From NCBI RefSeq assembly GCF_000426645.1, contig NZ_AUFT01000006.1:62001-126000 (forward strand): a DNA stretch of 64,000 nucleotides, written 5' to 3'. Shown here piece by piece: positions 1 through 64,000 of the stretch. The translations under genes were made by a program, and so were the position numbers. Numbering within the stretch: position 1 is the stretch's first letter; every line of letters starts with the position of its first letter. The notes beneath the pieces were generated by a model. The model ran no database searches. It was not told the origin of the DNA and saw only the letters and a program-made list of their open reading frames with translations. The DNA comes from Nakamurella lactea DSM 19367. GTDB lineage: Bacteria; Actinomycetota; Actinomycetes; Mycobacteriales; Nakamurellaceae.

Positions 1-200
1 ATGTCGATGCGTACGGGCTGCTGCGGGCGATCGGCAGCCTGTGCGCCGGCGCCGCCGGCGCCGCCGGCACCACCGAGAGTGCCGGCACCACCGGGGGCGC
101 CGACACCACCGAGGTGGCCGGGGTGGCCGCCGACTCGGGCTATGACGCCCGCCGGATGGTGCACGTGCTCGTCGCCGGCCTGGCCGTCCCGGATCCGTGA
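1..200 (+). CDS. C-terminal end of a probable TetR-family regulator (5' truncated)
   Basis: An open frame enters at the window edge (codons start at base 3) and stops with TGA at 198-200. About 65 residues are visible: an Ala/Gly/Thr-rich stretch, then a helix-like end containing GYDARRMVHVLVAGLAVP. The pattern of a DAYGLLRAIGSLC-type helix, a loop and a final V-L-V-A-G-L helix resembles the ligand-binding C-terminus of TetR regulators of the SbtR type. The stop overlaps the GTG start of the MFS gene (GTGA), so the two are probably co-transcribed, as expected for a regulator and its exporter. The DNA-binding domain is outside the window, so the family call is tentative. Confidence 0.4.
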   Translation, partial: VDAYGLLRAIGSLCAGAAGAAGTTESAGTTGGADTTEVAGVAADSGYDARRMVHVLVAGLAVPDP

Positions 201-1420
201 CCCGGGAACCGCCACCGGCCGACGACGTCGGCCCGGTGGCCGGCTATCGCCGCGGCAGTGCCGGCTATCGCTCGCTCACCCTGGCGTTGTTCGCCGCCGG
301 GATGACGACATTCGCGGCGATGTACGCGCCGCAGGCCGTGCTGCCCCAACTAACCACCGCCTTCGGTGTCGACGCCGGCGCCGCCACGCTGGCGGTGAGC
401 GCGACCACCGGACTGCTCGCGCTGACGATCATCCCGGCCAGCGTGCTGTCCGAACGATTCGGCCGGACACCGGTGATGACCGTCAGCGCCGTCAGCAGTG
501 CCGTGCTCGGCCTGTTGATCCCACTGAGCCCGACCTTCGAACTGCTGGTGGTCGGCCGCGCCCTGCAGGGCGTCGCGCTGGCCGGCGTGCCCGCGGTGGC
601 GATGGCCTACCTCGCCGAGGAGGTCGACCACGGCGCGATCGGCGCGGCGATGGGCCGCTACATCGCCGGCACCACCCTCGGTGGGCTGTCCGGTCGGCTG
701 ATCACCGGGCTGGCGCTGGACGTCATGCACTGGCGCTGGGCGCTGGAGGTCGCCGCCGCCGCCGCGCTGGCGTTCACCGTGATCTTCATCCGGTCGGCGC
801 CGGCCTCGCGCCGGTTCACTCCCACCCGGATCGCCCCGCGCGCGGTGGCCCGCAATGTGCTCGGGCATCTGCGAAACCCTGCCCTGGCTGGCCTTTTCGT
901 CCTGGCGTTCCTGTTGATGGGCGGCTTCGTCTCGATCTACAACCTGGTCGGGTTCCGGCTGCTCGGGGCGCCGTTCGGGCTGCCGCAGGCGCTGGTGTCC
1001 CTGGTCTTCTGCTTCTACCTGGCCGGCACGGTGACCTCGGCAACGGCCGGCCGGCTGGCCGACCGGTTCGGCCGCGGCCGGGTGCTCCTGGTCGCGGTGG
1101 TGATCACCGGTGTCGGGTTGGTCGCGCTGCTGTCCGGCACGCTGGCCGTGCTGCTCATCGGGATGCTGCTGTTCACCGGCGGCTTCTTCGCCGCTCACGC
1201 GGTGGCCAGCGGATGGGTCGGACGGCGCGCCACCGAACACCGCGCCGAGGCGTCATCGATGTACCTGTTCGGCTACTACCTGGGCAGCGCGGTGATCGGC
1301 GCCGGCGCCGGCGTGGTGTTCGCCGCGGCCGGCTGGGGCGGCGCGGTCGGCTACGTCGGGGGACTGCTGACGTTCGCCGCAGTCATCGCGATCGTCCTGG
1401 CGCGGCTACCGCCTCACTGA
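197..1420 (+). CDS. MFS transporter, probable drug/metabolite exporter
   Basis: A 407-aa protein with about twelve hydrophobic segments, of normal length for a major facilitator. The motif-A-like loop S-E-R-F-G-R-T-P lies between TM2 and TM3, and a second copy, A-D-R-F-G-R-G-R, lies at the corresponding place in the second half. The N-terminal FAAMYAPQAVLPQLTTAFGV segment and overall layout recall YnfM/AraJ-like exporters, which use the proton gradient to export small molecules across the inner membrane. The substrate cannot be inferred. The GTG start overlaps the upstream stop by 4 nt, suggesting coupling to the regulator-like gene. The 3' end overlaps the convergent antitoxin-like gene by 7 nt, so no terminator fits between them. 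Confidence 0.85.
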   Translation: MTREPPPADDVGPVAGYRRGSAGYRSLTLALFAAGMTTFAAMYAPQAVLPQLTTAFGVDAGAATLAVSATTGLLALTIIPASVLSERFGRTPVMTVSAVSSAVLGLLIPLSPTFELLVVGRALQGVALAGVPAVAMAYLAEEVDHGAIGAAMGRYIAGTTLGGLSGRLITGLALDVMHWRWALEVAAAAALAFTVIFIRSAPASRRFTPTRIAPRAVARNVLGHLRNPALAGLFVLAFLLMGGFVSIYNLVGFRLLGAPFGLPQALVSLVFCFYLAGTVTSATAGRLADRFGRGRVLLVAVVITGVGLVALLSGTLAVLLIGMLLFTGGFFAAHAVASGWVGRRATEHRAEASSMYLFGYYLGSAVIGAGAGVVFAAAGWGGAVGYVGGLLTFAAVIAIVLARLPPH

Positions 1421-1701
1421 GCGGGCGGCGCCGGCGGTGTGTCGGCCGGTGCCGCGGGCGCCTCGGCCGGTGCCGCGGGAGCCTCCGGAGCGGCTGCAGG
1501 AGCGGCTGCCGGTGCGGCCGGGTCGTTGCCGGCGAGCTTGTCGACCAGGCCGGTGAGCTTGTCCTGGATGCCGTCGACCTTGTCGTGACCGATCTTGTCG
1601 CCGACGAAGTCGCCGACCTTCTCGATGCCGTCCTTGACCTGGTCGTCGTGCTCAGCGATGAAGTCCTGCGCCTTGTCCTTCATGTCACCGAAATCAACCA
1701 T
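1414..1701 (-). CDS. MT0933-like antitoxin family protein (PF14013 type)
   Basis: A 95-aa protein. Its first 60 residues are charged and helical (VDFGDMKDKAQDFIAEHDDQ, then KVGDFVGDKIGHDKVDGIQ) and match the layout of the actinobacterial MT0933/Rv0909-type 'antitoxin' family. The last 35 residues are an Ala/Pro/Glu-rich low-complexity tail. In mycobacteria the family was named for pairing with a toxin. No obvious toxin gene is adjacent here: the downstream MFS is convergent and the upstream gene encodes a glycolipid-binding-like protein. Solitary members are common and may have no toxin-related role. The family placement is fairly secure and the function is not. Confidence 0.7.
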   Translation of the reverse strand: MVDFGDMKDKAQDFIAEHDDQVKDGIEKVGDFVGDKIGHDKVDGIQDKLTGLVDKLAGNDPAAPAAAPAAAPEAPAAPAEAPAAPADTPPAPPAQ

Positions 1702-1742
1702 GATGTCGCTCCCTTCGACGCCGACGGCGTCACTCTTCCAGC

Positions 1743-2363
1743 CTAGCGAGTCGCGGGCACGGGCGTCTGCCCGATGACGCCATTTCTGTCGATGGTCAGC
1801 AGCGATTCGCCGTTTCCGCTGGTCACGGCGACCTCAACGGTGCCGTCGGCACTCTTCGAGACTGTGCGGTATGCCACCCGTTCGGTCGAAAGGGTGAGGT
1901 CCGGGACGTCGACGACCGCCACCTCGACGGAGGTCGAGGCGCCGACCTCGGAATGGTGCAGGGCCAGCCGCTGGGCCGGCAGCGACAGCGCCAGCAGCGA
2001 ACCGGCCAGCACCACGTCGGTGTCGTCGCCGAGGTCCGGCTGCTGCTGCCGCCCGTCGGCCCGGTCCAGCACCCAGGGAGTGCCAGGGGCCTTGGTCATC
2101 GACAGCGATCGTTCACCGATCGCCGCGTCGGCCCGCACCGTCAGCCGGCGGAGGTTGCCGGCCGGGTCGGTGAGCAGCGAGTACCAGCAGCCGAACGCCC
2201 GATCGGCGTCTTCGGCGGACCGAACCAGGTAGCCGTTGACCCGCAGGCCACGGTCGGACCGGACGACCCTGGCCGTCTCCAGCACCAGATCGTCGGCGAG
2301 TGCGTCCGGGGCAGCCGCCGAGGACGTCGAGGTGAACATGAATGAGGATTGAGGAATTGCCAC
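1743..2363 (-). CDS. putative glycolipid-binding domain protein
   Basis: A 206-aa protein. The central block carries features of the putative glycolipid-binding family (PF06475): an early LVLETARVVRS strand, an AGNLRRLTVRAD segment, a WVLDRADGRQQ segment, L-P-A-Q-R-L-A-L, then VAVVDVPDLTLSTERVAYRT and a closing LLTIDRNGVIG. The biochemical role of this family is poorly defined. I chose the GTG at 2363 because a TAACGT box ends 7 nt before it, giving a leaderless start. An ATG at 2339 is an alternative but has no ribosome-binding site. The gene is divergent from the copD-like gene. Confidence 0.65.
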   Translation of the reverse strand: MAIPQSSFMFTSTSSAAAPDALADDLVLETARVVRSDRGLRVNGYLVRSAEDADRAFGCWYSLLTDPAGNLRRLTVRADAAIGERSLSMTKAPGTPWVLDRADGRQQQPDLGDDTDVVLAGSLLALSLPAQRLALHHSEVGASTSVEVAVVDVPDLTLSTERVAYRTVSKSADGTVEVAVTSGNGESLLTIDRNGVIGQTPVPATR

Positions 2364-2370
2364 GTCAGAC

Positions 2371-2376
2371 ACGTTA
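2371..2376 (-). promoter_or_regulatory. -10 box TAACGT of a leaderless promoter
   Basis: Reads TAACGT on the minus strand, 7 nt before the GTG at 2363. This fits the actinobacterial TANNNT -10 consensus with transcription beginning at or near the start codon. No clear -35 element is seen. Confidence 0.5.
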
Positions 2377-2438
2377 GCGCCGAAATCGGCAGCTGACGAA
2401 CTTCCGACAGCCCCGGCCGCGCATGTCACGATGATCGG

Positions 2439-3509
2439 GTGACCAGATCCCGGCCCGCCGAACGGCCCGGTCCCGTGCTCCCGTTCGCCGGGCTGGTGCG
2501 CCCGGCCGCCGGGTTCGCGGCCCTGCTGGCGGCCGCCGCCCTGATCACGGCGCTGGTCGGCACGGGGCTGACGGAGCCCGCGACCGTGGTCGGGATCGAG
2601 CCGGTACCGGCGGTTGTCCGGCTGGGCATCCCGGTTGCCAGGGTGCTGCTCGATCTGGGCGCGGTGGCCGCCGCCGGGCTGGCGCTGCTGTCGAAGATGG
2701 TCGGCTTCGACGACCCGGGCGCGACCGAACCGGTGCTGCGCCGGGCCCGGCCGATCGCCGCCTGGGCCAGCCTGCTGTGGACCGCCGCCGCCCTGCTGTC
2801 GGTGCTGCTGCTGGCCTGGGAGATCTCGGCGGCCACCGGTGACGGATTCCCGTCGGCGGGGCAGATCTGGGCGTATGTCGGCAACGTTCCGGCCGGCAAG
2901 GGACTGCTGCTGTCGGCCGCCTGCGGGCTGATCTCGTTCTGGCTGTGCCGGCTCTCGGTCCGGCACGGTGAGAAGGTGCCGGCCGAGTTGCGGGTCGGCA
3001 TCGTGCTGTTCGGGCTGCTGCCGCTGCCACTCACCGGGCACGCGTCGAACTGGTACTGGCACGACGTCGCGATGATCTCGATGGAACTGCACGTGGTCGC
3101 CGCCACCGCCTGGGCGGGCGGACTCGGCGCGCTGCTGATCTTCCTGATCCGCCGGCCAGCGTTGCTGGCGATCGCGTTGCCGCGATTCTCCAGACTGGCC
3201 ACCTGGTGTGTGCTGCTGGTCGGCCTCACCGGGCTGTTCAACGGACTGGTCGAGCTGGCCCTGTCGCCGATCACCTCACTGCCGGAGTCGTTGTGGCAGA
3301 CCAGGTACGGCGTGCTGCTGCTGGCCAAGATCATCTGCATGGCAGCCATCGCGGTGACGGCGGTGGTAGTGCGCACCCGGCTGCTGCCGCAGGTGGCGGC
3401 CGGCCGTCCGTCGGCGATCGCCCTCTGGTGCGGCTGGGAACTACTGGTGCTGGCGATCGCCTTCGGGGTGGCCGTGGTGCTCACCAGGGCGCCCGTCAGC
3501 CCGTTCTGA
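2439..3509 (+). CDS. CopD-family copper resistance membrane protein
   Basis: A 356-aa integral membrane protein with about eight or nine hydrophobic segments. The second half has the CopD-domain pattern: PLTGHASNWYWHDVAMISME followed by LHVVAATAWAGGLGALL, with conserved-looking His residues at the membrane face, then a FSRLATWCVLLVGLTGLFNG segment and a late WQTRYGVLLLAK segment. CopD proteins are proposed to move copper across the inner membrane. Many actinobacterial versions are fused to a CtaG-like domain; this one is not. The GTG start has no strong Shine-Dalgarno. The 3' end overlaps the convergent membrane-protein gene by 69 nt. Confidence 0.8.
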   Translation: MTRSRPAERPGPVLPFAGLVRPAAGFAALLAAAALITALVGTGLTEPATVVGIEPVPAVVRLGIPVARVLLDLGAVAAAGLALLSKMVGFDDPGATEPVLRRARPIAAWASLLWTAAALLSVLLLAWEISAATGDGFPSAGQIWAYVGNVPAGKGLLLSAACGLISFWLCRLSVRHGEKVPAELRVGIVLFGLLPLPLTGHASNWYWHDVAMISMELHVVAATAWAGGLGALLIFLIRRPALLAIALPRFSRLATWCVLLVGLTGLFNGLVELALSPITSLPESLWQTRYGVLLLAKIICMAAIAVTAVVVRTRLLPQVAAGRPSAIALWCGWELLVLAIAFGVAVVLTRAPVSPF

Positions 3510-4781
3510 GCCGGTTGGCGCCGCTGAGCCGGCCGGCCCCGGCCCGGTCAGCTGCCCGGCGGCGTTCCGCGGTGGCTCCGGGGCGAACTCGACGGTCAGC
3601 GGCGGCGGCCGGTCCTGGCCCGGCATCGTCCGGCCCGACAACCATTCGGCGATGCCCCAGGTGATCAGCAGCCCGATCGCGGCCAGGGCGATGGTGTTCC
3701 ACTGCACCGGCACCGCGCGCAGCGGATGACCGGTCTCGAACTCGGTGCGCCATTGCGCGATATCCATCGAGCCGAGTCCGGTGGGCGAGCCGGAGGCCGT
3801 GGCCTGCAACCACAGTGCGCCGTAGCCGACGGCCGTCACCCCGATCCCACCGACCACCGTGCGCACCACGGGAGACCGGAGCAGGAACACCAGGTCGACG
3901 GCCAGGCCGAGGGCGAGCAGCCAGACCGGCGGCACCGAAGGCGGGAAGTTGCCGACCACCAGCAGCGGCCAGATCACCAGCCGGTAGGCCAGATAGCCAG
4001 CCGTCACCGCGGTGGCGGTGAACGCGAAGCCGACCATCCGACGGGCGAAGGCCAGCAGCGGCACGCAGATCACCAAGGCCCACAACGGATATACCCACGG
4101 CGGGATCGGCATCGCGAAGTTGTTCAGCGACAGGTCGTCAACCGGTCGGCCCAGCTGGTCGGCGGCGAAGCTGAGCAGCGACGGTTCGGCGTACGGCGCG
4201 CCGCGGAACCAGGAGGCGATCTCCAGGACTCCGTACTCCTGCTGCAGCTGCGGGAAGAAGACGTCCTCGAACAGGAACAGCCACAGCGCCAGCATGCCCA
4301 GCGTCCAGCCGCGGGATCTGCCGGCCGAACGTGGGTAGGTGCGGTACCAGTTCCGGATGACACCGGCGATCATGATCGCGGTCCCGGTGTACAACAACAG
4401 GTGTGACGGCGACCAGGCCGTCAGATCCAGCCCGTTGATCCGGTGGTTGATGATGTCGATCGGCCCGGCGATGACGAAAATGCCGGTGCCCCACTGCATC
4501 AGCCGCAGCGACGCCTTCTCCACCCCGTAGCCGGTGAACGAATGGGCGAGCACCAGCCCGATGGCGATCCCGGTGCCGACGGTGTTCAACAGGTGCGGCG
4601 GCGCGAGGTCGTCGCGCAACCACTTGAAGTGCCAGGAGACGTCCCAGCTGGAACCGAGCAGTTTGAACAGCAGCGCCAGCAGCCACATCCGTTGCATGAA
4701 CGCATTCAGCGAACGTGGCGTCGGGCGGCCGGCCGTGCCCCGCGACCAGTAGGTGCGCATGAAGCCGGCCAGTCGTTGCAT
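3441..4781 (-). CDS. polytopic membrane protein of unknown function
   Basis: A 446-aa protein with roughly ten hydrophobic segments and a Pro/Gly/charged C-terminal tail of about 60 residues. No named family is recognised. Conspicuous polar motifs near the membrane are GSSWDVSWHFKWLRDDLAPP near the N-terminus and SPSHLLLYTG; the His, Asp and Trp residues could bind a metal or haem, but that is only a guess. The ATG at 4781 follows a TATTCT box after 6 nt, so the message is probably leaderless. It diverges from the IclR gene over about 30 bp and converges on copD with a 69-nt overlap that includes the whole low-complexity tail. Confidence 0.7.
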   Translation of the reverse strand: MQRLAGFMRTYWSRGTAGRPTPRSLNAFMQRMWLLALLFKLLGSSWDVSWHFKWLRDDLAPPHLLNTVGTGIAIGLVLAHSFTGYGVEKASLRLMQWGTGIFVIAGPIDIINHRINGLDLTAWSPSHLLLYTGTAIMIAGVIRNWYRTYPRSAGRSRGWTLGMLALWLFLFEDVFFPQLQQEYGVLEIASWFRGAPYAEPSLLSFAADQLGRPVDDLSLNNFAMPIPPWVYPLWALVICVPLLAFARRMVGFAFTATAVTAGYLAYRLVIWPLLVVGNFPPSVPPVWLLALGLAVDLVFLLRSPVVRTVVGGIGVTAVGYGALWLQATASGSPTGLGSMDIAQWRTEFETGHPLRAVPVQWNTIALAAIGLLITWGIAEWLSGRTMPGQDRPPPLTVEFAPEPPRNAAGQLTGPGPAGSAAPTGSERADGRPGEHHGHPEGDRQHQ

Positions 4782-4787
4782 GGCGCC

Positions 4788-4793
4788 AGAATA
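4788..4793 (-). promoter_or_regulatory. -10 box TATTCT of a leaderless promoter
   Basis: TATTCT on the minus strand, separated by GGCGCC from the ATG at 4781. It lies in the roughly 30-bp divergent gap shared with the IclR gene, so IclR binding here could affect both genes (inference). Confidence 0.5.
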
Positions 4794-4812
4794 CGGTGCG
4801 GTCGGGCAGGAT

Positions 4813-5484
4813 ATGGGCATGCTTCCACCGCCGCCGGACCGGCCGCCGAAGCGCGCACCGGAGCGCTCATCGGCGCTGGATCGCGGGCTGGCAGTGCTCG
4901 CCTTGCTGGCCGATCATCCCGAGGGGCTGACGGTCAGCGAACTGGCCGGCCGGATGTCACTGAGCCGCCCGGTGGTCTACCGGCTGCTGGCCTCGTTGCT
5001 CGATCACGGTTATGCCCGTCGCTCCGGTGACGGCCGGGTGAGCATCGGGCCGGGCGTGCTGCGCCTGTCGCAACGGGCGCAGTCGCAGGTCCGCCGGGTC
5101 GCGGTGCCGATCCTGCGTCGGCTGGCGGAGGCCACCGGGGCCACCGCACACCTGTCGCTGGCGGACGGGGACGAGGCGGTGGCGGTCGCCGTCGTCGAAC
5201 CCAGCTGGACCGACTTCCATGTCGCCTACCGGACCGGGTCGCGTCATCCCCTGGAGCGGGGCGCCGCCGGCCGGGCCATCCTGGCCGCCCGCGGCGGCCG
5301 GATGACGGCGGTCGAGTCGTCCGGCGAACTGCAGCCGGGCGCGTGGGGGTTGGCGGTGGCGGTTCCGTCGGCCCTGCTGGAGGCGTCGGTCGGCGTGGTG
5401 GCGCTGGGCACCTTGGACCAAACGGCGGTGGTGGATCCGTTGCAGCAGGCCGCCACCGCGTTGGCCAGGGCCATCGGCCCGTGA
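4813..5484 (+). CDS. IclR-family transcriptional regulator
   Basis: About 223 aa. A winged helix-turn-helix occupies roughly residues 15-75: SALDRGLAVLALLADHPEG, then LTVSELAGRMSLSRPVVYRL. It is followed by the IclR effector domain, with LRRLAEATGATAHLSLADGD and the RHPLERGAAGRAILAA motif typical of the family's ligand pocket. The effector domain is short and ends soon after DPLQQAATALARAI. ATG codons at 4813 and 4819 are both plausible starts; an AGGA lies just upstream. IclR proteins usually control neighbouring catabolic genes, and here the divergent membrane protein is the closest candidate target. Confidence 0.8.
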   Translation: MGMLPPPPDRPPKRAPERSSALDRGLAVLALLADHPEGLTVSELAGRMSLSRPVVYRLLASLLDHGYARRSGDGRVSIGPGVLRLSQRAQSQVRRVAVPILRRLAEATGATAHLSLADGDEAVAVAVVEPSWTDFHVAYRTGSRHPLERGAAGRAILAARGGRMTAVESSGELQPGAWGLAVAVPSALLEASVGVVALGTLDQTAVVDPLQQAATALARAIGP

Positions 5485-5570
5485 GGTCTCGATGGGTGTC
5501 GGGCTGGAATCCCGTGGCCGCCGCCGCGGTTGACCATCGAACTGGGTGACAACCGATTCCGGAGGCTGCT

Positions 5571-5990
5571 GTGGCTGTGACGATCGAACAGGCGCTCGCG
5601 TATGTGGCGGAGAACGACCATGCGGTACTGGCCACGAGACGCAAGGACGGATCTCCGCAGATGTCGCCGCTGAACATCGGCGTGCTGGACGGCGCGCTGG
5701 TGATCTCCAGCCGCCAGATGCTGGCCAAGGTGCGGAACCTGCGGCGAGACCCGCGGGCATCGGTACTGGTGCTGGCGGACGCCTTCTACGGCTACTGGGT
5801 GCAGGTTGACGGCACCGCCGAGATCATCGATCAGACCGACCCCGGCACGGTGGATCTGCTGGTCGAGGTCTATCGGGCGATCGCCGGCGAGCACCCGGAC
5901 TGGGATGAGTACCGGGCGGCGATGGTGGCCGACGAGCGGGTGGTGATCCGGATCCGCCCGGAGCGCGCCTCCGGCGAACTGCCCGGCTGA
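5571..5990 (+). CDS. PPOX-class (FMN/F420-binding split-barrel) oxidoreductase
   Basis: A 139-aa protein. It has the pyridoxamine-5'-phosphate-oxidase-like split barrel: an N-terminal helix with AENDHAVLATRRKDGSPQMS, a central LVISSRQMLAKVRNLRRDPR segment, and WVQVDGTAEIIDQTD. The TRRKDGSPQMSP and T/S-x-K-x-R-N-L-x-R-D-P motifs are typical of actinobacterial PPOX F420-dependent reductases, which often use cofactor F420 to reduce small heterocycles. The cofactor cannot be told from the sequence. A good GGAGG lies 7 nt before the GTG start, so this start is secure. It is convergent with the AsnC gene, with a 4-nt gap. Confidence 0.8.
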   Translation: MAVTIEQALAYVAENDHAVLATRRKDGSPQMSPLNIGVLDGALVISSRQMLAKVRNLRRDPRASVLVLADAFYGYWVQVDGTAEIIDQTDPGTVDLLVEVYRAIAGEHPDWDEYRAAMVADERVVIRIRPERASGELPG

Positions 5991-5994
5991 CGGT

Positions 5995-6486
5995 TCACGC
6001 CTGTTCGACCGCTCGCGGTTGATCAACCGCCGAGGCCACCAGCGGCCTGGTGCGCAGTGGGATCGGGGTGGCCAGCGCGATGGTGGTGGCCGCCCGCAGC
6101 ACCGACGGATCGGCGACCACCGAGTCGATCACCCGCTGCAGATCGGAGTTCGACCGGGCGACCAGGTGCACCAGCAGGTCGGCGGTGCCGGTGACGGTGT
6201 GCACCTCGATCACCTCGGGAATCTGCCGCAGATGCGTGAGAACGTTCGCCCGGCCGCCGCTCTGCGCGATCTCCAGCGACAGGAACGCGGTGACCGGGTA
6301 GCCAAGCGCTGCCGGGTCGATCGTCGGCGCGAAGTCGGCGATCACCCCGGTGCGCTGCAGTCGGTCGAGCCGGGCCTGCACCGTGCCGCGGGCGACCCGC
6401 AGCCGTCGCGACGCCTCGAGCACCCCGACCCGTGGATCGGTGGCCAGCAGATCGAGGATCGCCGCGTCCAGTTCGTCAATGATCAC
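5995..6486 (-). CDS. Lrp/AsnC-family transcriptional regulator
   Basis: A 163-aa protein of normal length for the family. The N-terminal helix-turn-helix spans about residues 1-55 (DELDAAILDLLATDPRVGVL, RRLRVARGTVQARLDRLQRT, GVIADFAPTIDPAALGYPV). It is followed by the RAM/AsnC effector domain with IPEVIEVHTVTGTADLLVHL. A GGAG precedes the GTG start. It diverges from hpd, the arrangement seen for tyrosine-catabolism regulators in other actinobacteria, so control of hpd by tyrosine or a related aromatic acid is a reasonable inference. The roughly 200-bp gap contains two GTTCAG-type direct repeats at 6510-6534 that could be its operator. Confidence 0.85.
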   Translation of the reverse strand: MIIDELDAAILDLLATDPRVGVLEASRRLRVARGTVQARLDRLQRTGVIADFAPTIDPAALGYPVTAFLSLEIAQSGGRANVLTHLRQIPEVIEVHTVTGTADLLVHLVARSNSDLQRVIDSVVADPSVLRAATTIALATPIPLRTRPLVASAVDQPRAVEQA

Positions 6487-6509
6487 TGTTTCTCCGGGCT
6501 GTGCAAAGT

Positions 6510-6534
6510 GTTCAGCGTTCGGGCGTTCAGGTTC
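6510..6534. promoter_or_regulatory. candidate operator: direct repeats GTTCAGCGTTC / GTTCAGGTTC
   Basis: Two near-identical blocks begin 15 nt apart (6510-6520 and 6525-6534) just upstream of the AsnC gene and facing hpd. AsnC-type regulators bind arrays of sites in divergent promoters. The role is inferred from position and repetition only. Confidence 0.35.
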
Positions 6535-6682
6535 GCCATTCTGTACACCATAGCCAGCGTCAGACTGATCTCTTGCCTACCCGCGGGTCACTGTTCACGA
6601 TGCACTCACCGAGCTCACCGCCGCGCCCCGGCCGATCCCGGCCGACAGCCGCAACGGATCGGCGGCCCAACGTCAGGAGTAG

Positions 6683-7897
<1,215 letters not shown>

Positions 7898-7905
7898 GGG
7901 CCGGT

Positions 7906-7936
7906 GCCCTGGGCAATCCTGAGGGGTGCCCAGGGC
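7906..7936 (+). terminator. hairpin after hpd
   Basis: GCCCTGGGCA at 7906-7915 pairs perfectly with TGCCCAGGGC at 7927-7936 around an 11-nt loop, 8 nt after the hpd stop. There is no T-run, as is common for actinobacterial terminators. Confidence 0.6.
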
Positions 7937-7964
7937 CCGGCATTACCCGTCGGTGTCCGCCGGG

Positions 7965-7970
7965 TACTTT
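7965..7970 (+). promoter_or_regulatory. -10 box TACTTT of a leaderless promoter
   Basis: TACTTT ends 6 nt before the ATG at 7977, and no Shine-Dalgarno is present. It fits a leaderless start for the VIT-family gene. Confidence 0.55.
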
Positions 7971-7976
7971 CGGCCG

Positions 7977-8681
7977 ATGAGCGAATCCACCGACGGTAGG
8001 TTCGCTCGGTTTCGCAGCGCCCTGTCCGACGCCAGGGCGACCCGCTCCTGGACCGTCGACGCGAATGACGGAATCCTGGCGACGGCCGGCATCCTTGAGG
8101 GCTTCGCCGGCGCGGGCGCCACCGACGCCACGCTGTTGACGGCGGCGTTCGTCGCGATGATCGCCGGCGGCCTGGGTCTGGGCGGAGCCAAGTGGGCGGA
8201 GGAGGCCGCCGAGCGGGATGCGCAGCTCAGGGTGATCGCGGTGGAAGCGGCCGAACTCGAGCACAGTCCGGAAGCGGAGCTCGCCGAACTTGCCGATCAC
8301 TACGTGAGTCGCGGGCTGGCCCCCGACCTGGCCCGCCAGGTGGCCGAGCAGCTGAGCGCGCGGGATGCGCTGGCCGCCCAACTCGACGCCGAGCACGACA
8401 TCCGACAGCTGATGCCGCGGTGGGCGCCGGCCTGGGCAGGGGTGTCGGCAGGAGCTGCCTTCATCCTCGGCTCGCTGGTCCCGCTGCTGGTCAGCGCGTT
8501 CGTGCCGGGTGCGGTGGAGGGCTGGGCGATCCTGCTGACCGTGGTCATCTCGCTGGTCATCACCTCGTTCGTCAGCGCGCGGCGCGGTCACACGACCGTC
8601 TCGCGCACCGTGGCCCGAACGCTCGCGGTCGGCGTCGGCACGCTCGGATCCAGCTACCTGGTGGGCATGCTGATCTTCTGA
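7977..8681 (+). CDS. VIT1/CCC1-family (iron/manganese) transporter
   Basis: A 234-aa membrane protein. The family core is visible: TM1 with the signature TVDANDGILATAGILEGFAG, TM2 AAFVAMIAGGLGLGGAKWAE, a long cytoplasmic helical hairpin rich in Glu (EEAAERDAQLRVI, AAELEHSPEAELAELADHY) corresponding to the metal-binding domain, then three C-terminal membrane helices starting at WAGVSAGAAFILGSLVPLLV. Relatives carry Fe2+/Mn2+ out of the cytosol by H+ antiport, so metal detoxification is a likely role. Start chosen from the -10 box spacing (leaderless). It is followed 47 nt later by an independently promoted VOC gene. Confidence 0.8.
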   Translation: MSESTDGRFARFRSALSDARATRSWTVDANDGILATAGILEGFAGAGATDATLLTAAFVAMIAGGLGLGGAKWAEEAAERDAQLRVIAVEAAELEHSPEAELAELADHYVSRGLAPDLARQVAEQLSARDALAAQLDAEHDIRQLMPRWAPAWAGVSAGAAFILGSLVPLLVSAFVPGAVEGWAILLTVVISLVITSFVSARRGHTTVSRTVARTLAVGVGTLGSSYLVGMLIF

Positions 8682-8716
8682 CGCAGCCGACCAAGCCTCG
8701 ACGACGGCGCCTTGGC

Positions 8717-8722
8717 TAGGGT
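8717..8722 (+). promoter_or_regulatory. -10 box TAGGGT of a leaderless promoter
   Basis: TAGGGT is followed by CGGCGA and then the ATG at 8729. The spacing is the same as for the preceding gene, with no ribosome-binding site. Confidence 0.5.
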
Positions 8723-8728
8723 CGGCGA

Positions 8729-9172
8729 ATGCCGAAAAGAGGTCTGCTGCACCACGTCGAGCTGTGGGTGCCCGATCTGTCGCGGGCGGTGGCCGAATGG
8801 GGGTGGCTGCTCGGGGCGCTGGGCTACACCGAGTTCCAGAACTGGCCGGCCGGTCGAGGCTGGCGGCTGGGGGAGACCTACCTGGTGGTCGAACAGTCGC
8901 CGGCGATGATCGGCGACGTGCACGATCGGCTCCGACCCGGTCTCAATCATCTGGCCTTCCACGCGGGTGACGTGGCGGCGCTGGATGCCCTGATGGCGCG
9001 GGCCGCAGATCACGGCTGGACCCAGCTGTTCGCCGATCGCTATCCACATGCCGGTGGCGATGAGCAGTTCGCCGGCTATCTGACCAACAACGATGGATTC
9101 GAGGTCGAGCTGGTCGCCGGCTTGCCGGTCACACCCGTCACAATCGTCACACCGGTCCCGTCAGCCCCGTGA
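8729..9172 (+). CDS. VOC-family (glyoxalase/bleomycin-resistance fold) protein
   Basis: A 147-aa protein made of one vicinal-oxygen-chelate domain. It starts with LLHHVELWVPDLSRAVAEWG, where the His is a likely metal ligand. The second half carries RLRPGLNHLAFHAGDVAALD with another His, and it ends with TNNDGFEVELVA, whose Glu completes the usual metal triad. Such proteins act in glyoxalase-, extradiol-dioxygenase- or antibiotic-binding-type chemistry. The substrate cannot be assigned, and no neighbour gives a clue. The ATG start follows a -10 box by 6 nt. Confidence 0.75.
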   Translation: MPKRGLLHHVELWVPDLSRAVAEWGWLLGALGYTEFQNWPAGRGWRLGETYLVVEQSPAMIGDVHDRLRPGLNHLAFHAGDVAALDALMARAADHGWTQLFADRYPHAGGDEQFAGYLTNNDGFEVELVAGLPVTPVTIVTPVPSAP

Positions 9173-9305
9173 CCTGCGGGGTTGCCGACACTCCGGGCGC
9201 GACACTCCGGGGGCAACTGGACCGGGGGCGGGCCGCGTGGTGGGATGGTTCTACGGAATGACACAGGTGTGATTCGCACCAGCACGGCCACAGGAGGAAG
9301 CAGCG

Positions 9306-9611
9306 ATGACGAGTGCGAACTCGGCCGCCGGGAGCGATGGAGCACCCGAGGAGCTTCCCGATGGCCTGACCCGCCGGGAGCGTGACGTGCTGCAGTTCGA
9401 ACGGCAGTGGTGGCAGTTCGCCGGGGCCAAGGAGCAGGCGATCAAGGAGATGTTCGACCTGTCGCCGACCAGGTACTACCAGGTGTTGAACGCCGTCATC
9501 GACAACCCGGTCGCGCTGGCCTACGACCCGCTGCTGGTGCGCCGGCTCCGGCGGATGCGGCAGACCCGGCAGCAGGCCAGGTCCAAGCGCCGGCTCGGCA
9601 TCGAGAGCTGA
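9306..9611 (+). CDS. DUF3263 small protein (helix-turn-helix-like)
   Basis: A 101-aa protein. Residues 22-85 match the actinobacterial DUF3263 pattern: LTRRERDVLQFERQWWQFAG, then AKEQAIKEMFDLSPTRYYQV, NAVIDNPVALAYDPLLVRRL. The predicted helices with KEMFDLSPTRYYQVLN look like a sigma-like or LuxR-like helix-turn-helix, so a DNA-binding role is plausible but unproven. The last 15 residues are Arg/Lys-rich. An AGGAGG lies about 9 nt before the ATG, so the start is secure. Confidence 0.75.
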   Translation: MTSANSAAGSDGAPEELPDGLTRRERDVLQFERQWWQFAGAKEQAIKEMFDLSPTRYYQVLNAVIDNPVALAYDPLLVRRLRRMRQTRQQARSKRRLGIES

Positions 9612-9667
9612 CCCACCCGCACTTCTGGTCAATCGGCACTGTCGGTCGCTCGCGCGACAATAATCGG

Positions 9668-11227
9668 ATGACGCTCACCGACGTGGTCGGTGCGGCGGCC
9701 ACCGCCGCCGCCACCAGCTCGCGACTGGCGAAGGTCGCTGCGCTCGCCGAGCTGTTCCGCGGGCTGCCGCCGGACCAGGTGCCGACCGCGATCGGTCTGT
9801 TGCTGGGCAAGCCACGACAAGGCCGCACCGGCGTCGGCTGGCGCACGCTCGACGGCGTCCGACCAGAACCAGCGCCGACCGCCTCCCTGCAGCTGGCCGA
9901 CGTCGATGCCGCCCTCGACCGGCTGGCCGCGGCCGTCGGCTCCGGCAGCGGATCGACAACGGTCAGGGCGACGGTGTTACGAGACCTGTTGACCCGCGCC
10001 ACTTCCGACGAACAGGACTTCCTGGTCCGGTCGCTGCTCGGTGACGTCCGCACCGGTGCGCTCGAGGGGGTGGTGCTGGACGCGATCGCCGCCGCCGCCG
10101 GCCGCCCGGCGACTGCGGTGCGGCGGGCGGCGATGCTCACCGGCGATCTCGGCGAGACCGCCAGACGGGCATTGACCGGGGACGGGTTCGACGACGTCGG
10201 CCTCACGCCGGGCATCCCGGTGCTGCCGATGCTGGCGAGCACCGCGGCGTCACCGACCGCGGCGCTGGAGATCACCGGCGAGGCCTCCGTCGAGTTCAAA
10301 CTCGACGGTGCGCGGCTGCAGATCCACCGGGTGGGCGGCGTCGTCAGCGCCTTCACCCGGACGCTGGCCGACGTCACCGCGCGGGTGCCCGAGGTGGTCG
10401 AACTGGTCGGCGGGTTCCCCGGCGGCGACCTGATCCTGGACGGCGAGACGCTCACCCTCGGCGAGGACGGCCGGGCCAGGCCGTTCGCCGACACGATGAG
10501 CCGGTTCGGCGCCCGGTCGGCGCGGCAGGCCCAGCTGTCGGTGTGGTTCTTCGACCTGCTGCACGCCGGCGGCGTCGACCTGATCGACGAGCCGCTGCGC
10601 CGGCGCCGGGCCGAACTGGAGGCGGTGGTCGGCGACCGGGTCGTCCCCGGGGTGATCACCGCCGATCCGGCCGCCGCCGAGCAACTGTTCGGCCGCGCGC
10701 TGGCAGCCGGGCACGAAGGGGTACTGGTCAAGGCGGTCGATTCGGTCTACGCGGCCGGCCGTCGGGGCAAGAGCTGGGTCAAGGTGAAGCCCGTGCACAC
10801 CTACGACCTGGTGGTGCTGGCCGCCGAATGGGGCTACGGCCGGCGCACCGGTTGGCTGTCGAACCTGCACCTGGGCGCCCGGGACCCGGACGGCGAGTTC
10901 GGTGAGCCCGGTGGCTTCGTGATGGTCGGCAAGACCTTCAAGGGGCTGACGGACGACATCCTGCGCTGGCAGACCGAGTTCTTCCCGACCATCGAGTCCC
11001 GGCGGACCGGCAGCGCGGACAGCGGGGGTGCGGTGTTCGTCGAGCCGACCACGGTGGTGGAGATCGCGATCGACGGCGTGCAGCGGTCCAGCCGCTACCC
11101 GGGTGGGGTGGCGCTGCGGTTCGCCAGGGTCAAGAGCTACCGGCTCGGCGACACCGCCAAACCCGCGGAGCAGACCGACACCATCGACACCCTGCGGGCC
11201 CTGCTGGCCCCGGACTCAACGCCCTGA
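9668..11227 (+). CDS. ligB: ATP-dependent DNA ligase (LigB type)
   Basis: A 519-aa protein, close to mycobacterial LigB in length. It has a N-terminal helical DNA-binding region (residues ~1-190), then the nucleotidyltransferase core with motif I V-E-F-K-L-D-G (catalytic Lys211, which takes the AMP), D-G-E-T motif III, EGVLVKA motif IV and SWVKVKP motif V, then an OB-fold domain with GRRTGWLSNLHLGARD. It seals nicks using ATP, in addition to the NAD-dependent LigA that carries out replication. The ATG is preceded by a GACAAT box ending 6 nt before it, which may be another leaderless start. A strong bidirectional hairpin separates it from pssA. Confidence 0.9.
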   Translation: MTLTDVVGAAATAAATSSRLAKVAALAELFRGLPPDQVPTAIGLLLGKPRQGRTGVGWRTLDGVRPEPAPTASLQLADVDAALDRLAAAVGSGSGSTTVRATVLRDLLTRATSDEQDFLVRSLLGDVRTGALEGVVLDAIAAAAGRPATAVRRAAMLTGDLGETARRALTGDGFDDVGLTPGIPVLPMLASTAASPTAALEITGEASVEFKLDGARLQIHRVGGVVSAFTRTLADVTARVPEVVELVGGFPGGDLILDGETLTLGEDGRARPFADTMSRFGARSARQAQLSVWFFDLLHAGGVDLIDEPLRRRRAELEAVVGDRVVPGVITADPAAAEQLFGRALAAGHEGVLVKAVDSVYAAGRRGKSWVKVKPVHTYDLVVLAAEWGYGRRTGWLSNLHLGARDPDGEFGEPGGFVMVGKTFKGLTDDILRWQTEFFPTIESRRTGSADSGGAVFVEPTTVVEIAIDGVQRSSRYPGGVALRFARVKSYRLGDTAKPAEQTDTIDTLRALLAPDSTP

Positions 11228-11244
11228 CCTGCGACGATCGTCCA

Positions 11245-11283
11245 CCTTTGGCAATGCTCCGCTGGGCGGAGCAACGTCAAAGG
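11245..11283. terminator. bidirectional hairpin between convergent ligB and pssA
   Basis: CCTTTG at 11245 pairs with CAAAGG ending at 11283, and inside this TGCTCCG pairs with CGGAGCA around a short loop. The symmetric layout suits termination from both sides. Confidence 0.65.
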
Positions 11284-11288
11284 GGGAT

Positions 11289-12272
11289 TCAGCGCAACCG
11301 TCGACGGCCCAACCGCCGGGGCTGACGGGGTTGCTCGGCCGCCGCGGCGGACGACCCAGGTGTGGCGGACGACCCAGATGCGGCGGACGACCCAGATGCT
11401 GGGGATGATCCAGGTGCCGTCGATGACCGTGGCCGTCTGCGCTCGCCGGCCCGGCCGGCGACTCTCCGGGTGGGAACCCTGGGCCGCAGTCGACTGGGGC
11501 TGGTCCTGACCCGGGTCCGCACCCGACCGGAATACCAGAGCTCTGGGTGTCGACGCAGGTGCCGGTACTTCCACGAGGCGTAGGGCAGATGTGCCAGGTA
11601 CACCAATATCCCGAGCGCGAACATGATCACCGGCTGGTAGAACGCCAGCGCCACGCAGATCACCAGGCCGATCAATGCGGGCATCACCAACTGCGAGGGG
11701 AAGTACACCGACTTGAGGGCGATGGTCGGCACCCGGGAGATCATCAGTGCGGCCACGACGAGCAGCCACAGGGCGACCAGCCAGCCGTTCGTCCACCAGC
11801 CGTCGCCGAATCGCGTGTACAGCGCCATCGGCAGGATGGCCAGCAGCCCGCCGGCCGTCGACGGGATCCCGGTGAAGAAGCCTTTTGCGTATGGCTTGGG
11901 GTTGTCGTCGTCCAACAGTGAGTTGAACCGGGCCAGCCGCAGCGTGGTGCAGACCGCGTAGACCAGGCAGATCAACCAGCCGATCGGGTGCCGGTCGAGC
12001 CCCCAGAGATACATCACCACCGCCGGTGCCACGCCGAAGCTGACGCAGTCGGACAGTGAATCAAGCTCGGCGCCGATCCGGCTGGACGAATGCAGTAACC
12101 GGGCGGCCGGGCCGTCCAGTGAGTCCAGCACGGCAGCGGCACCGATGATTGCCGCCGCCAGGAACCACTGTTCCCGATGGGCGAGCGCGATCGAGGACAG
12201 CCCAGCGCACAGCGCCAGGACGGTGATCGCGTTCGGCAGGAACCGCACTCCGGCCGGCATCGACACGGCCAT
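11289..12272 (-). CDS. pssA: CDP-diacylglycerol-serine O-phosphatidyltransferase
   Basis: A 327-aa membrane enzyme that makes phosphatidylserine from CDP-diacylglycerol and serine. The CDP-alcohol phosphotransferase signature is intact: LDSLDGPAARLLHSSSRIG followed by AELDSLSD, fitting D-G-x2-A-R-x8-G-x3-D-x3-D. About eight hydrophobic segments follow from the FLPNAITVLALCAGL start. The last 80 residues are Arg- then Ser/Gly/Pro-rich. The end of that tail is encoded by 18-bp tandem units and is probably not part of the enzyme core. The ATG lies one base after the psd stop (TGAGATG), so the two are translationally coupled and together make phosphatidylethanolamine. Confidence 0.88.
   Translation of the reverse strand: MAVSMPAGVRFLPNAITVLALCAGLSSIALAHREQWFLAAAIIGAAAVLDSLDGPAARLLHSSSRIGAELDSLSDCVSFGVAPAVVMYLWGLDRHPIGWLICLVYAVCTTLRLARFNSLLDDDNPKPYAKGFFTGIPSTAGGLLAILPMALYTRFGDGWWTNGWLVALWLLVVAALMISRVPTIALKSVYFPSQLVMPALIGLVICVALAFYQPVIMFALGILVYLAHLPYASWKYRHLRRHPELWYSGRVRTRVRTSPSRLRPRVPTRRVAGRAGERRRPRSSTAPGSSPASGSSAASGSSATPGSSAAAAEQPRQPRRLGRRRLR
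11349..11420. repeat. four 18-bp tandem units inside the pssA 3' end
   Basis: Units begin at 11349, 11367, 11385 and 11403, and each starts GAYGAYCCAG. They encode the repeated Gly-Ser-Ser-containing hexapeptides of the PssA C-terminal tail. The last unit is the most diverged. Confidence 0.7.
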
Positions 12273-12273
12273 C

Positions 12274-13044
12274 TCAGGTGCCGGTGCTCGAACCGGCGCC
12301 ACCCAGTTCGGCCAGGACCGTTTCGCCGCCGATCGTCCGCTGCCCGACCCGCACCTTGAGCGGCGTGCCGACCGGCAGATAGGTGTCGACCCTGGACCCG
12401 AACCTGATCAGCCCGTAGGTCGCGCCGGTGTGCACCGGGCTGCCGGGGCTGACGTCACAGACGATGCGGCGGGCCAACAGCCCGGCGATCTGGGTGACCA
12501 CCACCTCGCCGCCGGCGACCGCACCGATCAGCAGCGAGTTGCGCTCGTTGTCCTCGGACGCCTTGTCCAGATCCGCCGACAGGAACTTCCCCGGCCGGTA
12601 GGCGGCATGCGTGACGATGCCCTCCACCGGCACCCGCTGCACGTGCACGTCCAGCAGCGACAGGAACACCGAGACCCGGGGCCGCGGGGTGGGATCCAGG
12701 CCGAGCTCGGCCGGCGGCACGGCCTCGTCGACCACCGCGATCAGGCCGTCGGCGGGGGCGACAACGGTGCCGACGCCGGCCGGCGTCACCCGGTTCGGGA
12801 CGCGGAAGAACAGTGCGGTGGCCGCGGTTCCGATCAGGCCGGTGCGGCCGACGAACCGGCCGGCCCGGCGCAGCCCGAACGAGCGCAACAGCAGCCGGAG
12901 CCCGAGGGTGGCGCCGGCAACGCCGGCGACGATCGGCCGGCCGCCCGGGTGCATCGGCGGAATCGCCTGCCGCACCAGATCGAGAATATGCGCGGCCCCG
13001 GTGCCGGCGCCGTCGCCTCCGGTCTGATCTGCGTGTTTCGCCAT
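12274..13044 (-). CDS. psd: phosphatidylserine decarboxylase
   Basis: A 256-aa proenzyme of the short actinobacterial type that decarboxylates phosphatidylserine to phosphatidylethanolamine. Recognisable parts are PANRV-like [39 protein letters not shown] (family His), [20 protein letters not shown], and the self-cleavage region [16 protein letters not shown], in which the Ser of F-G-S is expected to become the pyruvoyl group. The start is less certain. I chose the ATG at 13044 (M-A-K), which has a GAAGGAA far upstream; an in-frame ATG at 13095 would add 17 residues. It is the first gene of a psd-pssA pair. Confidence 0.88.
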
Positions 13045-13194
13045 CGCGAACTCGTCGGTTCCTTCTCTTCGGTGCTGGGTCTGCCTGCTGGTCATGATCG
13101 GCCGCCACTGGTGGTGGAGCCTTGCCCTGCCGTGTGCGCAGGGTGAGCCCCACGGTAGTGCACCGGGCGCGAACGGCCGTGGAACGATGGGCAC

Positions 13195-13761
13195 ATGACG
13201 ACGCCGCAGATCACCGAGATGCAGGTCGACAAGACAGCCATCGACGGTCTGCTGGTGCTGACGATGAAGCAGGTCACCGAGCCGCGGGGCACGGTCCGAG
13301 AGTTCTTCCGGGCCTCGGCCTATGCCGGTCCGCTGGCCGGCCTCGGCGCCTGGCAGCAGATCAATATCACCGAGACCGCCCGGGGCGGCATCCGCGGGCT
13401 GCACGGCGAGGCCATGGTCAAGCTGGTCGCCTGTGTCGCGGGCGAGGCCTTCGGTGCCTATCTGGACGCGCGGGAGGGCTCGCCGAGCTACGGCGCGGTC
13501 GTCACCCTTCCGCTGCGGACCGGCACCCAGGTGCTGGTCCCGGCCGGCGTCTGCAACGGCTTCCAATCGGTGTCCGAGGCGGGCTGCCAGTACCTGTACT
13601 GCTTCACCGACGAGTGGCGGCCGGGGATGGCCGGTGTCGGGTATTCGCCGTTGGACACCGGTCTCGGCATCGACTGGCCGATCCCGGTGGACCCGCAGAA
13701 CCCTGCCCAGGTGTCGGCGAAAGACGCGTCGGCGCCGCTGTTCTCGCAGCTGCGGACGTGA
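13195..13761 (+). CDS. dTDP-4-dehydrorhamnose 3,5-epimerase-like cupin protein
   Basis: A 188-aa protein of RmlC size and fold. The pattern [34 protein letters not shown] (the RGLH His aligns with the catalytic His), [25 protein letters not shown] and a LYCFTDEW segment follows RmlC order. The family's D-x-R-x-x-S-P-T-F/Y-G is altered to [10 protein letters not shown], and RGLHYQ is changed to [10 protein letters not shown], so the substrate may be another nucleotide sugar. No other rhamnose genes are nearby. The ATG is preceded by an AACGAT box after 6 nt. It is followed after 3 nt by the phosphatase gene, which suggests an operon. Confidence 0.72.
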
Positions 13762-13764
13762 CCG

Positions 13765-14358
13765 GTGAGTGACCTGCAGTGTCCGGCGACGGTGCTGATC
13801 GCCCGGCACGCCGAGGCGACCTACCCGACCGAGCTGTGGTCGGACGCCGGTGGCACCCTCACCGAACTCGGCCGCAGGCAGGCCGCCGAGCTGGCGGAGC
13901 GACTGCGGCCGCGGCGGATCGGTCATGTCTATCCGAGCACCATGGAACGCTCGGTGCAGACGGCCGAGATCGTTGCTGAGCGGCTCGGCGTCGGGTTCAC
14001 CCCGCTCGCCGGTCTGCGCGAATTCGAGGTCGGCGACGGCGCCGGCCGGCCCCTTGACACCGACCCGTTCCAGCCGACCTTCACCCGCTGGCTGGCCGGC
14101 GAGCATGCCGCTGTGATGCCGGGAGCCGAGACCGGCACCGCTGTGCTGGAACGGATACGTGATGCGCTGCAACAGATCTCGGACGAGAACCGCGGCGAGA
14201 CGGTGCTGGCGATCAGTCACGGTGGGGTGATGCGGTTCGCCCTGCCGGTGCTGGACGGCCATCGCTGTCGACCGGGCAGGCTGGCGAACACCGCCGTCGT
14301 CGAGTTCGAGATCGACAACGACGACTGGGTCTGCCGGGCCTGGCCGCCGGACGCCTGA
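13765..14358 (+). CDS. histidine phosphatase family protein
   Basis: A 197-aa protein of the phosphoglycerate-mutase-like superfamily. The phospho-accepting motif is L-I-A-R-H-A-E-A-T near residue 14. It is followed by [18 protein letters not shown], the [20 protein letters not shown] segment with its substrate-binding Arg, the [11 protein letters not shown] segment, and the second catalytic His in [15 protein letters not shown]. Such enzymes dephosphorylate small metabolites. The RmlC-like neighbour suggests a sugar phosphate, but that is inference. The GTG start is 3 nt after the preceding stop. Confidence 0.82.
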
Positions 14359-14397
14359 CCCGGACGGGCTGACCCGGACGGGCTGATGTCCGCGCCG

Positions 14398-15642
14398 TCA
14401 GCCCCGGTCGGTGCGGGCCTGCTGCCGGACCCGGTCGACGATGTCGGCGACGAACTCGCGGACCGACCGCAGCTCGGTGATCATCGACCAGTAGTCGGGG
14501 TGCGGGCGGTCCATGCCCTGCATGGCCCGGTCCACCCTGGCCGACTGGGCGTCCAGTACCGAACCCCACTCACCCGCCAACCCGCGGTCCACCACCAGCC
14601 GCTGGGCATCCCGGATCGCGAACCGCACCGGGTGTTCGGCGCCCCGTGGGTCCCGCTTCACCTCGCGCAACTGCTCCAGCCGGCCGGTCACGTCGTCGAT
14701 CAGCGCGTCGGCCTGGCCGGCGTGCTGGCGACTGGAGGCGACCAGCTCGAGGGCGTCCTCCGACCTGCCATCGCGGACCGCCGTCGTGGCCTTGTCGAAG
14801 TCGGCCCTGGCCGCCGACAATGCTGCGTCGGCGCGCCGGCCGTGCTCGTTCAGGTCGGCGGAACTGGCCTGGCTGAACTCCCGCCACATCGCCGACTGGG
14901 CCTGCGGCAACCGCTGCATCCTGGTGGCCAGGCTGTCCAACCGGGTCTTCAACGACGGCAGCGAGCCGGCGGCCTTCTGGGCCAGGTGCGGGGCGTCGTT
15001 GATCGCCTCGGTGAAGGCACCCGCGGCCGCGTGGACCGCGGTCGCCGCCTGCTGCAGGTCGGCCGCCGAGCCGCCGGCGTCCAGCGCGGACATCGCCGCC
15101 GACAGCCCGTCCATCGCCGCCACCACCGATCGCAGGTCCAGCAAGCCCGGCTGCTGCTGCGCGACCTGGCCGGCCCGGTCGGTCGCGGCCGCGGCCGCCG
15201 CCCTGGCGTCACCGACCAACTTCGGGATGGCGGCCAGTGTCCGTTTGCTGGCCTCGATCTGGTCGCGGTAGCGGGAGTAGAAGCCGTCGACGGCTGAGGC
15301 GGCATCGGCCATCGCCCGGTGCGCGCTGACGAACGCCCGGCGGGCGGATTCCACATCAAGGTTGGCGTTCGGCTCGCCGTAGGTGTCGGTGAGCGGGTAC
15401 TTCGCGGTCGCGTCCAGGTACTCGGCCGACGCCTTGAAGGCGCGCTCGGCGATCGGCGTCCAGGCCCTGGCGATCTCGGTGGAACCGGTCAGTGCCTGCG
15501 CCGATTTGATGGCGTCGTCGACGTAACCCTGTCGGGTGTCCAGGTCGATCAGCGCCTGGGCGGCGCCGTCCAACGCCGACCTGGCCGGAGCGAGGTCGGT
15601 CGCCTGGCGGTTGCGTCCGCCGCCGAACCATGGAGCACTCAT
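14398..15642 (-). CDS. long helical (coiled-coil) protein next to terD, function unknown
   Basis: A 414-aa protein with no signal peptide or membrane helix. It is almost entirely helical, Ala/Asp/Glu/Arg-rich and with heptad-like spacing, for example ARADFDKATTAVRDGRSEDA and VTGRLEQLREVKRDPRG. Short conserved-looking spots are MSAPWFGGGRNRQATDLAPA at the start and HPDYWSMITELRSVREFVAD near the end. It is divergent from terD, with about 215 bp between them. Proteins of this shape beside TerD occur in other actinobacteria to my recollection, so an envelope- or stress-related partner is possible. A TAGCAT box lies 8 nt before the ATG. Confidence 0.65.
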   Translation of the reverse strand: MSAPWFGGGRNRQATDLAPARSALDGAAQALIDLDTRQGYVDDAIKSAQALTGSTEIARAWTPIAERAFKASAEYLDATAKYPLTDTYGEPNANLDVESARRAFVSAHRAMADAASAVDGFYSRYRDQIEASKRTLAAIPKLVGDARAAAAAATDRAGQVAQQQPGLLDLRSVVAAMDGLSAAMSALDAGGSAADLQQAATAVHAAAGAFTEAINDAPHLAQKAAGSLPSLKTRLDSLATRMQRLPQAQSAMWREFSQASSADLNEHGRRADAALSAARADFDKATTAVRDGRSEDALELVASSRQHAGQADALIDDVTGRLEQLREVKRDPRGAEHPVRFAIRDAQRLVVDRGLAGEWGSVLDAQSARVDRAMQGMDRPHPDYWSMITELRSVREFVADIVDRVRQQARTDRG

Positions 15643-15857
15643 TGGCGCCGATGCTAGTAGCCGCCACCGCGGCCGTGCCGGGCAACGCTGGGATGCGGCG
15701 CCCCGCGGCCCACCCGCGGCACCCTGAGGCCAGGATCGGTGAGATTCCCCGATGCCGCCTCCGCCGCCACCTGTAGGCTCGAAATCAGGTCAGCGTCGGC
15801 CATCGGGCCGATCGCGAGCCGCCGGAGAACCACGAGACGACGGAGGTCGCGAGAGTT

Positions 15858-16433
15858 ATGGGTGTGAGCCTTTCCAAGGGTGGGAACGTTTCGCTGACGA
15901 AGGAGGCCCCGAACCTGACGGCGGTCACCATCGGTCTGGGTTGGGACGTGCGGACCACTACCGGTGTCGACTTCGATCTGGACGCCAGCGCGCTGGCGCT
16001 GGGCGAGGACAAGAAGGTGCTGTCCGACCAGCACTTCATCTTCTTCAACAACCTCCGCTCGCCGGACGGCTCGATCGAGCACACCGGCGACAACCTGACC
16101 GGCGAGGGCGAGGGTGACGACGAGGCGATCAACGTCAACCTGGTGGCCGTGCCGCCGAACATCGTGTCGATCGTCTTCCCGGTGTCGATCTACGAGGCGG
16201 ACGCCCGCTCGCAGTCGTTCGGCCAGGTACGCAACGCGTTCATCCGGGTGGTGGACCGCAGCAACAACGTCGAGCTGGCCCGCTACGACCTGACCGAGGA
16301 CGCCTCGACCGAGACCGCGATGGTCTTCGGCGAGCTGTACCGCAACGGCACCGAGTGGAAGTTCCGGGCCGTCGGCCAGGGCTACGCCTCCGGCCTCAGC
16401 GGAATCGCCAGGGACTTCGGCGTCAACGTCTGA
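15858..16433 (+). CDS. terD: TerD-family protein
   Basis: A 191-aa protein of typical TerD length. The family pattern is very clear: MGVSLSKGGNVSLTKEAPNL at the start, LGWDVRTTTGVDFDLDASAL, HFIFFNNLRSPDGSIEHTGD, LTGEGEGDDEAINVNL (an acidic Ca2+-binding segment), FGQVRNAFIRVVDRSNNVEL and a final TEWKFRAVGQGYASGLSGI. TerD proteins bind Ca2+ and are linked to tellurite resistance and, more broadly, to stress and membrane-associated processes in actinobacteria. GGAGG lies upstream of the ATG. There is no terC or terB nearby; the only possible partner is the divergent helical protein. Confidence 0.92.
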   Translation: MGVSLSKGGNVSLTKEAPNLTAVTIGLGWDVRTTTGVDFDLDASALALGEDKKVLSDQHFIFFNNLRSPDGSIEHTGDNLTGEGEGDDEAINVNLVAVPPNIVSIVFPVSIYEADARSQSFGQVRNAFIRVVDRSNNVELARYDLTEDASTETAMVFGELYRNGTEWKFRAVGQGYASGLSGIARDFGVNV

Positions 16434-16451
16434 CGCACCGTCGGGTGTCCG

Positions 16452-16925
16452 TCAGCGCGGCAGGGTCCGGGACCGGCCGCGGAACTCGGCGACCAGGCCC
16501 GCCGGATTGCTGACGGTCACGTCGTAGATGCCGCTGCGGCCGTACCGGGCGCGTTCGACGGCCCGGGCGGTCAGCAGGTCGCCGGCCTTCGCCGGTCGGA
16601 CGAAGCTGATGTCGGCGCCGGCCGCCACCGTCACCGGGCCGTGGGTGTTGCAGGCGCAGGCGAACGCGGTGTCGGCCACCAGGAAGATGTAGCCGCCGTG
16701 GCCGATGTCGTGGCCGTTCACCATGTCCGGGCGCACGGTCATGGTCACCGTTGCGCTGCCGAGGCCGAGTTCGGTGAGCCGCATGCCGAGTCCGGCGGAC
16801 GCCGCGTCGTCGGCCAGCATGTTGCCGACCGCGGCCAGATCCGCCGCCGGATCGGCGCTGTCCGGAACGGTGAGGCGGTCAGCTGCGGCCACGCCAGGGT
16901 GGCCATCGGTGGCCGGTTCAGCCAT
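16452..16925 (-). CDS. paaI: hydroxyphenylacetyl-CoA thioesterase PaaI
   Basis: A 157-aa hotdog-fold thioesterase. The signature segment is MVNGHDIGHGGYIFLVADTA followed by FACACN, with the catalytic Asp at the end of the central helix; the closing strands are VAAGADISFVRPAKAGDLLT and GIYDVTVSNPAGLVAEFRGR. PaaI is thought to release CoA from dead-end phenylacetate intermediates and so protect the CoA pool. The first 30 residues are an unconserved-looking extension. The start overlaps the paaK stop by 8 nt, and it is the last gene of the paa operon. Confidence 0.9.
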   Translation of the reverse strand: MAEPATDGHPGVAAADRLTVPDSADPAADLAAVGNMLADDAASAGLGMRLTELGLGSATVTMTVRPDMVNGHDIGHGGYIFLVADTAFACACNTHGPVTVAAGADISFVRPAKAGDLLTARAVERARYGRSGIYDVTVSNPAGLVAEFRGRSRTLPR

Positions 16926-18225
16926 GGCGCTGGTCGATGATCCGCCGGGCCTTGCCCAGCGAGCGCTCGATGGCGAACGGCTCCAGGACCTGCACCGTGG
17001 TGGTCACCCCGATCACGTCCTTGATCCGCTTGCGCACCTGCTCGGCCGCCGTCGCGCGTTCGCCGGTCTCCGCATAGTCCGGCCGGGCCTCCACCTGCAC
17101 CGCCATCGCGTCCATCCGCCCGTCCTTGGTCAGCACCAGCTGGAAGTGCGCGCTCAGCCCGGGGTAGCCGAGCAGGATCTCCTCGATCTGGCTGGGGAAC
17201 AGGTTCACCCCACGCAGGATGATCATGTCGTCGCTGCGGCCGGTGATCTTCTCCATCCGCCGCATCGTCCGGGCGGTCCCCGGCAGCAGCCGGGTGAGAT
17301 CCCTTGTCCGGTAACGGATCACCGGGAAGGCCTCCTTGGTGAGCGAGGTGAACACCAGCTCGCCCTTCTCCCCGTCAGGCAGCACCTCGCCGGTGACCGG
17401 GTCGATCACCTCCGGGTAGAAGTGGTCCTCCCAGATGTGCAGCCCGTCCTTCGTCTCCACCGTTTCGTTCGAGACCCCCGGCCCGATCACCTCGGACAGG
17501 CCGTAGATGTCGACGGCGTGCATGTCGAGGCGTTCCTCGATCTCCCTGCGCATGTCCTGGGTCCACGGTTCGGCCCCGAAGATGCCGACCTTCAGCGTGG
17601 TCGACCGCGGGTCGACGCCCTGCCGCTCCATCTCGTCCACGATCGAGAGCATGTACGACGGGGTGACGACGATGATGTCCGGTTCGAAGTCGACGATGAG
17701 TTTGACCTGCCGCTCGGTCTGGCCGGCCGACATCGGGATCACCGTGCAGCCCAACCGTTCCGCGCCGGCATGCAGCCCCAGGCCGCCGGTGAACAGGCCG
17801 TAGCCGTAGGCGTTGTGCACCCGCATGCCGGGCCGGCCGCCGGCGGCCCTGATCGACCGGGCGACCACGTCGGCCCACATGTCCAGATCGTTCTGCGTGT
17901 AGCCCACCACGATCGGCTTGCCGGTGGTGCCACTGGAGCCGTGCAATCGGCGAATCTGTTCGCGGGGGACGGCGAACATGCCGAACGGGTAGGTGTCCCG
18001 CAGGTCGTTCTTCACGGTGAACGGGAAGTGCCGCAGGTCCGACAGCTGCCGCAGGTCGTCCGGATGGATGCCCAAGTCGTCGAACGCTTGCCGGTAGTGC
18101 GGGACGTTGCGGTAGGCATGGTTCAGCGTCCAGTGCATCCGCTGCAGTTGCAGCGCCTCGATCTCTTCCCGCGGAGCGATCTCGATCGGGTCCAGATCCG
18201 CCCGGTCCGGTGTCAGATCCAACAT
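16918..18225 (-). CDS. paaK: phenylacetate-CoA ligase
   Basis: A 435-aa protein of normal length. It activates phenylacetate with ATP and CoA, the entry step of the pathway. The ATP/AMP-binding loop RLHGSSGTTGKPIVVGYT, GIFGAEPWTQDMRREIEERL, the adenylate-binding DIYGLSEVIGPGVSNE, the hinge ITGRSDDMIILRGVNLFPSQ and the C-terminal AMP-binding domain with a Lys near KARRII are all present. AGGAGG lies 7 nt before the ATG at 18225. It is 17 nt after the thiolase gene and overlaps paaI by 8 nt. Confidence 0.93.
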   Translation of the reverse strand: MLDLTPDRADLDPIEIAPREEIEALQLQRMHWTLNHAYRNVPHYRQAFDDLGIHPDDLRQLSDLRHFPFTVKNDLRDTYPFGMFAVPREQIRRLHGSSGTTGKPIVVGYTQNDLDMWADVVARSIRAAGGRPGMRVHNAYGYGLFTGGLGLHAGAERLGCTVIPMSAGQTERQVKLIVDFEPDIIVVTPSYMLSIVDEMERQGVDPRSTTLKVGIFGAEPWTQDMRREIEERLDMHAVDIYGLSEVIGPGVSNETVETKDGLHIWEDHFYPEVIDPVTGEVLPDGEKGELVFTSLTKEAFPVIRYRTRDLTRLLPGTARTMRRMEKITGRSDDMIILRGVNLFPSQIEEILLGYPGLSAHFQLVLTKDGRMDAMAVQVEARPDYAETGERATAAEQVRKRIKDVIGVTTTVQVLEPFAIERSLGKARRIIDQRHG

Positions 18226-18242
18226 CGTCGGCCTCCTGACCG

Positions 18243-19445
18243 CTACGGCCGTTCGATCAGGACCGAAAGGCCCTGGCCGACGCCGATACACATGGTGGCC
18301 AGGGCCCGGGCTGCGTCGCGCTGCGCCAGCTCCAATGCGGCGGTCAGCACCAGGCGGGCGCCGGTGGCGCCGAGTGGGTGCCCGAGGGCGATGGCTCCGC
18401 CGTTGGGGTTGACGAACTCCGCGTCGTCCGGCAGGTCGAGTTCCCGCAGCACGGCCAGGGCCTGCGAGGCGAATGCCTCGTTCAGCTCGACCACGTCCAG
18501 ATCGGCAACTTGCAACCCGTTTCGCTGCAACAGCTTCCGCGTGGCCGGGACCGGGCCCATGCCCATGATCCTGGGTGGCACGCCCGCGGTCGCCGCTCCG
18601 GTGATCCGGGCGATCGGTTCGAGCCGGTACCTGTCGACCGCGGCGGCGGAGGCCAGCAGCACCACGGCCGCGCCGTCGTTGACGCCGGAGGCGTTGCCGG
18701 CGGTCACCGTGCCGCCGGCCCGGAACGGCGTAGGCAGCTTCGCCAGTGCTTCCATCGAGGTCTGCCTCGGGTGCTCGTCGGTGTCCACCAGCACCGGATC
18801 ACCCTTGCGCTGGGGCACCGGCACCGCGGTGATCTCGGTGCCGAACCGGCCACGCGCGATCGCAGCGGCCGCCCGTTGCTGGGAGCGCAGTGCGAAGCCG
18901 TCCTGATCGGCGCGGGAGACCCCGAAGTCGGCCGCCACGTTCTCGCCGGTCTCGGCCATCGATTCAGTGCCGTACTCGTTCTGCAGCCGGGGGTTGACGA
19001 ACCGCCAGCCGAGGGTGGTGTCGAACATCTGTGGGTCGCGGGCGAATGCGCTGGTCGACTTGCCGACGACGAACGGCGCCCGGCTCATGCTCTCGACCCC
19101 GCCGGCGATGATCAGATCGGCCTCGCCGCAGCGGATCTGCCGGGCGCCGATGGCGATGGCGTCGGCGCCGGAGGCACACAGCCGGTTGACGGTGGTACCG
19201 CTGATCGTCACCGGCAGGCCGGACAGCAGGGTGGCCATCCTGGCCACGTTGCGGTTGTCCTCGCCGGCCTGATTCGCGCAGCCGAGGATGACGTCGTCGA
19301 CCGCGGCCCAGTCCACCGCCGGCAGTCGCTCGGTCAGGGTGCGGATCAGCAGGGCGGCCAGGTCGTCCGGCCGCACCGACGACAGCACCCCGCCGTACCG
19401 TCCGATCGGCGTCCGGCTGCCGGCGACCAAGAATGCCTCACTCAC
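18243..19445 (-). CDS. paaJ: 3-oxoadipyl-CoA/acetyl-CoA C-acyltransferase (thiolase)
   Basis: A 400-aa thiolase. The nucleophilic Cys is in TVNRLCASGADAIAIGARQI, the second pair is VELNEAFASQALAV and GGAIALGHPLGATGARLVL (His), and the last catalytic Cys is in MCIGVGQGLSVLIERP. VTAGNASGVNDGAAVVLLAS is also typical. Within the paa operon its expected role is to cleave 3-oxoadipyl-CoA to succinyl-CoA and acetyl-CoA, and possibly also an earlier 2,3-dehydroadipyl derivative. Sequence alone cannot separate this from a general acetyl-CoA acetyltransferase; context decides. It is 21 nt after paaE, with a GTG start and AGGAAG upstream. Confidence 0.88.
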   Translation of the reverse strand: MSEAFLVAGSRTPIGRYGGVLSSVRPDDLAALLIRTLTERLPAVDWAAVDDVILGCANQAGEDNRNVARMATLLSGLPVTISGTTVNRLCASGADAIAIGARQIRCGEADLIIAGGVESMSRAPFVVGKSTSAFARDPQMFDTTLGWRFVNPRLQNEYGTESMAETGENVAADFGVSRADQDGFALRSQQRAAAAIARGRFGTEITAVPVPQRKGDPVLVDTDEHPRQTSMEALAKLPTPFRAGGTVTAGNASGVNDGAAVVLLASAAAVDRYRLEPIARITGAATAGVPPRIMGMGPVPATRKLLQRNGLQVADLDVVELNEAFASQALAVLRELDLPDDAEFVNPNGGAIALGHPLGATGARLVLTAALELAQRDAARALATMCIGVGQGLSVLIERP

Positions 19446-19466
19446 ACAGCATCTTCCTCACTGAAC

Positions 19467-20582
19467 TCACTGATCGAAGTCGACGACGATACTGTCCGAG
19501 GTCGGGTAAGACTGACAGGCGAGCACATACCCGCGCTCGACCTCGTCGGCCTCCAAAGCATAGTTCTGGGCCATCTCGACCGTGCCGGACACCAACTTGC
19601 ACCGGCAGGTGCCGCAGACTCCGTTCTTGCAGGCGAACGGGATCTCGCTGCGCAGCAGCCGGGCGGCGTCCAACACCGAATCGGCATCCGGGCTCATGGT
19701 GAACTCGGTGGTCCGGCCGTCCAACACCACCGTCACCTCGAAGCCGTCCTCGCGGGACTGTTCGCGGGCCACCGCCGCCCGCGGCGGCAGCGCATCGGCG
19801 TGGAACAACTCACGGTGGATGTGCTGCGGATCGGTGCCGCGCTCGACCAGGGTGTCCCGGACCAGGTCGGTCAGCGGTAGCGGGCCGCACAGGAACCAGT
19901 CGTCGACGGTGAGTTTCCCGCTGCCGTCGACGCACAGGGAGTCGAGCAGCCCGGTGAGCCGTTCGGCGTCCAACCGGCCGGACAGCAGTTCGGCGTCCTG
20001 GGTCTCCCGGGAAAGCACGTGCACGATCTGCAGCCGCCCGAGGTAGCGGTTCTTCAGATCCTCGAGATCCTCCAGGAACATGATGCTGCGTGAGGTGGCG
20101 TTGACGAAGATCAGCGTCGCCCGGCTGCCCGGTTCGGCGGCCAGCGCCGAGGCCAGGATGGACAGTATCGGGGTGATCCCGGATCCGGCGGCGACCGCGC
20201 CGTAATGCCTGGCCTGCAACGGATCGAACTGCGTGCCGAAGGTCCCGCTCGGGCTCAGCACCTCCAGGCTGTCGCCCACCTGCAGCCGGTCGAGGGCGTA
20301 CGAGGAGAACACGCCGTCCGGCAGCCGCTTCACCCCGATCCGTAGTAGCCCGGAACCGGCCGGGGCGCAGATCGAGTAGTTGCGGCGGATGTCGTCACCG
20401 GCGATCGTCGCCCTGATCGCCAGGTGCTGCCCGGCGGCGAAGGAGAACTCGTCGCGCAGGTGCCGGGGCACCTCGAAGCTGACCGCCGCCGAGTCGTCCG
20501 TCAGCCGGTCGATTGCCGACACCCTGAGCAGGTGGAAGGCCGCGCGCTGTCGCCCGGTCGCAGGACTCTCCGCAACGATCAC
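19467..20582 (-). CDS. paaE: phenylacetyl-CoA 1,2-epoxidase reductase subunit
   Basis: A 371-aa protein. The N-terminal two thirds are a ferredoxin-NADP reductase-like module with the FAD motif R-N-Y-S-I-C-A-P and the NADPH-binding GAVAAGSGITPILSILAS segment. The C-terminal 90 residues are a plant-type [2Fe-2S] ferredoxin with C-K-N-G-V-C-G-T-C-R-C-K and a fourth Cys in YVLACQSYP. It passes electrons from NADPH to the PaaA di-iron centre. The GTG start overlaps the paaC stop by 4 nt (GTGA), so no paaD gene lies between them, unlike in the usual paaABCDE order. Confidence 0.92.
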   Translation of the reverse strand: MIVAESPATGRQRAAFHLLRVSAIDRLTDDSAAVSFEVPRHLRDEFSFAAGQHLAIRATIAGDDIRRNYSICAPAGSGLLRIGVKRLPDGVFSSYALDRLQVGDSLEVLSPSGTFGTQFDPLQARHYGAVAAGSGITPILSILASALAAEPGSRATLIFVNATSRSIMFLEDLEDLKNRYLGRLQIVHVLSRETQDAELLSGRLDAERLTGLLDSLCVDGSGKLTVDDWFLCGPLPLTDLVRDTLVERGTDPQHIHRELFHADALPPRAAVAREQSREDGFEVTVVLDGRTTEFTMSPDADSVLDAARLLRSEIPFACKNGVCGTCRCKLVSGTVEMAQNYALEADEVERGYVLACQSYPTSDSIVVDFDQ

Positions 20583-21373
20583 CAGCGTGCTCCTGGGTGC
20601 AGCCGGTGCAGGTACTGCATCTCGGCGAGCAGAAAGCCCAGTGCCTCGCTGTGCCGGCCGGCGCGGCCGGTGCCCGGCTTGAACACCGCCGTCGGGACGG
20701 TCAGCGTCGCCTCGGTGAGTACCCGCGTCACCGCGTCATCCCAGACCTGGTGCAGCGCCGCAGGTTCCGCGGCGATGCCGACGGCGCCCAGTCGCTGCAG
20801 CAGCTCGTCGGACTCGAACAGCTCGCCGACGTAAGGCCAGAGCCGGTCGACGGATTCCTGCACCCGCCGGTGCGACTCCTCGGTGCCATCGCCGAGCCGG
20901 ATCACCCAGCCCGAGGCGTGCTCGAGGTGATACCTGGCCTCCTTCACCCCTTTCGCCGCGACCGCGGCGAGGGTGGCGTCCTTGCTGCCGGACAGCCGCT
21001 CGAAGAGCGGCACCTGATACGCGGAGAAGAACAGCTGACGGACCATCGTCAGCCCGAAGTCGTCGTCGTTGGGCTGCTGCACCAGCAGGCAACAGCGGAA
21101 CTCCTGTTCGGAGCGCAGGTAGGCCAGGTCGTCCTCGTCGCGATACTTCTGGTCGTCGCCGAGTTCGGCGGCGTAGGTGAGCAGCGCCCTGGCCTGGCCG
21201 AGCAGGTCGAGCCCGATGTTGGTCAGCGCCAGGTCCTCCTCGAGCTGCGGAGCGTGCGCGGCCCACTCGGCCAGCCGGTGGCTCAGGATCAGGCTGTCAT
21301 CGGCCAGCCGCAGGGTGTACTCGTGCACGTCGGCGGTGCGCTGGGCGCGCGCGTCCGGGGGCGTGCCGGTCAC
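20579..21373 (-). CDS. paaC: phenylacetyl-CoA 1,2-epoxidase structural subunit PaaC
   Basis: A 264-aa ferritin-like helical protein. Recognisable segments are WAAHAPQLEEDLALTNIGLD, LLGQARALLTYAAELGDDQK, LVQQPNDDDFGLTMVRQLFF and the GVKEARYHLEHASGWVIRLG segment. PaaC lacks the di-iron ligands and forms the structural heterodimer with PaaA. The GTG start at 21373 overlaps the paaB stop (GTGA). The open frame continues upstream into paaB/paaA sequence, but that part is not paaC-like. The stop overlaps paaE. Confidence 0.92.
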   Translation of the reverse strand: MTGTPPDARAQRTADVHEYTLRLADDSLILSHRLAEWAAHAPQLEEDLALTNIGLDLLGQARALLTYAAELGDDQKYRDEDDLAYLRSEQEFRCCLLVQQPNDDDFGLTMVRQLFFSAYQVPLFERLSGSKDATLAAVAAKGVKEARYHLEHASGWVIRLGDGTEESHRRVQESVDRLWPYVGELFESDELLQRLGAVGIAAEPAALHQVWDDAVTRVLTEATLTVPTAVFKPGTGRAGRHSEALGFLLAEMQYLHRLHPGARW

Positions 21374-21747
21374 ATCTGCACCCCGTCGGGCACGTCGTAG
21401 AACGTGGGGTGACGGTAGATCTTGTCGGCAGCGGGTTCGAAGAACGCATCCTTCTCGTCGGGAGAGGACGCGGTGATGTCGGTCGAGCGCACCACCCAGA
21501 TCGACACGCCTTCCTGCCGGCGGGTGTACAGATCGCGGGCGTTCTGCAGCGCCATCGTCGGGTCCGGCGCGTGCAGGCTGCCGACATGGTTGTGCGACAG
21601 CCCGCGGCGGGCCCGGACGAACACCTCGAACAGTGCCCATGGCTCGGCTCCGCGGTCTCTCCGGGCCTGAGCGTCGTCTCCTTCGTCGGCGACACTCGGA
21701 TCCTCGCTTCCCTGTCGCCTCGCGGGCCAGTCGGCGGATGTGCTCAT
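21370..21747 (-). CDS. paaB: phenylacetyl-CoA 1,2-epoxidase subunit PaaB
   Basis: A 125-aa protein. The family core begins near residue 35 ([20 protein letters not shown]) and continues [36 protein letters not shown] and the end [17 protein letters not shown]. PaaB is usually about 95 aa; here about 33 charged residues precede the core. An internal start is possible, but the ATG at 21747 overlaps the paaA stop (ATGA), which supports this one. PaaB bridges PaaAC heterodimers and is needed for activity. Confidence 0.9.
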
Positions 21748-22745
21748 GCCACCCTCTCAGGCGTAGCGGGGTTGTCCCGGCCGGGCGTAGCGGGGTTGTC
21801 CCGGTCAGGCGTAGCGGGCTTGTCCCGCTTCGCCGCATAGGCGGACGCGGCTTCCCGCACCCAACGGCCGTTGTCGTGCGCGGCCACCCTAAGGTCCAGC
21901 CGCTGCTTGTTGCAGGGCCCGTTCCCCTTGATCACCCGGTACAGCTCGTCCCAGTCGATCTCGCCGAAGTCGTAGTGTCCGCGCTCTTCGTTCCAGGCCA
22001 GATCGGGGTCGGGCAGCGTCAGTCCGAGTACTTCGGCCTGCTGCACGCACATGTCGACGAACTTCTGCCGCAGCTCGTCATTGGTGTGCCGCTTGATCTT
22101 CCAGGCCATCGACTGCTCGGTGTGCGACGACTCGGAGTCCGGTGGGCCGAACATCATCAGCGACGGCCACCACCAGCGATCGACCGACTCCTGGGCCATC
22201 GCCTTCTGCTCGGGCGTCCCGTGGGAGAGGGTGTAGAGGATCTCGTAGCCCTGCCGCTGGTGGAACGACTCCTCCTTGCAGACCCGGATCATCGCGCGGG
22301 CATACGGGCCGTAGGAGCAGCGGCACAGCGGCACCTGGTTCATGATCGCTGCGCCGTCCACCAGCCAGCCGATGGAGCCCATGTCGGCCCAGCTCAGCGT
22401 CGGGTAGTTGAAGATCGACGAGTACTTGTGCTTGCCGGCATGCAGCAGGTGGAGCATCTGCTCGCGGGAGATACCCAGTGTCTCGGCGGCCGAGTAGAGG
22501 TACTGGCCGTGCCCGGCCTCGTCCTGCACCTTGGCCATCAGGATCGCCTTGCGGCGCAGGCTCGGCGCCCTGGTGATCCAGTTGCCCTCGGGCTGCATGC
22601 CGATGATCTCGGAGTGGGCGTGCTGAGCGATCTGCCGGATCAGCGTCTTGCGGTAGGCCTCCGGCATCCAGTCCCGTGGCTCGATCCTGACATCGGCCTC
22701 GATCAGTTCGTCGAAGTGCTGCTGCAGGTCCGCCTCGGCATCCAT
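21744..22745 (-). CDS. paaA: phenylacetyl-CoA 1,2-epoxidase catalytic subunit PaaA
   Basis: A 333-aa protein that carries the di-iron centre oxidising the phenylacetyl-CoA ring to the 1,2-epoxide. Ligand-bearing helices are visible: [20 protein letters not shown] and [20 protein letters not shown], plus the [20 protein letters not shown] loop. The start at 22745 has GAGGAGG upstream. After the family's usual end (near [18 protein letters not shown]) comes a tail with the octapeptide DRDNPATP repeated, encoded by a 24-bp tandem repeat. It is the first gene of the paa operon and is divergent from paaZ. Confidence 0.94.
21761..21832. repeat. three 24-bp tandem units in the paaA 3' end
   Basis: Units start at 21761, 21785 and 21809 with GCGTAGCGGG. 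The first two differ at very few positions and the third is more diverged. They encode the repeated octapeptide tail of PaaA. An in-frame period of 24 keeps the paaA-paaB overlap intact. Confidence 0.8.
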
Positions 22746-22795
22746 GCCTGCCTCCTCGCGCCACTTACTTTGTAATGCCCTGTGTGACAGTATTA

Positions 22796-22811
22796 CTGAC
22801 CGAACGGTCAG
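22796..22811. promoter_or_regulatory. perfect 16-bp palindrome, candidate PaaR/TetR-type operator
   Basis: CTGACCGAACGGTCAG, apart from its central AA, is fully self-complementary. It lies between the divergent paaA and paaZ starts, next to a likely -10 region (TATTAC). The half-site ACTGACCG matches half of the operator reported for the TetR-type repressor PaaR of Corynebacterium glutamicum, as I recall it, but with a shorter spacer. De-repression by phenylacetyl-CoA is the inferred mode of control. Confidence 0.65.
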
Positions 22812-22854
22812 CTGTCCAGATGGCACGCTTGCGGCAGAGGAGTAGGAACGGGTC

Positions 22855-24900
22855 ATGACGCAGAAATTGAGCAGCTACGCCGCCGGTTCCTGGTACGCGG
22901 CCGCCGACGACGGCACTCCGATCCTGGACTCGTCGACCGGCGAGGTGGTGGCCACGGTTTCCGCCAGCGGACTGGACGTGGCGGCGATGGTCGAACACGC
23001 CAGGACCGTCGGTGGTCCGGCGCTGCGGGCGCTGACCTTCCAGCAGCGCGGCCTGATGCTCAAGGAGCTGGGCAAGTACCTGACCGGGCGGGCCGGCGAG
23101 ATCCACGCGAACTACGGCGCCGCCGGCGCCACCACCCCGGACGCCCAGGTCGACGTCGAGGGCGGCATCGGCGTGCTGTTCGTCTACGGCAGCAAGGCCC
23201 GCCGGGAGCTGCCGGACGACACCATCTACACCGACGGTGGCATCGAGCCGCTGGGCAAGGACCCCAACTTCGTCGGGCAGACGATCTACTCGTCGCGGCC
23301 GGGCGTTGCCGTCTTTATCAACGCGTTCAACTTCCCGGTCTGGGGAATGCTGGAGAAACTCGCGCCCACCCTGCTGGCCGGGCTGCCGGTGATCGTCAAG
23401 CCGGCCACCGCCACCGCGCAGCTGGCCGAGCAGGCCTTCCGGCAGATCATCGAGTCCGGCATCCTGCCGGAAGGCTCGGTGCAGTTCATCGCCGGCGGTG
23501 TCGGTGACCTGTTGGACCACCTCGGCGGGAACGACGTGATCGCCTTCACCGGTTCCGCATCGACCGCTGCCAAGCTGCGGTCCGGGCCGGCGGTCGTCGA
23601 GCGGAGCGCCACCTTCAACGGCGAGGCCGATTCGCTGAACGCGTCAATCCTCGGCCCGGACGGCGGGCCGGACACCGAGGAGTTCGCCCAGTTCATCAAG
23701 ACGGTGGCCCGCGAGGTGACGTCGAAGACCGGCCAGAAGTGCACCGCGATCCGTCGCGCTCTGGTACCGGAGCCGTTGCTGGACAAGGTGATCGATGCGT
23801 TGACGGCGCGACTGGGGAAGGTGGTGGTCGGCGACCCGCGCGATCCGGCGACCCGGATGGGGCCGTTGGTGAGTGTCGCGCAGCGCGACGAGGTGGCCGG
23901 CGCGGTGCGCCGGTTGGCGCAGGGGGCGGACATCCTGCTCGGTGGACCGGACGCGGAGCTGACGCTCGGTTCCGGAGACCCGGCCAAGGGTGCGTTCTTC
24001 CCGCCGACGGTGCTGCTGGCCCGCGACCGTCGGGACCGGAACCTGCACACCATCGAGGCTTTCGGTCCGGTGACCACGCTGTTCCCGTATACGGACGCCG
24101 CCGAGGCGGCCGAGCTGGTGGCGCTGGGGGAGGGCAGTCTGGTCGCCTCGGTGGTCAGCAACGACCAGCAGTTCGTCCGCGACCTGGTGCGGGAGATCGC
24201 GCCGTTCCACGGTCGGTTGTTGTTGCTGGATCGCGACAGTGCGGCGGCGGCCACCCCACACGGAGCCGTGTTGCCCAACCTGATCCACGGCGGTCCCGGG
24301 CGGGCCGGCGGTGGTGCCGAGCTCGGTGGCATTCGCGGTGTGCTGCACCTGATGCAGGCCACCAGCCTGTCCGGGTCGCCGGCGCTGATCGCCGCCGCTA
24401 CCGGCAGGTGGAACGCCAACGCGCCGGAGGTCGACCCCGGGGTGCACCCGTTCCGCAAGTACTACGAGCAGCTGCAGATCGGTGACACCTTCCACACCGG
24501 CACCCGGGAGATCACCCTGGCCGACATCGAGACGTTCGCGCACTTCACCGGCGACACCTTCTACGCGCACATGGATGACCAGGCTGCAGCGGCGAATCCG
24601 TTGTTCGAGGGGCGGGTGGCGCACGGCTACTTCGTGCTGGCGGCGGCGGCCGGCCTGTTCGTCGATCCCGATCCGGGTCCGGTGCTGGCCAACTTCGGCC
24701 TGGATCGGCTGCGGTTCGTCAAACCCGTCTACCCCGGTGACGTCATCTCGGTCCGGCTCACCTGCAAGGCCAAGACCATTCGCGGCGGCATCGACCAGGG
24801 CGAGGTGACCTGGGACGTCGGGGTGACCAATTCCGATGGCGAACTCGTTGCCGCGTACGACCTTCTGACGATCAACGCGCTGGAGTCAGCGGCCGGCTGA
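22855..24900 (+). CDS. paaZ: bifunctional oxepin-CoA hydrolase / 3-oxo-5,6-dehydrosuberyl-CoA semialdehyde dehydrogenase
   Basis: A 681-aa fusion. Residues ~1-520 are an aldehyde dehydrogenase with [20 protein letters not shown], the [17 protein letters not shown] segment and the catalytic Cys in [19 protein letters not shown]. Residues ~530-681 are a MaoC-like hydratase with [20 protein letters not shown] and the [17 protein letters not shown] segment, which carries the Asp and His needed for ring hydrolysis. Together they open oxepin-CoA and oxidise the aldehyde formed. A GAGGAGTAGGAA precedes the ATG. It is divergent from paaA and shares the palindromic operator with it. Confidence 0.94.
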
Positions 24901-25156
24901 CACCGAGTTGATGACGCGTGACCGACAACTGTCGGTACGCGGTGCTACACACGACGAATGACGAATCCAGTGCTGACCGGTGCGTCGATCCCCGGCCGCG
25001 GCAACTCGCTCGATCCCGAGGTCGTCCGTGCAGTTTGACGGCGCGGATGAATTCATCACAATCGACGAATACCTGCGCGGAACCCACCGTCCGTGAACCG
25101 GTTTCGCCGTTCACCGTGAGCAGAAGTAGTCGCTTGAAGAGTGCAGGTGAAAGATA

Positions 25157-25162
25157 TAAAAT
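25157..25162 (+). promoter_or_regulatory. -10 box TAAAAT (within TATAAAAT) of a leaderless promoter
   Basis: TATAAAAT ends 7 nt before the ATG at 25170. It is one of the few A/T-rich patches in this part of the window. Confidence 0.5.
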
Positions 25163-25169
25163 CGAACGT

Positions 25170-26685
25170 ATGATGGAGGACGGCGGGAGTCGCGATACGG
25201 ATTCTGGCAGGGCGGCGACGTTGGCCGCGCTGGCGCCGTCGTGGGCGCCGGTCCGGTTGACGTTCGGTCCGGGGTTCGAGGACGAGGTGCGGCGGCTGCT
25301 GCGGCCGCTGGGCGATGGGATGGTCCGATCGGTGCGGGCGTTCACCGATGTCCTGGCCACCTCGGCGCCGCCCAGGGATGCCGCGGCGCGGGTGGATCGG
25401 ATCGCCGCGTTGGAGCAGGCCCGAGCGGTGCTGGCGGCGGCGCAGCTGGCGGAGGAGGTCGCGTTCGCCGAACAGCAACGCGCCGAACAGTCCGCATCCG
25501 GTGTTCCGGCGTCGAAGTTGGGCCGCGGCATCGCCGAGCAGATCGGGTTCGCCCGTCGGATCTCCCCGGTCGCCGCGTCCCGGCACGTCGGCCTGGCGGT
25601 CACCCTGCGGGACCGGCTCCCCGAAGCGTTCAAACAGCTGTGGGCGGGTGCGGTGTCCGAGGACCAGTGCGCGATCCTGGCGAACCGCACCTCGCACCTC
25701 ACGGACACCGACGCGATCCTCGTCGACGCCGGGATCAGCCCGCGGATGTCGGGCTGGAACAAGGCGCAGACCGAGCAGGCCGCCGACGCCGCCGCGTACG
25801 CGATTGACCCGCACGGCCTGATCGCTCGGCGCACTGCCGCGGAGAAGGACCGCCGGGTCTGGGTGAGGCCGGGTAAGGACGGGATGGCGAACCTCGGGGC
25901 GTCGCTGCCGCTGGCGCAGGGTGTGCGGGTGTACGCGACCCTGCTGAAGAGGGCGAAAGCGATCCGCGGGGTCGGCGGCGAGACCCGCACCCTGAACCAG
26001 ATCATGGCCGACCTGCTGGTCTGTGCGGTCACCGGCGAACGCGACCCGCATCTGGTGCCCGTCGTGATCAACCTGACCGTCACCCCGGAGACGGTATTCA
26101 ACGGCGGTGACGAACCGGCGATCCTGGAAGGTCTCGGCCCGATCCCGGCCGAACACGCCAGAGCCATCATCGCCGGCCAACCACCCGAAACAAAAAACCA
26201 GCGGACCACCCGCCGCGTCCGCCGGCCAGCACCCGCCCGGCGAATGCACCTGCGAAACCCCCAGCCCCGACTTCGATGTCACCGCCCGCGAATTCCGCCG
26301 CGCCAAGGTGTGGCTGCAACGGGTGCTGGTCGACCCGGTCACCGGGGTCGCGACCAACATGGACTCCCGGAAACGCGAGTTCGACGGCATCCTGCGCCGG
26401 TTCATCACCCTGCGGGACCGGGTCTGTCGACACCCCTACTGCGCCGCCGCGATCCGGCACGCCGACCACATCACCCCCTACCGCGACGGCGGCGACACCA
26501 GCATCGACAACGGCCAAGGACTCTGCGAATCCGGGAACTACGCCAAAGACATCCCCGGCTGGCACACCCAACGCGGCGACCGACCCGGCGAAACCATCGT
26601 CACCACCCCCACCCCCACCGGCCACCGATACGCCACCCTGCCACCCCACCAAACCGGCATGCCCGGAACCAGTACCAAGATCTGA
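25170..26685 (+). pseudogene. DUF222-HNH endonuclease protein, interrupted by a frameshift
   Basis: The first frame (25170 to about 26195) encodes the DUF222 domain: ARAVLAAAQLAEEVAFAEQQ, LGRGIAEQIGFARRISPVAA and QADAAAYAIDPHGLIARRTA-type segments. At about 26193-26198 there is a run of six A's (A-C-AAAAAA-C-C). Past it the protein continues one base out of phase: ECTCETPSPDFDVTAREFRR, then the HNH motif C-R-H-P-Y-C, H-A-D-H-I-T-P-Y-R and D-N-G-Q-G-L-C, with the stop at 26685. Joined, it would be about 504 aa. DUF222-HNH genes are multicopy in actinobacteria and suspected to be mobile. A +1 shift at the A-run, a sequencing error or a true mutation would each explain it. Confidence 0.75.
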
Positions 26686-26696
26686 CCTCGGAGCGA

Positions 26697-28292
26697 TTAC
26701 CCGTAGCTCCGGCGTACCCAGTCCGCCCAACTGCTCTGCAGACTCTTCGCCGATCCCCCCGTTGCATCCGCCGCGCAGGCGAACGCTTCCCGGCCCGTGT
26801 AGCCGCACTCGGCGATCTTCAGAGCCGTTGCCACGCTGTACTTCTCGCCGAGGTAGACGAAGACCGACGCGGCGATCACATACCAGAAGTTCAATTCGTC
26901 CGCGCTGCCGTCCCGCATCTGCGCCGCGGTCGGCGGGGCTCCGGTGAACAGCTTCTCCAGCCGGGCCGGCGTCATCACCAGCCGATAAGTTCCCAGATCT
27001 GCCACGGGTGCGCCCGTGGCCACCTGCGCTGCGCTGGAGCCGAAGTACAGCTCGGTCACATACTGCGCCACCCCTTCCGCGAGCGCTGGATCGTTGGTCA
27101 GGTGCTGACGATCCAGCGGCAGGGCGAAGAACCGGTAGTGGGTCAGTTCGTGCACCAGCACACTCGGCAGCAGACCCGAGGCCATCGGGCCCACCGCCAG
27201 CCGCGAACTTCCCACTTCCCGGTCGACCGGCCGGTCGTCGCCGAAGGCGATCGTCAGATCCCGCACATAGGCCAGCGCGATGCCGGTGACGTCGGAGAGC
27301 TTGTCCGTCGTTGCCCGGAACCACTTCTGAATCTCGGTGGCCCGGTCGGTCGCGAAGATCACCGCACCGCTCAGCGGGGTCAACGCGACCTTCGAACCGA
27401 CGAACAGCCGCCGCTGGAAGTCGATCGCGGTGTCGGCGGCCTGGGCGACCTGCTCGGCGTAGCCGACGGCCGCCGGGGTGCTGAGCACCACCACCCTGGA
27501 ACCCTTGGTCGCGACCAGCGCGCACGAACAGTCCCAGGGGGCCGGCCGGACCGCGTGCCACCTGGTGATCTTCAGCGATCCGTCGCGTTGCCAGCTCACC
27601 CGCACCTGGTACTGGGACGTACCGATCACCGGTGTGCCGTCGGCGTCCGCGCCGTCGGAGGGATGGTGCGCGCCGGCCATCAGGTAGTCGATGTCGGCGA
27701 TCCCGGCATCGTTCGGCGCCACCCGCAGGCCCTGATCCTGGTAGGTCGCCACCGACCCGGCGTCGAAGCCGATGACGTCCATGTTGTCCCACCACCGGGC
27801 CGCGACGGTGACCGCCGGGGACGAGAAGTGGCTCAGGAAAGCAGCTCTGTCGTGGTCGTTCAGCGCGGCGGTCATCGACCGCAGCAGCGGCTGCACGTCG
27901 AGCACGGCGGGCATCGGAGCCGGCGCCGGCGTCGCCGGGGTCGGCCGGATCGCGGTGCTCACCGTCCGGCCGGACGTCTCGGGCGTCGTCCGCGGGGTCG
28001 GTGTGGTCCGCGCCGTCGGTGCTGTCGGGTCCGTCAGCTCGGTCGGGGTCGTCGGCTCGGTCGGGGTCGTCGGCTCGGTCGGGGTCGTCGGCTCGGTCGG
28101 GGTCGTCGGCTCGGTCGGGGTGGTCGGGGCGCTGAGCTCGGTGGGCGTGGTCCGAGCGCCAGGGGTGGCCAGCGCCGGTCGGCCGGTTGCGGCGACCGGC
28201 TCACCGGTGACGACGGCCGAGCAGCCGGCCACCAGCAGGGCGCCGGTCAGCAGCAGCCCGGCCAGGCCCCGGCGCCACCGCGTCACCCGCAC
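26697..28292 (-). CDS. HELTH-motif putative metallopeptidase lipoprotein with Thr/Pro/Glu repeats
   Basis: A 531-aa protein. The signal peptide ends in the lipobox L-L-V-A-G-C (residues ~18-23), so it should be a membrane-anchored lipoprotein. Next comes a linker in which PTTPTE is repeated about five times. The folded part has an NTF2-like region (NDHDRAAFLSHFSSPAVTVA) and, near residue 400, VLVHELTHYRFFALPLDR, an H-E-x-x-H zinc motif, with ALAEGVAQYVTELYF supplying a downstream Glu. This layout suggests a secreted zinc peptidase on the outer surface, but the substrate is unknown. The GTG at 28292 follows TACGGT by 6 nt. It is convergent with the HNH gene. Confidence 0.7.
   Translation of the reverse strand: MRVTRWRRGLAGLLLTGALLVAGCSAVVTGEPVAATGRPALATPGARTTPTELSAPTTPTEPTTPTEPTTPTEPTTPTEPTTPTELTDPTAPTARTTPTPRTTPETSGRTVSTAIRPTPATPAPAPMPAVLDVQPLLRSMTAALNDHDRAAFLSHFSSPAVTVAARWWDNMDVIGFDAGSVATYQDQGLRVAPNDAGIADIDYLMAGAHHPSDGADADGTPVIGTSQYQVRVSWQRDGSLKITRWHAVRPAPWDCSCALVATKGSRVVVLSTPAAVGYAEQVAQAADTAIDFQRRLFVGSKVALTPLSGAVIFATDRATEIQKWFRATTDKLSDVTGIALAYVRDLTIAFGDDRPVDREVGSSRLAVGPMASGLLPSVLVHELTHYRFFALPLDRQHLTNDPALAEGVAQYVTELYFGSSAAQVATGAPVADLGTYRLVMTPARLEKLFTGAPPTAAQMRDGSADELNFWYVIAASVFVYLGEKYSVATALKIAECGYTGREAFACAADATGGSAKSLQSSWADWVRRSYG
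28037..28126. repeat. five 18-bp tandem units encoding the PTTPTE linker
   Basis: Units begin at 28037, 28055, 28073, 28091 and 28109 and read GCTCGGTCGGGGTCGTCG with one change in the last. They give a hexapeptide-repeat spacer between the lipid anchor and the peptidase domain. Copy number is likely to vary between strains. Confidence 0.85.
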
Positions 28293-28298
28293 CTGTTC

Positions 28299-28304
28299 AC
28301 CGTA
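28299..28304 (-). promoter_or_regulatory. -10 box TACGGT of a leaderless promoter
   Basis: TACGGT on the minus strand ends 6 nt before the GTG at 28292. It lies back to back with the TACTCT box of the DUF4031 gene, only 12 bp away. Confidence 0.5.
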
Positions 28305-28316
28305 GGCCAGTGCCCC

Positions 28317-28322
28317 TACTCT
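28317..28322 (+). promoter_or_regulatory. -10 box TACTCT of a leaderless promoter
   Basis: TACTCT is followed by GGCGGC and the ATG at 28329. It gives a short divergent promoter pair with the lipoprotein gene. Confidence 0.5.
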
Positions 28323-28328
28323 GGCGGC

Positions 28329-28595
28329 ATGTCCATACTGATCGATCCACCGCGCTGGCCGGCCCACGGCAAGGTCTGGTCACACCTGGTCAGCGATGTC
28401 AGCCTGGATGAACTGCACGCCTTCGCCGCCGCCGCCGGCATCCCGGAGCGCGGGTTCGATCGCGATCACTACGACGTGCCGCAGGACCGCTACGACTCGC
28501 TGGTGGGTCGTGGCGCCCTGCCGGTCGACTCCCGGGAACTGCTGGCCAGGCTGACGGCTGCCGGGCTGCGGGTGCGCAAGGCCCGGGTCAGTTAG
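28329..28595 (+). CDS. DUF4031 small protein
   Basis: An 88-aa protein. It matches the actinobacterial DUF4031 pattern: SILIDPPRWPAHGKVWSHLV at the start, SDVSLDELHAFAAAAGIPER, GFDRDHYDVPQDRYDSLV and a basic end LRVRKARVS. The conserved D-P-P-x-W-P-x-H and H-Y-D-V-P motifs suggest a compact nucleic-acid- or metal-binding domain, but no function is established. The stop codon overlaps the nagA stop (TTAG) in a convergent arrangement. Confidence 0.75.
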   Translation: MSILIDPPRWPAHGKVWSHLVSDVSLDELHAFAAAAGIPERGFDRDHYDVPQDRYDSLVGRGALPVDSRELLARLTAAGLRVRKARVS

Positions 28596-29788
28596 CGCGC
28601 CGGCGGCTCCGGCCGACGCTCGTCGGCCCACTTGCCGCCGACCATCACCGCCTCGACCGACCAGTCCGGATCGGCCACCACCAGATCGGCGATCCGGCCC
28701 TGTGCGATGCTGCCGTGGTCCCGCTCGACCCCGAGCAGCCGGGCCGGCACCAGGGAGGCGGCGGCCACCGCCTCGACCACCGGCAGCCCGACGTCCTGCA
28801 CCGCCCGACGTACCGCCACGTCCATGGTCAGCGTCGAACCGGCGATCGACCCCGGGACCGCGGGATCGTCGGTCACCAGCCGCGCGCCTCCATCGGACAC
28901 CCGGACGTCGAATCCCGCCAGCGAGTAGTCGCCGTCGGCAGCGCCGGCCGCGGCCATCGCGTCCGTCACCAGCGCCACCCGGCCGGGCGCGATCGACCGG
29001 AGCAGCCGCACCGTCGCCGGATGCAGGTGCACGCCGTCGTTGATCGCCTCCAGCACCACCCCGGCGTCCATCGCGGCGCCGATGATCGCCGGGTCCCGGT
29101 GGTGCAGCGGCCGCATCCCGTTGAACGCGTGCGTCACCAGATCGGCGCCGGCCTCGAACGCGGCCAGCGCGGTCGGGTAGTCGGCGTCGGAGTGCCCGAC
29201 CGCGGCATGCACCCCGGAGCTGACGCAGAACCGCACCGCGGTGAGCCCGCCGTCGAGCTCCGGGGCCAGTGTCAGCACCCGGACCTGACCGTCGCCCGCG
29301 ACCAACAACTGTTCCAGCGCAGCGGGTTCGGGTGCCCGCAACAATGCGGGGTCGTGCACACCCCGACGCAGCTCGGACAGGAACGGGCCCTCCAGGTGCA
29401 GTCCGAGCACGTGCGGATCGCCGGCGGCGTAGGCCGCGGCCGCCGACACCCGGGAGACCAGCTCCGGGATCGAGGCAGTGACCAGCGAGACCAGCGAGCG
29501 GGTGGTGCCGTGCCGACGGTGGGCGGCCAGCCCGGCGGCGATGTCGGCGGCGCCGGCATCGAACGTCGCGCCGGCCGCCCCATGCACATGCAGGTCGATG
29601 AAGCCGGGCAGCAGCCACCGGCCGGCCAGCTCGATATTCGTTGCACCGTCGGCGAACTCAGCCGGAACCTGCCGCTCGCCGACCCCGACGATCCGGTCAC
29701 CGGCGAGCGCGACCCAGCCGGGCGCGAACACCGCATCGGCCGTCACCACCATGGCATCGGTGAACACGGTCCGGGTCGGCTCCGTCAC
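28592..29788 (-). CDS. nagA: N-acetylglucosamine-6-phosphate deacetylase
   Basis: A 398-aa amidohydrolase. The metal site and substrate motifs are present: LLPGFIDLHVHGAAGATFDA, VLGLHLEGPFLSELRRGVHD, HAAVGHSDADYPTALAAFEA, LVTHAFNGMRPLHHRDPAII and the catalytic Asp in ALVTDAMAAAGAADGDYSLA. It removes the acetyl group of GlcNAc-6-P, feeding cell-wall sugar into glycolysis or recycling. The GTG start overlaps the stop of the ROK kinase gene (GTGA), so kinase and deacetylase are made together. nagB is not in the window. Confidence 0.92.
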   Translation of the reverse strand: MTEPTRTVFTDAMVVTADAVFAPGWVALAGDRIVGVGERQVPAEFADGATNIELAGRWLLPGFIDLHVHGAAGATFDAGAADIAAGLAAHRRHGTTRSLVSLVTASIPELVSRVSAAAAYAAGDPHVLGLHLEGPFLSELRRGVHDPALLRAPEPAALEQLLVAGDGQVRVLTLAPELDGGLTAVRFCVSSGVHAAVGHSDADYPTALAAFEAGADLVTHAFNGMRPLHHRDPAIIGAAMDAGVVLEAINDGVHLHPATVRLLRSIAPGRVALVTDAMAAAGAADGDYSLAGFDVRVSDGGARLVTDDPAVPGSIAGSTLTMDVAVRRAVQDVGLPVVEAVAAASLVPARLLGVERDHGSIAQGRIADLVVADPDWSVEAVMVGGKWADERRPEPPAR

Positions 29789-30738
29789 GGCTTGTCCTTT
29801 CGAAGCTGCTGCCAGGCGAGCAGGGCGGCGCCCGCCAGGCCGGCCCGGTCCCCGAGTTCGGTGACCGCGATCGGCGGAGCGGTGCGGAACGTCAACCGCT
29901 GCGCCAGCGCCCCGGCCAACGGGCCGGTCAACGCCTCCCCGGCCAGCGACAGCCCACCGCCGATGACGATCACCCCGGGGTCCTGCAGCACCGTCACCGC
30001 GGCCAGCGCGTCGGCCAGCGCGTCGATCGCGTCGGCCCAGACCTGACCGGCGGCCTCGTCACCGGACTGCAGCAGCTCAACGACATCCCGGGCCGATGCC
30101 TGCACGCCGGTGAGTTCGCTGTAGGCCCTGCCGATCCGGGAGGCCGAGGCGATCGACTCCAGGCAGCCGTGGTTGCCGCACCCGCACAACGGCCCGCCGG
30201 GCCGCACCACCAGGTGCCCGACCTCACCGGCCTGCCCGGTCGCCCCGTTGTCCACCCGACCGCCCTCGACCAGGCCGCCGGCGATGCCGGTGCCGATGGC
30301 CACGAAGTACACCGAGTCGGTGCCGGTACCGGCGCCGAGGACGGCCTCGGCCAGCGCCCCCAGCCGGACGTCGTGGCCGAGCACCACCGGGATCCCGAGC
30401 CGGTCGGACAACAGGCGCACGAACGGGACATCGCGCCAGCCGAGGTTGGCCGCGTACCTGGCAATTCCGGCGGCGCTGTCCACCACACCGGGGACGCCGA
30501 GGCCGAGCGCCCGGACATTGTCGGTGTCGACCAGATCCTGCGCGAAGGCGACGATCCGGTCGACCGCTGCCTGCGGGCCCCCTTCGGCGCCCGTCGGCCG
30601 GCGCGACTCGCGCACCACGGTGCCGTCCTCGGCGATCAGCCCGGCCTTGATCGACGTACCACCGACATCCAGTGCCGCCACCAGATCGGTCCGGATTCGC
30701 GGCTCCCCCGGGATCGCCGGCACCCCGATGGCGTCCAC
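29785..30738 (-). CDS. ROK-family sugar kinase, probable N-acetylglucosamine or glucose kinase
   Basis: About 317 aa. The ATP-binding phosphate loop is LVAALDVGGTSIKAGLIAED. It is followed by LGLGVPGVVDSAAGIARYAA, the catalytic Asp region PVVLGHDVRLGALAEAVLGA, GTGIAGGLVEGGRVDNGATG and the ROK zinc signature C-G-C-G-N-H-G-C-L-E. Coupling to nagA makes N-acetylglucosamine the most likely substrate; glucose is the alternative. The start is uncertain: GTG at 30738 (just after GGAG) or at 30723. It follows guaB3 on the same strand by 14 nt, so it may be read from the guaB transcript. Confidence 0.83.
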   Translation of the reverse strand: MDAIGVPAIPGEPRIRTDLVAALDVGGTSIKAGLIAEDGTVVRESRRPTGAEGGPQAAVDRIVAFAQDLVDTDNVRALGLGVPGVVDSAAGIARYAANLGWRDVPFVRLLSDRLGIPVVLGHDVRLGALAEAVLGAGTGTDSVYFVAIGTGIAGGLVEGGRVDNGATGQAGEVGHLVVRPGGPLCGCGNHGCLESIASASRIGRAYSELTGVQASARDVVELLQSGDEAAGQVWADAIDALADALAAVTVLQDPGVIVIGGGLSLAGEALTGPLAGALAQRLTFRTAPPIAVTELGDRAGLAGAALLAWQQLRKDKP

Positions 30739-30752
30739 CTCCGGTCGGGCGT

Positions 30753-31883
30753 TCAGTGCGCCACCGACAGGCCGACCTTCTGGAACTCCTTCAGGTCGCT
30801 GTAGCCGGTCTTGGCCATCGCCCGCCGCAGCGCGCCGAACAGGTTGGTCCGGCCGTCCGCCCCGATCGCCGGCCCGTTCAGCAGCCGCTCGATCGGGACA
30901 TCGGCCGACCCGGTGGGCAGCGGGTAGCCGCGGGGCAGCGCCGGATGCGCCGCCGATGGCGGCCAGAACCAGCCGGCCGCCGGCGCGGAATCTGCCTCGG
31001 ACAACGGTTCTCCGAGCATTACCGCATCGGCGCCACAGGCGATTGCCTTCGCGACGTCGGCACTGGTCGCGATGTCGCCGGCGGCGATCACGTGGACGTA
31101 GCGGCCGCCGGTCTCGTCCAGGTACGAACGGCGGGCAGCCGCGGCGTCGGCGATCGCGGTGGCCATCGCCACCTCGATCCCCAGCACCTCGTCGGTGGTC
31201 GAGGTCATCCCGGCGCCGGTACCGACGATCACGCCGGCCGCGCCGGTGCGCATCAGGTGGGTCGCCGTCTGGTAGTTGGTGCACCCGCCGACGATCACCG
31301 GCACGTCCAGATCGGCGATGAAGCTCTTCAGGTTCAACGCTTCGCCGCTGCCCTGCACGTGCTCGGCCGAGACGATCGTCCCCTGAATCACCAGTAGCTC
31401 GACGCCGGCCGAGATCACCTGCTGGGCAAGCGATCCGGCATTCTGCGGGGACAACCGCACGGCGACCGTGCCGCCGCCGTCGCGCAGGGTGTGCACCGCC
31501 TCGGTGAGCAGGTCGACCGACACCGGCGCGGAATACGCCTGCTGGACCGCGGCCACCACCTGCTCGGTGGACTCTGCGGTCTCGGCGAGCTCGATCAGCT
31601 CCTGGATCACCCGCCGCGGCTCGGCGTGCCTGGCCCACAGTCCCTCGCCGTCGATCACCCCGAGACCGCCGAGCCGGCCGACCGCGACCGCGGTGTCCGG
31701 GTCGACTACCGCGTCGGAAGGTTGGGTGAGCAACGGGATCTCGAACCGGTAGGCGTCGATCTGCCAGGCCGTCGAAATATCGGCGGAGGACCGGGTCCGC
31801 CGGGTCGGCACGATGCCGATGTCGTCGAGGGTGTAACTGCGCCGGGCCGTCCGGCCCATGCCGATCTCCACGCTGTCACTCAC
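30753..31883 (-). CDS. guaB3: GuaB3-family IMP dehydrogenase-like protein
   Basis: A 376-aa protein of the IMPDH/GMP-reductase superfamily without CBS domains. It begins VEIGMGRTARRSYTLDDIGI and has VRLSPQNAGSLAQQVISAGV, IVGGCTNYQTATHLMRTGAA, YVHVIAAGDIATSADVAKAI and ends LKEFQKVGLSVAH, closely following mycobacterial GuaB3 (Rv3410c) as I remember it. The active-site loop reads VGTGAGMTSTTDEVLGI: the Cys that IMPDH uses to attack IMP is missing, as in that mycobacterial homologue. It should therefore not be called a working IMPDH. The GTG start has GGGAA upstream. It is 10 nt after guaB. Confidence 0.88.
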   Translation of the reverse strand: MSDSVEIGMGRTARRSYTLDDIGIVPTRRTRSSADISTAWQIDAYRFEIPLLTQPSDAVVDPDTAVAVGRLGGLGVIDGEGLWARHAEPRRVIQELIELAETAESTEQVVAAVQQAYSAPVSVDLLTEAVHTLRDGGGTVAVRLSPQNAGSLAQQVISAGVELLVIQGTIVSAEHVQGSGEALNLKSFIADLDVPVIVGGCTNYQTATHLMRTGAAGVIVGTGAGMTSTTDEVLGIEVAMATAIADAAAARRSYLDETGGRYVHVIAAGDIATSADVAKAIACGADAVMLGEPLSEADSAPAAGWFWPPSAAHPALPRGYPLPTGSADVPIERLLNGPAIGADGRTNLFGALRRAMAKTGYSDLKEFQKVGLSVAH

Positions 31884-31893
31884 AAAAGGTTCC

Positions 31894-35052
<3,159 letters not shown>

Positions 35053-35056
<4 letters not shown>

Positions 35057-35682
35057 CCGATGACCTCCGCCCAGCCGCCCTGATCCACCGGTGCCTCGCC
35101 CGCTTCGGTGAGCAGCGACCGCAACCGGCCGAGTGCCCGATGCTGGGCCACCCGGACCGCGCCGGCGGACATCTCCAACGCGGCCGCGGTCTGCTCGGCA
35201 GACAGGCCGACCACCACCCGCAGCCGAAGGATCTCCTGCTGCTGCGGCGGCAGGGTCGCCACCATCTGGCCGATCCTGGCCGCGGTGGCGCTGCGCATAG
35301 CCTGCTGTTCCGGCGAGTCCGCGGAGTCGGCGGCGTCCGGGATCTCGGGAACCGGGATGCTGAGCACCTTGGCCGATGCCCGGTGCACGTCGGCGACCTT
35401 GTGCGCCGCGATGCCGTAGACGAAACCGAGGAACGGGGTGCTGCCGCGGCGGTAGCCGGGCAGTGCGGAGACCACCGCCAGGCACACTTCCTGCGCCACG
35501 TCGTCGGCGCCGGCCACTGCCCGCAGGCCGGCGGCGACCCGCGCCCGGCAGTACTTGACGACCAGCGGGTGGACGGTGGCGATCAGCTGATCGAGCGCGT
35601 CCCGGTCACCGGCCAGCGCCGACTCGACCAGATCGTCGACGGCGTCGGACCCGGCGGCCGGCGCCTGCCACGCTGCGACCAT
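35053..35682 (-). CDS. sigD: RNA polymerase ECF sigma factor SigD
   Basis: A 209-aa sigma-70 family protein. Region 2 has VVKYCRARVAAGLRAVAGAD and DDVAQEVCLAVVSALPGYRR, TPFLGFVYGIAAHKVADVHR. Region 4 has LPPQQQEILRLRVVVGLSAE, QTAAALEMSAGAVRVAQHRA. The position between rsdA and a BldM-type gene, upstream of guaB, is the conserved sigD locus of mycobacteria. SigD there controls cell-envelope, ribosomal and secretion genes under nutrient stress; the same role is inferred here. Confidence 0.9.
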
Positions 35683-35714
35683 CTCGACCCGCCCTCGTCC
35701 GACGAACGGTCCGC

Positions 35715-36314
35715 TCAGGCAACCAGCCCGCGGCGGAATCCGACAGCGACCGCTTGCGCGCGGTCCCGTGCGCCGAGCTTACGGAACAAACGGCGCGCGT
35801 GGGTCTTCACGGTGTCCTCGGACAGGAACAATTCCCGGCCGATCTCGGCGTTGGACTGGCCCTGGCTCATCCCCCGCAACACCTGCAGCTCCCGCTCGGT
35901 GAGCGGAATGTCGTTCTCCACGCCTTCGTTGCGCTGCGAACCGAACCGCGGATCGGCCAGCGCGTCGGCCAGCGCCGCGACGATTTCCGGCCGGCCGGCG
36001 TCCCAGCGCAGGAATCCCCTGGCACCGCAGGCGATCGCCGCGGCGATCGACGCCGTGTCGTCCGGCGACCCGAACACGATCACCACCGCGCCGGGGTGCA
36101 GCGCCATCAGCCGGCGGGTCGCCTCGATCCCGCTGGTCAGCGCCCGTTGGGTGCCGATCAGCACGATGTCCGCGGATTCCCGGCCGTACCGGTTCAGCAG
36201 CTCATCGCCGGAGGCGACGCAGTCGACATTGTCGACCGCCGCGACCGCCGTCATCACCCTGGTCAACCCGTCCCGGGCCGTGCGCCGTTCGTCGCAGATC
36301 AGCACGCTCGTCAT
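35715..36314 (-). CDS. bldM: BldM-like response regulator with a degenerate receiver domain
   Basis: A 199-aa protein. The C-terminal LuxR-type helix-turn-helix (LTERELQVLRGMSQGQSNAE, IGRELFLSEDTVKTHARRLF, RKLGARDRAQAVAVGFRRGL) is nearly that of Streptomyces BldM, and the gene sits at the same locus. The receiver is atypical. Where BldM has I-L-M-D-V-R-M-P, this protein reads D-I-V-L-I-G-T-Q-R-A, so the phospho-accepting Asp is gone. The conserved Lys of the GYLHKDAS-like segment is also replaced (GFLRWDAG). It probably works without phosphorylation. GGAGG lies 9 nt before the ATG. Confidence 0.87.
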   Translation of the reverse strand: MTSVLICDERRTARDGLTRVMTAVAAVDNVDCVASGDELLNRYGRESADIVLIGTQRALTSGIEATRRLMALHPGAVVIVFGSPDDTASIAAAIACGARGFLRWDAGRPEIVAALADALADPRFGSQRNEGVENDIPLTERELQVLRGMSQGQSNAEIGRELFLSEDTVKTHARRLFRKLGARDRAQAVAVGFRRGLVA

Positions 36315-36717
36315 CCCAGTACCCCTCCAGCCGCCCGCACTCAATAGGCTTGCTGACATCGGAGCCGAAAGGGCTCCGACGCGCCCCTACTGGGTGCAGG
36401 TTTACCACACAGTAGCTACTTTGGCCTATCCCACCCGTGACACTACCGGGGAAATCCGGTGCTCGAATGGGGTATCAGGTCTACGGAGCGCATAACGTCT
36501 GCCCATGGTCAATAGACCCGATGGGGTCTAGTTGTGATTTGTTCACCGGCAGGGTGTTGTCCACCGCAGGAAACCGGCCTAGTTTCAAGATCGACTAGCA
36601 CACGCCGCACCGAGTCGGGTCGGAGCGCGGCGGCGAGAACGCCACAGCTGTCACGGCCGATCGCCGCTCACCCTTCACCGGACTTCGACGGTTTACGCCG
36701 GAAGAAGGGGACAGGAC
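36315..36717. other. 403-bp divergent intergenic region between bldM and whiB3-like genes
   Basis: No coding potential is seen. It is the largest regulatory gap of the core block and is relatively A/T-rich around 36395-36430 and 36490-36550. It holds the perfect inverted repeat at 36513-36530. Regulation of both genes by BldM itself or by redox is plausible but not shown by the sequence. Confidence 0.6.
36513..36530. promoter_or_regulatory. perfect inverted repeat TAGACCC-GATG-GGGTCTA
   Basis: Two 7-bp arms with a 4-nt centre lie about 190 bp upstream of the whiB start. The symmetry suggests a dimeric-regulator operator. A short RNA hairpin is the alternative. Confidence 0.5.
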
Positions 36718-37005
36718 GTGGCTGACACCAGACGCCTCCCGGGTCCGAATGCGGACCTGTGGGACTGGCAACTGTTCGGCGCCTGCCGGGGCATGGCGAG
36801 TTCGTATTTCTTCCACCCGGAGGGTGAGCGCGGCCCGGCAAGGGCCCGTCGTGAGACCAAGGCGAAAGCGATCTGCCTCGAGTGCCCGGTGCTGGCGCAA
36901 TGCCGGGCCCATGCGCTCGCGGTACACGAGCCGTACGGGATCTGGGGCGGGCTCTCCGAGGGCGAGCGCGCCGGCATCCTCAACACAGCGCCGCCGCGTC
37001 GCTGA
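36718..37005 (+). CDS. whiB3: WhiB-family iron-sulfur transcriptional regulator, WhiB3-like
   Basis: A 95-aa protein with the four [4Fe-4S]-binding Cys: one in FGACRGMASS and three in ICLECPVLAQC, followed by the G-I-W-G-G-L-S turn. The extended pattern LPGPNADLWDWQLFGACRG, SSYFFHPEGERGPARARRE closely follows M. tuberculosis WhiB3 as I recall it, and the gene is likewise divergent from the sigD cluster and convergent with groEL1. WhiB3 senses redox and NO and binds principal sigma factor region 4. The GTG start has GGGGACAGG upstream. A C-terminal basic P-P-R-R takes the place of the longer mycobacterial tail. Confidence 0.92.
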   Translation: MADTRRLPGPNADLWDWQLFGACRGMASSYFFHPEGERGPARARRETKAKAICLECPVLAQCRAHALAVHEPYGIWGGLSEGERAGILNTAPPRR

Positions 37006-37016
37006 CCCAACGCGGC

Positions 37017-37044
37017 GGGAGCGGACCCCGAGGGGCCCGCTCCC
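37017..37044. terminator. bidirectional hairpin between whiB3 and groEL1
   Basis: GGGAGCGG at 37017-37024 pairs with CCGCTCCC at 37037-37044 between the two convergent stop codons. Confidence 0.65.
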
Positions 37045-37055
37045 GGTTCAGCTGG

Positions 37056-38687
<1,632 letters not shown>

Positions 38688-38756
38688 TCAGTTGTGAGCA
38701 GGCTTTGGTGGCCGGCTGCTGGTGAGCAGTCCGGTGGAGCAGGGCACAGACGCCTC

Positions 38757-38795
38757 ACGCCCCGGCGGCCGGTTTCCGGTCGCCGGGGCGTGAGG
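38757..38795 (-). promoter_or_regulatory. 18-bp stem-loop in the groES-groEL1 intergenic region
   Basis: Arms 38757-38774 and 38778-38795 pair along 18 positions, with one G-U-type exception, around a 3-nt loop. It lies about 40 nt after the groES stop and 85 nt before groEL1. Partial termination or mRNA processing that changes the GroES:GroEL1 ratio is the likely role. Confidence 0.7.
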
Positions 38796-38833
38796 ATGGC
38801 GTCAGCCGAACGAACCGGCCTGGCCCTGGTGGA

Positions 38834-39133
38834 TCACTTGGTGATCTTGGCCAGCACGTCACGGGCCGACAGGATCAGATACTCCTGGCCGCTGTACTTG
38901 ACCTCGGTGCCGCCGTACTTCGAATAGATGACGACGTCGCCTTCTGCGACGTCCACCGGGACGCGCTGGCCGTTGTCGTCGACGCGACCGGGTCCGACGG
39001 CCAGGACGGTGCCCTCCTGGGGCTTCTCCTTGGCGGTGTCGGGGATGACCAGACCGGACGCGGTCGTGGTCTCGGCCTCATTGGCCTGGACGAGGATCTT
39101 GTCCTCGAGCGGCTGGATGTTCACGCTCGCCAC
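38834..39133 (-). CDS. groES: co-chaperonin GroES
   Basis: A 99-aa protein of normal length. It has [19 protein letters not shown], the mobile loop [40 protein letters not shown] and [20 protein letters not shown]. It caps the GroEL folding chamber. I chose the GTG at 39133 because GGGGGAGG lies 8 nt upstream; the open frame upstream of it is not GroES-like. It is controlled by the CIRCE element and promoter at 39266-39300. Confidence 0.94.
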
Positions 39134-39265
39134 TTGCTTGACCTCCCCCTTCTGGGGTTTCAGTGTCTTCGATGGGTGGGAATGAATGCTGCACGAGTGC
39201 CGCACCGAGTGACTCAGTCGGACCACCGTCGTCGCGGGTGCCGGCCATCCGTCATTGCCACTCGA

Positions 39266-39292
39266 TTGGCACTCTACCCGCGCGAGTGCCAG
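39266..39292. promoter_or_regulatory. CIRCE operator (HrcA-binding site)
   Basis: TTGGCACTC, 9 nt, GAGTGCCAG: the inverted repeat of CIRCE (consensus TTAGCACTC-N9-GAGTGCTAA) with one change in each arm. It overlaps the groES -10 region, so HrcA would block transcription until heat shock. A second partial half-site (TTGCCACTC) lies just beside it at about 39255. Confidence 0.88.
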
Positions 39293-39300
39293 CGCATCAA
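39271..39300 (-). promoter_or_regulatory. groES promoter (-35 TTGATG, 18 nt, -10 TAGAGT)
   Basis: On the minus strand TTGATG occupies 39300-39295 and TAGAGT 39276-39271, with an 18-nt spacer. Both sit within or beside CIRCE. The resulting leader is about 130 nt. Confidence 0.6.
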
Positions 39301-39354
39301 CCACCCCCGGAGAACCGCTTGGCAGTCGGTACCGGCGCCGGGCCCGATGCCCGG

Positions 39355-39795
39355 TCAGGCGTCCGCGAGCAGCTCGGCGAGACGTTCGAGGTCGGCCCTG
39401 GTCCGCGGCCAGTCGGCCTCGGTCGACCGCTGGGCGAGCCAGGAATTCGCCGCCGGCAGCAACGCCCTGGTGAGCACACCGCGGGCCGCGGTCCGGCGGG
39501 CCGGCGTCAGCTCGGTGTCCAGCTGCGCCAGCTGTCGGCGCAGCGCATCGACGTCCGGGGCGCCGTCCAGCACCGCAGGATCTTCCTCGCTCACCAGGAC
39601 CGCCACCGTCACCAGAGCGCTCTCGGCCTCGGTGGCGTCCAGGTCGTCGCCGGCCTCCAGTACTGCCCGCAGTGCCTCGGTGATCATCGAACCGGCGGTC
39701 GCCCGATCCGCGGACACCAGCTTCTCGGTGAAGGCCATGGCCGCCGCGCCGCCGAACAGCCCTGGGCCACCTCGGTCGGCCGCTTTCTCCGTCAT
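39355..39795 (-). CDS. DUF4259-like protein
   Basis: A 146-aa soluble protein. Its middle ([20 protein letters not shown], then [35 protein letters not shown]) resembles the DUF4259 pattern G-x-G-x-F-x-N-D-x-A-x-D-F in which a helix bundle follows, though the N-terminal G-W-G-x-G-P is not kept. The function is unknown. It lies between groES and tsaD on the same strand and may be read with either; the distance to tsaD is about 90 nt. Moderate certainty that it is a real gene, low certainty for family. Confidence 0.5.
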
Positions 39796-39883
39796 CGTTG
39801 CCTGCTCCTGCCTGTTGCTCGCGGTCGGCTGCGTCGGTCGGTCTCCAGGATGCCCGGTCGGGCCCGGGCGCGCACCGGCGCCC

Positions 39884-41005
39884 TCAGACCGCGACCGTAC
39901 CGACCGGCAGACCCGGGTTTGCGGACAACGACTCCGCTGACGGCGCCGCCCCGGCCAGCGCGGCGTGCGCGCCGACAGCCGCGATCATCGCCCCGTTGTC
40001 CGTGCACAGACCTGGTGACGGCACCCGCAGGCGCAGCCCGGCGGCGTCGCAGCGCTGCCGGGCCAGCGCCCGCAGCCGGCCGTTGGCCGCCACCCCACCG
40101 GCGATCACCACGGTGTCGATGCCGTTGGCCATGGCCGCCGCCACCATCTTGCCGGTGAGCACGTCGGCCACCGCCTCCTGGAAGGACGCGCAGATGTCCT
40201 CGACCGGCACCTCTGCGCCGCCGGCCCGCAGCGTCTCCACATGCCGGGCGACCGCCGTCTTCAGCCCGGAGAAGGAGAAGTCGTAGGGCCGGTCGCGGGG
40301 CCCGGTGAGCCCGCGCGGGAACCGGACGGCGGCCGGATCTCCTTGGGCGGCAAGGCGATCGATCACCGGGCCGCCCGGATACCCCAGCCCGAGCAGCCGG
40401 GCGACCTTGTCGTAGGCCTCGCCGGCGGCATCGTCGACGGTGCTGCCCAGCTCGACGATGTCCCGGCCGAGGTCGGTGATCTTCAGCAGCTGGGTGTGAC
40501 CGCCGGAGACCAACAGCGCCAGCGTCGGTGAGGGCAGCGGTCCGTGCTCGAGAGTGTCCGCGGCGACGTGCCCGGCGAGGTGGTTGACGCCGAACAGCGG
40601 AACGCCCCAGGCGGCCGCGTACGCCTTCGCGGCGGCCACCCCGACCAGCAGGGCGCCGGCCAGGCCCGGGCCGCAGGTCACCGCGATGGCGTCCACGTCC
40701 CGCTGCCGGATGCCCGCCTTGTCGAAGGCGGCGTGCACCGTCGGCAGCAATTCCTCCAGGTGCGCCCTTGAAGCGATCTCCGGCACCACGCCGCCGAACC
40801 GGGCGTGCTGTTCGGAGGACGAGGCGAGCTGGTGACCGAGCAGTTCGAGCCGGTGACTGCCGGCCGCCGCAGGCCCGCCGTCAGACCCGTCGATCCCGTC
40901 GACCCGGTCGACCGGTTCGCCGATCCTGACCAGCCCTGCACCGGTCTCGTCACAGGACGATTCGAGACCGAAGACGATCGCCCCCTCGCCGAGCCGGGTG
41001 TTCAT
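39884..41005 (-). CDS. tsaD: tRNA N6-adenosine threonylcarbamoyltransferase
   Basis: A 373-aa protein. It transfers threonylcarbamoyl to A37 of ANN-reading tRNAs. Motifs: [20 protein letters not shown], the metal-binding [75 protein letters not shown] and [21 protein letters not shown] ~20-residue Gly/Asp insertion ([12 protein letters not shown]) near residue 35 is unusual. The ATG overlaps the rimI stop (ATGA). Confidence 0.94.
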
Positions 41006-41487
41006 CGGGCCGGCCGGTGCATGGTGTAGGCATCGGCGCCGCTGGGCCGGTAGTAGTTGCGGCGCAACCCGATCCGGACGAATCCGACGCTCTCGTACAG
41101 CCGGATCGCCGGCTCGTTGTCGGTCCGCACCTCCAGCAGCACCCGGCGGTCCCCGGCCTGCCGGAGCAGATCGGCGAGCAGCGCCCGGCCAAGGCCGCGG
41201 CCCTGGCTGTCCGGATGCACGCCGATGGTCTGCACCTCGGCCTCGTCCGGTTGGCCGGCGAGCCCGGCGTAGCCGTCGATCGGGGCGGCCGGGTCGCCGC
41301 CCAGGTGGTGCACAACGTAGTGGTGCCCGGCGGCAAGCTCGGACCAGAACATCTCGGCGGACCACGGCGAATCACCGGGGAACAGCCGCCGCTCGAGCTC
41401 GACCAACTGCGGGATCTGCCACCAGCGCAACGGCGGCAACTGGGCCGACCCCGGCACGCCCGTCGTGGGGCCGGCCGGCGCGCTCAT
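41002..41487 (-). CDS. rimI: ribosomal-protein-alanine N-acetyltransferase-like GNAT protein
   Basis: A 161-aa GNAT-fold acetyltransferase. [40 protein letters not shown], the acetyl-CoA-binding [20 protein letters not shown] and the C-terminal [29 protein letters not shown] are all RimI-like. RimI acetylates the N-terminus of ribosomal protein S18, though actinobacterial members may have broader targets. The ATG overlaps the tsaB stop (ATGA), and the 3' end overlaps tsaD. Confidence 0.9.
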
Positions 41488-42200
41488 CGCAGCACCGACT
41501 TCGGGCCGGCCGACACGGTGACGTCCGGTCGGCGCAGATAGAGCGGGGTCAGCGGGCCGGGGACGGCGCCGGTCACCAGCTCCGGTCCGGCGACCCTGGC
41601 CAGTCCGAACGCGGTCGAGCCGAGCGACAGCACGGGCAGTTCACCACCGGCCAGCGGGGCACCTGGTCCGGCGACGGCGACCGGCGCGGCCGGCAGGCCG
41701 GCGATCAGCCCCGGCAGCGCGGCCGGGGCAACGACCCGCGGCCCGTCGATCCGCCGGCCGGCGGCGTCATAGGCGCTGACGTACACCTCGCGACGCCGGG
41801 CATCGGTGACCACCAGGGTCGGACCCGGCAGCGCCCCGACCGAGCGGATCAGGGCGTCGTGGCTGCAGACGCCGTACACCGGGCGGTCGAGCCCGTCGCC
41901 GAGTGCCTCCGCGGTGGCGATGCCGACCCGCAGGCCGGTGAACGGGCCCGGCCCGAGACCGACCACCACCGCATCCAGCTCGGTCAATGACGTGCCGGCC
42001 GCGGCCACGGCGGCCGTGGCCAGCGGCATCAGGTGTTCGGCGTGGCCGAAGGCGTCGTCGACACTCCGTTCGGCCAGCAGGCTGACCGGGTCCGTCGCCG
42101 GGCCGCCGGCAGCGGCGTCGATCAACTCGTTCGGCAGCAGCACGCGGACCACCCCCGCGGTGACCGCGGGGGTGGCGGTGTCCAGGGCTAGGACCAGCAT
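41484..42200 (-). CDS. tsaB: t6A synthesis protein TsaB
   Basis: A 238-aa ASKHA-fold protein, a paralogue of TsaD and its dimer partner. It starts MLVLALDTATPAVTAGVVRV. HLMPLATAAVAAAGTSLTEL, DAVVVGLGPGPFTGLRVGIA and LVVTDARRREVYVSAYDAAG are diagnostic. It lacks catalytic metal ligands, as expected. The start at 42200 matches the family N-terminus; upstream in-frame sequence is unrelated. In most actinobacteria tsaE comes directly before it; here a LacI gene on the opposite strand lies between. Confidence 0.93.
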   Translation of the reverse strand: MLVLALDTATPAVTAGVVRVLLPNELIDAAAGGPATDPVSLLAERSVDDAFGHAEHLMPLATAAVAAAGTSLTELDAVVVGLGPGPFTGLRVGIATAEALGDGLDRPVYGVCSHDALIRSVGALPGPTLVVTDARRREVYVSAYDAAGRRIDGPRVVAPAALPGLIAGLPAAPVAVAGPGAPLAGGELPVLSLGSTAFGLARVAGPELVTGAVPGPLTPLYLRRPDVTVSAGPKSVLR

Positions 42201-42310
42201 CGGCAGCAGATTGTCATGTCGCGTCCAGTCTACGAAAGGGCACGTCTGCCGACGGCCCGGGCACCTGCTGCGACAATCGTCCCGTTCGCGGCTACAGCGA
42301 GGAGGCACCG

Positions 42311-43348
42311 ATGGCGGCGACCGCAACGCTGGCCGATGTCGCGGCGGCCGCCGGCGTCTCGCTGGCCACCGCGTCCCGGGCGCTGCACGGCGCGACCGGC
42401 CGGACCGTGAGGGCCGACCTGGCGCAACGGGTACTGGCCGCCGCCCGGGCGCTGAACTATGTGCCGAACGCTGCCGCCCAGGCGATGTCCCGGGGTCGGA
42501 GCAGCTCGATCGGTCTGCTGGTGCACGACATCGCCGACCCGTTCGCCGGCTCGGTCGCCGCCGGGGTGATGGCCGCCGCCGCCCGCAGCGACCTGATCGT
42601 CACCGTCGCGGCCACCGGCGGCGACCCGGAGACCGAGATCAGACATCTGGCCGAGCTGCGCCGGCAGCGGGCCAGGGCGGTGATCCTGGCCGGCTCCCGG
42701 TTCACCGACCCGGCGACGGAGGCGGCGCTGACCGCCGAAATCGCCGAATTCAGCCGGGCCGGCGGGCGGGTGGCCGCGATCGGCCGGCCGATGCCCGGGG
42801 TCAATACCGTGGTGATCGACAACGCCGGGGGCGCCGAGAAGCTCGCCCGGCTGCTGGTGTCGTTGGGATACCACAGCTTTGCCGTGCTGGCCGGGCCGGA
42901 GAATCTGGCCACCAGCGAGGACCGGGTGGCCGGGTTCCGGGCCGGGCTGGCCGCGCTCGGCGTCGAACTCCCGGACGAACACGTGCTGAGCTCCCAGTTC
43001 TCCCGGGACGGCGGCTACGCGGGGATGACGGAGCTGCTCGGCCAGGGGTTGGACCCGGACACCGTCGACGCGGTGTTCGCGGTGAACGACGTGATGGCCG
43101 TCGGGGCGATCGCCGCGCTCGCCGAACACGGCTACCGGGTGCCGCGGGACGTGGCGATCGCCGGCTTCGAGGACGTGCCGATGCTCCGCGACATCCGGCC
43201 GGCACTGACCACCGTGAAGCTCCCGCTGGAGGAGATCGGCGCGCTGGCCACCGATCTGGCGCTGGACACCACCGGCGATCCGGACCTGGTGCTGCACCGC
43301 GAGGTGTCGGTGGAGTTGGCGGTCCGGGCCTCGACGCCGGAACGCTAG
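42311..43348 (+). CDS. LacI-family transcriptional regulator
   Basis: A 345-aa protein. The helix-turn-helix and hinge are ATLADVAAAAGVSLATASRA, LNYVPNAAAQAMSRGRSSSI. The periplasmic-binding-protein-like effector domain follows, with IGLLVHDIADPFAGSVAAGV, ARAVILAGSRFTDPATEAAL, DAVFAVNDVMAVGAIAALAE and VPRDVAIAGFEDVPMLRDIR. It should repress a sugar-related operon in response to a sugar ligand. No sugar transporter is adjacent, so its target is elsewhere. GAGGAGG precedes the ATG. It is inserted in opposite orientation between tsaB and tsaE, and its stop overlaps the tsaE stop (CTAG). Confidence 0.9.
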   Translation: MAATATLADVAAAAGVSLATASRALHGATGRTVRADLAQRVLAAARALNYVPNAAAQAMSRGRSSSIGLLVHDIADPFAGSVAAGVMAAAARSDLIVTVAATGGDPETEIRHLAELRRQRARAVILAGSRFTDPATEAALTAEIAEFSRAGGRVAAIGRPMPGVNTVVIDNAGGAEKLARLLVSLGYHSFAVLAGPENLATSEDRVAGFRAGLAALGVELPDEHVLSSQFSRDGGYAGMTELLGQGLDPDTVDAVFAVNDVMAVGAIAALAEHGYRVPRDVAIAGFEDVPMLRDIRPALTTVKLPLEEIGALATDLALDTTGDPDLVLHREVSVELAVRASTPER

Positions 43349-43833
43349 GCGGGGTCGGGAACCAGCGCCGAAACGGTGTCGCGCCAGCGGGCGCCGGCCG
43401 AGACAACCGCGCTACGGCTGTCGTCGGGATGACGGATCAGCTTGATGTGCAACGGGTCCGATGCCAGCCCGGCCGCGATTCCCTCGCCCCATTCGATCAC
43501 CACCGCGGCCCTGGACAGATCGGTGTCCAGGTCCAGGTCGTCGAGTTCGACGCTGCCGCCGAGCCGGTAGGCGTCGACGTGCACCAGGGTGGTGGGCAGT
43601 CCGTCCCTGGTTCCGTTGTGCACTCTGGCCAGCACGAAGGTGGGCGAGGTGATCGTCTCGGTGATTCCCATACCGACCGCGATGCCTTTGGTGAGCGCGG
43701 TTTTCCCGGCACCGAGCTCGCCGGCCAGCAGCACCAGGTCGCCGGGCCGCAGCCGGCTGCCCAGCGCGGCGCCGAACCGCATCGTGTCGGCGAGCTCGGG
43801 TAGTTCCAGCCGCACGGATGCCGTATCGGTCAT
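43345..43833 (-). CDS. tsaE: t6A synthesis ATPase TsaE
   Basis: A 162-aa P-loop protein. The Walker A motif is AGELGAGKTALTKGIAVGMG, followed by ITSPTFVLARVHNG, LVHVDAYRLGGSVELDDLDL and VVIEWGEGIAAGL, which carries the family's acidic residue. TsaE binds the TsaB-TsaD complex and resets it through ATP hydrolysis. The ATG overlaps the stop of the hydrolase gene (ATGA). Confidence 0.93.
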   Translation of the reverse strand: MTDTASVRLELPELADTMRFGAALGSRLRPGDLVLLAGELGAGKTALTKGIAVGMGITETITSPTFVLARVHNGTRDGLPTTLVHVDAYRLGGSVELDDLDLDTDLSRAAVVIEWGEGIAAGLASDPLHIKLIRHPDDSRSAVVSAGARWRDTVSALVPDPA

Positions 43834-44978
43834 GCCGTCGCACTCCGTCGATCATCGGCGCGGGCTGCCCTCCGATGCCCCTTGGCGCCCTTGATACCGG
43901 CCTCGGAAGCGGCCCGCCACAACAGCTCCCGCAACGCTTCGGTGGTCGCGGTCGGGTTCTCCAGCATCACGTTGTGCCCAGCACCCGGCACGATCACCAA
44001 CTCCGCCAACGGCAATGCCTGCGCCAGCGCCTCCGACTGGGCCACCGGCAGCATCCGGTCGGCCGACCCGCAGATGACGACCGCCGGCAGCGGCGCCAGG
44101 GCCGTCAACCCATCCCGCAGGTCGTGGGCCAGCACCGCGGGCAGGAACTCGGCGATCACTTCGATCGGGGTGTCCGCGATCATCTGATCGACGTAGTCGA
44201 CCACCTGCGTCGGCACCTGGGGATCGGCGAAGCCGAAGTTGCGGGTCAACAGCCAGACCGCGTCCCTGGTCGCCGGCCGGCCACGCTCGAACATCCGCGG
44301 GTACCGCGACGCGGTGGCGGTGAACGCCCGGACCAGTGCGCTGCCGCCCATCAGGGTCGGCCGCCGGGTCTTCCCGGAGTCCAGGTATGCCGAGGTGTCG
44401 ACCAGGGCGACGCCGACCACCCGGTCGGCGATCAGCTCCGGCTCGGCGGCGGCCAGCGCCAGGATCGCCATCCCGCCCATCGAATGGCCGACCAGGACCA
44501 CCGGGCCGTCGGGAGCGGCGGTGGCGATCACGGCGGCCAGGTCCTCGCCGATCGCCGGCAGGGTGGACCGCCCGGGCAGCGCCCGACCGGACTGGCCGTG
44601 CGAGCGCTGGTCGTAGAACACCAGCCGGGCCTGTGGGCTTCTCGGCGAGGCGCCCGGTTCGCCGAAGCCCGACCCGGACAGGCCGATCCGCTGGTAGTGC
44701 CAGGAGCCCATCCGCAGGGTCCAACCGTGCGCGAACACCACCGTCAGTGGTGCGTCGGCCGGGCCGACCTCCTCGACGTACAGACTCACCCCGTCCGCCG
44801 AGGCCACCGTGTAGCTGCGGTCGGGCGTCAGCGCGTCGTAGACGTCGCCGCCCTCGGCGGCCAGCCGGCGGTACTTGCCGACCGCCCGTCGCTGCGCCGT
44901 CACCCCGCCGGCGGCGATGGCGCCGATCGCGCCGGTCACCACCGATGCCGTACCGAGAATCTTGCCCCAGGTGCCCAC
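43830..44978 (-). CDS. alpha/beta-hydrolase family protein
   Basis: A 382-aa protein. The first 30 residues hold a hydrophobic stretch (GTASVVTGAIGAIAAGGVTA) that may anchor it in the membrane. The catalytic core shows VVFAHGWTLRMGSWHYQRIG (oxyanion region), the nucleophile in VLVGHSMGGMAILALAAAEP, the Asp in VVICGSADRMLPVAQSEALA and the His in VIVPGAGHNVMLENP. The same gene lies between alr and tsaE in many actinobacteria. The substrate is unknown. GGGGAG lies 9 nt before the GTG at 44978, 4 nt after alr. Confidence 0.85.
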   Translation of the reverse strand: MGTWGKILGTASVVTGAIGAIAAGGVTAQRRAVGKYRRLAAEGGDVYDALTPDRSYTVASADGVSLYVEEVGPADAPLTVVFAHGWTLRMGSWHYQRIGLSGSGFGEPGASPRSPQARLVFYDQRSHGQSGRALPGRSTLPAIGEDLAAVIATAAPDGPVVLVGHSMGGMAILALAAAEPELIADRVVGVALVDTSAYLDSGKTRRPTLMGGSALVRAFTATASRYPRMFERGRPATRDAVWLLTRNFGFADPQVPTQVVDYVDQMIADTPIEVIAEFLPAVLAHDLRDGLTALAPLPAVVICGSADRMLPVAQSEALAQALPLAELVIVPGAGHNVMLENPTATTEALRELLWRAASEAGIKGAKGHRRAARADDRRSATA

Positions 44979-44982
44979 CCGT

Positions 44983-46128
44983 TCAGTCTCCCCGCAAGGC
45001 CGGGGGTTCGTCATCACGGCCGGTGTACCGGCGCGGCGTTCGTGGACCGATCCGGGTGACGATCTCGTAGTCGATGGTGCCGCAGGCCACCGCCCAGTCC
45101 CGCGCGGTCGGCTCCCCACGGTCGCCGGGGCCGAACAGCAGCACCTCGTCGCCCGGGGACACCGGCGCGTCGCCGCAGTCGACGACGAACTGGTCCATCG
45201 CCACCCGTCCGGCGATCCGCCGGCGGGCGTCGCCGATCAGCACCTCGGCCGCGTTGGACGCCGCCCGCGGCACGCCGTCGCCGTAGCCGATCGGTACCAG
45301 GGCCAGCGTGGTCTCGGCCTTCGTGCGGTACGTCAGCCCGTACGACACCCCGTGGCCGGCCGGTACCCGCTTGGTCAGCGCGACCGCGGCCCGCAGTGTC
45401 ATCGCCGGCCGCAGGCCGGCCGGATCGGCGACCGGGCTGAGTCCGTACAAACCGATGCCGGTGCGGACCAGATCCAGCTGCAGCTCGGGATGGTCGAGGA
45501 CGGCGGCCGTGTTCGCCAGGTGCGCGGCCGGCGTCAGACCGGCGGCCGCCGCCGCCTGCCGGGCGGCGGCGAACGCGGCCGCCTGTTCGGCCACCGACGG
45601 ATCCCCGGGGATGTCGGCGCTGGCCAGGTGGCTCATCAGCCCGACCACCTCGACCCGGCCGGCGGCGGCCGCCGTGGCCGCCGCCGCCAGCAGAACGGCG
45701 ATGTCGGCACCGGCGGCGCCGCCCCGGCCGAGGCCGGTGTCGACCTTGAGGTGGATCCGCGGCCGGCCGCCGACGTCGCCGGCGGCCAGCACCGCATCCA
45801 GCTGGGCCGGCGAGCTCACCCCGAGTTCGACGCCGAGGGCCAGCGCCGGGCCCGGATCCTGCAGCGGGGTCCACAGCCAGGCCACCAACCGGGCGTCTAC
45901 ACCGGCCGCCCGCAGTGCCACCGCCTCGGCAGGGGTGGCCACCCCGAGCAGGTCGGCGCCGGCAGCCAGCGCCGCGCCGGCCACCGGCACCGCGCCGTGC
46001 CCGTACCCGTCGGCCTTCACCACCGCCATCAACGCGGTACCCGGGCGCAGCCGCGACCGCAGGGCCCGGACGTTGGCCCGGACCGCGGACAGCTCGATCA
46101 CCGCTTCGCAGCGCACCGGGCCCGTCAT
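44983..46128 (-). CDS. alr: alanine racemase
   Basis: A 381-aa fold-type III PLP enzyme producing D-alanine for peptidoglycan. The PLP lysine is in LMAVVKADGYGHGAVPVAGA. The catalytic Tyr is in GVSYGLTYRTK, IGYGDGVPRAASNAAEVLIG is the phosphate-binding region, and VAMDQFVVDCGDAPVSPGDE follows. Length is normal. The start overlaps the stop of the K+ channel regulator gene (ATGA). Confidence 0.94.
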   Translation of the reverse strand: MTGPVRCEAVIELSAVRANVRALRSRLRPGTALMAVVKADGYGHGAVPVAGAALAAGADLLGVATPAEAVALRAAGVDARLVAWLWTPLQDPGPALALGVELGVSSPAQLDAVLAAGDVGGRPRIHLKVDTGLGRGGAAGADIAVLLAAAATAAAAGRVEVVGLMSHLASADIPGDPSVAEQAAAFAAARQAAAAAGLTPAAHLANTAAVLDHPELQLDLVRTGIGLYGLSPVADPAGLRPAMTLRAAVALTKRVPAGHGVSYGLTYRTKAETTLALVPIGYGDGVPRAASNAAEVLIGDARRRIAGRVAMDQFVVDCGDAPVSPGDEVLLFGPGDRGEPTARDWAVACGTIDYEIVTRIGPRTPRRYTGRDDEPPALRGD

Positions 46129-46850
46129 TTGTGCTCGGAGAAGCGCAGCACGTCCTGCTGGGTCCCGGTGACGATCAGCAGATCGTCGGCGTTGATCTCG
46201 GCGCCGTCGACCTGCTCCACGAATCCGCTGCCGTGCCGCTTGAGCGCCACCACCGTGACGCCGAAGCCGGTCCGCAGCCGCCCGGTGTCCAACTGGCGGT
46301 CGATGAGCACCTTCGGCGGCCGGGTCTCCCCCATCGCGAACCCGTCCTCGAACTCGATGTAGTCCAGCATCCGGCCGCGCAACAGGGTGGCCACCCGCCG
46401 GCCCATGTCGTACTCGGGCCGGACCACGTGGTGCACCCCGAGCTTGCGCAGAATCTTCGCGTGCGGTTCGGAGATTGCCTTCGCCCAGACCTCACCAACG
46501 CCGGCGTCCAGCACCACAGCGGAGGTGAGCAGGCTGGCCTCGATGTCGCCGCCCATGGTGATCACCACCCGGGCGAACTCGCCGATGCCGGCCTGCTCGA
46601 GGGCCGTGGCGTCGGTGGTGTCGGCCCGCAGCACGTGCGTCAGCTGATCGCTGATCCGCTGCACGGCCTTGCCGCTGATGTCGATGCCGAGTACCTCGGT
46701 ACCGGAATCGACCAGCTCCGCGGCGACGGCCGAGCCGAACCTGCCCAGCCCGAGCACGGCGACCGCGTCGGTGTTGCCGCGCACGACCTCCGCGCCTGGT
46801 GTTCTAGCCAATGAGGGGCCTGCCTTCCGGATAATCGAATCGTCGTTCAC
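46125..46850 (-). CDS. ktrA: KtrA/TrkA-type potassium uptake regulatory subunit
   Basis: Up to 241 aa. It has an RCK-N Rossmann domain (AVAVLGLGRFGSAVAAELVD, EVLGIDISGKAVQRISDQLT, RVVITMGGDIEASLLTSAVV) and an RCK-C domain from about residue 160 (LDTGRLRTGFGVTVVALKRH). It gates the membrane subunit by binding ATP/ADP or NAD(H). The start is unclear: the GTG at 46850 overlaps ktrB by 47 nt. A TTG at 46812 and a GTG at 46784, the latter just after GGAGG, would both give a normal N-terminus. Confidence 0.88.
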   Translation of the reverse strand: MNDDSIIRKAGPSLARTPGAEVVRGNTDAVAVLGLGRFGSAVAAELVDSGTEVLGIDISGKAVQRISDQLTHVLRADTTDATALEQAGIGEFARVVITMGGDIEASLLTSAVVLDAGVGEVWAKAISEPHAKILRKLGVHHVVRPEYDMGRRVATLLRGRMLDYIEFEDGFAMGETRPPKVLIDRQLDTGRLRTGFGVTVVALKRHGSGFVEQVDGAEINADDLLIVTGTQQDVLRFSEHK

Positions 46851-48180
46851 TGTCCCGCAGCGCCAGCGCCGACACCAGGGTGACCGGGCCGAGCCGGCCC
46901 AGGAACATCAGCCCGGTCAACAGCAGCAGCCCGGCCGACGGCAACTGCGTGGTGATGCCGGTGGTCAGCCCGGTGGTACCGAACGCGCTGACCACTTCGA
47001 ACAGCACCCGATCGGTGGAGAAGTCGGTGATCTCCACCAGGACGATGGTCGCGACCACCACCGCGGCCACCGAGAGCAGCGCGACCGTGACCGCCTGCTG
47101 CACTGTGCGCGAGGAGATCCGCCGGCCGAAGGCGTTCACCGCGCGATCGCCGCGGACCTCGGCGATGATCACGAACAGCAGCACCGCGAAGGTGGTCACC
47201 TTGATGCCGCCAGAGGTACCGGCCGACCCGCCGCCGATGAACATCAACACGTCCATCCCCAGCCAGGTGCCCTGATGCATGCCGCCGATGTCGACGGTGC
47301 TGAACCCGGCGGTGCGCAGTGATACCGAATGGAAGACGCCGGCCAGGATCCGGCTGCCGGGCGACAGCCCGCCGATGCTGTCCGGGTTGGACCATTCGGA
47401 AATGGTGATGAACAACGCCCCGATGACGAACAACAACCCCGACCCCAGAACGGTGATCTTGGTGTGGGTCGACCACTTGCCCGGGGTCCGCGAGCGCCGG
47501 GCCAACTCGAACAGCACCGGAAAGCCCAGGCTGCCCAGCGCAACGGTGACGGCCAGCGTCAGGCAGATCCACGGGTCGTCGACGTAAGCGTCCAGACCGT
47601 CCGGCCGGAGCGCGAAACCGGCGTTGTTGAACGCGGTGACGGCGTGGAACACACCGTGGTACAACGCCTTTCCGAAGGAGAACTGGTAGCCGGTGAGGAA
47701 TCTGACGGTCAGCAGCACCGTGCACAGCAGCTCGATCGACAGGCCGACGACGGCCACCCTGATCAGCAGCCCGGCCACTCCGCCGATCCCCGAGTTCTTC
47801 GTCTCGGCCGCCGCCGTGAGCCTCGAGCGCAGACCGAGCCTGCGGGTCACCACCACCCCCAGCAGTGAGGCGAAGGCCATGATGCCGAACCCGCCGACCT
47901 GTACCAGCAGCAGAATCACCAGCTGGCCGAAACCGGACCAATAGGTGCCGGTGTCCACCGTCGTCAGGCCGACGACACAGATCGAGCTGGCCGCATGGAA
48001 GAACGCGGTGAGCAGGTCCGTCCCGCCCTGGCCGGCCCGGGCGATCGGCAACATCAGCAACCCGGTGCCGACCACCACGCCGATCGCGAACCCGGCCAGA
48101 ATCAACTGGGCCGGCCGCCAGTGACGACCCGATCGGCGCCGCCGTCGGCGCTGCGCACCGAGGCTGTCGATCGACCGCAT
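46804..48180 (-). CDS. ktrB: KtrB/TrkH-type potassium transport membrane subunit
   Basis: A 458-aa polytopic protein. The four selectivity-filter loops of the KtrB/TrkH family can be seen: SSICVVGLTTVDTG, VTAFNNAGFALRP, VSLRTAGFSTVDIGG and SAFGTTGLTTGITTQ. It moves K+ (with Na+ in Ktr systems) into the cell with the KtrA subunit encoded downstream. The ATG at 48180 follows TACAGT by 7 nt, a leaderless start. The first ~25 residues are Arg-rich. Confidence 0.9.
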   Translation of the reverse strand: MRSIDSLGAQRRRRRRSGRHWRPAQLILAGFAIGVVVGTGLLMLPIARAGQGGTDLLTAFFHAASSICVVGLTTVDTGTYWSGFGQLVILLLVQVGGFGIMAFASLLGVVVTRRLGLRSRLTAAAETKNSGIGGVAGLLIRVAVVGLSIELLCTVLLTVRFLTGYQFSFGKALYHGVFHAVTAFNNAGFALRPDGLDAYVDDPWICLTLAVTVALGSLGFPVLFELARRSRTPGKWSTHTKITVLGSGLLFVIGALFITISEWSNPDSIGGLSPGSRILAGVFHSVSLRTAGFSTVDIGGMHQGTWLGMDVLMFIGGGSAGTSGGIKVTTFAVLLFVIIAEVRGDRAVNAFGRRISSRTVQQAVTVALLSVAAVVVATIVLVEITDFSTDRVLFEVVSAFGTTGLTTGITTQLPSAGLLLLTGLMFLGRLGPVTLVSALALRDSERRFDYPEGRPLIG

Positions 48181-48187
48181 GTCGCCG

Positions 48188-48193
48188 ACTGTA
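48188..48193 (-). promoter_or_regulatory. -10 box TACAGT of a leaderless promoter
   Basis: TACAGT on the minus strand is followed by CGGCGAC and the ATG of ktrB at 48180. No Shine-Dalgarno is present. Confidence 0.5.
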
Positions 48194-48251
48194 GGCGGCA
48201 GGCCAGTAGCCGGCCCGCGGGCTCGCCGCCCGGGTCCGCACGTCTGGTCGT

Positions 48252-49721
48252 TCAGTTCAGCTGGTCCCACAGTGCCTGGGCGCCGGCGATCCCCGCGCGT
48301 TCGGCCCGTTCCCCGGCCCGGCCGTGCAGCCGGGCGCCGACCGCGGCGGCCAGGAACGGGTCGAGGCCGGCGGCCAGCAGCGAGGAGATGACGCCGGACA
48401 GCACGTCCCCGGAACCGGCGGAGGCGAGCCAGGCCGTGCCGTTGACGTTCACCGCGGTGCGGCCGTCCGGTGCGGCGATCACCGTGCGATGACCCTTGAG
48501 CAGCACCACCGCGTCGGCGGCCCTGGCCGCGGCCCGGGCGGCGGCGACCCTTCGGGTCGGATCGAGGTCCGGCCAGAGCCGGGCGAACTCCCCGGCGTGC
48601 GGGGTGAGCACGGTCGGCGGTGCCTGGTCACGTCCGGTCCGCATCGGCAACAGGGTGGGGTGTTCGGCCAGCAGGGTCAGCCCATCGGCGTCGACCAACA
48701 CCGGCACGTCCTGCTCCAGCACGGTCAACAACCGGCTCAGCGCCCGACCGTCGGTCCCCATGCCGGGCCCGGCCAACCAGGCCTGCACCCGGCCGGCGTC
48801 GGCCGGTTCGGCCGCAGCGACCACCTCGGGCCAGCGGGCCAGCACCCCTTCGGCCTGCGGTCCGGCATAGCGGACCAGACCTGGGCGCAGCCGGACGGCG
48901 GCGCCGGTCGCCAGCACCGCGGCGCCCGGATAGCGCGCGGAACCGGCCAGCACGCCGGTGACGCCGCCGGAATACTTGTCGTCGCCGCTGCCGGGTCGCG
49001 GTCGCAGCGTTTCTACATCGGCGTCGTCCATGGCCCAGGCGTCCGGCAGTCCTTCGGGCTCCGGCGCCAACCCGAGGTCGGCGATCACCAGCTCGCCGGT
49101 GCGCTCGCTGGCCAGTAGTCCGGTGCTCGGGGCACCGAAGGTCACGGTGACTGCGGCGCTGACGGCCGGCCCGTCCTCGTCGCCGGTGTCCGGATCGATC
49201 CCGCTCGGCAGGTCGACGGCCAGCACTTCGGCCCGGGAGTTCCCGGTGAGCCGGGCGAGCCGGGCGGCCGCCGGCCGCAGCGGCGGCCGGGCGCCGATCC
49301 CGACCAGCCCGTCGATCACCAGGTCGACGCCGACGAAGTCCCCACCGAAGGTGAAGGTGTCCTCGATGACGCCGGCGAAGGTCGCGACCGGCCCCGGTTC
49401 GGCCGCGTCGACCACCCGACCACCGGCCCGCCGGAAGGCGCCCAGACCCGCCGGGTGCGCCTTGGCCGGGTCGGCCAGCAGGGCGGTCACCGCGACGCCG
49501 CGCCGGCGCAGGAGGGCGCCGGCGAACAATGCGTCACCCCCGTTGTTGCCTGACCCGACCAACAGCAGCACCCTGCGGCCGGGCAACGGCCGCGGCAACC
49601 GGGAGATCGCAACGGTGGCAACCGCTCTGGCGGCGCGCTGCATGGGCATGCCGTCCGGGGCGGCGGCCAGCGCTGTCTGCTCGGCCGCTCGCAGCTGGCT
49701 GACGGTGAACGCGGGGATCAT
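48252..49721 (-). CDS. nnrD: bifunctional NAD(P)H-hydrate epimerase/dehydratase
   Basis: A 489-aa fusion that repairs hydrated NAD(P)H. Residues ~1-215 are the YjeF_N epimerase domain ([58 protein letters not shown]). Residues ~225-489 are the YjeF_C dehydratase ([91 protein letters not shown]). The ATG overlaps the acpS stop (ATGA). Confidence 0.93.
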
Positions 49722-50137
49722 CGAGGCGGCCCGAGAGCGATCACCACGGCCGCGGCGATCCCGGCGTCGTGGGACAGCGACAGCTGCCAACCCGTGATCC
49801 CTTGAGCGGCAGCAGCTCCGGCGACGGTGTCGACCACCCGCAGCACCGGCCGGCCACCGTCGGTGGACTGCACCGCGCAGTCGTGCCAGTCCATTCCGGC
49901 CGGCACCCCCAGCGCCTTGGCGACCGCCTCCTTGGCGGCGAACCTGGCGGCCAGCGATGCCACCGATCGCTGGTGACCTGCGGCGGTGATCTGCTCGTCC
50001 GAGGTGAACAGCCGGGCGGCCAGGGTCGGTGTGCGCCGCAGCGCCGCAGCGAACCGGTCGACGGCCACCACGTCGATGCCGACTCCGAGTACCACTGATC
50101 CGGGTGGAACCGGCGCCGGCGCAGGAAAGGTGGTCAT
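49718..50137 (-). CDS. acpS: holo-[acyl-carrier-protein] synthase
   Basis: A 139-aa phosphopantetheinyl transferase. It moves 4'-phosphopantetheine from CoA to the ACP serine. The two Mg-binding motifs are [20 protein letters not shown] and [37 protein letters not shown] is the third. The start at 50137 is preceded by CACGAT at 7 nt. It is the last core gene before the accessory region, coupled to nnrD. Confidence 0.9.
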
Positions 50138-50274
50138 CGCCAACATCGTGGCAGACGGCCGGAGGCCCACCCCCGACCAGGGCACAACAGATACGGCGGT
50201 CACGGCGTTGTCACCGGCCGTCTGTCACGATCCGCACGCGCCGGTCGCCGCCCCGCCGGCGCCGACACGTCCGC

Positions 50275-50823
50275 TTACTGGCCCGGGAGCACCCGCAGGG
50301 GTCCCGAACCGAACTCGATGAGCGCCGCGGTGGCGTCGCCGCCCCTCCGCGTCACTTCCAGGCCGGCCCGCTCGGCGCTGCGCACCACAGTGGCGGCACC
50401 GGCCGCCGACATGCAGGCCAGCGCGCGACCGGAGGGCAGACAGGCCTGCGATACCGCTCGCATCAACCGGCCGAGCCGGCCGCTGTCCAGGTCCTCCAGA
50501 CCATCGGGCAGCAGGTAGAAGTCGGCACCGGCCGGCAGCTCGGTGAGCAGATCACCGGACCTCACGCTGACCCGATCGCCGCACCGCGCCAGCAGCGCCC
50601 GGCTGGCCGTGGCATTGCCGGCCAGATCGACCAGCACCGCCGAACCGTCGAAATCGTCCATCACTTCGGACAGCAACCGGCCCGAATCGTCGCTGACGTC
50701 GACCACCGACCGCACCCGGTGCCAGGGCACGTGCTCGGCGAACCACAGCCGACGAGGAATGCTGGACGGCCCGCCCCGCATCCCTGGAACAGTGTTGGCC
50801 GAGAGCAACGGGTGCGCGATCAC
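50275..50823 (-). CDS. degenerate O-methyltransferase-like protein
   Basis: A 182-aa protein that looks like the SAM-binding half of a PF00891-type O-methyltransferase: HVPWHRVRSVVDVSDDSGRL, LVDLAGNATASRALLARCGD, RVSVRSGDLLTELPAGADFY, LLPDGLEDLDSGRLGRLMRA. The glycine-rich SAM motif (usually D-x-G-G-G-x-G) reads V-D-V-S-D-D-S-G, the catalytic His that normally follows the Y-L-L-x-x-V-L segment is absent, and the dimerisation domain is missing. It may bind a ligand without methylating. GGAGG lies 7 nt before the GTG at 50823. It is divergent from the peptide gene across four direct repeats. Confidence 0.6.
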   Translation of the reverse strand: MIAHPLLSANTVPGMRGGPSSIPRRLWFAEHVPWHRVRSVVDVSDDSGRLLSEVMDDFDGSAVLVDLAGNATASRALLARCGDRVSVRSGDLLTELPAGADFYLLPDGLEDLDSGRLGRLMRAVSQACLPSGRALACMSAAGAATVVRSAERAGLEVTRRGGDATAALIEFGSGPLRVLPGQ

Positions 50824-51223
50824 GTCAGGTCCTCCCAAGAATGTGATCCGGTGGCCGGATCGTCCACTGCATGGATTCGTCTATTGCATGTTTCGTCTGC
50901 CGCATGTCACCGTCTGCTGCACGTTCGTGCGACTGACGATGTCTCCGACATGACGTTCGGTGGCATCGGGTCGACGTTTCTTCGGTGCGACATCTGCCTG
51001 GTCCTCCGACCGAACCGATATTCACCGGAGCGAAGCCGTGGGCGACCACGCTTCGGCACCAGTTTCGCGGAGGCGGGTGAAGATCGGAGCGACGGTGGCA
51101 ACTTCTTGCCACGGAGCGCTACCTTTCAACCGCTATCGCTCATAGTTGTCCGTACGAGCCCGGCTAGCCCCTGCCGGGATCACGACCGTCCGGCCGAACG
51201 GCCTCGAAACTGGAGATTCCACT
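50824..51223. other. 400-bp divergent intergenic region of peptide module 1
   Basis: No gene is seen. The half next to the methyltransferase-like gene carries four direct repeats (50861-50923). The half next to the peptide gene is less ordered; a GCAACTTCTTGCCACGG-type inverted segment lies near 51095-51110. The peptide has a long leader or a promoter close to its start; which one is not clear. Confidence 0.5.
50861..50923. repeat. four 13-bp direct repeats (CGTCYRYYGCAYG) spaced 17, 16 and 17 bp
   Basis: Copies lie at 50861-50873, 50878-50890, 50894-50906 and 50911-50923: CGTCCACTGCATG, CGTCTATTGCATG, CGTCTGCCGCATG and CGTCTGCTGCACG. The period is not a multiple of three and the array is outside coding sequence, so it is a likely multi-site operator. 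The LuxR-type regulator encoded at 52552-53211 is the best candidate to bind it. Confidence 0.8.
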
Positions 51224-51379
51224 ATGCGCAAGCTTCTCGCCGCCGTCACCGGAACCATCGCCGCGACCGTGCTGATGCTGGCACCCACCAGCGCTGCCTC
51301 GGCAGCTCCGGCGTTCCACGGCCTGCAGAACGGCGGCGGCGCGCAGGTCATGTGCACCTGGTGCAACGTCGGCTTCTGA
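51224..51379 (+). CDS. 51-aa secreted small peptide with C-terminal Cys-x-x-Cys
   Basis: A signal peptide is clear: MRKLLAAVTG, a hydrophobic core TIAATVLMLA, and a probable cut after A-S-A or A-A, leaving about 24 residues (APAFHGLQNGGGAQVMCTWC plus NVGF). The mature part has two Cys (44 and 47), one Trp and a Gly-rich middle. GGAG lies 8 nt before the ATG. No family is recognised. It could be a signalling peptide, a bacteriocin or a modified peptide (RiPP) precursor. The next gene, 54 nt downstream on the same strand, encodes a kinase-like protein. Confidence 0.65.
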   Translation: MRKLLAAVTGTIAATVLMLAPTSAASAAPAFHGLQNGGGAQVMCTWCNVGF

Positions 51380-51433
51380 GTCGGTCTCCATCGTTCCTAC
51401 TCCATCCCCCCGATTCCTGAGCGGACCAGCCCG

Positions 51434-52516
51434 ATGACCGAGACACCGTCCACCACGTGGGAGCCCGGCACCCGCCGGGAGCTCGCGCCGGTGCGCGGCA
51501 CCTCGGCCCGGGATCTGGCCGTCTGGGAACAGGTTGAATCAGGGGTCCCCGGCGGACAGAGCGGCCAGCGGCGGTCCGAGCCGGGCATCGTCGGGCTGCT
51601 GCTCACCGGCTACCTGGACACCGAGGTCCGGGCCCGGATGGCCGGATCGCCCGACGCCGACCGGTTCCGCTGGAGCTTCGGCCCCGGGATCGAGCGCTCC
51701 GATCCGCTCCGCTCCGCGCCGGTGGACCTCCGGCTGGCCCTCAGCGAGTTGCCGGACACCGGCTGCCGGGTGTCGATGGGCTGGGTGGACGGCGACCGGC
51801 GTCATCACCTCGCGCCCGGCCGGGCCAGCCTGGCCTCACATCTGACCCTGTTGCACGGCAACAGCGCGGGTGCGGGCCTGCACGGCACCACAGTCCGGAT
51901 CGACGATCTGGTCCGGACCGCGGGCGGACTCGGCGATGCGCTCCGGATGATCCACTCGGTGGACCCGGCACACGCCGAGGGTTTGCCGGCACCGAGCGGC
52001 CCGACCCGGCTGGCCCGCTGGCTGCGCTCCGGCGAGGGCCCCTGGTCGGCGGAATTCATGCACGACCGGCTGGTGTCGCTGCTCGGCACCGGCCGCACCG
52101 AGGAGATCATCTCCTGGGTCCATGAGATGCCCCAGCAGCGCGTGGTGCACGGCCGGGCCGGGCTGTCGGCCATCGTGGTCCCGGAGTCGCCGGCGTCGCC
52201 CGCGCTGCTCACCGGCGACGAGATCGCCTACGGCCCGGAGGATTTCGATCTGGCCTGGGTGCTGGGCGAACTGCTGGTCCAGGACCATCTCACCGACTAT
52301 CTGGATCCGGCCGCCGCGGCCCGCCAGCGCGCGGTGATCAGCGAGTGCCGCGATGCCTTCCTGGTCGCCTACGGTCCGGCCAAGGACATCGTGGTGACCG
52401 GCCGGACCGCGACCCTGCGGGTATTGGTGGAGCTGCACGACGCGGCCGCCTTCCAGGACCGGCAGCTGACCGACCTGGCCGCCCAGGTTCCCGAGTTGGT
52501 CGACGCGGCCCGCTGA
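51434..52516 (+). CDS. degenerate aminoglycoside-phosphotransferase-like (kinase-fold) protein
   Basis: A 360-aa soluble protein. The C-terminal half has the outline of the APH fold: EEIISWVHEMPQQRVVHGRA, GLSAIVVPESPA, then LLTGDEIAYGPEDFDLAWVL, GELLVQDHLTDYL. In true APH enzymes the H-G-D loop and a later D of I-D-x-x-x bind Mg-ATP; here they read H-G-R and T-G-D-E, so catalysis is doubtful. The N-terminal half (PGIVGLLLTGYLDTEVRARM) matches nothing known to me. APH-like proteins accompany the precursors of several RiPP classes (thioamitides, class V lanthipeptides), which is why the peptide neighbour matters. Co-directional with the peptide gene. Confidence 0.55.
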   Translation: MTETPSTTWEPGTRRELAPVRGTSARDLAVWEQVESGVPGGQSGQRRSEPGIVGLLLTGYLDTEVRARMAGSPDADRFRWSFGPGIERSDPLRSAPVDLRLALSELPDTGCRVSMGWVDGDRRHHLAPGRASLASHLTLLHGNSAGAGLHGTTVRIDDLVRTAGGLGDALRMIHSVDPAHAEGLPAPSGPTRLARWLRSGEGPWSAEFMHDRLVSLLGTGRTEEIISWVHEMPQQRVVHGRAGLSAIVVPESPASPALLTGDEIAYGPEDFDLAWVLGELLVQDHLTDYLDPAAAARQRAVISECRDAFLVAYGPAKDIVVTGRTATLRVLVELHDAAAFQDRQLTDLAAQVPELVDAAR

Positions 52517-52551
52517 GCTAGATCCAGCCCGGTCTTAGATCAGACCCTGTC

Positions 52552-53211
52552 TTAGATCCAGCCCTGTTCGCGGGCCAGTGCGCCCGCCTCGAACCGGCTG
52601 GTGGTGCCCAGCAGTTCCAGCACGGCGGCAATCCGCCGCCGATAGGTCCGGACCGACCAGCCGTTCTTGCGGGCGGCCGCCTCGTCCGTCAGCCCTTCGG
52701 CGAGCACCAGCAGCGTCTCCCGGACCAGTTCGACGTCCAGCCCGCCCGAGGAGAACCCCACCGGCAGCGACGCCCGCCACAGCCCGAGGAACTCGGAGTA
52801 CAGCGCCCGCACCAGCACCTTGCCGCTGATCAACAGCGCCCTGCCGGTTGGGGTATCCGGCGACTCCGGCACGATTGCCCGCAGCCTGTCAGAGATCACC
52901 ATCCGGTTGGGCACCGTGCCGAGCACCCTGACCTTCGCGCCCCGGGCCGCGTATTGGGCCAGGTACTCCATCACCTCGGGCCGGCGGGCTGCCCTTGCCG
53001 GGTAGATCGTCCTGGTGTCGACGCCGCGATCGAGATCGGCGACGTCCGCATCCCAGCTGCTCCGCAGAGCCCGCACGTCGTAGTCGCCGTCCGGCAGCGC
53101 GCTCAGGACCTCGTACTTCGTCGTTCGGTGAAGCCACTCGAGGCTCTCGCCGATCGCCTCGGGAGTGTCGAGCGTGCGCACCGTCGGAGTGGCCTGATTC
53201 GGGATTGCCAC
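52552..53211 (-). CDS. LuxR-type helix-turn-helix regulator with TrmB-like sensor half
   Basis: A 219-aa protein. The last 65 residues form a LuxR/GerE-type helix-turn-helix (RETLLVLAEGLTDEAAARKN, GWSVRTYRRRIAAVLELLGT, TSRFEAGALAREQGW). The first 150 residues (ESLEWLHRTTKYEVLSALPD, RTIYPARAARRPEVMEYLAQ, VRVLGTVPNRMVISDRLRAI) resemble the TrmB/phospholipase-D-like sensor seen in Streptomyces regulators of secondary metabolism. The GTG at 53211 has AAGGGG 6 nt upstream. It is convergent with the kinase-like gene and probably controls module 1. Confidence 0.72.
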   Translation of the reverse strand: MAIPNQATPTVRTLDTPEAIGESLEWLHRTTKYEVLSALPDGDYDVRALRSSWDADVADLDRGVDTRTIYPARAARRPEVMEYLAQYAARGAKVRVLGTVPNRMVISDRLRAIVPESPDTPTGRALLISGKVLVRALYSEFLGLWRASLPVGFSSGGLDVELVRETLLVLAEGLTDEAAARKNGWSVRTYRRRIAAVLELLGTTSRFEAGALAREQGWI

Positions 53212-53367
53212 ATCAGACCCCTTCCGGACCACGTGATGCGGGTCATCCTACTCAGCCCAGGGTGCAATCTGACGACCAGGATTCACACGGATTCCGCGGT
53301 TGACCCACGGTCGGTGACGCCCGCCGGGGCTGACCTACTCCGGATGGGTGGTTTGCGAGCGATGCGA

Positions 53368-53384
53368 AGCCGTCGCCGACGGCT
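53368..53384 (-). terminator. small hairpin after the Ycf46-like gene
   Basis: AGCCGTC and GACGGCT pair around GCC, 26 nt beyond the stop of the AAA ATPase gene. It is a weak candidate because the stem is short. Confidence 0.35.
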
Positions 53385-53409
53385 CGGCTCGTCATCGCCG
53401 CTACGCCGT

Positions 53410-55062
53410 TCAGGCATCGACCGGGCGGCCGCCGCGATGCCGGACGGTGTCCGGATCGATGGCCGGCGTCACCACCTCGGCGGGCGGTGTCGTATACCCC
53501 TCGCGGTCCTGTGCGGCCGATGCCGCGACCGCCCGCACATCCGCCCAGTTCCGCAGGGCGGTGATTTCCTCGGCCTGGGTCACCGACAACGGGACGGTGT
53601 TGCCGATCTCGCGCAACATGTCGTCGGTGACCAACGTGCGGCGCTCGTTGAAGGCGTCGAAGCAGGCCGAGATCACCGCCTGCTCGATCTCCGCGCCGGA
53701 GAATCCCTCGGTGGCGTCGGCCAGCGCGTCCAGCACCGGCTCGGTGATCTGCAGATCGCCGAGCGCCGGTCCGGCGGCCAGCCTGGCCACCAGGTGCACC
53801 CGGAAGATGTCCCGGCGTTCGGAGCGGGTCGGCAGGTCGATGAAGAAGATCTCGTCGAACCGGCCCTTGCGGAGAAACTCTGGTGGCAGCAGGTCGATGT
53901 CGTTGGCGGTGGCCATCACGAACACCGATGCGGTCTTCTCCTGCATCCAGGACAGGAAGGTGCCGAACACCCGGGCCGAGGTACCGGAGTCGCCGGCGCC
54001 GGAGGCTCCCGCGGCGAAGCCCTTCTCGATCTCGTCGATCCACAGCACGCAGGGAGCCACCGCTTCCGCGGTCCGGATGGCGGTGCGGATGTTCTGTTCG
54101 CTGGCGCCGACCAGTCCGCCGAAGATCCGGCCGATGTCCAGTCGGATCAGCGGCAGCCCCCAGGCCGACGACATCGCTTTGGCTGTCAGTGATTTGCCGC
54201 AACCGGGCACCCCGGTCATCAGCACCCCCTTCGGGGCGGGCAGTCCGTAGGCCTTGGCCTCCCCCAACCAGGAACCGTTGCGTTTGGTCAACCAGGTCTT
54301 CAGGTTTCCCAGACCGCCGATGTCGTCGAGCCTGACGGAGGACGAGATCACTTCCAGCACACCGGATTTGCGGATGATCTGACGCTTCTCCTCGGCCACA
54401 ACGGTGACGTCATCCACCGTCAGGTGGGCGTCGGCGACCATCGCCCTGGCGAACGCGTTCTCGGCCTCGTAGGCGGTGAGACCGGTCGCGGCCTGGGCCA
54501 GCCGCTCCACCCCGTCGTCCCCCAGGTCGGTCTGCAACGCGCCGGCCTCGGTGTTGCGGGTGATCATCCGCTGCAGCAGGTCCCGCAGGAACGTCTCGTC
54601 CGGCAACGGGAAATCCAGCAGGGTGACCAACGACTCCAGCTCGGCCGGCACGTTCTGCACCGGCGAGATCAGGATCAGCGTCCGCGGAACCGTGCCGTCC
54701 TTGTAGAACCGGACCAGGTCCTTGATGGCCCGCACCACCTGGGTATCCGGCGGCGCCGCGTTGCTGCCCAGCCACGGATGCAGGTCGAACATCACCACCA
54801 CGCTCGGCATGGTGAGCGCCGCGGCGGCCGCCAGCGCGGCCAGCGGGGTCCGGCTGTCCGGGTTCCCCGGCTGGCCGAGGGCGGCGAACCCCGCCGATGT
54901 CGACCAGGTGAAGACCCGGCGTTGCGGCGTCACCTGCCGACCGTCGCCCACCACGGCGGCGATGCTGCCCAACACCCTGGTCTCCTCGGCCGTCGAGATC
55001 GACAGCAGCGGGAACCTGGCGCGGACCAACCGCCGCAGGCTGACGGGAAAGTCCTCGGCCAT
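53410..55062 (-). CDS. AAA-family ATPase, Ycf46-like
   Basis: A 550-aa protein with one complete AAA module in the second half: VRLDDIGGLGNLKTWLTKRN, Walker A GVLMTGVPGCGKSLTAKAMS, Walker B APCVLWIDEIEKGF, sensor FVMATANDIDLLPPEFLRKG and arginine-finger RFDEIFFIDLPTRSER. The N-terminal half (LVRARFPLLSISTAEETRVL, PSVVVMFDLHPWLG, RTLILISPVQNVPAELESLV) is a degenerate P-loop domain, the layout of cyanobacterial and plastid Ycf46. That family is linked to inorganic-carbon and photosynthesis regulation in cyanobacteria, which cannot apply here; its actinobacterial role is unknown. Its upstream gap contains the divergent hydrolase promoter. Confidence 0.8.
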   Translation of the reverse strand: MAEDFPVSLRRLVRARFPLLSISTAEETRVLGSIAAVVGDGRQVTPQRRVFTWSTSAGFAALGQPGNPDSRTPLAALAAAAALTMPSVVVMFDLHPWLGSNAAPPDTQVVRAIKDLVRFYKDGTVPRTLILISPVQNVPAELESLVTLLDFPLPDETFLRDLLQRMITRNTEAGALQTDLGDDGVERLAQAATGLTAYEAENAFARAMVADAHLTVDDVTVVAEEKRQIIRKSGVLEVISSSVRLDDIGGLGNLKTWLTKRNGSWLGEAKAYGLPAPKGVLMTGVPGCGKSLTAKAMSSAWGLPLIRLDIGRIFGGLVGASEQNIRTAIRTAEAVAPCVLWIDEIEKGFAAGASGAGDSGTSARVFGTFLSWMQEKTASVFVMATANDIDLLPPEFLRKGRFDEIFFIDLPTRSERRDIFRVHLVARLAAGPALGDLQITEPVLDALADATEGFSGAEIEQAVISACFDAFNERRTLVTDDMLREIGNTVPLSVTQAEEITALRNWADVRAVAASAAQDREGYTTPPAEVVTPAIDPDTVRHRGGRPVDA

Positions 55063-55182
55063 CCGATGGGTCCCCTTCTCTGGTCGCCGACAGGTGCCGC
55101 GGGCGTCACCCTGGCTGCCACGGTCCGGCGTTGCCGGCGGCTGGGCGATACTCTACGGAACGCACCTGTCCCAGGGAGGATC

Positions 55183-56001
55183 ATGGCCCGCTCGTCGTCA
55201 CCGTCGGTCGACAAGCCGACCCTCGAGTACCTGTCCCGGCCCGGCCCGCACCGGATCGCCTCCGGCGATCTGGCCGCGGTCGGCCTTCCCGGCTCGGTAT
55301 TCGCGCCCGTCAGCGGGCGGGACCTGCCGGTGATCGCCTTCGGGCACGGCTGGCTGCAGCCCGTCCACCGGTACGCCGGGACCCTGCGCTACCTGGCGTC
55401 CTGGGGCTTCATCGTGGTCGCACCCGCCACCGAGCGCGGGCCGGTGCCGTCTTACTCCGGGCTGGGTGCCGACCTGTCGAGGTCACTGCGCTCCGTGGTC
55501 GCGGGCAGCCTGGGTGGCGGCGTGGTGACCGGCAGCGCGAGCAAGCTCGGGGTGCTCGGGCATTCACTGGGCGGCGGCGCCGCGGTGTTGGCCGCGGCGG
55601 TCGACTCCGGTATCAAGGCGGTCGCGACGGTCACCGCGAGCGCGAGCAGGGCGGCCCTGCGGGTCGCCGGCGACGTGACCGTCCCCGGGCTGCACCTGGT
55701 CGGAGTTGCCGACCGGATGGGCGAGAACGCCGGCGCGGAACTCGCCAGGTCCTGGGGCGGCCCGGTGCAACTGCGAGAGGTCAAGGGCGCCCAGCATCTC
55801 GGGCTGGCCGAGGGCCGGCACTGGACCACCGCGTTGTCCGGCAATGGTGCCGAGAAGCGGATCCAGCAGGCAACCCGGACGCTGGCCACCGCCTTCTTCC
55901 TGCGGCACCTGGCCGGGCAGGACCAGCTGGCCGACGAGCTGGAGGAGAAGATTCCCGGAACCTCGATCGTCGATCTGAGCGATCCGCAGGACGAGCAGTA
56001 G
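55183..56001 (+). CDS. alpha/beta-hydrolase of the dienelactone/chlorophyllase-like group
   Basis: A 272-aa protein. VFAPVSGRDLPVIAFGHGWL contains the oxyanion region, [20 protein letters not shown] the nucleophilic Ser, and VPGLHLVGVADRMGENAGAE and KGAQHLGLAEGRHWTT the Asp/His part of the triad. There is no signal peptide, so it acts in the cytosol. The substrate is unknown. GGGAGG lies 6 nt before the ATG at 55183 and a TACTCT box at 55149-55154. It is followed 8 nt later by the NmrA-like gene. Confidence 0.8.
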   Translation: MARSSSPSVDKPTLEYLSRPGPHRIASGDLAAVGLPGSVFAPVSGRDLPVIAFGHGWLQPVHRYAGTLRYLASWGFIVVAPATERGPVPSYSGLGADLSRSLRSVVAGSLGGGVVTGSASKLGVLGHSLGGGAAVLAAAVDSGIKAVATVTASASRAALRVAGDVTVPGLHLVGVADRMGENAGAELARSWGGPVQLREVKGAQHLGLAEGRHWTTALSGNGAEKRIQQATRTLATAFFLRHLAGQDQLADELEEKIPGTSIVDLSDPQDEQ

Positions 56002-56009
56002 TTGAAGCG

Positions 56010-56765
56010 ATGAAGATCGCGGTCGCCGGTGGCACCGGCGTGGTCGGGCGGTTCGTCGTCGAGGCGGTCCGCGGCAACGGCGACGAGCCGGTGGTGCTGA
56101 GTCGGTCGACCGGGGTCGACCTGACCACCGGAGCCGGGCTGGACGCCGCGCTGGCCGGAGTGGACGCGGTGATCGACGTCAGCAACATCGAGACGATGAG
56201 TCGGAAGAAGGCCACCGCGTTCTTCGAGACCGGCACCCGCAACCTGCTGGCGGCCGAGCAACGTGCCGGGGTCGGACACCATGTACTGCTCTCCATCGTC
56301 GGCATCGACCGGGTCGGGCTGGGGTACTACGCCGCGAAGCTGAGCCAGGAGCAGGCGGCGCTGGCCGGACCGGTTCCGGCCACCGTGCTGCGCGCCACCC
56401 AGTTCCACGAGTTCGCCGGCCAGATGCTCGATCGCACCGGCCCGGTCGTCATCGGCCCGAAGATGCTCAGCCAGCCGGTCGCCGCCCGGGAGGTCGGGCA
56501 GCTGCTTGCCGACCTGGCCCGTCGGCCACCGGCCGGCCGGGTCCCCGACCTGGCCGGCCCGCAGCAACTCGACATGAGTCAGCTGGTTCGGCGGGTAGCC
56601 AAGGCGCGTGGCGTCCGCAAACCGATCGTGGCGTTCCGACTGCCCGGCAAGGTGGGCACTGCGATGGCCACCGGCGGCTCGCTGCCGGACGCGGACGGCC
56701 CGCGCGGCAGCATCACTTTCGACGAATGGCTGGCTTCCGAGAACGCGGGAAATCCGCCGGGTTAG
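56010..56765 (+). CDS. NmrA-like NAD(P)-binding protein
   Basis: A 251-aa Rossmann-fold protein of the atypical short-chain-dehydrogenase group. The dinucleotide motif is KIAVAGGTGVVGRFVVEAVR, followed by GVDAVIDVSNIETMSRKKAT, HHVLLSIVGIDRVGLGYYAA and VLRATQFHEFAGQMLDRTG. The classical Tyr-x-x-x-Lys survives as GYYAAKLSQEQA. It could be a redox sensor or a quinone/sugar reductase. The stop overlaps a decayed glmM 3' end (TTAG), and a partial decayed copy of its own 3' region lies downstream at 56905-57025. Confidence 0.82.
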   Translation: MKIAVAGGTGVVGRFVVEAVRGNGDEPVVLSRSTGVDLTTGAGLDAALAGVDAVIDVSNIETMSRKKATAFFETGTRNLLAAEQRAGVGHHVLLSIVGIDRVGLGYYAAKLSQEQAALAGPVPATVLRATQFHEFAGQMLDRTGPVVIGPKMLSQPVAAREVGQLLADLARRPPAGRVPDLAGPQQLDMSQLVRRVAKARGVRKPIVAFRLPGKVGTAMATGGSLPDADGPRGSITFDEWLASENAGNPPG

Positions 56766-56904
56766 GCCGAAGCGACAACGGTGGCGACTCGTTCGGCGAC
56801 GCCGGTGTCGACCGCCCCTCCGGGGCCCCGACCGCCCGGACCAGCGGCTCGGTGCCTGACGGCCGAAGCAGCACCCGGGCGGTTTCGCCCAGTTCGGCCA
56901 CCAC
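56762..56904 (-). pseudogene. remnant of the 3' end of glmM
   Basis: On the minus strand this encodes a garbled version of the GlmM C-terminus: [18 protein letters not shown], then a frame change, then VAERVATVVASA and a stop, against [18 protein letters not shown] and [12 protein letters not shown] in the intact gene. Bases 56835-56882 match 60647-60694 at 45 of 48 positions. Only the last ~45 codons are present. It ends exactly at the NmrA-like gene stop. Confidence 0.85.
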
Positions 56905-57025
56905 AGGTGCTCAGCCAGCCGGTCGCAGCCAGGGATGTCGGGCAACTACCGTGGGACCCGGCCCGCGGAACTCGACACTTCAGTCGATCGGTCCGGCGGG
57001 CGACCAAGGCGTGGTGCGTCGGTAA
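56905..57025 (+). pseudogene. remnant of the 3' part of the NmrA-like gene
   Basis: Bases 56905-56944 match 56461-56500 at 36 of 40 positions. After a gap of about 60 bp the similarity resumes over the CGCAGCAACTCGACATGAGT-like stretch to about 57025. It has no open frame. Together with the glmM remnant it forms a duplicated junction of the two genes that flank module 2. Confidence 0.75.
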
Positions 57026-57079
57026 AAAGTAGGATTCTCGCGGCCAACGAGTTCGGGAACTGTCCGTTACAACTGGCTA

Positions 57080-57108
57080 TTGACAAGGCATCTGGCCAGT
57101 CCTAACGT
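57080..57108 (+). promoter_or_regulatory. consensus-like promoter (TTGACA, 17 nt, TAACGT) for module 2
   Basis: A perfect -35 TTGACA at 57080-57085, a 17-nt spacer and -10 TAACGT at 57103-57108, followed by a T6/A4 run unlike its surroundings. It is 48 nt before the start of the 47-aa peptide gene and is the best sigma-A-type promoter in the window. Confidence 0.75.
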
Positions 57109-57155
57109 TTTTTAAAATCGCTCCCCGTCGGGGGGCAGAGGCAAGGGGAACTTCG

Positions 57156-57299
57156 ATGTCTAAGAAGTCGTTCGCCGGAATCTCGATCGCAGTGGCACTC
57201 GGCCTCGGTCGAGGCAAAGCAGGAAACTCATACATCTGCTTGAACACCGGTACCAGGCAGGCGAATGTCGGCTACGACTTCAATGACGAGACTCATTGA
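57156..57299 (+). CDS. 47-aa small peptide at the head of an ABC-transporter operon
   Basis: The peptide starts MSKKSFAGISIAVALGLGRG and continues KAGNSYICLNTGTRQANVGY, then DFNDETH. AAGGGGA lies 6 nt before the ATG and a consensus promoter is upstream, so it is probably expressed. A positively charged start and a short hydrophobic stretch suggest a leader or signal segment, perhaps cut near G-K-A. The rest is polar with a single Cys28. No family is recognised. Its place before an ABC/FtsX pair recalls bacteriocin or peptide-resistance operons. The ABC gene starts inside its last codons. Confidence 0.6.
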   Translation: MSKKSFAGISIAVALGLGRGKAGNSYICLNTGTRQANVGYDFNDETH

Positions 57300-57699
57300 T
57301 GCGCGTCTACCACTCCGCTGCAGTCTGCTGATCCGCGTGCAGAAGACGCCGGTCCTGGTCACCAACGGCTCGATCGAAATCTCTCAGCTCAGCTATCGAT
57401 ATCCCGGACCTTCGGACGAGCACTGTGCCCTGCTTGGCGTCTCCTTCACGGTTGAACCTGGCGAGTTCGTGGTCCTGCACGGCGTGAGCGGCAGCGGAAA
57501 GAGCACGTTGTTGGCCATCCTTGCCGGGCTGCTCATTCCGGTCGAGGGCGTGGTGCAATGCGCCGGGGTCGATCTCACGACGACTGATAGCGATCAACGC
57601 GCCCATTATCGCGCGACCAGGTCGGCTGTGGTATTTCAGGAGTTCAATCTCCTGACCATGCTCACCGTCGCGGAGAATGTCGGACTGCGGCTCGATTGA
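57283..57699 (+). CDS. ABC transporter ATPase, N-terminal half (Walker A, Q-loop), split gene
   Basis: About 138 aa of a LolD/MacB-type ATPase: IEISQLSYRYPGPSDEHCAL, Walker A LHGVSGSGKSTLLAILAGLL and Q-loop SAVVFQEFNLLTMLTVAENV, then a stop at 57697-57699. The signature and Walker B motifs are in the next ORF, which begins at TTG 57696 with a TTGA overlap. Joining the two restores normal family spacing, so a one-base indel or coupled translation is likely. The start is uncertain: ATG 57283 overlaps the peptide gene; GTG 57337 is an alternative. Confidence 0.7.
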   Translation: MTRLIDARLPLRCSLLIRVQKTPVLVTNGSIEISQLSYRYPGPSDEHCALLGVSFTVEPGEFVVLHGVSGSGKSTLLAILAGLLIPVEGVVQCAGVDLTTTDSDQRAHYRATRSAVVFQEFNLLTMLTVAENVGLRLD

Positions 57700-58052
57700 A
57701 CGGGGCACCCTCAAAGAATGCACGGGCTATCGCACTGAGCGCCCTAGATGTAGTTGGATTGGCGGAATATTGCGATCGGTTTCCAGGTGAATTGTCCGGC
57801 GGCCAACGTCAGCGGGTGAGCGTCGCCCGAGCGATCTCGATCCCTAAACCAATCCTGCTGGCTGACGAACCGACGTCAGCGCTGGACAAGGAGACTGCTG
57901 CGATCGTGTACAGAGCCTTGCATCGTGCCGCGGACGGTGGTTCGTCGGTCGTGGTTGCCACCCACGACCCGGCTCTGGCCGCCTGGGGTACCAGAAGCGT
58001 GGTCATCAGCGACCGCCAGTTGACGGGCGGAATGCGGGCCCAAAGCAGCTGA
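57696..58052 (+). CDS. ABC transporter ATPase, C-terminal half (signature, Walker B), split gene
   Basis: About 118 aa: NGAPSKNARAIALSALDVVG, signature PGELSGGQRQRVSVARAISI, Walker B ILLADEPTSALDKETAAIVY and H-loop VVVATHDPALAAWG. It has no Walker A, so it cannot hydrolyse ATP unless it works with the preceding half. The TTG start overlaps the upstream stop (TTGA). Its stop overlaps the permease start (TGATG). Whether two half-proteins assemble or the gene is simply broken cannot be told from sequence. Confidence 0.7.
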   Translation: MNGAPSKNARAIALSALDVVGLAEYCDRFPGELSGGQRQRVSVARAISIPKPILLADEPTSALDKETAAIVYRALHRAADGGSSVVVATHDPALAAWGTRSVVISDRQLTGGMRAQSS

Positions 58053-60448
58053 TGACCAAGGACCTGTGGTGGCGGCTCGCCTCACGACTCTTCGTGGGAC
58101 GCTCGTCCGTCGTCACTGCTGTCCTGGTAGCCCTCCCACTCGCCGCGACCGTCGCGGGGGTTGCTGCCGCACAGAGTGTGGCCAGTACCCGGGAGCAGGT
58201 TGTCCAGTTGATGACCGGCGGCCACGCCGCGAGCATCTCGGTCGGCGACGGCGCCATCCCCGATGATCTGGCCACCCGACTTGGCCCAGACATGAAGGTT
58301 GCGACCATCCGCACCGAGATCTACGACGTACCGGCGACCGCTCACGGTGCCGGCGCGGAGGTGATCTACCGGGAAACCCACTGGGGCGCGGTCCAGTCGG
58401 ACGAGCTGTACCGCGTCATCGCCGGGCGCTTGCCGAACTCACCACGCCACGCTGCGGTCAGTGTTGAACTCGCCGAACAACTGCAGCTCACACCGGGTTC
58501 CGAAGTGGTCGTAGCCAGCGACCCGGCACATCCGGTCGCCATCACAGGCGTCGTGGAGCCACTGCGCCGGACGGACGAGCTGACCATCCTCGGCGAAGCC
58601 GGAACGTGGCGGTCCCTACAGGTGCCGTCCATGATCCGGTCGTCACTTTTCCCGACCCGTGACGTCCTCGTCGATCCCCGGAAACCGGACGGTGCGGTCA
58701 GCATCAAGGATCCGAGAGCAGTGGTCGCAGACGCCACCGCCGCATTTGCCGGCGATCCCTTCTATGTCCAGCAACCAACCCTGGTCGCCATTCCGGTGGT
58801 GATTCTCGCCGTCGTCGGCGCGGCCTTCGGCCTGGTCGTGAGGCTGCGGCGGACTCGAGCGGACTTTGCCGTGCTGAGCGCGTTCGGCCTGCGGCGTCGA
58901 GGAATTCGTTCCCTCATCGTGCTCGGGGCACTGCTGGTCGCCGTGCCCGCGGCCGTCGTCGGGGTCGGCATCGGAGCAGCGTTGGCACCCATGCTGACCG
59001 CCGCACTGGCCGCCGCACTCAAGCGCGGTGTCGTTACCCAGCACGGCATTTCGGTGACCGCAACGATCACGATGGCGGGCCTGGCCGTCGCGACCACGGT
59101 GGTCGTGGCGTGGCTGGTGAGTGCACGTGTCGCCCGGGATGCTGATCAGGGCGCCGGAGCAAGGCCGGCGAGCGACAACGTGCCGGTCCGCGGACGCCGC
59201 GGGTGGATCCGTCGCACAATTCAGGCGTTGGCGATCGTCGGTTCCGCAATCAGCGTGGCCACGCTGCGCGACGACATGACGGGCGCCTTCCTTGCCATCG
59301 GTTCGTTCATCGTCCTACTGATCTCCAGCGCACCCGACCTCGTTGCCGTGCTACATCGGATACTTCGCCGCCTCGGGATACCCGCCGACATCGGGGGCGT
59401 ACTCGTGGTTCGCGACCAGGGCCGCACGCTCGTGACGGTGGCTGCGGTGCTGACGGGCTTGTGCCTGCCGATCGGAGTTGCCGCCAGCGGCCAGTCCCTG
59501 AATCGACAGCAGCAATTACTGCACGTGGCCAATCCCCCCGCCGGGCAGGTTCGCATCAACAGTCACGGGCACGCCCTTCCGCCGGAGACAGTGCGGGCGA
59601 TCGGTGCCGCCGCCGGGCAGGAGCCGGTCGCCTTGCGCTGTCTGACCAGTTCTCCCGACGGATCATGCTGGCAGCCGGCAATCGGCGAAGACAGCCGCGA
59701 GATCACGGTGATCGACGATCCGAGTGACCTCAGCAAGCTGACCGGGCTATCGGCGTCGCCGGAGGACGCGGCGGCCCTGTCGCGCGGCGAATTGTTGGTG
59801 CTCGGGTCCGCACCCGGCGGCGGATCAACGACGCTCACCGGACCGTCCGCCGGCGACCATCGGCACATCACTTTTCGTCGACGGCAGGCCGACGACAGTG
59901 CCCGGCAGGTGACCACCGCCGTCCTCCTCACATCGGCGCTCCCTACGGGGACGACCGCGAAAGTACTCGACTACCGAATCCCTGCTGCCGCGAATCGATT
60001 CGTCGAGATCCGGTCCGCGGCTATGGCCCAGGGCATGCTCAGCCGCGACGTTTCGGTCGATACGCCACCGACCAACCGGCTGGGTGGCACCACCGACTTC
60101 CTCGTCCGCGCCGGCGGTGTGCTGGCACTGCTGCTGGCGGCCACAGCGATGGTCGCCGCGGCCCGCGAAAACTGTCGCACCTACCGCCAACTCGCCGCCC
60201 TCGGAATGTCGGCGGCGGCCGTCACCTTGACCGGATTACTGAGCTCCGTCATTCCGATAGCGGTTGGTTGGGTGTTCGGCGTAGCGGGTGGCCTCTTCAT
60301 CGCATGGGTCAGGCTGATTCCGGTCGACATGCCACTTGCCGTCCCCTGGACGACTGTGGGATGGGCAACCGTGGGTTTGGCCCTCCTCGTCGCCATCGCA
60401 TTTCTCGCTCGACCGAGAGCAGCGGATGGGTTCCTGTCACTGTCATGA
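58052..60448 (+). CDS. FtsX/MacB-like ABC transporter permease (798 aa)
   Basis: An intact, long permease. It has an N-terminal membrane helix (SVVTAVLVALPLAATVAGVA), a large extracytoplasmic region (~residues 40-240), three helices of a first FtsX domain (PVVILAVVGAAFGLVVRLRR onward), a middle pair of hydrophobic segments around IQALAIVGSAISVATL, a second outer loop (~480-665) and a second FtsX domain ending in TVGWATVGLALLVAIAFLAR. This is the 8-10 TM layout of peptide-resistance or lipoprotein-type exporters. With the split ATPase and the peptide gene it suggests export of, or immunity to, the peptide. It appears less G+C-rich than the flanking core genes. Confidence 0.75.
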   Translation: MTKDLWWRLASRLFVGRSSVVTAVLVALPLAATVAGVAAAQSVASTREQVVQLMTGGHAASISVGDGAIPDDLATRLGPDMKVATIRTEIYDVPATAHGAGAEVIYRETHWGAVQSDELYRVIAGRLPNSPRHAAVSVELAEQLQLTPGSEVVVASDPAHPVAITGVVEPLRRTDELTILGEAGTWRSLQVPSMIRSSLFPTRDVLVDPRKPDGAVSIKDPRAVVADATAAFAGDPFYVQQPTLVAIPVVILAVVGAAFGLVVRLRRTRADFAVLSAFGLRRRGIRSLIVLGALLVAVPAAVVGVGIGAALAPMLTAALAAALKRGVVTQHGISVTATITMAGLAVATTVVVAWLVSARVARDADQGAGARPASDNVPVRGRRGWIRRTIQALAIVGSAISVATLRDDMTGAFLAIGSFIVLLISSAPDLVAVLHRILRRLGIPADIGGVLVVRDQGRTLVTVAAVLTGLCLPIGVAASGQSLNRQQQLLHVANPPAGQVRINSHGHALPPETVRAIGAAAGQEPVALRCLTSSPDGSCWQPAIGEDSREITVIDDPSDLSKLTGLSASPEDAAALSRGELLVLGSAPGGGSTTLTGPSAGDHRHITFRRRQADDSARQVTTAVLLTSALPTGTTAKVLDYRIPAAANRFVEIRSAAMAQGMLSRDVSVDTPPTNRLGGTTDFLVRAGGVLALLLAATAMVAAARENCRTYRQLAALGMSAAAVTLTGLLSSVIPIAVGWVFGVAGGLFIAWVRLIPVDMPLAVPWTTVGWATVGLALLVAIAFLARPRAADGFLSLS

Positions 60449-60569
60449 CCCAGGCAGCACGGTCCGCCACGATCGACTGGCCCAAGCCGCTCGCAGCAAC
60501 GGCCTCACGGTCACGGCGCCGGACTGACCGGGCGTCTGCAGCGGAACCCAGGCAGCGCTATCGCCTCAG

Positions 60570-61952
60570 TCAGGCCGAGGCGACGACCGAGGCGACCCGC
60601 TCGGCGATGCCCTTGGCCACCGTCCCCTCAGGAGCCTCGACCATCACCCGGACCAGCGGCTCGGTGCCGGACGGCCGCAGCAGCACCCGGCCGGACTCCC
60701 CCAGTTCGGCCTGCGCCTCGGCAACCGCCGACCGAACGGCGGCCGAGTCCGCCACTGCGGCCTTGTCGGCGACCCGGACATTGATCAGCACCTGCGGGAA
60801 CTTGGTCACCACCTTGGCCAGGTTGCCCAGCGTGATGCCGGTGGCCGCCACCCTGGCCATCAGGTGGGTCGCGGTGAGCAGCCCGTCGCCGGTGGTCGCG
60901 TAGTCGCTCATCACGATGTGGCCGGACTGCTCGCCGCCCAGCGAGTATCCGCCGGCGTTCATCTCGGCCAGCACGTAGCGGTCGCCGACCGCCGTGGTCT
61001 TGACCGTGAGGCCGGCCCGCCGCATCGCCTGATGGAACCCGAGATTGGCCATCACCGTTGTCACCACGGTGCCGTAGTTCAGTTCCCCGCGTTCCTGCAT
61101 GGCCAGCGCGAGCACCGCCAGGATGGCGTCGCCGTCGACGTCCGAGCCGTCGGCCGCCACCGCCAGGCAGCGGTCGGCGTCACCGTCGTGGGCAATGCCG
61201 AGATCGGCGCCGTTGGCGACCACCGCCGCCCGCAACCCGTCCAGGTGGGTCGAGCCGACGCCCTCGTTGATGTTCAACCCGTCGGGTTCGCCGGCGATCA
61301 CGATCACCTCCGCGCCGGCCCGCCGGTAGACCTCGGGGGCGACCGTCGAGGACGCGCCGTGCGCACAGTCGACGACGACCTTGATGCCGGTCAGCGCGTG
61401 CGGGATGGAGACCAGCAGATGGTCGACGTAACGGTCCACCGCGCCGTGTTCGTCGTAGATCCGGCCGACCCGGTCGCCGGTCGGCAACGGCAGCTCGGCA
61501 TCCATCCCGGCCTCGATGGCGTCCTCGACGTCGTCGGCGAGCTTGAAACCGCCGGCGCCGAAGATCTTGATCCCGTTGTCCGGCATCGCGTTGTGCGAGG
61601 CCGAGATGACCACGCCGAGGTCGGCGCCGAGTACCCCGGTGAGATAGGCGACACCCGGCGTCGGCAGTACCCCGAGCAGCGCGACGTCGACGCCGGCCGA
61701 GGCCAGCCCCGCCGCCACCGCGGCCTCCAGCATCTCGCCGCTGGCCCGCGGATCGCGGCCGATCACGGCGAGCGGGCGGGTCCGGGTGGGCGGCTTCTGG
61801 TCGCCCCCGGCAGACACAGCAGCCGCCCGTGCCTTCGCCGGATCGGCGGTCAGCACACGGGCGGCCGAGGTGGCCAGACGCAGCGCGAGGGCAGGAGTGA
61901 GGTCGGCGTTGGCCAGACCCCGAACACCGTCGGTTCCGAAGAGCCGAGCCAT
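60570..61952 (-). CDS. glmM: phosphoglucosamine mutase
   Basis: A 460-aa protein that interconverts glucosamine-6-P and glucosamine-1-P for cell-wall precursors. [20 protein letters not shown] begins it. The phosphoserine loop is [20 protein letters not shown], the metal loop [19 protein letters not shown], the sugar loop [20 protein letters not shown] and the phosphate-binding [20 protein letters not shown]. It is 17 nt after rpsI. A decayed copy of its 3' end lies 3.8 kb away, beyond module 2. glmS, often close by in actinobacteria, is not in the window. Confidence 0.95.
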
Positions 61953-61969
61953 GTCGCGGCGCTGCTGGA

Positions 61970-62626
61970 TCAGCGCTTGGAGTACTGGGGGGCCTTGCGG
62001 GCCTTCTTCAGGCCGTACTTCTTACGCTCCTTGACCCGCGGGTCGCGCTTGAGGAAGCCGGCCTTCTTCAGCGGCGGGCGATCGGTCGGCTCGAGCTCGA
62101 TCAGCGCCCGGGCGATACCCAGCCGCAGCGCGCCGGCCTGGCCGGTGACGCCGCCGCCGGACAGCGAGGCGAAGACGTCGTAGATGCCGTCCTTCTCGAG
62201 GTTGACGAACGGCTCCTTGACGAGCTGCTGGTGCACCTTGTTCGGGAAGTAGCCGTCCAGGGTGCGGCCGTTCAGCGTGAACTGACCGGTGCCGGGCATC
62301 AGGCGGACCCGGACGATGGCCTCCTTGCGGCGACCGACGGTCTGCACCGGGCGGTCGACGGCGACGTGCACGGTCACGGCAGGGACGATTTCCGGCGCCT
62401 CGTCGGTGACGACCGGCTCGATCACCTCGGCCGGTTCGACAACGTCGACCTCGACCTCGTCCGCCGGGGCCTCGGCTGCGGGCGCCTCGGTGGCAGCGGC
62501 CTCGGTGGCGGTGTCAGCGGCATCGGTCGCCGGGTCGGCCGTGGCCTCGACCTCGGGGGTCTCGCTGGCGGGGTTGCTCACTGCGTCGCTCATTTCGGTG
62601 TTCTCGCTAGGGGTGTCGGTGCTCAC
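61970..62626 (-). CDS. rpsI: 30S ribosomal protein S9 with long acidic N-terminal extension
   Basis: A 218-aa protein. The S9 core starts near residue 88 ([20 protein letters not shown]), continues [20 protein letters not shown] and ends K-A-P-Q-Y-S-K-R, the universal basic tail that reaches the ribosomal P site. The first ~85 residues are Ala/Glu/Thr/Pro-rich and acidic (for example [20 protein letters not shown]). Extensions occur in other actinobacterial S9 proteins, but this one is long. The GTG start overlaps the rplM stop (GTGA). Confidence 0.94.
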
Positions 62627-63066
62627 TGGGCTACCTGGATGATCTCGAACGGCTCGGGCTTCTGTGCCGCGTGCGGGTGCTCGGGGCCGGCGTAGACCTT
62701 GAGCTTGCGGCCCATCTGGCGGCCGATCGAGTTGTGCGGCAGCATCCCGATGATGGCCTTCTCGACGAGCTTGTCCGGCTTGCTGTCGAGCAGCTGGCCG
62801 ACGGTCTGTGACCGCAGCCCGCCCGGGTAACCCGAGTGCCGGTAGAGCACCTTGCCGTCGCGCTTGTTGCCGGAGATGGCAACCTTCTCCGCGTTGATGA
62901 TGACGACGAAGTCGCCGGTGTCGATGTGCGGCGCATAGATGGCCTTGTGCTTGCCGCGCAGCAGCTGCGCTGCCTGGCTGGCCAGCCGGCCCAGCACGAC
63001 ATCGGTCGCGTCGATCACGTGCCAGGCGTGGGTCACATCGCCGGGCTTGGGGCTGTACGTGCGCAC
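62623..63066 (-). CDS. rplM: 50S ribosomal protein L13
   Basis: A 147-aa protein of normal length: [93 protein letters not shown]. It is an early assembly protein of the large subunit. I chose the GTG at 63066 (V-R-T-Y-S-P) with GAGG upstream; the longer open frame has no L13 sequence. It is first in rplM-rpsI-glmM. Confidence 0.95.
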
Positions 63067-63195
63067 AGGTCTGCCTCTTCGTCTAGAAAACTGGGTGAAC
63101 AGCTCGGTGGTTCCGGACCGGTTCACCGGCACAGATCCTTCTGGTGGTTCATCTGGCGGCGCGCACCAACTCCCCCGTGGGGCGCACAAGGGTCA

Positions 63196-63225
63196 AGATT
63201 ACCGCGAAGGACCGGACCAGGTCAA
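63196..63225 (-). promoter_or_regulatory. rplM operon promoter (-35 TTGACC, 18 nt, -10 TAATCT)
   Basis: On the minus strand TTGACC is at 63225-63220 and TAATCT at 63201-63196. This leaves a leader of about 120 nt before the rplM GTG, which contains C/G-rich inverted segments (near 63160-63185) where L13-type autoregulation could act (inference). Confidence 0.6.
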
Positions 63226-63248
63226 AGTGAGCCGGCCCATGGCCGGTG

Positions 63249-64000
63249 TCAGGCGTTGAGCATCGCGATCTGCGAGGCCAGCGACTTCGTCACATCCGTC
63301 GCGCTGTCGGATCGGAACTCGAAGGCGTACCGGCCCACCGCTCCGGTGCAGTAGTAGCTGGCGTTCAGCGCGTCCTCCAGGCACTTGGCGTCCGGGGTCC
63401 CCTGCAGCGCCAGGTCCTGCATCTTCGGGTTCTGGGTCCGAATCTCCTGGTAGAAGGTGTCCCGGACGAGCGTCGCACCGCTGTTGTCGGTCGCCCGGTA
63501 CACGGTGGACCGGTTGGAGGCGACCGAGTCGACCCCGGCGTCCTTGAACGCCTTCCCGTCCTGGGCGTAGTCGCCCATCAGGTGCATCATCGCGGCGGCC
63601 GTGTACGCGCCATTGGAGACATCGCCCTTACCGGAAGGCATCGGCAGGGTCCTGGCGTACAGCCCGTCGGGATCCACCAGCAGGGTTTTGAGCTTGTCCT
63701 TGGGGGTCGCCTTGAAATCCTTGAGGGCTGCTTTCTCCATACTGAAGTATTTCGCGAGGTAGCTAGGCTGTTGCGCCTTGTCGGTTGCCTTGCCCTCGAT
63801 CCAGGCGTACATCACCAGCGGGCCGATCGCCTGGAAGGCGTGCGCGTACTGGCCGCGGGTGCTCTTGGCCGTCCATCCCACAGCCTTCGGGAAGCCGGGG
63901 ATGGTCAGCTTCGCGTCGCCGTCGTCCTTCGCCGCCGCTGCCATGTCGGTGGCGGCCTTGGCTGCCTTGGCCCGGTCCGGGAACTCCAGGACCGCGACGA
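63249..64000 (-). CDS. DUF7373-like lipoprotein (5' end outside the window)
   Basis: About 250 residues are visible and the frame stays open to the window edge, so the N-terminus, including any lipoprotein signal, is missing. The pattern VAVLEFPDRAKAAKAATDMA, VDPDGLYARTLPMPSGKGDV, FKDAGVDSVASNRSTVYRAT, DTFYQEIRTQNPK and SYYCTGAVGRYAFEF follows the two-domain DUF7373 lipoproteins of mycobacteria and nocardiae, with a Cys pair (DAKCLED, YYCTG) that probably forms a disulfide. The function is unknown; members are cell-surface proteins. It ends 24 nt from the -35 box of the rplM promoter. Confidence 0.65.
   Translation of the reverse strand, partial: VAVLEFPDRAKAAKAATDMAAAAKDDGDAKLTIPGFPKAVGWTAKSTRGQYAHAFQAIGPLVMYAWIEGKATDKAQQPSYLAKYFSMEKAALKDFKATPKDKLKTLLVDPDGLYARTLPMPSGKGDVSNGAYTAAAMMHLMGDYAQDGKAFKDAGVDSVASNRSTVYRATDNSGATLVRDTFYQEIRTQNPKMQDLALQGTPDAKCLEDALNASYYCTGAVGRYAFEFRSDSATDVTKSLASQIAMLNA

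Follow-up and report, generated by a model that had tools for sequence, protein, structure and literature searches.

Microhomology-mediated tandem duplication in bacteria leaves a direct repeat of a few hundred base pairs, with a short sequence shared at the joint and with the outer genes intact. Loci of the lactococcin 972 type encode a secreted peptide together with an ABC ATPase and a membrane protein. Duplications have also been described as a product of DNA entry: in a study of E. coli conjugation, 56 of 60 clones gave a duplication PCR product, and the 14 clones that were sequenced carried duplications of 109-950 bp, interpreted there as single crossovers involving a trimmed circle (PMC3240628). 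For the displaced module arrays of Vibrio cholerae, a similar model is proposed (PMC5361080).

Here, we analyzed a locus of Nakamurella lactea DSM 19367 that lies in a 64,000-nucleotide stretch of DNA (hereafter, the window), part of contig 4 of a 5.82-Mb genome. Like microhomology-mediated tandem duplications, the locus has a direct repeat of a few hundred base pairs, a short shared joint and intact outer genes; unlike them, its repeated unit covers two convergent 3' ends, and one of the copies contains a gene cassette. A literature search for microhomology duplication at convergent genes found none. The cassette resembles lactococcin 972-type loci in that a small secreted peptide is encoded beside an ATPase and a permease-type protein, but the peptides of three related cassettes belong to the I36 family (PF03995), and the ATPase of a second cassette of the same genome (the C6 copy) scores under the TIGR03608 cut-off. 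The locus is also similar to homology-facilitated illegitimate recombination and single-crossover duplications (PMC3240628; PMC5361080), with one homologous side and an illegitimate side or a trimmed circle. It further shares with the cases described there a short partial duplication of the adjoining gene and older pieces beside new cargo; unlike in those cases, no donor arrangement is known here, the copies come from close DNA, and a plain tandem duplication explains the map equally well. The locus is a well-preserved genomic scar of a common kind, made by known processes, and not a new system.

From left to right, the locus comprises a hydrolase gene, an intact NmrA-like gene (nmrA), a glmM remnant, an nmrA remnant, the cassette, a 121-bp spacer and intact glmM. 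The alpha/beta-hydrolase gene (55183..56001, forward strand; 272 aa) was assigned with PF07224 (35.6 bits, cut-off 26) and PF12740 (28.9 bits, cut-off 28). Intact nmrA starts 8 bp past this gene (56010..56765, forward strand) and encodes an NAD(P)H-binding protein of 251 aa (PF13460, 27.9 bits, cut-off 27.2; PF01370, 22.9 bits, cut-off 20.9); the label "NmrA-like" is a loose one, with a Pfam NmrA score of 14.6 (cut-off 27) and with NAD_binding_10 and Epimerase barely over their cut-offs. At the right end, intact glmM (60570..61952, reverse strand) scores 565.4 bits with TIGR01455 (cut-off 447.55) and has a single match in the genome at E <= 1e-100. An RNA family at the locus was considered and rejected, with 0 Rfam matches at the gathering threshold in 55500-61000.

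The remnants described in the earlier note are real. A blastn search of the window with 56766-57080 returned the glmM 3' end and nmrA in the claimed order and on the claimed strands, and the best-stretch counts of 45/48 and 36/40 were reproduced. The decayed copy of the glmM 3' end (56762..56899, reverse strand) is identical to 60574-60711 at 113 of 138 positions, with 4 gap columns that include 1-nt and 3-nt gaps (E 6e-33). The decayed nmrA piece (56905..57026, forward strand) matches 56461-56621 with several gaps, in stretches of 49/61 (E 1e-10) and 52/70 (E 3e-05), and ends sharply at 57026, the equivalent of nmrA position 56621, 144 bp before the nmrA end. Genome-wide, the immediate neighbours are the best non-self matches of the remnants (E 2e-32 and 1.1e-8), the next match standing at 0.003 among the best 40 of 117 places, and a better fit to unrelated paralogues was not seen. 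Chance similarity was rejected on the E values of 6e-33 and 1e-10 in the window against 0.003 for the next match in the genome, assembly duplication on the ~18% of columns at which the copies differ, and a paralogue origin on the one glmM match and on the nmrA piece matching this nmrA alone before the E 0.003 level.

Both ends of the glmM remnant are informative about how the locus was assembled. At 56762-56765, the nmrA stop codon TAG overlaps the reverse-strand stop codon TAA of the remnant within the motif TTAG. The left junction thus preserves the earlier contact between nmrA and glmM, that is, the empty site, and the two genes were ancestrally convergent and touching, as previously proposed. 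At the opposite end, the joint between the glmM and nmrA remnants carries a 6-bp microhomology, TCGGCC (56894..56899), which by direct reading is present at both parental breakpoints, in glmM at 60706-60711 and in nmrA at 56452-56457. The chance of a shared run of at least 6 bp is 0.0046 per random breakpoint pair between glmM and nmrA; the 5 bases that follow TCGGCC match neither parent. The unit composed of the nmrA and glmM 3' ends is present twice, on the same strand and with its order kept; the cassette interrupts the second copy, whose nmrA part is incomplete. The map corresponds to a ~450-bp tandem duplication spanning convergent gene ends, with the cassette within the second copy.

The module had been described as flanked by the remnants; both in fact lie to its left, and on its right the 121-bp spacer (60449..60569, 72% G+C) is followed by intact glmM. 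The similarity of this spacer to the nmrA 3' end is not significant: its score of 15 compares with a control mean of 13.57 (sd 2.68), a fraction of 0.32 of the 1309 control segments score equal or higher, and 133 of the 1309 also start colinearly. The best weak alignment begins at nmrA position 56613, near the end point of the left remnant. A third nmrA remnant to the right of the cassette was therefore rejected.

An insert with a target duplication around it would be bounded by one copy on each side; here the cassette lies within the second copy, which excludes this origin, one of the two put forward in the earlier note. We assign very little probability to a transposition-like process in which insertion of the cassette made the duplication: although the cassette adjoins the duplicated target and the weak right-flank alignment starts at 56613, that alignment is not significant, no matching inverted pair is found at the cassette ends, and ~450 bp is far above the length of the target duplications that transposition produces.

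With about even confidence, we favour a history in which the tandem duplication came first, the cassette then entered the spare nmrA copy, and decay followed; the points for it are the order and strands of the copies, TTAG, TCGGCC, the remnant-biased changes, the G+C step at the cassette and the occurrence of cassettes elsewhere. The ancestor would have carried nmrA and glmM tail to tail with overlapping stops. The observed order of the copies would stem from a ~450-bp tandem duplication over the meeting point, joined at TCGGCC, whose product, nmrA - glmM 3' copy - nmrA 3' copy - glmM, would have retained both genes intact. The left edge of the cassette lies at about codon 204 of the second nmrA copy, which would have been dispensable when the cassette entered it. 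The copies and parts of the cassette would have decayed later, the peptide and ATPase genes becoming broken and the permease frame still being open. The cassette starts inside the coding sequence of the nmrA copy, and such an insertion is free of cost only if the copy was already spare, which favours the duplication as the first event. Against this order of events, two independent events at one place are a coincidence that a single event avoids, the third-position share of the changes is compatible with some divergence preceding the event, and the other 144 bp expected of the nmrA copy are not seen on the right flank, so that a further deletion must be assumed. Neither a duplication without the cassette nor any other nmrA-glmM state was found among the 16 other Nakamurella genomes, none of which pairs nmrA with glmM.

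A single event is a tentative alternative, to which we assign a probability clearly short of even. Donor DNA with the order truncated nmrA - cassette - glmM would have recombined homologously at glmM and illegitimately at TCGGCC, or would have entered as a circle by a single crossover within glmM. Such an event leaves exactly nmrA - glmM' - nmrA' - cassette - glmM, a topology that fits fully, and accounts for the duplication and the cassette together; the E. coli conjugation study provides an experimental precedent (PMC3240628). However, it requires a donor in which nmrA was already cut by the cassette at about codon 204 and which was close at glmM, given that the differences are mostly remnant-derived, and tblastn found no cassette gene in the glmM loci fetched from 16 relatives, a thin sample in which three loci are cut by contig ends. 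As regards the resulting arrangement, the single-crossover entry from a relative suggested in the earlier note stands: entry at glmM by single crossover, or with homology on one side, would produce it. A distinct relative is not needed. The locus is a caution that remnants next to an insert are not necessarily produced by that insert.

The age and source of the glmM copy were assessed with the glmM 3' ends of 14 of the 16 relatives; G012 and G016, in which the anchor motif could not be located, were excluded. For tree building and polarisation, the remnant was used without its stop and without its first 16 bases at the joint. The remnant is closest to its own glmM, with 115/148 identities compared to at most 100/148 for each of the 14 relatives, and groups with it in the tree (branch support 74.6/95), on a terminal branch of 0.25 versus 0.06 for the intact gene. 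The two copies differ at 25 sites. The remnant carries the derived state at 19 of them and the intact gene at 5, with 1 tie (sign test, 0.007). Among the 19 remnant-derived sites, 5 depend on a margin of one or two relatives, all 14 relatives share the intact-gene base at 4, and 10 are at codon positions 1 and 2. Third codon positions carry 13 of the 22 pairwise mismatches (P 0.012 against one third), an excess that would be expected if intact glmM also drifted silently and would also fit slight divergence before the event. On these comparisons, the glmM copy appears to have mostly decayed in place, from a sequence near the present glmM. Since most differences, 19 of 25, are derived in the remnant, neither a distant donor nor a distinct relative as the donor is needed. 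The nmrA tree was not used owing to the poor alignment of the fragment, which matches its own nmrA at 74/122 columns and eight others at 62-70; support for the branch grouping the remnant was 0/53.

The grouping of the glmM remnant also bears on a history in which a resident nmrA interrupted by the cassette was overwritten by a hydrolase - nmrA - glmM 3' fragment, with homologous recombination on the left and an illegitimate joint on the right. Overwriting would produce the same final map and would explain why the cassette lies inside an nmrA copy. Under this scenario, which we consider quite unlikely, the glmM remnant would have come from the donor, which does not agree with its grouping with the resident glmM.

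Comparison with the relatives shows that, in this genus, glmM usually has the hydrolase gene as its convergent neighbour. Of the 16 Nakamurella relatives, 14 have the hydrolase gene next to glmM in tail-to-tail orientation; the other two are G010, where the contig ends, and G014, where none was found. The two stop codons are separated by 11-127 bp in 7 of the 14, by 619 and 642 bp in G003 and G011, and by 985-4471 bp in the remaining 5. In these five relatives (L063, L065, L066, L072 and L075), the ~1-4.5 kb interval is filled by other genes: a family 20 glycosidase in G005, an amino-acid permease in G004, a family 1 glycosidase, a hemerythrin-domain gene and more in G012, a family 1 glycosidase in G007, and a sugar-dehydrogenase-like piece in G013. 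Family 1 glycosidases are present in two of the five filled intervals.

The nmrA gene adjoins glmM in none of the 16 other Nakamurella genomes, in none of the 80 nmrA loci kept with flanks of up to 6 kb (80 of 561 confirmed relatives), nor in any of a further 29 nmrA loci for which the flanks covered were 1.5 kb. As nmrA is beside glmM in no other locus examined, it is a newcomer here, and the question of an integration site concerns the glmM 3' flank. Other genes occupy the hydrolase-glmM interval in 5 of 14 relatives, and among the loci examined the pairing of nmrA with glmM is confined to this genome. The integration site proposed in the earlier note is more aptly assigned to the glmM 3' flank, which may be a candidate site for accessory genes. 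The locus is a record of accessory genes settling at a convergent gene junction with the neighbours unharmed.

In N. endophytica (G008), an NmrA-like gene with 61% identity (L076:2138-2869) lies within the same conserved neighbourhood, next to acpS; the hydrolase, AAA and acpS genes separate it from glmM, ~6 kb away. Given this position, nmrA may also have relocated locally, a point against the duplication-first history. In G003 and G011 (L077 and L078), where the hydrolase gene is ~0.6 kb from glmM, the AAA gene was not found by tblastn in the stretches fetched.

By its predicted products, the cassette (57027..60448) consists of an I36-type secreted peptide, an ABC ATPase and an FtsX permease, with the peptide and ATPase genes broken here. 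At 57026, the G+C content steps from 72% in the remnants to 53.5% (57026-57300), and the A+T-richer start of the cassette occupies 57027..57155. The broken peptide gene (57156..57299, forward strand; 47 codons), compared with the C6 paralogue and the I36 peptides of G016, G005 and G015, has a leader-like start; relative to G016 it lacks ~65 codons, as counted by hand from the shared YIC, and its frame shifts ahead of the conserved C-terminus MRVYHSAAVC (57299-57328). The ATPase is split over two frames, 57265-57699 and 57696-58052, a point absent from the earlier note. Its N-terminal part, with Walker A and the Q-loop (57337..57699, forward strand; PF00005 profile positions 3-79), belongs to a frame open from 57265 and has a possible GTG start at 57337; the C-terminal part, with LSGGQ and Walker B (57696..58052, forward strand; profile positions 87-137), is in the other frame. 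The permease (58052..60448, forward strand; PF02687) is an open frame of 798 aa. The frame changes here at 57696-57699, whereas in 4 of 4 homologous cassettes the ATPase is encoded in one frame. Judging from these reading frames, the window cassette is most likely inactive. At the point where the ATPase frame breaks (57696-57699), a stop and a start overlap in TTGA, and re-initiation there may yield a split ATPase.

Database searches placed the cassette proteins in broad families. The best NCBIfam scores of the C6 ATPase are DevA/MacB/FtsE-like and all under the cut-offs; with TIGR03608 (cut-off 254.85 bits) it scores 166.6, and the window halves 56.8 and 77.7. The two permeases tested had no NCBIfam match and no PADLOC hit. 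A defence system was rejected, the hits of the C6 ATPase to 8 PADLOC models (best mad3, E 4e-28) reflecting general ATPase similarity. Terminal repeats of the cassette were also rejected, as none of the 13 inverted pairs in the region matches at the cassette ends. No plasmid relatives of the permease were found; in the protein database, the C6 peptide frame had no candidate, and the permease had itself alone among the matches listed (7998 scored). Literature searches for a pairing of I36 with an ABC transporter, or of crystallin with bacteriocin, found none. By analogy, an intact set would comprise a secreted small protein and a MacB/FtsX-type exporter or self-protection pump. It is conceivable, although improbable, that I36-type secreted proteins and their ATPase/FtsX pairs make up a toxin/immunity-like family of mobile cassettes, shared by Nakamurella and some other actinobacteria, which uses one-sided homologous recombination to enter at convergent gene ends, with partial duplications marking the points of entry. 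The I36/ABC cassette had no match to a named system in the searches made and could merit a study of its own through its intact copies.

Homologous cassettes are found elsewhere. The permease has a paralogue in the same genome (G000:C6:332759-335125, 37% identity) and relatives in G016 (33%), G015 (30%) and G005 (26%); counting the C6 copy, 4 of the 17 genomes of the genus carry a cassette at a site away from glmM. In G016, G005 and G015, the gene before the ATPase encodes a small leader-bearing protein that matches I36 (PF03995) above the Pfam gathering score (3/3); in Pfam, no match was obtained for the window peptide, which is broken, or for the short frame at C6. The ATPase and permease frames of the C6 cassette are open; its I36-like peptide frame (L084:6904-7032) covers the later part only, has no visible leader and may be truncated. 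A permease search of 296 class genomes, with 3 candidates scored per genome, gave hits in at least 3 of the 295 others. Inspection by eye found no I36-like end upstream of the distant permease hits in G075 and G253. In G316 (L175), a small actinobacterial genome of another family, an I36-like end precedes an ABC ATPase/FtsX pair by eye, and from this genome the cassette may not be confined to Nakamurella.
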